A program made the position numbers and the translations under genes. A DNA stretch of 39,552 bases from positions 1-39,552 of the forward strand of contig JALSUN010000018.1 in NCBI GenBank assembly GCA_027061425.1, given 5' to 3'. Position 1 is the first letter of the stretch; each line of letters starts with the position of its first letter. Shown in pieces: positions 1 through 39,552 of the stretch. A model generated the notes under the pieces. It worked only from the letters and a program-made list of their open reading frames with translations. It was not told the DNA's origin and did not search any database. This DNA is from Helicobacteraceae bacterium (GTDB lineage Bacteria > Campylobacterota > Campylobacteria > Campylobacterales > Sulfurimonadaceae).

Positions 1-896
1 GTCGTTCTATGGAACGTAACCTTGAAGTAGCAATGCAGTACAAGTACTTAGAGTTCCCAAAAAACATCTTTGTCGATGCAGATGATGTCAGTCGTATGCC
101 GGATAAGCAAGTACTTATCTTGACTACAGGTTCACAGGGTGAGCAAAACTCTGCACTGTTCAGAACAGCGATCGGTGAGCACCGTCATATTAAGATCAAA
201 CCAACTGATTTGGTTGTACTTTCGTCTCGTGCGATTCCTGGTAACGAAGGTGGCATCTCTGAGATGACCAACCACCTTGAAAAAGCGGGTGCACGTATTG
301 CTCGTGACCGTGATCTACACGTTTCCGGACATGGTGGTATCGAAGAGCAGAAGCTTCTTCTACGCCTTGCCAAGCCTAAGTTTTTTATGCCAATTCACGG
401 TGAATACAACCACGTTATGCGCCATAAAGAGACAGCAATGCAGTGTGGTATCCCTGAGCGAAACATCTTGTTGATGGGTGATGGTGACTGTATCGAAGTC
501 ACACCAAAGTACATGCGTAAAGCGAAGTCTGTGAAGTCAGGTAAAACTTACATTGACAACCAAAATAATCATATGATTGCTGATGATGTCGTTGTCGACC
601 GTCAGAAAATGGCAAATGATGGTATGGTGATGATCATTGCTCAAGTATCTAAAGGTGATCAAAAACTAATAGCTAAACCTCGTGTTACAAGCTTCGGTTT
701 GGTTCCAGACAAGCAAGACAGAGCCTTCGCAGCAGAGATGGAAGATGTTTTAGAACACTTCTTAGTTAACCTCAAACCAGGTCTCATAGAAAATGCAAAA
801 GCGATGGAAAATGATCTGCGTGCTGTTGTACGTAAACACATCTATCGTAAAATGAAAAGATATCCACTAATCGTACCTCACGTTTTTGTGTCTTAA
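1..896 (+). CDS. rnj: Ribonuclease J, C-terminal part (CDS enters the window from upstream; frame open through base 3)
   Basis: RSMERNLEVA..., TTGSQGEQNSAL, SSRAIPGNE, VSGHGG, PIHGEYNH motifs of RNase J/metallo-beta-lactamase-CASP family; no start needed at base 9 because the frame is open upstream. Confidence 0.93.
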   Translation, partial: RSMERNLEVAMQYKYLEFPKNIFVDADDVSRMPDKQVLILTTGSQGEQNSALFRTAIGEHRHIKIKPTDLVVLSSRAIPGNEGGISEMTNHLEKAGARIARDRDLHVSGHGGIEEQKLLLRLAKPKFFMPIHGEYNHVMRHKETAMQCGIPERNILLMGDGDCIEVTPKYMRKAKSVKSGKTYIDNQNNHMIADDVVVDRQKMANDGMVMIIAQVSKGDQKLIAKPRVTSFGLVPDKQDRAFAAEMEDVLEHFLVNLKPGLIENAKAMENDLRAVVRKHIYRKMKRYPLIVPHVFVS

Positions 897-903
897 TCCA
901 TCT

Positions 904-924
904 AAGTAGCCCTAGCGGCTGCTT
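904..924 (+). terminator. Hairpin downstream of rnj, terminator-like
   Basis: AAGTAGCC-CTAGC-GGCTGCTT stem (one G-T pair) just after the stop codon, followed by a pyrimidine-rich stretch. Confidence 0.5.
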
Positions 925-1053
925 ACCTACCTTTTCTTACTACCCTTAATTTTCTTTTCATCAAAATAATTGAACGTCTTGCAATAAATATTTGATTTCT
1001 TAGTTCAAATAAAATTACCTTATAATGTCATCATCAAAACAAAAAGGCTTTTT

Positions 1054-2166
1054 ATGGCATTTTCTAAAGAAAAGAGGGCAGGTACATTCAGTGGTATCAT
1101 TTTCGTTGCCCTTGTTGCTGCTGCGGCGACATACATCTCTGAACTGGCTCCTATTGCAAAATTAGGAATCTCACCACTTGTAGTCGGTATCATTATTGGT
1201 ATCTTCTATGCAAACACACTTCATAACCACTTTCCACCATCATGGGAAAGTGGAATCGTTTTTTCTGGTAAGAAGATCTTACGTTTTGCCATCGTATTTT
1301 ATGGTTTTCGCATTACCTTCCAGCAGATTGGTGAAGTGGGTATGCAAGGGTTTATGGTTTCGCTACTTGTTCTCTCCTCTACTATGATCATTGGTATATG
1401 GCTAGGAACTAAAATCTTTAAAATGGACAGAGACACTTCTATCCTAACTGCAGCAGGTGCTTCTGTATGTGGAGCAGCCGCTGTTCTTGCTACAGAGCCT
1501 GTCCTTAAAGCAGAAGAGCATAAAACGGCTGTCGCCGTTTCTATGGTTGTTCTTTTTGGTACGATCTCTATGTTTATGTACCCTGTTTTGTATTCTACTA
1601 TTATAGAACCTGCTACAGGTTTTTTACATATGGCACCTGAAACATTTGGTATCTATGTAGGTGGTACCATTCATGAGGTTGCTCAAGTCGTGGCTGTACC
1701 TGCTTCTATCCCAATGACAGACCACGCTGCTCAAGAAGCTATGGCAAACACTGCGGTCATTGTAAAAATGACACGTGTTATTATGATCGCACCTATGTTG
1801 ATCGTTCTTGGTCTTATCTTGAGCTACCTTGCTAAAAAAGAGGGTAACGAGGGTGGTAAACTGAAACTTGTAATCCCTTGGTTTGCAGTTTATTTCGTTG
1901 GTATGGCTGGTGTCAACTCACTGATCCATAACTACACATTAACAGCACCTACAGACACTGCAGCAACTATTACTTATCTTATTACCAATCTCAACATAGT
2001 TGATACATTTCTACTAACTATGGCTATGACAGCGCTTGGTATGGGAACACGTTTTGCGAAGTTCAAAGGTTTAGGTCTTGCACCTCTCTATACTGCAGGT
2101 GGAATGTTTTTATGGCTAGTTGTTGGTGGTTTTGTTATCACTCAAATGGTCGTCGCTACTTTCTAA
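1054..2166 (+). CDS. YeiH/UPF0324 family putative sulfate exporter (multi-TM)
   Basis: GASVCGAAAVLATEPV and GGTIHEVAQVVA motifs typical of the YeiH family; about 10 hydrophobic segments. Confidence 0.88.
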   Translation: MAFSKEKRAGTFSGIIFVALVAAAATYISELAPIAKLGISPLVVGIIIGIFYANTLHNHFPPSWESGIVFSGKKILRFAIVFYGFRITFQQIGEVGMQGFMVSLLVLSSTMIIGIWLGTKIFKMDRDTSILTAAGASVCGAAAVLATEPVLKAEEHKTAVAVSMVVLFGTISMFMYPVLYSTIIEPATGFLHMAPETFGIYVGGTIHEVAQVVAVPASIPMTDHAAQEAMANTAVIVKMTRVIMIAPMLIVLGLILSYLAKKEGNEGGKLKLVIPWFAVYFVGMAGVNSLIHNYTLTAPTDTAATITYLITNLNIVDTFLLTMAMTALGMGTRFAKFKGLGLAPLYTAGGMFLWLVVGGFVITQMVVATF

Positions 2167-2173
2167 CTTCTTT

Positions 2174-2193
2174 ACCATCGGTTTTCCGATGGT
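2174..2193 (+). terminator. Hairpin terminator-like after yeiH
   Basis: ACCATCGG-TTTT-CCGATGGT perfect stem 8 nt after the stop, followed by a T/C-rich stretch. Confidence 0.55.
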
Positions 2194-2621
2194 CCTTCTA
2201 CTTCTTATCCTCTTCTCTACCAAAAGAAAACACAATTATTATCTCTATACGTGAACACATCTACTGAATGATGCCGTTTAAGTTGTTGTAATATTTATAA
2301 AGTTTAGGGGAAAATAAAAAAAGACAAAACGGTCAACACACCAGGGAGACCGTTTATGGTTGTAATGGTAACACAGTAATCTTAGGGCATCTCTAAAAAG
2401 TTTTATCTTTTGAGTATAAAGGTTTCAACTAAGGTTAAAATACCCTCTTAGCATCTACTTCAAATCATTACTTACAATTTTTACCCAATAATAAATATAC
2501 ACGTAACCATATACTATAAACAGACTCCTATATACTTCACCCTATAGATGGACGAGAAGGCATTAAAAGAATTTTTTCATACTAGGAGTCATTATAGACT
2601 TTTATCTCCTTATTTTGCTTT

Positions 2622-2832
2622 ATATTCACATGGTGCATAAGATGTGAATAAATATAGAGAAATTTCACATTTTCTTTCTTTATTCAGAATAGTTTTATAT
2701 AAATATTTACTTAATCACACCTTCTTAAAAGACATCTATTAAACTCCCTATTTTAGGGCTTTTATAGCTATTGATTAAAAAGTACACAGGTACTATAAGT
2801 AGCTATTATATAGTGAAAAAAAGTTATTCACA
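2622..2832. promoter_or_regulatory. Cluster of TTATTCACA-type (Campylobacterota DnaA box-like) motifs in an AT-rich ORF-free region
   Basis: Exact TTATTCACA at 2824-2832 (+) and 2643-2651 (-); one-mismatch sites at 2622-2630, 2680-2688 and 2711-2719. Confidence 0.35.
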
Positions 2833-3056
2833 TTCTTTGAAATTCTCACATATTTTAAGGGTTTTTTCAGCAAGAAATTTAAGTTTTTACCTATTTCATA
2901 TTGAAAGTGCTTATTATTGGGATAAAGAACATAATAACAATATATAACATTTTTACTCTTGTAACTATACTATGTACAATCCGTAACCACTTAGAAACAA
3001 AATATAACTACACTAATTTATAGGCATCTCAAAAACTTTAAATCAATCAGATAAGT

Positions 3057-4814
3057 TTGCAGAGATGTCCTAATGATATGGAGCAATTAATGTTAAGTGT
3101 AGAACAAATTTTACAAAAAGAATATCCAAAAATGTTTGAGTATCCACCGCTACTTACCAAACCTATGGTCTCGATCTTTCAGAGACTTTTCCACGAACAA
3201 AAGATCAACGCTTTTTTAAATGAAAATTCAGAAGATGGGCTTACCTTTATACAAACGGCATTAGAACGTCTCAACATCTCCTATAAAACTGACAATAGAG
3301 AATTACTCAACATACCCTCCCTAGGAAAATGTATCGTTGTCGCCAATCATCCTTTGGGGGCATTGGATGCTTTTGCTTTGATCCATATGTTAAGTAATGT
3401 CCGGCAGGATAAAAAGATCAAGATAGTAGCCAATGCACTTTTAACAAGATTAGAACCTCTACAAGAGCTCATCATCCCTGTAGACAACATCAGTGGTAAA
3501 CTAACAAAAGAGAGTGTTAGGTCTATTGAACGTGCCCTACAAAATGAAGAGATTGTTATCTTTTTTCCTGCAGGTGAGGTCTCGCGTGCTAACATAAAAG
3601 GGACTATGGACAGTCGATGGAAAAAAGGTTTTTTAAAATTTGCAAAACGTACACAGTCTCCTATATTACCGATACATATTAAAGCTCGCAATAGCTTTCT
3701 TTTTTATGCCTCCTCCATGCTTTACAAACCATTTTCTTCCTTGCTGTTAGCCAACGAGATGCTTAAGCCAACTAACAGTGTTATAGAATTCACTATAGGT
3801 GAGCTTGTATTACAAGAGAGCATCTCTAACATGAACCTCTCATTAAAGCAACATGCCAAACTCTTTAGAAAGCACCTCTATAAAATCAGTAAACATAAAA
3901 CACCTATCTATAAAACAGAACAGTGTATCTCCCATCCAGAATCACGACAGATTATTAAACAAGAACTTTTGAACGCTGAGATTCTCGGTGTTACTACCGA
4001 TAAAAAGATTATCTATCTGGTTGAGTATGATAAGGCGCCTACCCTACTCAATGAGATAGGAAGACTTCGTGAATATAGTTTTAGAAAAGTTGGCGAGGGG
4101 AGTGGTAAGCAAAAAGACCTAGATCAATACGACACCTATTATCATCACCTTGTCCTATGGGATAACCAAGATCTTGAAGTGGTCGGAGCCTACCGTTTGG
4201 GAGAGTGTAATTACATCTTGTCTTGTATGGGTAATGAGGGACTCTACCTTAACGAATTGTGTGAGATGCATGAGGATCATGACCAATTTCTCATGCAAGC
4301 AGTTGAACTTGGACGTAGTTTTGTCCAACCTCGGTATTGGGGTTCTCGTGCGCTAGACTATTTATGGCAGGGAATTGGTGCTTACTTACATCATAATCCT
4401 CAGATCCGTTATCTTCTAGGTCCCGTCAGCATCAGTGCCTCGTATCCTAAAAATGCACGTGATGCTCTTGTCTATTTTTATACACACTATTTTCCATCTA
4501 AATCGCAAACCTTGACCGCGCGCTCACCCTATAAACTCTCTAACAACACCCACAATGAATTTGCGGAATTATTTGATGACAACAGTTACAAAACTGCTTT
4601 TTCTCTACTCAAAAACTATCTTTCTGCCTTCGATGTTACTGTTCCCACACTCTTTAAACAGTATGGTGAACTTTGTGAAGAAGGTGGTGTCAGATTTTTT
4701 GACTTTGGAGTTGATAGTGATTTTAATGACTGTGTTGATGGATATCTTTTAGTTGATCGCAAACTGATGAAAGAGCGTAAAAAGAAACGATATATTAAGG
4801 GTGCGTCAGAGTAA
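3057..4814 (+). CDS. Bifunctional acyltransferase: N-terminal PlsC/OlsA-like lysophospholipid acyltransferase plus C-terminal OlsB-like GNAT (hemolysin/ornithine-acyl-ACP acyltransferase) domain; real start probably 3078 or 3090
   Basis: VVANHPLGALDAF (H-x4-D), FFPAGEVSR in N-term; EIGRLREYSFRKVGEGSG...DLDQYDTYYHHLVLWD in C-term. ORF start at 3057 is TTG; ATG at 3090 has GGAG at 3080-3083. Confidence 0.85.
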   Translation: MQRCPNDMEQLMLSVEQILQKEYPKMFEYPPLLTKPMVSIFQRLFHEQKINAFLNENSEDGLTFIQTALERLNISYKTDNRELLNIPSLGKCIVVANHPLGALDAFALIHMLSNVRQDKKIKIVANALLTRLEPLQELIIPVDNISGKLTKESVRSIERALQNEEIVIFFPAGEVSRANIKGTMDSRWKKGFLKFAKRTQSPILPIHIKARNSFLFYASSMLYKPFSSLLLANEMLKPTNSVIEFTIGELVLQESISNMNLSLKQHAKLFRKHLYKISKHKTPIYKTEQCISHPESRQIIKQELLNAEILGVTTDKKIIYLVEYDKAPTLLNEIGRLREYSFRKVGEGSGKQKDLDQYDTYYHHLVLWDNQDLEVVGAYRLGECNYILSCMGNEGLYLNELCEMHEDHDQFLMQAVELGRSFVQPRYWGSRALDYLWQGIGAYLHHNPQIRYLLGPVSISASYPKNARDALVYFYTHYFPSKSQTLTARSPYKLSNNTHNEFAELFDDNSYKTAFSLLKNYLSAFDVTVPTLFKQYGELCEEGGVRFFDFGVDSDFNDCVDGYLLVDRKLMKERKKKRYIKGASE

Positions 4815-4817
4815 ATA

Positions 4818-4843
4818 AATCATGTTTAGCTTTAAACATGATT
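4818..4843. terminator. Convergent (bidirectional) terminator-like hairpin
   Basis: AATCATGTTT-AGCTTT-AAACATGATT perfect 10-bp stem between convergent genes. Confidence 0.6.
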
Positions 4844-5762
4844 ACCTACTACAGGTTGAGACTTCATCTAATGCTAATTTACGGAAATCAACATCTGAAC
4901 TGATCTCATATTTGTTACCATCATATTCAAAAGCCAAGTAAGAAGCATGAAGCAACAAACGTGATGCTCCAGACAACTCTTTTCTCTCTATAGAAGAGAT
5001 CTCTCTATCCAGAAATCGAACAACATCTTCCTCTTTTTGCCCATATATGGGATCACCAACAATGGGATGTTTCACGTGAAACAAATGAACACGGATTTGA
5101 TGTTGTCTTCCTGTTCTTGGGTAGGCTTCTACTAAAGTCATATCAAGGTAAGGAAAATACTCAATAGGTACTATATTTGTTTGAGAAGCTTTACCGCTAT
5201 CATCTACTTTAACTACCATACGAATCAGGGCACTCTCATCTTCAGCCCTAAGTAAGGGTGCTTCTATGTATGTTTCACGTGAAACATGACCATGTACCAA
5301 TGCTACGTATTTCTTATCCATCTCTCTATTTTCAAACTTCATTTTAAGAGTACGTTCACTCGCTTTGTTGTTAGCACTTAAAACCAAACCACTGGTCTCC
5401 TGATCTATACGGTGAGTGATGTTAGCGTCTCTTCCAAAGTGATGTTTAATCTCATCTATAAGAGAGTACGGGGTATGACGGTTCTGTGGATGGATTAGCA
5501 CACCAGAAGGCTTGTCAAATAATGCAAAGTCGTTAGTAACAAACAGAGGTAACAGTCCTCTGGAGTTCGCTTCAAAATCTATAAGTTCTACTTTTCCTAA
5601 GAGTTCGAACTGATCTTTAACAACATATTCACCATTGCAGATAAGACGTCCTTTAGAGATCATACGCTGTGCAATCTTTTGAGACATCCCCAACTCTTTA
5701 ATGAGAAAAAGGTAGGCCGGAATTTTTGTTTCAACCTCAAATTGCTTATGAATAAATGGCAT
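4842..5762 (-). CDS. RluA-family pseudouridine synthase
   Basis: THRIDQETSGLVL catalytic motif, GRQHQIRVHL, HPIVGDPIYG. Confidence 0.93.
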   Translation of the reverse strand: MPFIHKQFEVETKIPAYLFLIKELGMSQKIAQRMISKGRLICNGEYVVKDQFELLGKVELIDFEANSRGLLPLFVTNDFALFDKPSGVLIHPQNRHTPYSLIDEIKHHFGRDANITHRIDQETSGLVLSANNKASERTLKMKFENREMDKKYVALVHGHVSRETYIEAPLLRAEDESALIRMVVKVDDSGKASQTNIVPIEYFPYLDMTLVEAYPRTGRQHQIRVHLFHVKHPIVGDPIYGQKEEDVVRFLDREISSIERKELSGASRLLLHASYLAFEYDGNKYEISSDVDFRKLALDEVSTCSR

Positions 5763-5923
5763 TTTTTAAACCCTTTATTAGAGACTTTTTAGTATTATAA
5801 ACTATCTGGTCTCAATAATATTAATGTATAAAGTCTTCATATAAATACCTCAAATACAAAGAGTATTGATGTGAAGATTTTGACGCAATTATAGCTAAAG
5901 CAACTCCAACATCTACAAAGATG

Positions 5924-5952
5924 TTGACACCGCTTTAAAGAGATAAAATTAT
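5924..5952 (+). promoter_or_regulatory. Putative sigma70 promoter of purB
   Basis: TTGACA (5924-5929), 17-nt spacer, AATTAT (5947-5952), 21 nt upstream of the purB ATG. Confidence 0.45.
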
Positions 5953-5973
5953 ATACAGAAAAAAAGGTTTCAA

Positions 5974-7302
5974 ATGGTAGAGAGATATTCACGTGAAGAA
6001 ATGGCAAAAAACTGGACACAGCATGCACGTTACGCGGCTTGGTTAGAAGTAGAAAAAGCAGCAGTTAAAGCATGGGCAAAACTAGGGAAAATTCCTCAAG
6101 AAGATGCAGACAAGATTGTTAAAAATGCAGCATTCTCGGTTGAGCGTATCGAAGAGATTGAAGCTGTTACTAAACATGACCTTATTGCTTTTAACACCAG
6201 TGTTTCTGAAAGCTTAGGTGATGAGTCACGATGGTTTCATTATGGTATGACAAGTTCAGATGCAGTTGACACAGGCGTTGCCCTACAGATGCGTGACTCT
6301 CTAAACATTGTTATCGCTGATGTTAAAATGCTTATGGAGTCCATTAAGACCAGAGCAATGGAACATAAGATGACGTTGATGGTAGGTCGTTCACATGGTA
6401 TCCATGGTGAGCCGATTACATTTGGTCTAACACTTGCAGTCTGGTACGACGAGATGGCACGTCACCTACTCAACCTTGAGCAGACTATGGATGTTATCGC
6501 AGTTGGTCAGATATCTGGAGCTATGGGTAACTTCGCACACGCACCATTAGAACTAGAAGAGTTCGCTATGGAAGAGCTTGGACTAAAATCTGAGCCTTGT
6601 TCTAACCAAGTTGTCCACAGAGACAGATACGCGCGTCTTGCAAGTGCACTCGCCCTACTCGCATCTTCTATAGAAAAATTTGCGGTTCAGGTGCGTCACC
6701 TGCAACGTACAGAAGTTTATGAAGCAGAAGAGTACTTCGCAAAAGGTCAAAAGGGAAGTTCGGCAATGCCTCACAAACGTAACCCTATTTTGACAGAAAA
6801 CATCACAGGGCTTGCACGTACTATTAGAGCGTATGCTAACCCCGCAATGGAAAACGTAGCACTATGGCACGAACGTGACATCTCACACTCATCTAACGAG
6901 CGTTTTTGGTTACCTGACGCATTCATAACAACAGACTTTATGTTACACCGCATGAATAACGTTATCGCTAACCTAACTGTTTTTCCTGAAAACATGATGA
7001 GGAACTTGAACCTTACAGGTGGTTTGGTTTTCTCACAACGTGTTTTACTAGAACTTCCACTTAAGGGCGTGAGTCGTGAGGATGCCTACCGCATTGTTCA
7101 GCGTAATGCTATGAAGGTTTGGGAAGAGATACAGCAAGGCAAACCCACTACAAACGACAAGGGGGAAAGTCTTTATCTTAACCACTTGTTAGCTGATGAT
7201 GAACTCCGTGCGAGCCTTGATGAAGATGCTATACGTGAATGTTTTAACTATGATTACTATACTAAAAATGTAGATGCAATCTTTAAAAGAGTTTTTAAGT
7301 AA
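5974..7302 (+). CDS. purB: Adenylosuccinate lyase
   Basis: GSSAMPHKRNP signature, RSHGIHGEPITFG, SERFWLPD. Confidence 0.96.
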   Translation: MVERYSREEMAKNWTQHARYAAWLEVEKAAVKAWAKLGKIPQEDADKIVKNAAFSVERIEEIEAVTKHDLIAFNTSVSESLGDESRWFHYGMTSSDAVDTGVALQMRDSLNIVIADVKMLMESIKTRAMEHKMTLMVGRSHGIHGEPITFGLTLAVWYDEMARHLLNLEQTMDVIAVGQISGAMGNFAHAPLELEEFAMEELGLKSEPCSNQVVHRDRYARLASALALLASSIEKFAVQVRHLQRTEVYEAEEYFAKGQKGSSAMPHKRNPILTENITGLARTIRAYANPAMENVALWHERDISHSSNERFWLPDAFITTDFMLHRMNNVIANLTVFPENMMRNLNLTGGLVFSQRVLLELPLKGVSREDAYRIVQRNAMKVWEEIQQGKPTTNDKGESLYLNHLLADDELRASLDEDAIRECFNYDYYTKNVDAIFKRVFK

Positions 7303-7356
7303 TCTTACTATTATTTCAAACTCTAAAAAACTAAATACTATGCGCTAAGGGAACTG

Positions 7357-9723
7357 ATGATAACAATTATAAAACGTAATGGTCGACGCGAAACACTTAA
7401 CATCTCAAAGATACAAAAATATACAGCATCTGCTGTTAAAGGTCTAGAAGGGGTGAGTCAGAGTGAGCTTGAAGTCGATGCACAGATACACTTCAAAGAC
7501 GGCATCACCTCCCTTGCTATTCAAGAGACCCTCATTAAAACAGCTGTAGACAAAATCGACATCGATGCACCTAACTGGACATTTGTCGCTGCACGTCTCT
7601 TTTTGTTTGACCTCTATCATCAGGTAAATGGCCATACTGGTTATGGAACATTAAAGAAATATTTTGAGCGTGGAGAAAAAGAAGGTCGCATTCTTCTTGG
7701 CCTTAGAGACATGTATGACTTAGAAGTTCTTGACAAGCATATTGTCCCTGAACGTGACATGCTCTTTAACTACCTCGGTGTTAAAACTCTTTTTGATCGT
7801 TATCTCATAAAAGATTCTAAAAAAAGAGCTATAGAACTTCCACAGCATATGTTCATGGGTATCGCTATGTTCTTGGCACAGAATGAAGATGACAGAGAAG
7901 CATGGGCCATAAAGTTTTATGACATGGTTTCTAAGTTCGAAGTGATGTTAGCCACGCCGACACTCTCAAATGCAAGAACACCACGACACCAACTGAGTTC
8001 ATGCTACATCGGTTCCACTCCAGATAACATCGAAGGTATATTTGATGCTTATAAAGAGATGGCACTCCTCTCCAAGTTTGGTGGAGGGATCGGTTGGGAC
8101 TGGACACAGGTGCGTTCTATTGGTTCATTTATAGATGGTCACCAAAATGCAGCAGGTGGTACCATTCCTTTTCTAAAAATCACCAACGACGTTGCTATTG
8201 CTGTTGACCAACTTGGTACACGTAAAGGTGCCATAGCAGTTTATCTAGAACCTTGGCACATCGACATCAATGACTTTTTGGACCTCAAAAAGAATTCTGG
8301 TGAAGAGCGTCGTCGTGCTCATGACCTTTTTCCATCACTATGGATTAGTGACCTGTTTATGAAACGTGTTCAAGAAGACACCATCTGGACACTTTTCGAT
8401 CCGTATCAGGTACGTGAACTCACAAACCTACATGGTGAGGCATTTGAGAAGCGATATGAAGAGTTGGAGAATGACGACAGCATCTTAAAAGAGACCATAA
8501 AAGCCAAAGACCTTTGGCGTAAGATCTTGACCTCTTACTTTGAGTCGGGCAGCCCTTTCTTGTGTTTTAAAGACAACGCAAACAGAGCTAACCCTAATGA
8601 TCATACAGGTGTTATACGTAGTTCTAACCTCTGTACAGAGATCTTCCAGAACACAAGTCCTAACCACTACCTCATAAAACTCAAGTTTGAGAATGGAGAT
8701 TTCCTCACATACGAAGAAGATGAGATCGTTAAGGTAGACAGTGGCATAGAGAAACCTGCTAACAAAGTAACCGCACTAGACAGCATTGGTGGACAGCAGA
8801 TCTTTATAGTAGAAAAAGAGAAAGTAGATGGTGGTACTGCTGTTTGTAATCTTGCCTCTGTGAACCTCTCTCGCATCAACACAAAAGAGGACATCGAACG
8901 TGTAGTCCCTATAGCCATGCGGGCGTTAGACAACGTGATAGATCTTAACTTCTACCCTTTAGAGAAAGTAAAACGTACCAACCTCAAAACCCGTTCAGTT
9001 GGGTTGGGTGTTATGGGTGAAGCACAGATGTTAGCAGAACAGGGTCTCTCTTGGGGAAGTCAAGAGCACTTCGACAAAATAGATGAAGTGTTAGAGTCTG
9101 TTAGTTATAACGCTATCAAATCTTCTTGTGATCTTGCACAAGAAAAAGGTGCCTATCCAGAGTTTAAGGGTTCCAAATGGAGCCGTGGTATCTTCCCTAT
9201 GGACCATGCCAATGCTGAAGTTAGAAACCTGGTAGATCGTGGTGGTCTCTTCGCTTCTACCTATGAGTGGGACGCGTTAAGAGAGACCGTAAAAAAGAAC
9301 GGTATGCGTAACGGTTACCTGATGGCAGTTGCCCCAACCTCTTCTATCTCTATTTTGACAGGAACCACACAGGCTATAGAACCTGTCTATAAACGTAAGT
9401 GGTATGAAGAGAACCTTAGTGGTCTAATCCCTGTTGTTGTCCCTAAACTAAGTCCAGACACCTGGGCATTTTACACACCGGCCTATGACCTAGACCAACG
9501 CATCCTTATCAAAGCAGGAGCAATCCGTCAAAAATGGATAGATCAAGGACAAAGCCTTAATATCTTCATTACCCTAGACAAGGCAAGTGGTAAGTACCTC
9601 AATGACATCTACATGTTAGCATGGAAACTTGGTATTAAGTCCACTTACTACCTGCGCTCCCAGTCACCTGAAGCCAACAACGATGTTGAAGACCGCTCGC
9701 AAGAGTGTGTCGGCTGCCAATAA
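7357..9723 (+). CDS. nrdA: Class Ia ribonucleoside-diphosphate reductase alpha subunit
   Basis: N-terminal ATP-cone (ITIIKRNGRRETLNISKI), SSCYIGSTPDN, SNLCTEI, MRNGYLMAVAPTSSISILTGTTQ, C-terminal ECVGCQ. Confidence 0.97.
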   Translation: MITIIKRNGRRETLNISKIQKYTASAVKGLEGVSQSELEVDAQIHFKDGITSLAIQETLIKTAVDKIDIDAPNWTFVAARLFLFDLYHQVNGHTGYGTLKKYFERGEKEGRILLGLRDMYDLEVLDKHIVPERDMLFNYLGVKTLFDRYLIKDSKKRAIELPQHMFMGIAMFLAQNEDDREAWAIKFYDMVSKFEVMLATPTLSNARTPRHQLSSCYIGSTPDNIEGIFDAYKEMALLSKFGGGIGWDWTQVRSIGSFIDGHQNAAGGTIPFLKITNDVAIAVDQLGTRKGAIAVYLEPWHIDINDFLDLKKNSGEERRRAHDLFPSLWISDLFMKRVQEDTIWTLFDPYQVRELTNLHGEAFEKRYEELENDDSILKETIKAKDLWRKILTSYFESGSPFLCFKDNANRANPNDHTGVIRSSNLCTEIFQNTSPNHYLIKLKFENGDFLTYEEDEIVKVDSGIEKPANKVTALDSIGGQQIFIVEKEKVDGGTAVCNLASVNLSRINTKEDIERVVPIAMRALDNVIDLNFYPLEKVKRTNLKTRSVGLGVMGEAQMLAEQGLSWGSQEHFDKIDEVLESVSYNAIKSSCDLAQEKGAYPEFKGSKWSRGIFPMDHANAEVRNLVDRGGLFASTYEWDALRETVKKNGMRNGYLMAVAPTSSISILTGTTQAIEPVYKRKWYEENLSGLIPVVVPKLSPDTWAFYTPAYDLDQRILIKAGAIRQKWIDQGQSLNIFITLDKASGKYLNDIYMLAWKLGIKSTYYLRSQSPEANNDVEDRSQECVGCQ

Positions 9724-9771
9724 CCCAAACGGGCTAACACCCCGTTATCACCTCTTACACAAAGACCTCTC

Positions 9772-10143
9772 ATGAAGCCCCTTTTAAAAACAGACATTTC
9801 AGCATTACTAACACGCATAGACCATGGTATAGATGGTGAACTCAAAAGCATCACTATGAATACCCCACAAAACTTCACCATTGAATTTTCAGTTCAAGAT
9901 AAAAAAAGAGGCTATGACTGGATCAATATAGCCTTTGAAATAGACAGCATAAACAGTGCCAGACTTGTAGATAATAACAAAGTAAATTTGATAGATATGA
10001 GTGAAGGTATTACTATACTAAGTGAAGAAAATAGCTTCGCTATAGCTATAGGCAAATACAAGAGCATAGAAGCTCTACAAGATGCCACTGCCTTCTTGTC
10101 AGGGCAGAGTATTAAATATGAAGAAAAAGCCTTTATAAGCTAA
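9772..10143 (+). CDS. Hypothetical protein (123 aa)
   Basis: Intact ORF co-oriented with nrdA, plausible amino acid composition; family not recognised. Confidence 0.6.
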   Translation: MKPLLKTDISALLTRIDHGIDGELKSITMNTPQNFTIEFSVQDKKRGYDWINIAFEIDSINSARLVDNNKVNLIDMSEGITILSEENSFAIAIGKYKSIEALQDATAFLSGQSIKYEEKAFIS

Positions 10144-10366
10144 GTATAGAGCAAGTTGTTTTATCAATAGAGGAAGTAAAGATACTATCCTGGTGTATTA
10201 CAGGTTTAACAGATTAAGAACGAAACACGTTGAATTGCACTTAGGATTAGAATTGGTATGCAATCAAGGCGCAATGATGCGAAGCGTACTAAAGTATGAT
10301 ATGCCATGAATATATAAATGGACAAAGTGATATCGATGGAGAGTTCATTAAAAAGAGATAAGAAAG

Positions 10367-10441
10367 TGGATGGGGTAGAGGGATTCGAACCCCCGAATGC
10401 CAGTACCAAAAACTGGTGCCTTACCGCTTGGCGATACCCCA
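10367..10441 (-). tRNA. tRNA-Gln(TTG), CCA encoded
   Basis: Cloverleaf: TGGGGTA/TACCCCA acceptor, anticodon loop TTTTGGT, T-loop TTCGAAT. Confidence 0.95.
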
Positions 10442-10486
10442 ATATGGGAAGAAAGTTTTGATTATTATTAATTTGTTTTTTTTGAT

Positions 10487-10563
<77 letters not shown>

Positions 10564-10711
10564 CCATTTAAAATTTTTGCTTTTCGCCGTACTCTGCGTT
10601 AGTTTTTCCTTCGGATACCGATGTATTCCTCAGTCTCAACTGCCTTGATTACAACTAAAATCAAACAATTTTATAAACTCTGACTAGATGTCAATAAGTT
10701 TTTCTTGCTTA

Positions 10712-10796
10712 TGGTGCGGACGAGAGGACTTGAACCTCCACACCGTGAGGCACCAGATCCTAAGTCTGGCGTGTCTACCAATTCCACCACGTCCGC
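10712..10796 (-). tRNA. tRNA-Leu(TAG), copy 1, CCA encoded
   Basis: Class II tRNA with long variable arm; anticodon loop CTTAGGA; acceptor GCGGACG/CGTCCGC. Confidence 0.95.
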
Positions 10797-10833
10797 GTTT
10801 GTAATAATAAATCAAAATAAGTTAACTTTTAAA

Positions 10834-10918
10834 TGGTGCGGACGAGAGGACTTGAACCTCCACACCGTGAGGCACCAGATCCTAAGTCTGGCGTGTCTAC
10901 CAATTCCACCACGTCCGC
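10834..10918 (-). tRNA. tRNA-Leu(TAG), copy 2, identical to copy 1
   Basis: Same 85-nt sequence as 10712-10796. Confidence 0.95.
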
Positions 10919-11065
10919 GTTTGTTAACATTATTAAGTTTCGATCTTGCGATCAAGTACTGCATCTCAACAGTTGCCATTTTTTCTTTGCAAAACTTTGC
11001 AAAAGCTTTAGTGACATAGCGTCTAGCGTAGAAAATGGACTTCGTTCATTTTCGTTCTAAACAAG

Positions 11066-11142
<77 letters not shown>

Positions 11143-11151
11143 GTATTGTAA

Positions 11152-11228
11152 TGGTACGCCCGACAGGGTTCGAACCTGTAACCGGCGGTGCCGAAAACCG
11201 CTACTCTATCCAGTTGAGCCACGGGCGC
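11152..11228 (-). tRNA. tRNA-Arg(TCG), CCA encoded
   Basis: Anticodon loop TTTCGGC in GCGGT/ACCGC stem; cloverleaf complete. Confidence 0.94.
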
Positions 11229-11270
11229 ACACTGTAAAAAAATTTATTTATATTTTTGTTTTTAAATCAA

Positions 11271-11348
11271 TGGGGTGGGATACGGGATTCGAACCCGCGA
11301 CCCCCGGCACCACAAACCAGTGCTCTAACCAACTGAGCTAATCCCACC
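11271..11348 (-). tRNA. tRNA-His(GTG), with encoded G-1 and CCA
   Basis: Anticodon loop TTGTGGT; extra 5' G opposite C73. Confidence 0.94.
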
Positions 11349-11378
11349 ATATAAAGGTTTTAAAAATAAAATACAAAA

Positions 11379-11456
11379 TGGTCGGGGCGAAAGGACTCGA
11401 ACCTTCGACCCCCTGGTCCCAAACCAGGTACTCTAACCAGACTGAGCTACGCCCCG
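11379..11456 (-). tRNA. tRNA-Pro(TGG), CCA encoded
   Basis: Anticodon loop TTTGGGA in CCTGG/CCAGG stem; acceptor CGGGGCG. Confidence 0.95.
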
Positions 11457-11498
11457 ACCCATATCAGCTAAAATGATAAATCAGATTAGTGAGGCGGA

Positions 11499-11527
11499 AT
11501 TATAGGATAAAACAAGCAACTTGTCAA
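11499..11527 (-). promoter_or_regulatory. sigma70 promoter of the tRNA array
   Basis: On the minus strand TTGACA - 17 nt - TATAAT, followed by TCCGCC discriminator, about 40 bp upstream of tRNA-Pro. Confidence 0.85.
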
Positions 11528-11609
11528 TAGCAAAATGCCTCTAGGAGTATTAAAGTGTAAATTCTTTATAATTGATGGCGTAATTAGTACCATTTTTATA
11601 GGATTTTGA

Positions 11610-12953
11610 ATGAAGATAGCACGTTTTAGTAGGGTGGGATTTATCTTAGCTGCAGCAGGTAGCGCAGTAGGTCTTGGTAATATTTGGAAATTTCCTTATA
11701 TCACCGGAGTCAATGGCGGTGGTGCTTTTGTTTTTGCTTATCTTATCACTGTTTTAATGATAGGATTTACACTTATGTTAGCCGAAATGCTTATAGGGTA
11801 CACAGGACGTAAAGACAGCGTCACCAGTTTTGAGACTTTAGCACCTCAACAGAACAGCCTTTGGAAATATGCTGGATTTATGAGTCTGGCCGGACTCTTT
11901 ATTATGATCTTCTATGCTCCTGTTATAGGATGGACTTTACATTTTATTGTACTATCAGCAGCTAATTTACCTTCATCTGTTGAGATGGCTAAAGAACATT
12001 TTAACACCCTAGTCTCTCTTGATGTTGGTACACAGATTTTTTACCATACCCTTGTTTTTATTTTTGTTACTTACGTTGTTGCCAAAGGTATAAAAGGAGG
12101 TATAGAAAAACTTAACTACTTTTTAATGCCCGTGCTCATTGTGACAATGGGAAGTATGTTTATTTATGCCACAAGCTTAGATGGTTTTGAGAAAGCATGG
12201 ACTTTTATGTTCTCTCCGGACTGGAGCAAACTCACTTCAGCTTCATTGGTTACCGCTGTTGGGCACGCCTTTTTCACCCTATCTTTAGGTATGGCAACCA
12301 TTATGACCTACTCGGCCTCTTTGCCTAAAGATAGCAACTTGGTTCGCAGTTCTCTTATTGTTATTGCACTAGACACGGGTATAGCCTTAGTAGCAGGACT
12401 GACACTTTTTACTTTTTTATACGAATATGGCGCATCACCTTCAGCAGGACCTGGCCTGGTTTTTGTCTCTTTACCTGCTGTTTTTTATGAGATGGGAAGT
12501 GTCGGGCACCTCTTCGCCTTTGTCTTTTTTGTCGCCTTAGCTTCTGCAGGTCTCACGTCTGCCGTCTCACTTGTAGAACCTGTTATACAGTACCTTGTAG
12601 ATCGATATAGTTTCAGTAGGTTGAAGGCTTCTCTCTCGGCAGGACTCTTTTTTTATCTTTTTGGGATCATTGCTATATTATCAATCTCTAAAGAGTATGG
12701 AGCCTTATTCACATTTGGCAGTCGCAACTTCTTTGACTGGACAGACTTTGTTACCGCTTCCATTATGCTGCCTACCGGAGGTCTACTAATGTCTCTTTTT
12801 GTAGGGCATGTCATGCAAGAGGAGCGTGTTGCCAAAATACTCAAAAAGCAGTTGGGCCTTTTCTACCCTTTTTGGTACTTCTCCTTGCGATATATCGTTC
12901 CCTTAGCCTTGGTCATTGTACTCCTCAATCTCGTAGGTATCTTAGAACTCTAA
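11610..12953 (+). CDS. Sodium-dependent transporter of the NSS/SLC6 (LeuT-fold) family
   Basis: SRVGFILAAAGSAVGLGNIWKFPYITGVNGGGAFVFAY N-terminal signature; multi-TM. Confidence 0.95.
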   Translation: MKIARFSRVGFILAAAGSAVGLGNIWKFPYITGVNGGGAFVFAYLITVLMIGFTLMLAEMLIGYTGRKDSVTSFETLAPQQNSLWKYAGFMSLAGLFIMIFYAPVIGWTLHFIVLSAANLPSSVEMAKEHFNTLVSLDVGTQIFYHTLVFIFVTYVVAKGIKGGIEKLNYFLMPVLIVTMGSMFIYATSLDGFEKAWTFMFSPDWSKLTSASLVTAVGHAFFTLSLGMATIMTYSASLPKDSNLVRSSLIVIALDTGIALVAGLTLFTFLYEYGASPSAGPGLVFVSLPAVFYEMGSVGHLFAFVFFVALASAGLTSAVSLVEPVIQYLVDRYSFSRLKASLSAGLFFYLFGIIAILSISKEYGALFTFGSRNFFDWTDFVTASIMLPTGGLLMSLFVGHVMQEERVAKILKKQLGLFYPFWYFSLRYIVPLALVIVLLNLVGILEL

Positions 12954-12991
12954 AACCTCGTTTTTAGGGCGAAATCGCTATACTTAGTCCT

Positions 12992-13711
12992 ATGAAGAGC
13001 ATTTTCTTTTTACCTTTTTTACTCACTGTTACACTTTTTGCAGACGGTCATATATGGTCTACAAAAACCCCTGCCCTCACCCCTGCTCAAAGCAAACAAG
13101 TCATCCATGCTTACGAAGAGAACAATCAGACAGAGATCGTCTTTAAAGATGACCCAAAAGTCCTTGTTACCTCTAAGATAGAAGCGAACATACTGGTTCT
13201 TGGCGCTTCCATAGGTATGGGTTCCACCAGTGAACGCATCTATAACAGCGTCGGTGAAAAAGTAGAGACCTATGGACATGTTAATGCTAAATTTACTATA
13301 GGAAAAGACTTCACGTTTTGGCATGAAGAGTACACCCAACCTACCCGTATCTTTGCCACCTATACCTACACTTATCTACAGCAGTCCCTTGGTTATCACA
13401 CCTTTACTATGGGTTTAGAAGAGCGTATGCGTTATTGGTCATTTTTCAAAACTGACAAAGGCACCTTTTACCCTACCCTCTCTTACCAACTCGGGCGCAC
13501 TGTTCTCTCACGTAAATATGAAAGTATAGAAGGAAGAACCAGTGAACTCAATACAGGAGTCACTTACGAACATTTAGGGTTTGAATACTTCCTTACACTC
13601 ACTTACAACAGCATCACTTGGCAACACCCTATAGAGGGTATTGGTGATGAGAGTACCAACTACCAGATGAACCTCGGTGTTAACTACCGTTTTATGTATG
13701 AGGATAAATAA
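12992..13711 (+). CDS. Exported protein, predicted outer-membrane beta-barrel-like
   Basis: Signal peptide MKSIFFLPFLLTVTLFADGH; alternating aromatic/polar strands; aromatic-rich C-terminus. Confidence 0.65.
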   Translation: MKSIFFLPFLLTVTLFADGHIWSTKTPALTPAQSKQVIHAYEENNQTEIVFKDDPKVLVTSKIEANILVLGASIGMGSTSERIYNSVGEKVETYGHVNAKFTIGKDFTFWHEEYTQPTRIFATYTYTYLQQSLGYHTFTMGLEERMRYWSFFKTDKGTFYPTLSYQLGRTVLSRKYESIEGRTSELNTGVTYEHLGFEYFLTLTYNSITWQHPIEGIGDESTNYQMNLGVNYRFMYEDK

Positions 13712-15149
13712 GGTGCAAAGATTACTGTGGCTTAGTGCCCTTCTTTTTCTCATCATAGGCTGTCAAGATAGAGGTTTTGGGACCCAAGATATAGAGACCA
13801 TCCCAAGTGTCACTTCTAAAGAGAAGCTTACGCTGCGCAGTGCGACACCTAAAAATAACAGTTATATCGCACAACGTGCCTACATCAACATAGCGCTCAG
13901 CGCAACTTTAGAAGCCAGTAGTGTTAACACAGAGACCATTACCTTTAAACAAGGAAGTACACCGATAGAGATAGAAATCACTGTAATCAACAACTTAATT
14001 TATATCAGACCAGTAAATACAACTCTTGTTGATAATAAAGAGTACCTCCTCACTATAAAGAAGGGCATAAAAGACTATTTTGGGAATGCCCTTAAAGAGG
14101 CCATTACTCTTAAATATACATGCAAACACGATTTTTGGGAAAGTGTCGATGCGGGAAGAAGCCACAGCCTGGCTAAAAGCAAGGATGGGGATCTCTATAT
14201 GTGGGGCGGCAATACTAAAAAAGAGCTTTTTATAAAAGGTGAATATATTTCAGTCAACATGCCCTTTCCTGTTCCTGGTGATCGAGACATCGCTGCTTAC
14301 AATGCAGGAAGTTTTACAAGTGCGGTTGTAGAGGAAGATGGGCTTTTGAGTACCAGTGGATTTTTATCTATTTCAGAAGGGATCAGTGACGTTAAGCAGG
14401 TCAGTCTAGGTGATCAACATGGTGTTGTTGTTTATGACAATGGAACCCTGTATTCGTGGGGTTCCAATGAGAGAGGACAACTTGGTGATCTGAGCATACT
14501 CTCCAAAATAGCACCTTCTCAAGAGTCTTCTCAATCAGATGCATGGAATGACAACAAGAATAGTGTCAGTGCAGGCTACAGTTATACTATGGCCATTAAA
14601 AATGATGGCACACTTTGGGGATGGGGTGCCAATGATTATGGGCAATTAGGTATCAAACGACTCAATGAACACCGTCAACCTACACAAGAGGACACTAACG
14701 CTACTGATTGGTCAACCGTCAGTTCTGGAGCGTCTCACACGTTAGCACTTAAAACAGATGGTACTCTCTGGGCCTGGGGTAACAATGGCTTCGGTGCCTT
14801 AGGTGATGGCAGCACCTTAAATAGTCGTAAACCTATACACATTAAAGTTGGGACAGCATTCAAACGCATTAGTGCAGGATATAACCATTCACTTGCTATA
14901 GATGCGAATGGAGCTTTATGGAGTTGGGGTGATAATGAAAATGGGCAACTTGGCATAGGTTCAACAACCAACATAAGTACGCCTCAAAAGGTGGGTATAT
15001 CTAACAACTGGGTCACTGTAAGTGCTGGTAAGAATTTCAGTATTGGTACACAAAAAGATGGTAGTCTTTGGACTTGGGGGTACAATCGTTTCAATCAACT
15101 TGGTATAGAAGATACTAACGATCAGGTACGACCTGTGGAGGTGAAATAA
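13677..15149 (+). CDS. RCC1-repeat (beta-propeller) lipoprotein with N-terminal bacterial Ig-like (Big_5-type) domain; start probably ATG 13698 or GTG 13713
   Basis: LFLIIGC lipobox; repeated LW(S/G/A/T)WGxNxxGQLG blades; SATPKNN...ALSATLEASSVNTETITF...YLLTIKKGIKDYFGN Ig-like segment. Confidence 0.88.
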   Translation: MLTTVLCMRINKVQRLLWLSALLFLIIGCQDRGFGTQDIETIPSVTSKEKLTLRSATPKNNSYIAQRAYINIALSATLEASSVNTETITFKQGSTPIEIEITVINNLIYIRPVNTTLVDNKEYLLTIKKGIKDYFGNALKEAITLKYTCKHDFWESVDAGRSHSLAKSKDGDLYMWGGNTKKELFIKGEYISVNMPFPVPGDRDIAAYNAGSFTSAVVEEDGLLSTSGFLSISEGISDVKQVSLGDQHGVVVYDNGTLYSWGSNERGQLGDLSILSKIAPSQESSQSDAWNDNKNSVSAGYSYTMAIKNDGTLWGWGANDYGQLGIKRLNEHRQPTQEDTNATDWSTVSSGASHTLALKTDGTLWAWGNNGFGALGDGSTLNSRKPIHIKVGTAFKRISAGYNHSLAIDANGALWSWGDNENGQLGIGSTTNISTPQKVGISNNWVTVSAGKNFSIGTQKDGSLWTWGYNRFNQLGIEDTNDQVRPVEVK

Positions 15150-16333
15150 TGCGTCTATATACTCTAGTGTTACTCCTCCTACTCACCACCTTATCATTAT
15201 ATGCAGCACCAAATGATGAAGAGAAAGTACACATACTTACAGACTATCTACTCAAGCAGAAGATGATACACCGCGATCCCAGTAAAAGTGTTGCAGACCT
15301 TACCGTCGAAGCACGTGGCGAAGCAATAGCTACTGTTTATGGTAAACCTGAGTTTCAGGAACTTACTTATGATGATAGCAGTGAGATGTTTTTTGGACGC
15401 ATTATCTCTACGCATGGGAACTTCACACGTGATGTCAACTTCTACATGCCACGTAAACGTGCCCGAGAGTTTAAAAAGCATTTAGATGCTGGAGAGATAC
15501 GTATCAAACATGCTTTTGAGGATAACACCCTTGTTTTTGAGGAAATTAGCGTTGATTATAAAAACGTAGACTATCCCCTCCATGTCAACCTGCCCAACAC
15601 CTTTACGTTAAAGCTTGGAGGCTACTTTACAGGTTCACAAAACACAGAGATCTTACTTAGAAAAAAAGGAATAGGTGCCACATTAAATCTACAAGATCTG
15701 TTTGATATGCAAGAACGTACCCAAGCCTTTAGAGTTGAGGGTACCTACAAGTTTAACCCCAAACACCGTTTAGAATTTTCATGGTATAACATCAAAAACA
15801 GTAGCCACCAAGAGGTGAAAAAAAGTTTTGACATTGCAGGTAAGACTGTAAATACGGGTGCTTCGTTAGATATATATTTTGATACACAGATCACTAAATT
15901 AATGTACGCTTATTCCGCTTACCACACTAACAAACTGGCTTTAGATTTTAGAGTAGGTTTCCATGCCACAGGCATCTCTACTGGATACACTGCAAAATTT
16001 AATATATTTGACATCAACAAGTCCAACAGTTCAGACAGTGTCAGTGTTACTGCACCACTGCCTGTCATTGGAGTCGGTATGAACTATGAGATCATTCCTA
16101 ACCTTAACCTGCTCTACCACGTCGATTACTTTTTCATCTCTTATGACAGTTCTGTTACAGGTTCTTTAACAGACTCTACTCTAGCGTTAGACTATAAATT
16201 TAACCGTTACTTTGGTATTGGAGGTGGTCTCAACTCTACCTCAATGCGATTTAAAGCACAACAAGATGAGACAAAGATAGAAGTAAGACATGAGGTTATT
16301 GGTGGGATTGTCTACGGTATATTAAGTTATTGA
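15149..16333 (+). CDS. Exported protein, predicted outer-membrane beta-barrel-like
   Basis: Signal peptide MRLYTLVLLLLLTTLSLYAAP; repeated amphipathic strands; starts TAATG-overlapping the RCC1 gene. Confidence 0.7.
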   Translation: MRLYTLVLLLLLTTLSLYAAPNDEEKVHILTDYLLKQKMIHRDPSKSVADLTVEARGEAIATVYGKPEFQELTYDDSSEMFFGRIISTHGNFTRDVNFYMPRKRAREFKKHLDAGEIRIKHAFEDNTLVFEEISVDYKNVDYPLHVNLPNTFTLKLGGYFTGSQNTEILLRKKGIGATLNLQDLFDMQERTQAFRVEGTYKFNPKHRLEFSWYNIKNSSHQEVKKSFDIAGKTVNTGASLDIYFDTQITKLMYAYSAYHTNKLALDFRVGFHATGISTGYTAKFNIFDINKSNSSDSVSVTAPLPVIGVGMNYEIIPNLNLLYHVDYFFISYDSSVTGSLTDSTLALDYKFNRYFGIGGGLNSTSMRFKAQQDETKIEVRHEVIGGIVYGILSY

Positions 16334-16359
16334 TGACGTTATTGTTGGAGCAGTGAAGA

Positions 16360-16381
16360 AGAGCACCAGGGTTGGTGTTCT
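16360..16381. terminator. Convergent terminator-like hairpin
   Basis: AGAGCACC-AGGGTT-GGTGTTCT stem between convergent genes, T-run nearby. Confidence 0.5.
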
Positions 16382-16391
16382 CTAAAGGTTT

Positions 16392-17171
16392 TTAAAACTG
16401 TATCATTCCATCTACTGGAGAAGACGCGGTTGCGTAAGGGCGCTTTGGTATACGACCTGCAAGGTAACTCATACGACCTGCACGAATCGCATGTTTCATC
16501 GCTTCTGCCATGATCATAGGATTTTGTGCTTGAGCGATCGCAGTATTGGTTAACACACCATCTGCTCCAAGTTCCATCGCATAAACCGCGTCACTTGCAC
16601 AGCCAATTCCTGCATCTACAATAATAGGAAGGTTGACGGCTTCACGGACGAAAACAATGTTATAAGGGTTTTGAACACCAAGACCTGAACCAATAGGTGC
16701 GGCCAAAGGCATCACTGCTGCTGCACCTGCATCTTCAAGACGCTTGGCCATGATAGGATCGTCTGAAGTGTAAGCCATAATTGTAAAGCCCTCTTTTGAG
16801 AGTACTTCACAAGCCTTAATGGTCTCCAATACATCAGGATAAAGTGTCTTCTGAGTATCACCAATGACCTCAAGTTTAATCAGATCAATCCCTGTCGCTT
16901 CTCGTGTCAAACGAAACGTCGTAATGGCTTCTTCTGCTGTCACACAGCCTGCAGAGTTTGGGAGAAACTGTACATTTGTTCCAGCAAATGTGTCACGAAG
17001 GTTCTCTTGGTCTGGGTCTGTAATGTTTAAACGGCGCACTGCTACTGTAATAAGTTCAGAACCCGATGCTAAAGTCGCAGCCTTAGTAGTTTCAAAACTA
17101 TCATACTTACCACTACCGACAATAAGGCGTGAACCCAGTTCGTACTTACCGATTTTTAAAATGTTATCCAT
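16392..17171 (-). CDS. thiG: Thiazole synthase
   Basis: [59 protein letters not shown]. Confidence 0.96.
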
Positions 17172-17270
17172 GTTTTCTCCATGATGTTGAAACGACTTAT
17201 CGCCGTCTATAGAATTATTGTTGCGTTTATAACATACTCACTCTGTAAACTCTCTTACTTTAACTCTAGG

Positions 17271-17834
17271 CTATGACTCTTTAAGAATCTCTACTATCGT
17301 TACAGGAAGAAGCTCATGCTCTAGAGTACGAATCTTTTGTGTAAAGCTTTCGAGTGTCTCGTCAGGAGACTTTTTCAAACTCTTTTGCGCAATGACTTCG
17401 CCCCCATCTAACTCAGAACTCACCCAGTGCACACTAATCCCACCCTCTTGGACTTCACTCTCATAACTCTTGACAATGGCATTGCCCCCTTTAAAAAGAG
17501 GCAAAAGAGAGGGATGCACGTTGATGGCGCGAATATTATCGGTGACCAGAGGTGTCAAAATACGCATAAATCCCGCCAAAACAACCAGATCTGGCTTATA
17601 ACTGTTAATCGTTTTGAGAAGTTTCACATCAAAAGCTTCACGACTTTCATACAAGGTATGGTCCAACACCTCAACCTCAACACCTTGAGACACTGCTTTT
17701 TTAATGCCAAGAGCTTCAGGACGATTGGTGATAGTTCCAACCACTTCACACTCTTTAAGATGGAGCTTTTCTATGATATTTAACAAGTTAGTGCCTGCAC
17801 CGCTAAAGAGGATCACTATTTTAGGAAGGTTCAT
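17271..17834 (-). CDS. purN: Phosphoribosylglycinamide formyltransferase
   Basis: ILFSGAGTNL, VLAGFMRILTP, INVHPSLLPLFKG, VHWVSSELDGGEVIAQ. Confidence 0.95.
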   Translation of the reverse strand: MNLPKIVILFSGAGTNLLNIIEKLHLKECEVVGTITNRPEALGIKKAVSQGVEVEVLDHTLYESREAFDVKLLKTINSYKPDLVVLAGFMRILTPLVTDNIRAINVHPSLLPLFKGGNAIVKSYESEVQEGGISVHWVSSELDGGEVIAQKSLKKSPDETLESFTQKIRTLEHELLPVTIVEILKES

Positions 17835-19222
17835 AGGTTCCCTACTGCTTCTATAAGATCACTTGGTTTTAAAGCATAACTATTTCTTTTCACATTTACA
17901 GCAGCCAAAGTATGTGCTAATGATCCTTGTATGACTGCTTCCAAAGGCTGATACCCTTGCGCCAGCAGTGCACCGATAAGTCCAGAAAGAACATCACCAC
18001 TACCCCCTTTTGCCAAAGCGCTTGTACCTAGAGGGTTGATAAAATAGTCGCTCTTTTGCCCAATGATGACATGCGCACCCTTTAGTAGCAGGGTCACCTT
18101 AGGATAATGTGCACAGAAAAGTTCTACATATTTGAAACGCTCTTTTTGTAACACTGCAACACTAATGTCTGCCAATCCACAAACTTTTAATAACGATACA
18201 AACTCTTTAGGATGGGGCGTTATCACAATATTTTCTCTTGAAAGCAGACGTGACAAAAGAGGATGTGAAAAAATGTCAGCATCAAGCACAAGAGGTCTCT
18301 CGTTATCTAAAAGTGTCTCTAACTCTATGTTTGAAAACTCACAGCCTAAACCCATGCCTAAAGCGATAGCCGTTGTTGTCTCTGGCAGAAGATGGGACTG
18401 CATCAGCTCATAAGGAAGATCTGCATTTTCATTACTGATCAGCGTCACCAAGCCTGCACCAAAACTAAAGCCTGCCAGGCCACTCATCACCGCAGCACCT
18501 GGCTTCTCTCCACAGATAATACTCAAGTGACCGTAACTGCCTTTATGTGTATTATGTTCCAGTCTGTGGGGCAATACAAGATCTTCAACTTCTAAAAGTT
18601 TCCAAGGAGTGCTTGTCTCATATAGGCTACGACTCACACCAAGGTATAGAACAAGAACTTCACCCACAAAATCTTTAGCCTCATCACTAAACATCCCCAG
18701 TTTTAATGCCCCCATGGTCAAGGTAACATCTGCTCTAAAACTTTCACTAGAGACCCTGCCATCAAGCCCTATTCCCGAAGGGATATCACAGGCTATTTTT
18801 TGAGCTTCTAAGTCGTTCATAGCTTTTATCAGGGTCTCTGTTTTTGCATCAAACGCGCGACTCAAACCGCTTCCAAACAGGGCATCCACAAGAAGGTCAC
18901 ACCTCTCTAAGAAGGAGACACGTTTTACACCAACAGCATCTGCACGTTTTAACTGCAATACTGTCATCTCTGAATACTTCTCAAAAGGAAGGTAGAGAGA
19001 GACCTCGTAGTTCCCTTGTAAGAGACGTGCTAAGACCACACCATCTGCTCCATTATGACCCCCACCACAAACGATGCACACCTTGGCACCTCTCTCATAA
19101 TGTTTGGCAACATAATCTGCCATGCCATCTGCTGCATGTTCCATCAAAAGTTCTTCAGTCAGTGCAAAATCATTGTAACACCGTCTGTCTAGCGAAGCGA
19201 CCTCTTTAAAAAGGTTCTGCAT
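17831..19222 (-). CDS. nnr: Bifunctional NAD(P)H-hydrate epimerase / ADP-dependent NAD(P)H-hydrate dehydratase
   Basis: CGGGHNGADGVVLARLL; LVLDAD, VITPHPKEF, LLLKGAHVII, GTSALAKGGSGDVLSGLIGALLAQG. Confidence 0.94.
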   Translation of the reverse strand: MQNLFKEVASLDRRCYNDFALTEELLMEHAADGMADYVAKHYERGAKVCIVCGGGHNGADGVVLARLLQGNYEVSLYLPFEKYSEMTVLQLKRADAVGVKRVSFLERCDLLVDALFGSGLSRAFDAKTETLIKAMNDLEAQKIACDIPSGIGLDGRVSSESFRADVTLTMGALKLGMFSDEAKDFVGEVLVLYLGVSRSLYETSTPWKLLEVEDLVLPHRLEHNTHKGSYGHLSIICGEKPGAAVMSGLAGFSFGAGLVTLISNENADLPYELMQSHLLPETTTAIALGMGLGCEFSNIELETLLDNERPLVLDADIFSHPLLSRLLSRENIVITPHPKEFVSLLKVCGLADISVAVLQKERFKYVELFCAHYPKVTLLLKGAHVIIGQKSDYFINPLGTSALAKGGSGDVLSGLIGALLAQGYQPLEAVIQGSLAHTLAAVNVKRNSYALKPSDLIEAVGNL

Positions 19223-19324
19223 CTTCTCTCCTCATTATAGGTTTAAAAGCTTCTCTCTCTTGAGTATTTTAAGCCTCCACATTATAACAGATAGTTTGTC
19301 TTGCAAATAAGCTATAATACGCTC

Positions 19325-20290
19325 ATGAATCATGATTTTAAGACGATTGTCAAAGAGACACTCCTTATCGAAGCCAATGCCCTTTTAATGTCTGCAGAAA
19401 ATATCTCTGATGATCTTGACAAGATCGTCAAAGTTATACTCGCGTGTCAGGGAAAACTCATTGTTACTGGCGTCGGTAAATCGGGCCTCATTGGGGCCAA
19501 ACTGGCCGCCACTTTTGCATCTACAGGAACGCCGAGTTTTTTCTTGCATCCTACAGAAGCGATGCATGGTGACTTGGGGATGATCTCAAAAAACGATGTT
19601 GTCCTTGCCATTAGTTACAGTGGAGAAAGTGCTGAATTGAGCTCTATTTTACCTCATGTCAAACGTTTTGACATTCCACTTATCGGTATGACCCGTAACT
19701 CCAACTCAACCTTAGGGCAGTTTAGTGATCTGATCATCCATGTTCAAGTGACACAAGAGGCCTGCCCTCTCGATATTGCACCAACATCATCAACTACACT
19801 TACGCTCGCCTTAGGTGATGCCTTAGCCATCTGTTTGATGAAGGCAAGAGACTTTAAAAAAGAAGATTTCGCCTCGTTTCACCCTGGTGGTACTCTAGGA
19901 CGTCAACTTTTTGTTAAAGTGAAAGATGTGATGCGTACAGAGTTACCTATTATCACCATGCAGACCCCACTTAAAGAGGCCATCGTCTCTATTAGTGAAG
20001 GGCGCATTGGTACGGTACTTTTAGTGGATGATGAAAAGAAGTTTATAGGTCTGATCAGTGATGGAGATATTCGTCGTGCACTGCTTGACAAAAACTTCTC
20101 GTTAGAGATGCCTGCTTCACATTTTGCAACCTTGGAGCCTAAGACCATCGATAATGAAGAGATGTTGGCAAGCGACGCCTTAATACTCATAGAAAAATTT
20201 AAAATCCAACTCTTGATTGTGGTTGACAGCGAGAAAAAGATACTCGGTGCCCTCCACCTTCACGACTTGGTAGAAAAGGGAATCGCATGA
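19325..20290 (+). CDS. kdsD: KpsF/GutQ family arabinose-5-phosphate isomerase (SIS + CBS domains)
   Basis: VTGVGKSGLIGAKLAATFASTGTPSFFLHPTEAMHGDLG; SFHPGGTLGRQL; two CBS domains; ATG MNHDFK at 19325. Confidence 0.93.
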   Translation: MNHDFKTIVKETLLIEANALLMSAENISDDLDKIVKVILACQGKLIVTGVGKSGLIGAKLAATFASTGTPSFFLHPTEAMHGDLGMISKNDVVLAISYSGESAELSSILPHVKRFDIPLIGMTRNSNSTLGQFSDLIIHVQVTQEACPLDIAPTSSTTLTLALGDALAICLMKARDFKKEDFASFHPGGTLGRQLFVKVKDVMRTELPIITMQTPLKEAIVSISEGRIGTVLLVDDEKKFIGLISDGDIRRALLDKNFSLEMPASHFATLEPKTIDNEEMLASDALILIEKFKIQLLIVVDSEKKILGALHLHDLVEKGIA

Positions 20291-21156
20291 TGCGACTGAA
20301 CAAATTTATAGCACACTACTCCACCTACTCTCGCCGTGAGGCAGACAAAACCATTCAAGACGGCTACGTTTTTGTAGATGGTGAACTTGAAACCAACCCT
20401 GCGACACAGGTAGATGAACGCTATGTTAAAGTGGTAGTAAGTGGTAAAAAAGTGATGCCGAGTGACCAATTTACGGTCATCGTTTACAACAAACCTAAAG
20501 GGGAGTTGGTAACCAAAAGTGATCCTCGTGGACGCCGTATCATCTATGACTCACTTGACAACAAGTACAAGCACTTCATCCCAGTAGGTCGTCTTGACTA
20601 CGCGACTGAAGGACTTCTCCTTCTTACCGATGCCTCTCGTGTGGCAAACCTTTTGATGACATCTAGTTTAGAGCGTGTCTATAAAGTGAAAATAAAAGGT
20701 CCAATTACTGAGTCCATGGAAATGGGGATGAAACAAGGTCTTGATCTTGATGATGCGAGCGCAGGTGGTCATGAACTGAGTAACGTCACTTCTATGCACT
20801 TTGCACCTTTCTTCGCCTACCAGATCATTAAAAACAAAGGTGACTACTCTACGCTGAAAATCGCTATTGGAGAGGGACACAACCGTGAAGTACGCCGTTT
20901 CTTCGCCCACTTCGATGCTGAAGTGGTAGACCTTAAACGCCTTAGTTTTGGGGGTATAGAGCTTAACAACCTACCTACAGGAAAGTCACGATTTTTGGAT
21001 CGCAGTGAGTATGTGCACTTAAGAGAATACCTTGATGCAGACCGTGATGCAAAAAAGATTCAAACAGTACAAGATGCTGCGAGAGAGAAGCAGATAGAAG
21101 AGGCCCATAGCGAGAAAAAACCTGACAACCGCAAAAAAAGACCTGGTCGTAAATAG
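20287..21156 (+). CDS. RsuA/RluB-family pseudouridine synthase
   Basis: N-terminal S4 domain; VYNKPKGELVTKSDPRGRR, VGRLDYATEGLLLLT. Confidence 0.93.
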   Translation: MMRLNKFIAHYSTYSRREADKTIQDGYVFVDGELETNPATQVDERYVKVVVSGKKVMPSDQFTVIVYNKPKGELVTKSDPRGRRIIYDSLDNKYKHFIPVGRLDYATEGLLLLTDASRVANLLMTSSLERVYKVKIKGPITESMEMGMKQGLDLDDASAGGHELSNVTSMHFAPFFAYQIIKNKGDYSTLKIAIGEGHNREVRRFFAHFDAEVVDLKRLSFGGIELNNLPTGKSRFLDRSEYVHLREYLDADRDAKKIQTVQDAAREKQIEEAHSEKKPDNRKKRPGRK

Positions 21157-21161
21157 AGACT

Positions 21162-22352
21162 ATGGCAGACTTTACCTCCCTGCTTCGTCCTACAAACTTT
21201 GAGACGATTTTAGGGCAAGACCACCTCTCCTCACCTCAATCTTCGCTTCGCAGGCTCTGCGAATCAGACCAGCTTGGACACAGCTTTTTTTATGGTCCAC
21301 CAGGTTCAGGCAAAACTACCATCGCCCGTGTGATTGCTAAGGAGATGGACCTTCCCTTTTATGAGTTTAATGCCACCTCTCTAAAAGTAGATCAACTCCG
21401 AAAAATTTTCGAACAGTATAAAAATGCCTTGCAAAAGCCTCTCATTTTCATCGATGAAGTACACCGTCTGGCTAAAAATCAGCAAGAGGTTTTATTACCG
21501 GTCATGGAGAACAACAGTGTCCTCATCATAGGTGCCTCTACAGAAAACCCATTTTTCTCTCTCACAGCAGCCATGCGTTCACGTTCTCTGCTTTTTGAGT
21601 TACAACCCATTAGCACAGAGGCACTAGACCAGCTTTTAGACAAAGCCTTGGCCAGCCAGAATTTAAGTGTAGAAGAGGATGCTAGAGCCTACTTACTACG
21701 CTCTTGTGGTGGTGATGCTCGAGGGATGTTAAAACTTTTAGAGTTTGCTGCTGCCTTGGAGTCACATATCACTCTAGAGATACTTCAGACCCTAAGACCA
21801 AACGCGCAAAGTGGTGGAAGTTCTGAAGCAGGTGTTCACTACGACCTTGCCTCTGCCATGATCAAGTCCATAAGAGGCTCAGATACTGATGCTTCCATCT
21901 ACTATCTGGCCCGTCTTATAGAGGGAGGAGAACCTCCTGAATTCATCGCAAGACGTTTGGTTATTTTGGCAAGTGAAGATGTGGGCAATGCCAACCCTCA
22001 GGCCCTTACACTCTGTACTTCGACCATGACCTCGGTAAAGATGATAGGCTATCCTGAATCGCGTATCATACTGGCACAGGCTGTGATTTACCTCTGCGCC
22101 TCACCCAAGTCTAACAGTGCCTACATGGCTATAAACACCGCCCAACAAGCGGTACGTGATGGTGTCTTGCTCGATATCCCTAAAAACATACAACAGCAAA
22201 ACCAAGGGTATTTGTATCCACATGATTTTGGAGGATGGGTCTCTCAAGAGTATTTGAGTGAACCCCTACATTTTGTTGATCTGAAACCTATAGGGTATGA
22301 AAAGAAGATGAAAGCGTGGCTTGAGACAGTCCAGGGGTCTACCCCAGAGTAG
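21162..22352 (+). CDS. rarA: Replication-associated recombination protein A (RarA/MgsA) AAA ATPase
   Basis: GPPGSGKTTIARVIA, FIDEVHRLAKNQQ, GASTENPFFSL, ASEDVGNANPQAL. Confidence 0.95.
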   Translation: MADFTSLLRPTNFETILGQDHLSSPQSSLRRLCESDQLGHSFFYGPPGSGKTTIARVIAKEMDLPFYEFNATSLKVDQLRKIFEQYKNALQKPLIFIDEVHRLAKNQQEVLLPVMENNSVLIIGASTENPFFSLTAAMRSRSLLFELQPISTEALDQLLDKALASQNLSVEEDARAYLLRSCGGDARGMLKLLEFAAALESHITLEILQTLRPNAQSGGSSEAGVHYDLASAMIKSIRGSDTDASIYYLARLIEGGEPPEFIARRLVILASEDVGNANPQALTLCTSTMTSVKMIGYPESRIILAQAVIYLCASPKSNSAYMAINTAQQAVRDGVLLDIPKNIQQQNQGYLYPHDFGGWVSQEYLSEPLHFVDLKPIGYEKKMKAWLETVQGSTPE

Positions 22353-22371
22353 GTTCGCATATTAAAGCTGA

Positions 22372-23157
22372 TTACTCACTAAGTGGTATCAAACTTTTAC
22401 TCTGGAAACCTTTTGTCTTTGCATAAGCTTTGATGGCTTTAATCCGTTTGACTACCGCTGGATGTGAGCTAAACCAAGAGGTAGTCTCCTCTTGAGGAAG
22501 ATGAGAAAAGAAGTCTGTATCACCACCAACATGTCCATACATACAGTTCATCATCTCCACTGCAAAGAGGTCTGCATCACTCTCTTGTTGTTGAGAGAGT
22601 TTACTCTCACCCAGATCCAAGGCACTGTCCATAGCATCTGCCATATCTGAGAGCCCCAGCATAATACCAATAGCCATCCCCATAAAAGAGCGACCCACAC
22701 CTTCAAGGTGATCTCTGTTTTTAAAGTGCCCCATCTCATGCGCCAAAACAAAGAAGAGCTCATTTTCTGACATGGTCTCATTATAAAGGGCACTGTTAAT
22801 TACTATCGTCCCACCTGGTAAAGCGAAGGCATTAATCTCCTCATTATCCTCCACAAAGGCTACAAAGTTATAAGGTGTCTCATAACAGTGTTTAGAGCGC
22901 TGTATTAGTGAGGCCAAGAGTTTGTCTTGATGGCTAGACTCTTCTGTAGCATTGTACTCCGAGCCAATAAAAGAGAAAATCTCTATCTCATTTTCAGTAG
23001 AGATATTTTTAACACCATACTCCACTGCAAATCCTAGAATGATATAGAGTCCAAAAGCGGTTGCCATAACACCTGCTGCCATCCATATAAGATCAAGTAC
23101 TGGTGTCTGTTTCGAGACGTTGACAGAGTCATCTGGTAATTTAGGGCTATACTTCAA
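22372..23157 (-). CDS. M48-family zinc metalloprotease with N-terminal TM helix
   Basis: FVLAHEMGHFKNRDH (HExxH), QQESDADLFAVEMM third-ligand motif. Confidence 0.92.
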   Translation of the reverse strand: MKYSPKLPDDSVNVSKQTPVLDLIWMAAGVMATAFGLYIILGFAVEYGVKNISTENEIEIFSFIGSEYNATEESSHQDKLLASLIQRSKHCYETPYNFVAFVEDNEEINAFALPGGTIVINSALYNETMSENELFFVLAHEMGHFKNRDHLEGVGRSFMGMAIGIMLGLSDMADAMDSALDLGESKLSQQQESDADLFAVEMMNCMYGHVGGDTDFFSHLPQEETTSWFSSHPAVVKRIKAIKAYAKTKGFQSKSLIPLSE

Positions 23158-23594
23158 AACTTAATCGCCGTTCCATAAGCATAGACCTCAATACTACCGA
23201 TTTTCCCTTTTCTGTCACTTTTAGAGATGGAAGAGGTCTCTATACGAAGGTTAAGAATCTCATTGGCATCTTTAGCATCTACTTTCATACGCAAAATAGC
23301 TTCTCTGCGTGCGCGATCTAAAAGCGTCTCGTACGTACCCAAATTACCCCCGAAAATATTTCTAAAGCCCGCGACCATACGTTTAAAATAGTCTAAAGAG
23401 ATCACAACACTTCCATGCACCAAATAACTCTCCGTTACGGCTTCTGGATGAATAGGTTTTTTTAATGTCGTCGCAGGAAGATGGACAAAAGCACTTTCGC
23501 GTTCTCTAATAGACGCATAGTGACGTCTCTCTAGGTAAGAACCCACAAAGTAACCCATAGCGATCATCCCGATCAGAACGAGTAAATCACCCAT
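23154..23594 (-). CDS. Membrane-anchored YbjQ/DUF74 (UPF0145-like) protein
   Basis: N-terminal TM; AGFRNIFGGNLGTYETLLDRARREAILRM matches the YbjQ pattern of the neighbouring gene. Confidence 0.8.
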   Translation of the reverse strand: MGDLLVLIGMIAMGYFVGSYLERRHYASIRERESAFVHLPATTLKKPIHPEAVTESYLVHGSVVISLDYFKRMVAGFRNIFGGNLGTYETLLDRARREAILRMKVDAKDANEILNLRIETSSISKSDRKGKIGSIEVYAYGTAIKF

Positions 23595-23914
23595 TACGAG
23601 ACAGTAACAGCAGTTCCATAAACATAGAGTTCAGCTGCTCCAGATGCTACCGAAGAGGTAGAAAAACGGACATTAACAATAGCATTAGCACCAAGAGAAA
23701 CTGCCTGAGCTTTCATACGGTCTATCGCCTCTTCACGAGACTCAGTCAGCAGTTCCGTATAACCCTTAAGCTCACCACCAAAAACATTTTTAAGCCCTGC
23801 CATGATGTCACGACCTACATGTTTAGCACGCACTGTAGAGCCTGATACCAGTCCAAAATGCTCAACTATATTTCTACCAGGAACACTCTCTATATTTGTT
23901 ATATACATAAACAA
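23594..23914 (-). CDS. YbjQ family (DUF74/UPF0145) protein
   Basis: GLKNVFGGELKGYTELLTESREEAIDRMKAQAVSLGANAIVNVRF. Confidence 0.92.
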   Translation of the reverse strand: MFMYITNIESVPGRNIVEHFGLVSGSTVRAKHVGRDIMAGLKNVFGGELKGYTELLTESREEAIDRMKAQAVSLGANAIVNVRFSTSSVASGAAELYVYGTAVTVS

Positions 23915-23972
23915 CCCTTTTGTTTAGAATCATATCATAAAAAACAATTTTAAATTTAAAATAGCATCTACC

Positions 23973-24473
23973 TTATTCCAGGTCTGATTCAAAAAGTGAT
24001 GCTAACTCCATGTAACCGCTTACGTAATGCGCAAAAAATATCATGAATGTAACATCATCATCATCAAAGCCACCAGGCTTGTTCAATAATTCTAAAATAC
24101 CTATGACTTTTTTCTCAGAGTTAAAAATAGGTGCCGTAATAATATTTATCACCTCATAACCACTCTTTTTTTCTATCGTATCGAGATAGAGAGGATCACG
24201 TTTAGCATCTAAAACGATAATAGGCTTTTTCTCTTTTAATGTGTGCCCAACAATCCCTTGGTCTGCAGATATTATAATCGGGTCAATCCCATCTGCTATG
24301 GTTGTCCACAAAATATTTTTTGTTTCATTGTATATAAAAACGGAACAACGGTCCGCATCTATCACTTTTTTAGCGTATTTTGAGATAATAGGCAGTCCAT
24401 CGCCTAACGCTGGCGTATTTAATAAGGCTCTAGCACAGGCCACCAATTCTGAGTGTTGTTCTTTCATTTTCAT
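23973..24473 (-). CDS. Stand-alone GAF-domain protein
   Basis: AKKVIDADRCSVFIYN...GIVGHTLKEKKPIIVLDAKRDPLY...APIFNSEKKVIGILELLNK. Confidence 0.88.
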   Translation of the reverse strand: MKMKEQHSELVACARALLNTPALGDGLPIISKYAKKVIDADRCSVFIYNETKNILWTTIADGIDPIIISADQGIVGHTLKEKKPIIVLDAKRDPLYLDTIEKKSGYEVINIITAPIFNSEKKVIGILELLNKPGGFDDDDVTFMIFFAHYVSGYMELASLFESDLE

Positions 24474-24558
24474 TCCTCATATTTGCTCTTCATATATTAC
24501 CACATCAATGAATCATAATGTCACAGCAACTAATACCTAAATTTAATTACGAGTCATA

Positions 24559-26070
24559 TTAAGTACGCTTTCTATAACTTAAAGCTTCTAGTACATCTAT
24601 TTTAGAGATCACCTCAGCACTTCGCAAATCAGCAATAGTTCTGGCCACTTTTTGAATCTTTTTTATACTTCTGAAAGAGAGTTGATAACGGAGTATGGCC
24701 TGATCTAAAATACGTTTCGCTTCATCATCCATAAGACAGTACTTCTCTATCTCACTATCTTCTAAATCTCCATTCAGAGAGGTTTGACCTCTTTGCATCT
24801 GTCGTTTATGACTATAGAGAACCTGCTTGTGCATTTTTTCTGAACTCAGAGAAGGTTCATCTTTTGGATTAATATTTTGCATCTGCACATAAAGGTCAAT
24901 ACGGTCTAAAAAAGGGTCAGAAAGTCTATTTTTATAACGCTGGATCTCACGTTCTGAACAGCGACACTCTTGGGAAGTACTCAGTAGATTACCACAGGGA
25001 CAAGGGTTCATCGCCGCTACAAAAAGAAAAGAGGTGGGGTACTCTACTTTAGAGTTCACACGGGAGATGCGAATTTTTTTGTCTTCAAGAGGTTCACGCA
25101 GGGCTTCCAAGACACTTTTTTGAAAATGTGGAAGCTCATCAAAAAACAAAATCCCATTATGAGCCAACCCTATCTCTCCGATCTGTGCTTTATGACTGCC
25201 CCCGCCAAACACTGAAGCAGGTGTTGATGTATGATGAGGAGACCTAAAAGGTCTCAGCGGTGTAAAATGGGGTTCAACGCCCTCTAACGAGTCTAACTTA
25301 GCAATGTCTAATAAAATGTCCGCCGTGACAGGGGGTAAGATATATCGCAGGCGCTTTGCCACCATAGACTTACCACAGCCTGGACTGCCCTCTAATAAGA
25401 TGTTATGCATGCCACTGGCACTCACCAGTGCTGCACGTTTGGCATTTTCTTGACCTTTAATATCTAAAAAGTCTAAAGGATAATATTTATGAAAAAAGTA
25501 CTTTACACCCAAAACTTGAAAGTTTGGATGTTCTATCTCCGTAGTATCTTGCCTTAAAACAGCACTCTCTTCGCCTTTAAAAAAAGCGATGGCATCATTA
25601 AGGTGCTTGACCCCGATAAACTCTATGTTTGGGATGTTTTTAACCTTTATTAAACTCTCTTCAGGCACCAGCACCTTTTGCATACTTTTACTATTTGCCA
25701 GAGAAAGTACCAAGGGGTATAAAAGGGCATTCTCTTTGACGCTGCCATCTAACCCCAACTCTCCAAACACATACCAAGAAGAGAGATCCACTTCACTGCT
25801 GTCAAGTGCAATAAGCAGAGCAATACTTAAATCGAAATGTGAACCATTTTTGTTAACGTCAGAAGGAGAGAGGTTAATAGTAATGCGTTTCGGCGGAAAA
25901 ACAAAATCATTCGCAAGCAGTGCAGACTTTACCCGTTCACGTGCTTCATTAATCGCAGTAGAGGCCATACCTACGATAGTAAATGAGGGTAAGCCCTTAG
26001 TTAAAGTAGATTCAACTGAGACAGATATCGCTTCTATCCCTTCTAAAGTAGCACACTGTAATTTTTTCAT
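24559..26070 (-). CDS. comM: YifB/ComM family Mg-chelatase-like AAA ATPase
   Basis: GMASTAINEARERVKSALLAN, LEGSPGCGKSMVAKRL, RPFRSPHHTSTPASVFGGG, FVAAMNPCPCGN. Confidence 0.95.
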   Translation of the reverse strand: MKKLQCATLEGIEAISVSVESTLTKGLPSFTIVGMASTAINEARERVKSALLANDFVFPPKRITINLSPSDVNKNGSHFDLSIALLIALDSSEVDLSSWYVFGELGLDGSVKENALLYPLVLSLANSKSMQKVLVPEESLIKVKNIPNIEFIGVKHLNDAIAFFKGEESAVLRQDTTEIEHPNFQVLGVKYFFHKYYPLDFLDIKGQENAKRAALVSASGMHNILLEGSPGCGKSMVAKRLRYILPPVTADILLDIAKLDSLEGVEPHFTPLRPFRSPHHTSTPASVFGGGSHKAQIGEIGLAHNGILFFDELPHFQKSVLEALREPLEDKKIRISRVNSKVEYPTSFLFVAAMNPCPCGNLLSTSQECRCSEREIQRYKNRLSDPFLDRIDLYVQMQNINPKDEPSLSSEKMHKQVLYSHKRQMQRGQTSLNGDLEDSEIEKYCLMDDEAKRILDQAILRYQLSFRSIKKIQKVARTIADLRSAEVISKIDVLEALSYRKRT

Positions 26071-26217
26071 AGCATTAATATATCAGTAAAAAACTAAATA
26101 TAATATTATTAGTTTAACACAATACATCAACAGCCCCTCTTTTCTGAAGTATCTTTACCCCCAAGAGTTTCATGGGTACACTTAATAATAAGATGTTAAA
26201 ATTCTTACCAAATTTTA

Positions 26218-26805
26218 ATGCTTTTTAAGAAGCAAGATAAAAGAGAGTCTATGAGAGATTATATCTATCCTGAAATGATGGTTCACACATCACTATGTAC
26301 TGTAAAGAAGCCAGAGAATGTCCTTATTGTAAGTGATAATGCTACTGCTCTTGAAGCAGAAGTGGCACGCCATGACAACATCCCTTCTAAAACAGTCACT
26401 GCATCTAATGTTACTGCATCTCTACGTGAAGAGGCAGATGCCTCTGTTGATGTTGTCATTATTGACACTTTAACAGACGACGCGGCTGCATTAGCACATG
26501 TTAACCGTGTTCTTAATGCAGAGGGTTTGGTTGTTTTAAAGCACCCTGACCTTGAAGATGAGACTGCTAACAAGCAACTTATGCAAGTTCTTGGTAACTA
26601 TTTCAAAATCATTATGCCGTTTTATGTTGGTGGGGGCGAGACCGCGCTACTAGCCTCTAAATCTTACCACCCGACTGCTGACATCATCTTACACCGTAGT
26701 GATATGCTCGATGGGCAAAAATACTACAACTGCGATGTTCACCCTGCCTCTTTTGCGATGGGTAATGATGTCCGTAAAGCTTACTTAGGTACAATCAGAA
26801 ACTAA
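26218..26805 (+). CDS. Spermidine synthase-like (SpeE-related) protein, short and lacking the glycine-rich motif; start may be 26251
   Basis: EMMVHTSLCTVKKPENVLIVSDN..., DVVIIDTLTDDA, YYNCDVHPASFAMGNDVRKAYLG, and position directly upstream of coaE. Confidence 0.65.
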   Translation: MLFKKQDKRESMRDYIYPEMMVHTSLCTVKKPENVLIVSDNATALEAEVARHDNIPSKTVTASNVTASLREEADASVDVVIIDTLTDDAAALAHVNRVLNAEGLVVLKHPDLEDETANKQLMQVLGNYFKIIMPFYVGGGETALLASKSYHPTADIILHRSDMLDGQKYYNCDVHPASFAMGNDVRKAYLGTIRN

Positions 26806-26840
26806 TTTTACGAGGTTTTTTCCTCAACAAAGAGTTTAAT

Positions 26841-27449
26841 ATGGCATTTGAGTACGCAATCGCTTTAACTGGAGGTATCGCTACAGGCAAAAGTACTGTA
26901 GCTTCACTACTTGGACTGAGTGGTCTGCGTATTATCGATGCTGACAAAATCTCTCACACTATTTTAGAGGCACACCAAAAATGGGTCAAAGAACATTTTG
27001 GTGAGATGTACATCACACCAAGAGGTAAAGTTGATCGTCCAGCACTGGGTCAACTGGTCTTCTCTAACCCTGAAAAAAAAGCAGAACTTGAGCAGTTTCT
27101 CCATCCTCTTATCCGTAAGGAGATAGAGCGTCAAAGTGAGAAACAAGACAGTTTCAAATACCCCTACCTCATTGATATCCCCCTCTTTTTTGAAGGCAAT
27201 GCCTATAACATAAAAGATTCTGTTGTTGTCTACACTCCTCAAGAGATTCAACTTGAACGTTTTATGAAACGTAACGGTTACACGCAAGAAGAGTCTGAGC
27301 GTCGTATCGCCTCCCAAATGCCTATAGATGAGAAAAAAGCCCGCGCAACCTGGGTCATAGACAATTCACAAAACCTAAAACATCTTCAAAAAGAGTGTTA
27401 TGCTTTTGTAGATGCCATTAAAGCGAAATACCCCGCGCCTAAAAAGTAG
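26841..27449 (+). CDS. coaE: Dephospho-CoA kinase
   Basis: ALTGGIATGKSTVASLL, IIDADKISH, HPLIRKEI, RIASQMP. Confidence 0.95.
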   Translation: MAFEYAIALTGGIATGKSTVASLLGLSGLRIIDADKISHTILEAHQKWVKEHFGEMYITPRGKVDRPALGQLVFSNPEKKAELEQFLHPLIRKEIERQSEKQDSFKYPYLIDIPLFFEGNAYNIKDSVVVYTPQEIQLERFMKRNGYTQEESERRIASQMPIDEKKARATWVIDNSQNLKHLQKECYAFVDAIKAKYPAPKK

Positions 27450-27548
27450 TCAACACACACCGCTACTTTCACCCATCAGAACATGGTATTAAATATAAAA
27501 TCATATTTTCTTATGATATACTATCTCATAATCAACTAAGGAGTACGT

Positions 27549-27908
27549 ATGATGAAGAAAGTTGTGTTGGCTACGGTAGCCTCTGGAATTCTACTAATGA
27601 GTGGTTGTAGCTCTTATCCAAGTAGTAGTGAGGCTGTCGCTGAAGAGGTCTGTAAAGCATTTAAAAGTGGTGACTTAGAAGCTTCTAAAACCTATATGAG
27701 TGCTGAGGCTCTCGCAAAAACAGAACAAAACGAGGGACAGATCAAAGCTTTTTTTGCACTTCCTGAGTTTAAACAAAAAGCACGTGGTCTTAACTGTTCA
27801 AAAGCGCAGAAGACTGAGACATTAGGTAAAGACCATCAACGTGTCTATTTTGGAGAGTTTAATGTAGAACTCAAAAAAATCGATGGAAAGTGGAAACTAC
27901 TTAGTTAA
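27549..27908 (+). CDS. Small lipoprotein (DUF4878-like)
   Basis: Lipobox LLMSGCSS; EEVCKAFKSGDLEASKTYMS pattern. Confidence 0.7.
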   Translation: MMKKVVLATVASGILLMSGCSSYPSSSEAVAEEVCKAFKSGDLEASKTYMSAEALAKTEQNEGQIKAFFALPEFKQKARGLNCSKAQKTETLGKDHQRVYFGEFNVELKKIDGKWKLLS

Positions 27909-28019
27909 TTCACGCTAAAACTTCTCTTGTGCATCATCTTTGTCATGATGTACACTTACCTATCTTTATTTACATCTCTTTAATATGGGCTATAATACCG
28001 TTTATATAAGGAGATACCT

Positions 28020-28775
28020 ATGATGCTTGCCAAATACTCTGCCAATGGAAATGACTTTGTTCTTTTTCACGCTTTTGAAAAAAAAGACCGTTCACAACTG
28101 GCACGACAACTGTGTAACCGCCAGTCAGGTGTAGGTGCAGATGGTCTAATCGTACTGCTTCCCCATCATACTTTAGATTTTGAGTGGGAATTTTATAATG
28201 CAGATGGCTCAACAGCAGAGATGTGTGGGAATGGTTCTCGTGCCTGTGCTCATTATGCTGTGAGGTATGATCTGGCTCCAACAACCATGCGCTTTTTGAC
28301 TCAAGCAGGAGAGATAAAGGCACAAGTTCAAGGTTCCATGGTTCAAAGTGACCTTACCCCTCCAAAAATCTTACAACAAGATATAGTGCATGAGGGAAAA
28401 AGCTACTGGTTACTCGACACAGGGGTTCCCCATTTGGTCACTTTTGATGCTGATATAGAAAACTTTGACCTACAAGAGGCAAGAACCTTACGCCACGCGC
28501 ATAACGCTAACGTCAACATCGCTCAAGTTCAAGAGGATGGTTCTTTACGTGTACGCACTTATGAGCGTGGTGTTGAAGATGAGACTTTAGCTTGTGGTAC
28601 AGGCATGGCGGCCTGTTTCTATCGTGCCAACCAAGAAAAAAGAGTAGCAAATAATATCTCTGTCTATCCAACAAGTGGAGATACACTCTACCTAGGACTT
28701 GAGAAAGGTACCATCACCTTTAAAGGTGAAGTCACACCAACCTTTGTGACAAGCTGGGAGCACACCCAAGATTAA
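28020..28775 (+). CDS. dapF: Diaminopimelate epimerase
   Basis: KYSANGNDFVLF, ADGSTAEMCGNGSRACAHY, VEDETLACGTGMAA. Confidence 0.96.
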   Translation: MMLAKYSANGNDFVLFHAFEKKDRSQLARQLCNRQSGVGADGLIVLLPHHTLDFEWEFYNADGSTAEMCGNGSRACAHYAVRYDLAPTTMRFLTQAGEIKAQVQGSMVQSDLTPPKILQQDIVHEGKSYWLLDTGVPHLVTFDADIENFDLQEARTLRHAHNANVNIAQVQEDGSLRVRTYERGVEDETLACGTGMAACFYRANQEKRVANNISVYPTSGDTLYLGLEKGTITFKGEVTPTFVTSWEHTQD

Positions 28776-28826
28776 TAGACAAAACACTCAATTTCATTCT
28801 AGATAGATGAGATACTCATGTAATTC

Positions 28827-28858
28827 ACTCAAGATTATAAAATATTATAATCTTGAGT
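28827..28858. repeat. Perfect 14-bp inverted repeat with 4-nt loop
   Basis: ACTCAAGATTATAA-AATA-TTATAATCTTGAGT. Confidence 0.9.
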
Positions 28859-28887
28859 TGCTATACTATAAGTCATAAGGGGTTTAT

Positions 28888-29289
28888 ATGCGTCTTACTA
28901 TTCTCTTTTTTCTATTTTTTATCTCACTTCATGCCCAACCACTAAACTACATTAACAACTATCCCGAAGCACTAGCAACTGCGAAACAAGCAAACAAACC
29001 ACTACTCCTCTATCTGTATACCCCAGACTGCAGAGCATGCGATTATATTGATGCAAAAGTGATTCACACACGCAAGGTTGCCTCTTATATCACAGAACAC
29101 TACATCATAGCCCATCTCCGCATCCGTGACACTTCTCTACCTAGAACATTCCGTGCAAAAGTCTCTCCTGTTTTTCACGTGATTGACCCAAGAGACGAGA
29201 CAATGATAGAGTCACTGATGGGTGGTGTCAAGTCGAAACGGTTTCGTCAACTTCTTCGAGAGTCTTTGAGTGCATACTACAAGAAGTAA
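28888..29289 (+). CDS. Exported thioredoxin-fold protein (DUF255/Thioredoxin_7-like)
   Basis: Signal peptide; LLYLYTPDCRACDYID (CxxC), VSPVFHVID. Confidence 0.85.
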   Translation: MRLTILFFLFFISLHAQPLNYINNYPEALATAKQANKPLLLYLYTPDCRACDYIDAKVIHTRKVASYITEHYIIAHLRIRDTSLPRTFRAKVSPVFHVIDPRDETMIESLMGGVKSKRFRQLLRESLSAYYKK

Positions 29290-29446
29290 TGATACTTTAT
29301 GTTAACAAGTCATGATGTATAATAAACAATTATAGTTAAGATTTTACAGTTTTTTAAGTGTTCTTAGTAGATGCATCGCCCTAGATTCTTAACAGACAAC
29401 TAACATTGGTACACTATAATTGGTTATATTTTAAAAATGTGGGTGG

Positions 29447-30376
29447 ATGTGGGTAATGAAGGTTAATATACGTGTTATTTTCCTCTCTGTTCTATTTTTA
29501 ACCCTATCTACCCTTGCCAATGAGAATGACCTTAACAGCAGCGCTGATACATTTACGCCCATCACTATAGAAAGTAGTACAGACACTCCTTCTACGCCCC
29601 CTGCTAAACACATAGTTAATAAACCAAAAGACACTATTGCTAACACTACTGTTGATGATTTTGAAGAGGATGCCTTTGAGGACGATGATTTTGAAGATGA
29701 CGAATTTTCTGATGATGAATTCAGTGATGAGTTTGAGCCCCCACATAAAGAGATCTTTGATCCTTTAAGTGGGTACAACAGAGTCATGACAAGTTTTAAT
29801 GACGACCTCTATGTCTATGTTTTAGACCCTGTCATTTTTAAAGGGTATAACCTCCTTCCCCATCAAGTACGACTCTCTGTTTATAATTTTTTTGAAAACC
29901 TCTCCTACCCGGTCAGTCTTGTAAACAATATCTTACAACTCAAGTTTAAAAACACGGGTACCGAAACCCTGCGATTTCTGACCAACTCTACGGTGGGCGT
30001 GTTAGGTCTCTTTAATCCTGCAGAGAGTTGGTTTGGACTCAAACCACATAAAGAGGATTTTGGACAGACACTTGGTTACTATGGAGTGGGTGGTGGCTTC
30101 CATATAGTGTTACCTTTCTTCGGTCCTACAAATTTACGTGACTTAACGGGTGATTTTATTGACTTTTATGTCAACCCCATCTATTATGTGGACATACGAA
30201 AATATAATCTGTTTCAAAACACCTATCAAGGATGGGCGGCTATTAGTTATAAAGAGTTTAACAAGATGTCACTCTATACTGAAGAGTATAATAATGTACG
30301 TCAAGACTCTCTAGACCTCTACCCATTTTTACGTGACTTGTACGAGCAACACAGACAACAACAAATCGAGGAATAA
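29447..30376 (+). CDS. mlaA: MlaA/VacJ family outer-membrane lipid-transport protein (no lipobox Cys; acidic N-terminal extension)
   Basis: DPLSGYNRVMTSFNDDLYVYVLDPV, FFENLSYPVSLVNNILQ, GQTLGYYGVGGGFHIVLPFFGPTNLRD. Confidence 0.93.
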   Translation: MWVMKVNIRVIFLSVLFLTLSTLANENDLNSSADTFTPITIESSTDTPSTPPAKHIVNKPKDTIANTTVDDFEEDAFEDDDFEDDEFSDDEFSDEFEPPHKEIFDPLSGYNRVMTSFNDDLYVYVLDPVIFKGYNLLPHQVRLSVYNFFENLSYPVSLVNNILQLKFKNTGTETLRFLTNSTVGVLGLFNPAESWFGLKPHKEDFGQTLGYYGVGGGFHIVLPFFGPTNLRDLTGDFIDFYVNPIYYVDIRKYNLFQNTYQGWAAISYKEFNKMSLYTEEYNNVRQDSLDLYPFLRDLYEQHRQQQIEE

Positions 30377-30377
30377 C

Positions 30378-30962
30378 ATGCGTTTTTTACCCCTACTTTT
30401 TATCACCCTATTTCTAAATTTTAGCAGTGCCTTATGGGCAGATGACAAAAGTGACATCAAAGAGATAATGAAACACTCCATCCATGATGTCACCACACTC
30501 ATACAAGATAAGACCATCACTAAAGAAGTCAAGCATCAAGAGATAGAAAAGATTATCACCCCACTCTTTGACTTTGCGCTCATGGCACGTCTAAGCCTTG
30601 GAAAAAAGCAGTGGAAAAAGATAAGCCCTCAAGAGCGTAAGGCGTTTGTAACACTTTTTAGTCAGCGTATCCGTCAATCTTACATGAGTAAACTCGACCT
30701 CTACACCGATGAAGTTGTTGTTATAGATGATCCAGTTGTTGTTAAAAATCGTATCCATCTACCCACCCATCTTATGCGTAAAAGTGAAAAACGCGATATT
30801 CTTTATAAGTTTTACAAGTCTAAAAGGAAAGGGTGGCTCATTTATGACGTTGATATTATAGGTGTTAGCATCGTTCAAACCTACCGCAGTCAATTTGCAG
30901 GTATTTTGAAAGAGAACTCATTTGAGACTTTAATGGAAAAGTTGAAGATATCAGACGATTAG
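30378..30962 (+). CDS. mlaC: MlaC/Tgt2 family periplasmic lipid-binding shuttle
   Basis: Signal peptide MRFLPLLFITLFLNFSSALWA; MARLSLGKKQWKKISPQERKAFVTLFSQRIRQSYMSKL; GWLIYDVDIIGVSIVQTYRSQF. Confidence 0.92.
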   Translation: MRFLPLLFITLFLNFSSALWADDKSDIKEIMKHSIHDVTTLIQDKTITKEVKHQEIEKIITPLFDFALMARLSLGKKQWKKISPQERKAFVTLFSQRIRQSYMSKLDLYTDEVVVIDDPVVVKNRIHLPTHLMRKSEKRDILYKFYKSKRKGWLIYDVDIIGVSIVQTYRSQFAGILKENSFETLMEKLKISDD

Positions 30963-30984
30963 AAACGCCAAGGAGCATAAATTA

Positions 30985-33495
30985 ATGATACGCCATTTTT
31001 TCAACACCTTTGTTCTCGCCTACCCCAAAAGTATCTTAATCGCTCTCTTTTTGATCTCTGCTGTACTAGGTACTCAAGCATTTAAAATAAAGGTCGATGC
31101 CTCTGCTGAGACACTGCTTCTGGAAAATGACAAAGATTTACAATTTACACGAATAATAGCCGAGCGTTACCATACCCCTAACTATTTGGTCATAGCCTAC
31201 ACCCCTGAAAATGACCTGCTTGCACCTAAAACGCTCAAAGAACTCTCTTCTCTCAGTCAGGCTTTAGAGCATCTTTCGGGCGTCGACTCCGTCACCTCCA
31301 TCTTGAATGTTCCCCTCATGAAAAGCCCTGCAAAGCCTATCAAAGAGATGTTAGAAAACATCCCTACCTTGGCATCAAAAGACATTAATTTCACCCTCGC
31401 CAAAGAGGAGTTTCTCAGTAACCCCATCTATGCCCATAACCTTGTGAGTAGTGACTTCAAGACGACAGCCTTGATGATTAATCTAAAAGAGGATAAACGT
31501 TACAAAATCCTTCTGGAAAAACGCAATTATTTACGACTCTTAAGAGAAGAGGGCACATTAACACCTGCTCAAGAGGTTGACCTCTCCAATGCTTCAAGAG
31601 CCTTTGATCTGCACAGGGACATGACACGCATGTTAGAGAGTAACACCATAGAAAGTATTCGTACTATTATGGACAACTACCGTGATGATGCGACCCTCTT
31701 TCTAGGAGGCGCGAGTATGATTTCTAATGACATGGTTAACTATGTCAAACAAGACCTCAAGACTTATGGCAGCATCGTTCTTATCTTGTTGATCATCGTC
31801 TTATGGATTGTCTTTAGAGAGGTTTACTGGGTCCTTATTCCGGTGACGATAGTTACCATCTCCATTATTGCGACCTTGGGACTTTTAGGAATGCTTGGCT
31901 GGGAAATCACCGTCATCTCTTCAAACTTTATCTCTCTGCAACTTATTATCAGTATGTCTATTATCATTCACCTCGTGGTACGCTATAGAGAACTTTCCAG
32001 TGAAGCACCCCCAGAGATCTCTCAACGTGAACTGGTGTTAGAGACCGTCACTTCTATGTCAAAACCTACCTTTTTTGCTGTGCTTACCACCATCGCAGGA
32101 TTTACATCTCTCATCTTCTCTAACATCTTGCCTATCATCAATCTTGGGTTGATGATGAGTGTGGGTATCGTAGTCTCTCTAATTTTAAGTTACCTCATTT
32201 TTCCATGTGTTGTTCTCTTGATACCAAGAAATCGGCCTAAAAAAGCTTTTGAGGCACAGTTCTCATTCCCCAAGTTCTTTGCAAACGCTACCAAGCGTTA
32301 TGGCACTCTTATCTTAGTGGCTACCTTTCTTATCATCATTTATAGCCTTACAGGGGCCTCTAAGCTACGTGTAGAGAACAGTTTCATCAACTACTTCAAG
32401 TCTTCTACCGAGATCTATCAGGGTATGGTCGTTATCGACCAGCAACTTGGTGGGACTACACCTCTTGATATTATTATAGATTTTCCACCAGAGCCCAAAC
32501 AGTTAGAACAAAAAGAAGATGGTGATGATGAGTTTTCAGAATTTGATGATTTTGAAGAGGAGTTCTCTGCCACAAAAAATGATGCGCAATACTGGTTTAC
32601 CTCTGACAAAATGCACAAAGTCTCTCAAATCCATAATTACTTGGAGAGCCTTCCTGAAGTAGGTAAAGTCCTCTCATTAGGTACCATGCTGGAGTTGGGG
32701 CGCTCACTTAATGATGGCAAATGTTTAGACAACTTTCAACTTGCTCTTTTACATAACGAGCTGCCCCCTAAATTTAAAGAGATCGTTTTAGACCCCTATA
32801 TCAGCATAGAGAACAACCAGACCCGATTTGCACTGCGTATTGTAGACTCCAACCCTGAACTTAGACGCGATGCCCTATTGCACAAGATAAAAGATGACCT
32901 TGTCAACAAACTCCACATCAAACCCGAGAACATCCACCTCTCTAACATCATGGTCCTCTACAACAACATGCTACAGAGTCTCTTTAGCTCACAGATCCTC
33001 ACTTTGGGCATTATGGTCTTACTGCTCTCTGTTATGTTCTTTATGCTCTTTAAGTCACTCAAAGTGACCTTTATCGCTATGGTCGCAAACCTTGTACCAG
33101 TAAGTGTGATCTTTGGATTTATGGGGCATAACGCCATACCGCTCGACATGATGACCATTACCATTGCTGCCATCAGTGTGGGTATCGCTGTTGATAACAC
33201 CATCCACTACATCTATCGCTACAAAATAGAGTTTGCAAAAGATCATGATTATCTTCAAGCTATGCAGCGTTCACATGAAAGTATAGGTTATGCCATGACC
33301 TATACTTCTATAGCTATCATGATAGGCTTTATGATCTTGGTACTCTCATCATTCATACCTACCATCTATTTTGGTCTTTTGACTGTTTTAAGTATGTTTA
33401 TGGCGATTTTGGCAGACTTGATGTTACTGCCTAAGTTGATCTTGTTAGTCAAGCCGTTTGGAAAGGGAACAGAGGGTGAGCGTTTAACGCCTTAG
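30985..33495 (+). CDS. RND/MMPL family transporter (HpnN-like topology)
   Basis: Two sets of multi-TM segments, large periplasmic loops; ITIAAISVGIAVDNTIHYIYRY in the second half; 836 aa. Confidence 0.9.
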   Translation: MIRHFFNTFVLAYPKSILIALFLISAVLGTQAFKIKVDASAETLLLENDKDLQFTRIIAERYHTPNYLVIAYTPENDLLAPKTLKELSSLSQALEHLSGVDSVTSILNVPLMKSPAKPIKEMLENIPTLASKDINFTLAKEEFLSNPIYAHNLVSSDFKTTALMINLKEDKRYKILLEKRNYLRLLREEGTLTPAQEVDLSNASRAFDLHRDMTRMLESNTIESIRTIMDNYRDDATLFLGGASMISNDMVNYVKQDLKTYGSIVLILLIIVLWIVFREVYWVLIPVTIVTISIIATLGLLGMLGWEITVISSNFISLQLIISMSIIIHLVVRYRELSSEAPPEISQRELVLETVTSMSKPTFFAVLTTIAGFTSLIFSNILPIINLGLMMSVGIVVSLILSYLIFPCVVLLIPRNRPKKAFEAQFSFPKFFANATKRYGTLILVATFLIIIYSLTGASKLRVENSFINYFKSSTEIYQGMVVIDQQLGGTTPLDIIIDFPPEPKQLEQKEDGDDEFSEFDDFEEEFSATKNDAQYWFTSDKMHKVSQIHNYLESLPEVGKVLSLGTMLELGRSLNDGKCLDNFQLALLHNELPPKFKEIVLDPYISIENNQTRFALRIVDSNPELRRDALLHKIKDDLVNKLHIKPENIHLSNIMVLYNNMLQSLFSSQILTLGIMVLLLSVMFFMLFKSLKVTFIAMVANLVPVSVIFGFMGHNAIPLDMMTITIAAISVGIAVDNTIHYIYRYKIEFAKDHDYLQAMQRSHESIGYAMTYTSIAIMIGFMILVLSSFIPTIYFGLLTVLSMFMAILADLMLLPKLILLVKPFGKGTEGERLTP

Positions 33496-33921
33496 AAGCT
33501 CTTTGACACAGTGTTCTATCATATCGTAGACCTTGTCAAAGCCCTCATATCCTGAAAAAAAATAAGGATCTGGCACATCAGCATTGTCAGCACCATAAAA
33601 GCCCAACTTCACCACATTTTTAGCACCCATTGCTTGAACATCTTGAAGGTTCTTCTCATCAAGCACCACAATACGTTCAAAATGCTCTATATCTTCTGCT
33701 GTAATTTGACGCGCACGTTGCATAGAGATATCGATGCCATGTCTTTTTGCAATACGTATAGAGTCTTCACAGGGAGCTTCTCCAACATGCCAACTGCCTG
33801 TTCCACATGAGTCTATCTCTATAGTTAGAGCTCTCTCTCTGGCCACCTCTTTAGCGATGCCTTCTGCCAAAGGAGAGCGACAAATATTTCCCAAACAGAC
33901 AAAAAGCAGAGACTTTGGCAT
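33484..33921 (-). CDS. Low-molecular-weight protein-tyrosine phosphatase
   Basis: VCLGNICRSPLAEGI (C-x5-R-S), VPDPYFFSGYEGFDKVYDMI. Confidence 0.95.
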   Translation of the reverse strand: MPKSLLFVCLGNICRSPLAEGIAKEVARERALTIEIDSCGTGSWHVGEAPCEDSIRIAKRHGIDISMQRARQITAEDIEHFERIVVLDEKNLQDVQAMGAKNVVKLGFYGADNADVPDPYFFSGYEGFDKVYDMIEHCVKELLRR

Positions 33922-35591
33922 TATGAATTGTCTGCCTCAACATAGAGGTAACGCTTAATTTTTTTCGTTGGCGTCTTCACAAACTCTTCACGCTGTTCTA
34001 TCACCTTACGAATACGTGAAAAGGAAGAGACATTACCATTTACCTCTTCACGGATCTCCTCTAAAAGCGCCTCAATTTTAGAGTGCATCTTTGTTTCCGA
34101 CTTGTTGGTCACACCAAAATAAGCATCAAGCTTTTCTGGATCAAGGTAAATACGTGCAGTAAGTGTACCCTTAGCATCAAAAACAAGAGAATCACCTACA
34201 AGTGGATGTGCGTTGATGGCCGCCTCTATCTGTTCTGGATAGATGTTCTCTCCACCTGGACCTACTATAATATTTTTAGAACGTCCGCTCATAAAGAAGT
34301 AGTTGTCTTCATCAAAATAACCAATATCTTCGGTGTTAAACCATCCCTCTTCATCCATCACTTCAGCCGTCTTTTCGGGATCTTTATAATACCCCTTCAT
34401 GACATTAGGGCCCTTCGCCCATAAGATTCCCACACCATTTTCATCTTGGTTTCGTAACTCTAAGGTCACACCTGGAAGCGCAGGGCCAATAGCACGGTAC
34501 TTCGTAATACTTGGGTTTGTTCCTGCCAAAATAGGGGCAGTCTCTGTTAAACCATAACCGATGCAGTAAGGAAAACTGGCCTCTCGCAAAAACTTCTCAA
34601 CACTAGGAGAGACGCCTGCACCACCGATACCAAAAAAGCGAAGCTCTCCACCAAAGGTCTCTATGAGCTTCTTACCTGCAATAGCATTAAGCTTACGACG
34701 TACAAAAGGTATTTTGTACAAGAACCGTATGAAGAAGTTTTTCTCAAAATTTGGCTGTATTTTGTTTTTGTAGATCTTTTCTATAATAAGCGGTACTGTC
34801 AACATAAATGTTGGTTTGACACTACCCATCGCTCTAATCAGAACAGTAGGAGTAGGTGGTTTCAAGATGTAAGATATGGAAGCACCATTGAGCATCGGAA
34901 TTAAGAAGCCAACCGTACACTCAAAAGTGTGTGCCATAGGCAGTACTGAAAGAAAACGGTCTTCTGTATAGATATCCACCAAGTACTGTGAAGCAGTGGC
35001 GTCGAATGTCAGGTTTTTCTGGGTGAGCATCACCCCTTTTGAACTTCCTGTTGTTCCCGAAGTGTAGATGATCGCAGCCAGATCATCTTCTTTAACCACA
35101 ACCTCTTTATCCAACTTCTGCATCATCTTATCAACGTTAGAAGGGGATGAAAATTCATCAAACACCTCTAAATCATTCAGCATCACTAAAAGACTTAAAA
35201 CAGGAGGTTGGGCCTCATCTAACATGTTGTCTAACAACTTTTTAGAGACAAAAGCAGCCTTACACTCAGCATGAACAGCGATATGCATCGCTTCTGAGAC
35301 ATGAAAGTCGGGAAGCACAGGTACGATAACAGCGCCCATCGTAGTAACCGCCAGATAAACAGCACCCCAGTTGGGCATGTTTTCACTATATAATGCCACC
35401 TTGTCACCACTACGTATACCGTACTTTCGCAAAGTCTCTTGGATACCTACTATCTTTTCTGCAAGCGCTCTGTAAGTCATACTCTCTTCACCCACAAAAC
35501 CTACAGCAGGTCTATCAGCATAGGCTTCTTGACTGTACTCAAACAGTGACTTCAATGTTAATGACGGCAGTTCTATAAATGTTTTTTCCAT
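33921..35591 (-). CDS. AMP-dependent synthetase / long-chain acyl-CoA ligase family
   Basis: IIYTSGTTGSSKGVMLTQKN, GYGLTETAP, GWFNTEDIGYFDEDNYFFMSGRSKNIIVGPGGENIYPE. Confidence 0.94.
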   Translation of the reverse strand: MEKTFIELPSLTLKSLFEYSQEAYADRPAVGFVGEESMTYRALAEKIVGIQETLRKYGIRSGDKVALYSENMPNWGAVYLAVTTMGAVIVPVLPDFHVSEAMHIAVHAECKAAFVSKKLLDNMLDEAQPPVLSLLVMLNDLEVFDEFSSPSNVDKMMQKLDKEVVVKEDDLAAIIYTSGTTGSSKGVMLTQKNLTFDATASQYLVDIYTEDRFLSVLPMAHTFECTVGFLIPMLNGASISYILKPPTPTVLIRAMGSVKPTFMLTVPLIIEKIYKNKIQPNFEKNFFIRFLYKIPFVRRKLNAIAGKKLIETFGGELRFFGIGGAGVSPSVEKFLREASFPYCIGYGLTETAPILAGTNPSITKYRAIGPALPGVTLELRNQDENGVGILWAKGPNVMKGYYKDPEKTAEVMDEEGWFNTEDIGYFDEDNYFFMSGRSKNIIVGPGGENIYPEQIEAAINAHPLVGDSLVFDAKGTLTARIYLDPEKLDAYFGVTNKSETKMHSKIEALLEEIREEVNGNVSSFSRIRKVIEQREEFVKTPTKKIKRYLYVEADNS

Positions 35592-35603
35592 AACTATCCC
35601 TAT

Positions 35604-36212
35604 TTATCTCTTCTGTACTATGACTTGTATCAGTTCAGCTTCACCCTGATGCCCAGAGCCTTCATTCAAATCATCACAACACGCTTCAATAACAATGAGT
35701 GTAACATCATCACGATTAAATATCTGTTGCACAGACTCTAGCGTATATAACAACTCTGGCATCTTTGGTCCGCCAGAGTCTCTTTGTAACTGCTCTAGTG
35801 CAAAAAACTCACCCATAAAGTAGCCACCTGGCACCAACAAGTCGATGGCATAACCGAAAGTCTTTGAACGTAGGGGCTCTTTAAGGTGTAAAAAAGAGGT
35901 TAAAATAGCATCATACTTCTCTTCACTTCTCCACGTCTCGAGATCTGCCAAGATAGTTTTGATCTTGACACCCATCTCTTGTGCTAAGTTCTCTGCCTTT
36001 TTCAGCCCTGTATCTGAGGCATCTAGAGCAGTCACATCATGTCCCAAAGAAGCCAAATAACAGGCGGTACGCCCTTCACCTTCACCTAAAAGCAGTATCT
36101 TAGAGTGAGAAGGAAGGCGTTCACTATGTATCGCTAAAAAGGCATTGGGTTTTTTTCCGTAGAGGTAACCTTCTCTCGAAAACTTACCATTCCACATCTC
36201 TTGTATGTTCAT
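35604..36212 (-). CDS. Class I SAM-dependent methyltransferase (TehB-like)
   Basis: MWNGKFSREGYLYGKKPNAFL, ILLLGEGEGRTACYLASLGHDVTALDAS. Confidence 0.85.
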   Translation of the reverse strand: MNIQEMWNGKFSREGYLYGKKPNAFLAIHSERLPSHSKILLLGEGEGRTACYLASLGHDVTALDASDTGLKKAENLAQEMGVKIKTILADLETWRSEEKYDAILTSFLHLKEPLRSKTFGYAIDLLVPGGYFMGEFFALEQLQRDSGGPKMPELLYTLESVQQIFNRDDVTLIVIEACCDDLNEGSGHQGEAELIQVIVQKR

Positions 36213-36356
36213 TTATGTCCTTGTTTACAACATCTATTATGGTGGTTAAAAATTAGGAGTAAAAACAGAGAGGTCGTGATGACATATACTATCTTTAACG
36301 CTTATTCTCAAAGATATACTAGCCAATCATTTCTGAAATATAGTGTTAATAGGTGT

Positions 36357-36998
36357 TTAACGTTGTACTCCGTCAACTACTGGTACAAATTCACAAACTT
36401 CAAGTTCATCTTCCATCAGTTCATCCCCTATTTTAACAAAGCGGGTAATGACCTGCTGTCCATTTTTTTCCATAGGTGCTACGATGATACCACGAGGTAC
36501 CAACTGGTCTATAATGGCTTGAGGGATAAAGGTAGGTGCTGCAGAGAAGAGTATACGGTCATAAGGTGCATACTGCGCCCACCCTTTTTGTCCATCGTCT
36601 GTGCGGGTGTGAATGTTTTGAAGACCGAGTTCACGAAAACGTTTTTTAGCGTCACTGAGGAGTGTCTCTATACGTTCTATAGAGAAGACACCGCGAAAAA
36701 GATGCGCCAGTACTGCCGCCTGATAGCCACTTCCACATCCTATTTCTAAAATACGGTCAGCACCTTCTGGTTCCAGGTACTCAGTCATCTTAGCTACCGT
36801 TAATGGCGAGGAGATGTACTGCTGTGCCCCTATGGGAAGGGCATCAAGCTTATACGCGTGTTGGCGCATCGCAGCAGGAACAAACTTCTCTCTGTTTGTG
36901 TTGATGATGGCCTCTCTTACCTTGGGTGAAAGTTCAAACACTTTGCTGATATCATCAGCCATACGTGTGGTTTTAATAGCGGTTATTCTATCTATCAT
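36357..36998 (-). CDS. pcm: Protein-L-isoaspartate O-methyltransferase
   Basis: [52 protein letters not shown]. Confidence 0.94.
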
Positions 36999-37735
36999 TT
37001 TATTCCTACATCTAAATATCGGCGCATCTTGAGCACCTCTTTTTCATCATATATACCCTCTAAAACAAGCGCATCTTTATTACGTACTTCTTCTCCAAAA
37101 GGGGTAATAATCCCACTCATACCCGTAGTATCACTATTTTTAGTGTCTGAAGCGACCACATAACACTGGTTCATGATCGCTATAGCGTTTGTTAAAGAGA
37201 CAAAATTTTGCGTGCGTAGTTTACCCCATTGTGCAGGAATTAGCAAAACTTCTGCACCTTCAAGTTTTTGAAGTAACTTTTTAAAGCGTATTTCAAAACA
37301 GATCAGCACGCCAAAACGGATACCATCAACTTCAAAAACAGCGACTTCTTCTTCCCTTCCTGCTTTAAAGAATTCATGTTCTCCACCAAACTTAAACAGT
37401 TCTACTTTAGCCTGTTTATGGACTACTGTTCCTCTGTGAAACACCTTGGCAACATTATAAAACCCACCATCTTCACGCACTTCTATCATCGTTGCCACAA
37501 TAATCTGCTCCTCGGCTAAAGCACAAAGTCTAGTGGTGATCTCTTTGGAAAAAGCAGCAGCGACACTAAAGTTGTCATAATCAAAATTGGTGAAAGAGAG
37601 TTCAGGAAGGACGACGATGACATCTTTAGGAAGGTTTACAATACACTCACAAAGTAACGCAAGGTTCTCCTCGTAGGTATGGTTTTCGCTGGTGTAAGCA
37701 AGAGAGCAGAGGGGACGCTTTTTAAAAGTCGTCAA
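36995..37735 (-). CDS. Carbon-nitrogen hydrolase (nitrilase superfamily)
   Basis: [15 protein letters not shown] (Glu), KQAKVELF (Lys), [11 protein letters not shown] (Cys) triad context. Confidence 0.92.
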
Positions 37736-38750
37736 AATCTAAAGAGCCTTTAGAGTAGTTGGCCACAGTGCCTTCAAAGAAATTGGTCTTTTGGTCATTA
37801 AATGAAGCAAAATCAGTCACCCATTTTATAGGGTTCTCTACATTATAGATAGGCTCAAGTTTTACCGCCTGCAGACGCTCATCTGCCAAAAACTGAATGT
37901 ACTGCTCTATAATCTCATCTGTCAGACCTAAGATCTGCCCTTGTGTAATGTACTTACCCCAAGAGACTTCAAGTGCCACAGCATCTCTAAACATCTGGTA
38001 GACCTCTTCGATAAGTTCAGGTGTAAAGAGTTCAGGGCGTTCACGACGTAGTGAATTAATAAGGTTTTGAAATAAAATCAGGTGGGTCACTTCATCACGC
38101 TGGATAAAACGAATCATCTGTGCAGAACCCAGCATCTTACCCGCACGCGCCAAGGTATAGATATAAGCAAAGCCACTGTAAAAGTAGATACCCTCTAAAA
38201 TCTGATTCGCAAAACAGGCTTTTAAGAAGTTCTCTTCGGTAGGGTTGTCTGAAAGCATCTCATACTTCACAGCAATCGCATCATTTTTAGACTTAAGCAT
38301 CATGTCTTGACGCCAAAGATCATAAATCTCTTCAGAGTTTTGAGAGATAGAGTCCACCATTACAGCATAAGACTGAGAGTGCAGTGCCTCTTCAAATGAC
38401 TGACGGACCAGAATAAGGTTAATCTCTGGCGCTGTAATGTAAGGGTTTACATTATCAATAAGGTTGTTGGTCTGTAGTGAATCCATAAAAATAAGCTGAG
38501 ACAGCGCCTTATCATAAGCAGTCTTTTCACCCTCTGTAAGTTGCTTATAATCATTGGCATCACGGGTCATGTCCACCTCTTTAGGGAACCATGTGTTGTT
38601 CAACATCACTTCCCAAAGGTTATATGCCCACTGATACTTAATGTTGTTAAGCTCAAAAATACCGGTCGGATTACCACCAAATATCTTACGTTCGTTTACA
38701 TGTTCATTAGAGTTCGGATTGTAGATTTTTTTTCTGTTAATAGTTGTCAT
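37722..38750 (-). CDS. nrdB: Class Ia ribonucleoside-diphosphate reductase beta subunit
   Basis: [61 protein letters not shown]. Confidence 0.96.
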
Positions 38751-38875
38751 TTTTCTGCCTGAATTGAAAATTCAAATTGTAGTGCTTGGACTACAAATAA
38801 AGTAGATGATTATGGCAAAAATATGATTGATTCTTGTTGAAAAAGAGAAAGCCGAGGGAGAAATCTCTCCACCTA

Positions 38876-39109
38876 TTAAAATACAGCTTCATCACTCTGA
38901 TGTAAAGGACAACTGCTTAACCCAATAATAAAGTAGATAGGACACCATCTTGCCAAGGCTGTTAGCATAAGGATCATCCCTATCGGTCCAAGTAAAAGTC
39001 CATAAACGTTGTTCAACTCAAAAGCAATATGCCACCCAAAGGCCAAGGCAACCACACCCATGACCAAACGGATACCAATGTCCCATCGTCCTAAGTTTCG
39101 TGTTTTCAT
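38876..39109 (-). CDS. DUF2892/YgaP-like small membrane protein
   Basis: RNLGRWDIGIRLVMGVVALAFGWHI..., CPIYFIIGLSSC. Confidence 0.75.
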   Translation of the reverse strand: MKTRNLGRWDIGIRLVMGVVALAFGWHIAFELNNVYGLLLGPIGMILMLTALARWCPIYFIIGLSSCPLHQSDEAVF

Positions 39110-39120
39110 CTCTTACTCCT

Positions 39121-39312
39121 TTATTTTTTGGTCTCACAACCAGTATTGATTTTTAAAATACTATAGAGAGGGCAAAGTCCTACAATGGCCGTCACAAGAG
39201 GCACAAGACCTACTGCACCCCAATAACTCTGCGCATAAAAGCCCCAACCAATAACAGCAACGCCTACCGCACCTCTTAAAATTCTGTCAACCTTTCCTTC
39301 GTTAAAACACAT
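39121..39312 (-). CDS. DUF2892 family membrane protein
   Basis: NEGKVDRILRGAVGVAVIGWGF...GLVPLVTAIVGLCPLYSILKINTGC. Confidence 0.88.
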   Translation of the reverse strand: MCFNEGKVDRILRGAVGVAVIGWGFYAQSYWGAVGLVPLVTAIVGLCPLYSILKINTGCETKK

Positions 39313-39413
39313 GATAATTCCTTTTCGAAGCTCTTTTGAACTTCTATTGTTTAGATGGTGTCAGTATGACAGAAAAGGGAATTGTTGTGTGTTACTTGTG
39401 TTACAGAAGAGTT

Positions 39414-39458
39414 GGTCTTTGGTCTTTGGTCTTTGGTCTTTGGTCTTTGGTCTTTGGT
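39414..39458. repeat. Heptanucleotide tandem repeat (GGTCTTT) x6 plus partial unit
   Basis: ggtcttt repeated 6 times at 39414-39455 followed by ggt. Confidence 0.97.
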
Positions 39459-39500
39459 AAAAGGGTAATCTGTTTTGTAAACAAAGTCAAGCCTTCCGTC

Positions 39501-39520
39501 ACTCCTGCAAAGGCAGGAGT
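39501..39520. repeat. REP-like palindrome
   Basis: ACTCCTGC-AAAG-GCAGGAGT within GTCACTCCTGCAAAGGCAGGAGTCCACGAACC, resembling widespread proteobacterial GTCATTCCyGCGnAnGCrGGAATCCA repeats. Confidence 0.7.
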
Positions 39521-39552
39521 CCACGAACCTCATCGTCTATAGTAGTTTTATC

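Follow-up and report, generated by a model that had tools for sequence, protein, structure and literature searches.

A motif shared by MlaA and an RND transporter suggests a common handle for the lipid shuttle MlaC

Described lipid-transfer systems and the mlaA-mlaC-RND locus

In E. coli, OmpC-MlaA, MlaC and MlaFEDB form a retrograde phospholipid transport system. MlaC is recruited there by the C-terminal tail of MlaA, a flexible acidic helix, and the cleft of MlaC that receives this tail is also the predicted site for MlaD (PMC10245069, PMC10719372). H. pylori has kept MlaFED and lacks MlaA and MlaC (PMC11756786). The MlaA and MlaC of C. jejuni were assigned to MlaEFD, in a study in which the RND neighbour goes unmentioned (PMC6549495), and the chimeric Mla-Pqi system of Brucella, Mpc, works without MlaC (PMC12436622). 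An MlaC-like shuttle is paired with an RND transporter in the hopanoid pair HpnM-HpnN, and the RND fold is also that of the lipid and siderophore exporters MmpL3, MmpL4 and MmpL5.

We analysed a stretch of 39,552 nucleotides from a Helicobacteraceae bacterium (the window), which holds an operon of three genes:

29447..30376, + strand: mlaA, 309 aa; signal peptide lacking a lipobox Cys, then an acidic N-terminal arm and the MlaA domain at residues 104-305
30378..30962, + strand: mlaC, 194 aa; basic periplasmic lipid-shuttle family
30985..33495, + strand: RND/MMPL transporter, 836 aa

As in E. coli, the first two products are Pfam members of the MlaA (PF04333, 5.9e-63) and MlaC (PF05494, 4.3e-38) families. 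The MlaC fold was borne out by a predicted model (pLDDT 92) whose Foldseek matches include the E. coli MlaC structures 7vr6 and 5uwa (E 2e-9 to 5e-9). In contrast to the E. coli system, the acidic arm of the window MlaA is N-terminal. About 6 residues follow its MlaA domain, versus about 30 in the solved enterobacterial MlaA (5nuo); ending right past the domain, the protein has no E. coli-type C-terminal tail. A further difference lies at the inner membrane, where the partner of MlaC seems to be an RND pump bearing the same motif as MlaA, not MlaD.

The third product has an MMPL domain (PF03176, 6.9e-29) and an RND fold (Foldseek 9e-23 to MmpL5). HpnN is its nearest solved relative by sequence, and MmpL4, MmpL5, MmpL3, HpnN and NPC1 are its relatives by fold. 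It shares two periplasmic domains with the MmpL exporters (TM-score ~0.66-0.69 to MmpL4/5), but identity is only ~13%, the accompanying shuttle is MlaC-like and the second periplasmic domain carries a disordered acidic loop. The likeness to HpnM-HpnN is likewise partial. HpnM was the nearest NCBIfam model to the window MlaC (3e-16; 59.3 bits versus a cut-off of 160.1) and HpnN matched the RND protein (8e-33; 113.4 versus 751.9 bits); these are the best or specific lipid-type matches, both far under the family cut-offs and thus short of membership, and in the window MlaA belongs to the operon as well. D737, H741 and H329 of the RND protein are invariant and lie in predicted transmembrane helices, which is compatible with proton-driven lipid transport.

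Acidic-aromatic tracts in MlaA and in the RND protein

The original observation was that MlaA and the RND protein carry similar acidic, Phe-spaced tracts. These tracts are real and are no oddity of one genome. The relevant features are:

29651..29737, + strand: MlaA acidic-aromatic arm VDDFEEDAFEDDDFEDDEFSDDEFSDEFE, residues 69-97
29720-29734, + strand: conserved core of the MlaA arm, F92-S-D-E95-F96
32515..32577, + strand: RND acidic-aromatic tract EDGDDEFSEFDDFEEEFSATK, residues 511-531, in the second periplasmic loop
32551-32562, + strand: RND core F523 + E526, invariant in 19 sequences, with F or Y at 527
29652..29670, + strand: 19-nt identical stretch TTGATGATTTTGAAGAGGA, copy 1
32543..32561, + strand: 19-nt identical stretch TTGATGATTTTGAAGAGGA, copy 2

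Some limits needed correction. The MlaA arm starts at 29651, the earlier 29654 being its first Asp, and the RND tract runs to 32577, so that the earlier end at 32569 was too short. Rather than directly following a transmembrane/loop boundary, as had been proposed, the RND tract lies some 50 residues inside the second periplasmic loop, past TM7. The identical DNA shared by the two tracts exists, and measures 19 nt rather than 17. It is probably explained by the same DDFEE codons in an AT-rich genome; a common peptide and codon bias suffice, and recombination between the two copies, which we considered, was not retained as an explanation.

Mature MlaA is acidic, and the phenylalanines of its arm stand at positions 72, 77, 82, 87, 92 and 96. 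The core [DE]x[F/L/I]xxE[F/Y] is present in essentially every MlaC-accompanied MlaA of the Campylobacterales, its F and E being at least 90% conserved, and in every RND orthologue read in the order, whether linked or unlinked to mlaA/mlaC. The 19 RND sequences in which F523 and E526 are invariant are 39-60% identical to the window protein. Outside the motif, the loops of both proteins vary in sequence and length. One RND orthologue has a low-complexity loop insertion of ~110 residues, yet retains DDFGDFEAEY directly before YWF. In the AlphaFold model of the window RND protein, residues 505-520 have pLDDT <50 and are followed by a short helix (520-530) holding F520, F523 and F527. Within Campylobacterota, comparison by eye of the MlaA and RND arms gave no consistent residue-by-residue match of F and Y. 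We also noticed that the aromatic residues of the arms are conserved as strongly as the acidic ones.

Such tracts are not a habit of unrelated neighbours. In a database scan of 80 loci, a 12-residue acidic-aromatic tract was found in 64/80 RND proteins and 34/45 MlaA, against 1/53 MlaC and 15/454 of the other ORFs nearby. Compared with these other ORFs, Fisher p was 1.5e-52 for RND and 1.9e-31 for MlaA; both values overstate the case, since genomes that are related do not count independently. None of the window's six frames holds a further tract of this kind. The strict DNA form of the motif has 12 matches in the bacterium's own genome. The RND match is the only one placed in an envelope protein's disordered loop; folded domains or short frames that arose by chance account for the rest.

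Distribution of the motif, MlaC and MlaE across genomes

The tracts occur in distant as well as close orthologues. The RND family and its tract were also found in SAR324, Desulfobacterales, Nitrospirota, Planctomycetes, Nitrospinae and Gammaproteobacteria. Co-variation of the two tracts, as expected from the original prediction, was observed: across 18 clades, the motif type of RND tends to agree with that of MlaA (clade permutation p = 5e-5, or p = 0.0095 when the five FxxEF/FDEF clades are left out). Examples are the Nitrospinae pair (RND DDPFAEAAEE, MlaA EDPFAGSSED) and the Microbulbifer pair (RND EEDPFAMD, MlaA AEDPFAEVE). In 11 of the 18 clades, no more than 5% of composition-preserving shuffles aligned as well as the real MlaA-RND pairs; in three of the 18 (Pelagibacterales-type, Desulfatitalea and Brocadia), no motif match was seen. 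The RND gene does not adjoin mlaA/mlaC in Gammaproteobacteria and Nitrospinae, and gammaproteobacterial MlaA mostly has its acidic arm at the C-terminus.

Over 200 genomes, MlaC and the RND protein were both present in 66 and both absent from 133, and a single draft genome had the RND protein only. RND presence thus tracks MlaC (p = 9e-53), also where the RND gene is unlinked. In contrast, MlaE presence was independent of MlaC (Fisher p = 0.44), and MlaE was missing from eight MlaC genomes, including the single-contig G070. As originally stated, the window has no mlaD, mlaE or mlaF. A complete mlaFEDB operon, accounting genetically for what MlaA does, had been named as a potential refutation. 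Another contig of the same genome does carry a full mlaEFD operon, mlaE-mlaF-mlaD with a PqiC-like lipoprotein, an arrangement that resembles Brucella Mpc and is distinct from the mlaA-mlaC-RND operon. Judged from the phylogenetic profile only, MlaFEDB does not qualify as the inner-membrane partner of MlaC. The independence of MlaE from MlaC, together with the tracking of MlaC by RND, suggests that the RND protein operates alongside MlaFED and, in genomes like G070, in its absence; this supports the proposal of an HpnN-like RND protein in place of, or beside, MlaFEDB. Loci with mlaA-mlaC and no adjacent RND gene were considered as cases of another partner; this was rejected, for a motif-bearing RND protein was found elsewhere in those genomes.

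Three lineages without RND and without an adjacent mlaC have retained MlaA, and the motif is gone (RND absence refers to the whole genome, mlaC absence to the gene adjoining mlaA only, in G359 and G344). The motif form [F/L/I]xxE[F/Y] is kept in 53/53 relatives with MlaC. On the MlaA tree the losses amount to three events, of which at least two are forced.

Docking arms for MlaC and competing explanations

Computation showed the motif and its conservation in variable loops, its co-loss with RND and adjacent mlaC, the joint occurrence of RND and MlaC, and the agreement of motif types between MlaA and RND. From this sequence evidence we consider it probable that the tracts are twin docking arms for MlaC, in an Mla variant with an RND pump as inner-membrane partner; the original idea of equivalent docking arms, with an HpnN-like RND protein for or beside MlaFEDB, is in this sense supported. 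Lipid would cross the periplasm between MlaA in the outer membrane and the HpnN/MmpL-like pump in the inner membrane, with MlaC as soluble shuttle. The disordered MlaA arm and the disordered RND loop would present one short motif, [DE]x[F/L/I]xxE[F/Y] in Campylobacterota and other acidic-aromatic types elsewhere. Folding into a short acidic helix of amphipathic character, each arm would bind one and the same basic/hydrophobic site of MlaC, possibly as a helix in a cleft. With one shared site, MlaC would hold a single membrane partner at once and be handed back and forth. Transport by the RND protein may be proton-driven and the cargo a glycerophospholipid. It is only tentatively that we propose a widespread and as yet undescribed MlaA-MlaC-RND lipid system, spanning several phyla. 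In it, the place of the ABC complex would be taken by a proton-driven RND pump, one co-evolving motif on unrelated folds would dock the shuttle in turn, and transport could run anterograde.

We infer that MlaC is the partner of the arms. Mature MlaC is basic (pI 9.5), and its most conserved basic positions are K52, R99, K105, R125, K144 and R170; the K/R-rich segments named originally are conserved only in part. A candidate arm-binding patch is:

30672..30809, + strand: mlaC stretch with conserved basic residues R99, K105, R125 and K144

These four residues are conserved in RND-associated MlaC, in Campylobacterota and outside, and three of the positions are non-basic in E. coli MlaC (K105, R125 and K144 being A, I and D there). 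Some observations run counter to the docking-arm reading: the part of MlaC that holds K84/R90, contacted by the MlaA tail in E. coli, is only moderately conserved here, three of the 18 clades show no motif match, the RND genes of Gammaproteobacteria and Nitrospinae lie apart from mlaA/mlaC, gammaproteobacterial MlaA has its arm mostly at the other end, and the window's genome has a full mlaEFD operon.

An alternative was that the arms share another partner (another periplasmic protein, cations or peptidoglycan), MlaC being a mere operon mate. The RND proteins of Gammaproteobacteria and Nitrospinae, encoded apart from MlaC and still bearing an acidic-aromatic loop, would fit this. Yet the MlaA motif vanishes exactly where RND and adjacent mlaC are lost, mlaC lies between the two arm-bearing genes, its product is basic with clade-specific conserved basic residues, and in E. 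coli, too, MlaC is engaged by an acidic arm of MlaA. We hold this alternative to be rather unlikely.

We also regard as unlikely that MlaC works with MlaEFD, that the RND protein has an unrelated role and that the tracts are coincidentally similar acidic linkers. It would agree with the C. jejuni assignment (PMC6549495) and with the mlaEFD genes of the window's genome. However, the profile over 200 genomes ties MlaC almost perfectly to RND and not to MlaE, genomes with MlaA-MlaC-RND and without MlaE exist, we found no motif in the MlaD of the window's genome, and the lipoprotein gene after mlaD is PqiC-like, as in the MlaC-less Mpc (PMC12436622).

If the arms do bind MlaC, they might not so much recruit it as mainly gate lipid release, an aromatic helix vying with acyl chains for the MlaC pocket. 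Such a role would suit aromatics as conserved as the acidic residues, but the E. coli arm has been described as a bait recruiting apo-MlaC (PMC10719372), and we find gating as the main function quite improbable. Lastly, that the tracts are non-functional acidic spacers of low complexity, born of composition drift, is barely plausible: the window MlaA tract is repetitive and loop lengths differ among relatives, but F and E are invariant in RND, real pairs beat shuffles in most clades, tracts of this type turn up in only 3% of the ORFs nearby, and the motif was co-lost in three lineages.

Under the docking-arm reading, the shared motif would give a sequence-level account of how one soluble lipid shuttle recognises two unrelated membrane proteins. 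For Campylobacterota and several further phyla, it would identify the RND protein as MlaC's likely partner in the inner membrane, a role so far given to MlaFED by analogy. The direction and the energy source of envelope phospholipid traffic are long-standing questions, and an anterograde route to the outer membrane is still debated; the system is a candidate energised phospholipid route. A common motif that is kept, changed and lost along with MlaC suggests that both membranes dock one ferry by the same handle, with a pump rather than the usual ABC transporter as partner.

The MlaA-MlaC-RND operon and its acidic-aromatic motif

Acidic Phe-spaced tracts were located in both the MlaA and the RND/MMPL protein of the operon, as originally noted:

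29447-30376, + strand: mlaA, head-to-tail with mlaC and the RND gene
29651-29737: acidic Phe-spaced tract of mlaA
30378-30962, + strand: mlaC, between mlaA and the RND gene
30985-33495, + strand: RND/MMPL transporter gene
32515-32577: acidic Phe-spaced tract of the RND gene

The two tracts do share identical DNA, over 19 nt and not 17 as first proposed, and no further stretch of this kind was found in any other frame of the window. Within the MlaA tract (29654-29737), Phe recurs every five residues (72, 77, 82, 87, 92, then 96); the arm of this genome is therefore an expanded, multi-copy one, relatives having one or two copies. The same MlaA has a signal peptide (29447-29520) devoid of a lipobox Cys, whereas several orthologues of the order (L045, L048, L059) have one close to where the signal peptide is cleaved; anchoring in the membrane thus differs.

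We queried 200 genomes of the order with MlaA, retrieved the operons of the matches and compared their proteins. Close orthologues carried the tracts: [DE]xFxxE[FY] was present in nearly every MlaA, between the signal peptide and FDPLSGYN (DDFESEY, DSFEDEF, DEFDVEF, etc.), the first F being sometimes swapped for L, I or V and the motif being weaker in a few (e.g., SFTDEM in L045, NEFQDSY in L059). Every RND orthologue of the order had it at one fixed site, between GGTTPLDIIIxF and YWF, with I replacing the first F in one case, while the surrounding loop varied in length and flanking sequence. F523 and E526 of RND were invariant in a 19-sequence alignment, and the matching F and E of MlaA were at least 90% conserved. 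The motif was kept where RND is unlinked (genus g26) and in the RND at locus L314 (genome G349), wherein a low-complexity loop insertion of ~110 residues left DDFGDFEAEY in place and its distance to YWF unchanged. In one genome (G114, contig 10, L311), an additional RND copy of 832 aa stands alone, off the operon, and likewise has ELDSFADEF in its loop.

Co-occurrence and co-loss with MlaC

Among the 200 genomes, MlaA was found in 71, MlaC in 66 and RND in 67, and RND and MlaC presence was concordant except in one draft genome, which agrees with the proposal that RND is the partner of MlaC. MlaE, found in 181, was independent of MlaC (58/66 with MlaC vs 123/134 without, p = 0.44; Fisher values here ignore genome relatedness and overstate significance). 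Eight genomes, including the single-contig G070, had MlaC and RND with no MlaE found, and H. pylori is reported to have MlaFED and to lack both MlaA and MlaC (PMC11756786). Collectively, these data indicate that in Campylobacterota MlaFED is separable from MlaA-MlaC, and RND is not separable from MlaC.

Four genomes of this first set kept MlaA and lacked MlaC and RND genome-wide; their MlaA motif was absent or degenerate, with its acids gone (FKANY). Wider sampling of two families yielded a third loss lineage (G344 and G359), with no motif in MlaA, no mlaC adjacent to mlaA at the locus and none of this RND found genome-wide. In this sample, [F/L/I]xxE[F/Y] was kept in 53/53 MlaC-bearing loci and missing in 6/6 loci without MlaC, a seventh, cut by a contig end, being excluded. 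The MlaA tree required three changes, at least two of them forced by well-supported branches.

Distribution beyond Campylobacterota

Scanning the RND alignment against named genomes (names are contig titles, many of MAGs) returned orthologues with ~42-56% identity over ~825 residues in SAR324/Lambdaproteobacteria, Desulfobacterales, Nitrospirota, Planctomycetes, Brocadiales, Nitrospinae, and Alpha- and Gammaproteobacteria. In many of these loci mlaC and mlaA adjoin the RND gene, arranged as A-C-RND or C-RND-A. Tracts occurred in 64/80 RND, 34/45 MlaA and 1/53 MlaC of the scanned loci vs 15/454 other ORFs, and are thus not a habit of unrelated neighbours.

Motif variants tended to change in both proteins of a clade.

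Clade: RND motif; MlaA motif
Nitrospinae: DDPFAEAAEE; EDPFAGSSED
Microbulbifer: EEDPFAMD/EEDPFAAEDPF; AEDPFAEVE/GDPFAEG
Desulfonema: DDAFIDAFDDTEE; DDVFLDEDFDDDSE
Nitrospirota: TFSEFDAEFEA; TFDAFEDEFAS

A permutation over 18 clades of our own grouping, several of them single-genome, with row and column (composition) effects removed, supported this matching (p = 5e-5; p <=3e-4 in every leave-one-out run; p = 0.0095 without the five FxxEF/FDEF clades). The Pelagibacterales-type, Desulfatitalea and Brocadia clades showed no match. In genomes with this RND (L221-L227, L241), most gammaproteobacterial MlaA carry an acidic-aromatic tail at the C-terminus that resembles the RND loop, e.g., VEDDFGSDLDDFDDF; the position of the arm may be either N- or C-terminal in MlaA.

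Relation to known systems and a proposed docking model

In C. jejuni, Cj1373 is the RND gene neighbouring mlaA and mlaC. A published description of MlaA (Cj1371) and MlaC (Cj1372) from this species pairs them with MlaEFD and leaves Cj1373 unmentioned (PMC6549495). No description of an MlaA-MlaC-RND system or of the motif was found in the open-access papers searched, subscription papers and preprints being outside this scope, and their novelty is provisional. The window RND approaches HpnN and the window MlaC approaches HpnM, but both score far under the cut-offs of those families.

The window's genome has a separate operon on contig C29. Its MlaE (L032:5071-6195) has a STAS-like domain at the N-terminus (TIGR00377, E 2.4e-5, under the cut-off), possibly a fused MlaB, a protein stated to be absent in Campylobacterota (PMC6549495, PMC11756786). 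At L032:2770-4331, a gene for a PqiC-like ABC_trans_aux lipoprotein comes after mlaD; this lipoprotein and the long C-terminal region of MlaD recall the Brucella Mpc bridge, and the operon may form a lipid route of its own, independent of MlaC.

In E. coli, MlaC is recruited by a flexible acidic C-terminal tail of MlaA, whose hydrophobic and acidic residues are both required and which in isolation has a KD of 57 uM for MlaC; MlaD is predicted to occupy the same MlaC cleft (PMC10245069, PMC10719372). Window-type MlaA, in contrast, has no such tail and an N-terminal arm instead. The window MlaC is modelled with the MlaC fold (pLDDT 92, E ~1e-9 to E. coli MlaC), and in RND-associated MlaC, inside and outside Campylobacterota, positions 52, 99, 105, 125, 144 and 170 are mostly basic, whereas 52, 105, 125, 144 and 170 are N, A, I, D and Q in E. 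coli MlaC. The RND model resembles MmpL4/5, MmpL3, HpnN and NPC1; residues 505-520 are predicted to be disordered and 520-530 to form a short helix, on one side of which F520, F523 and F527 would lie, given their spacing. In the simplest model, MlaA and RND would each present the same acidic-aromatic helix to one MlaC site, so that the shuttle would alternate between the membranes.
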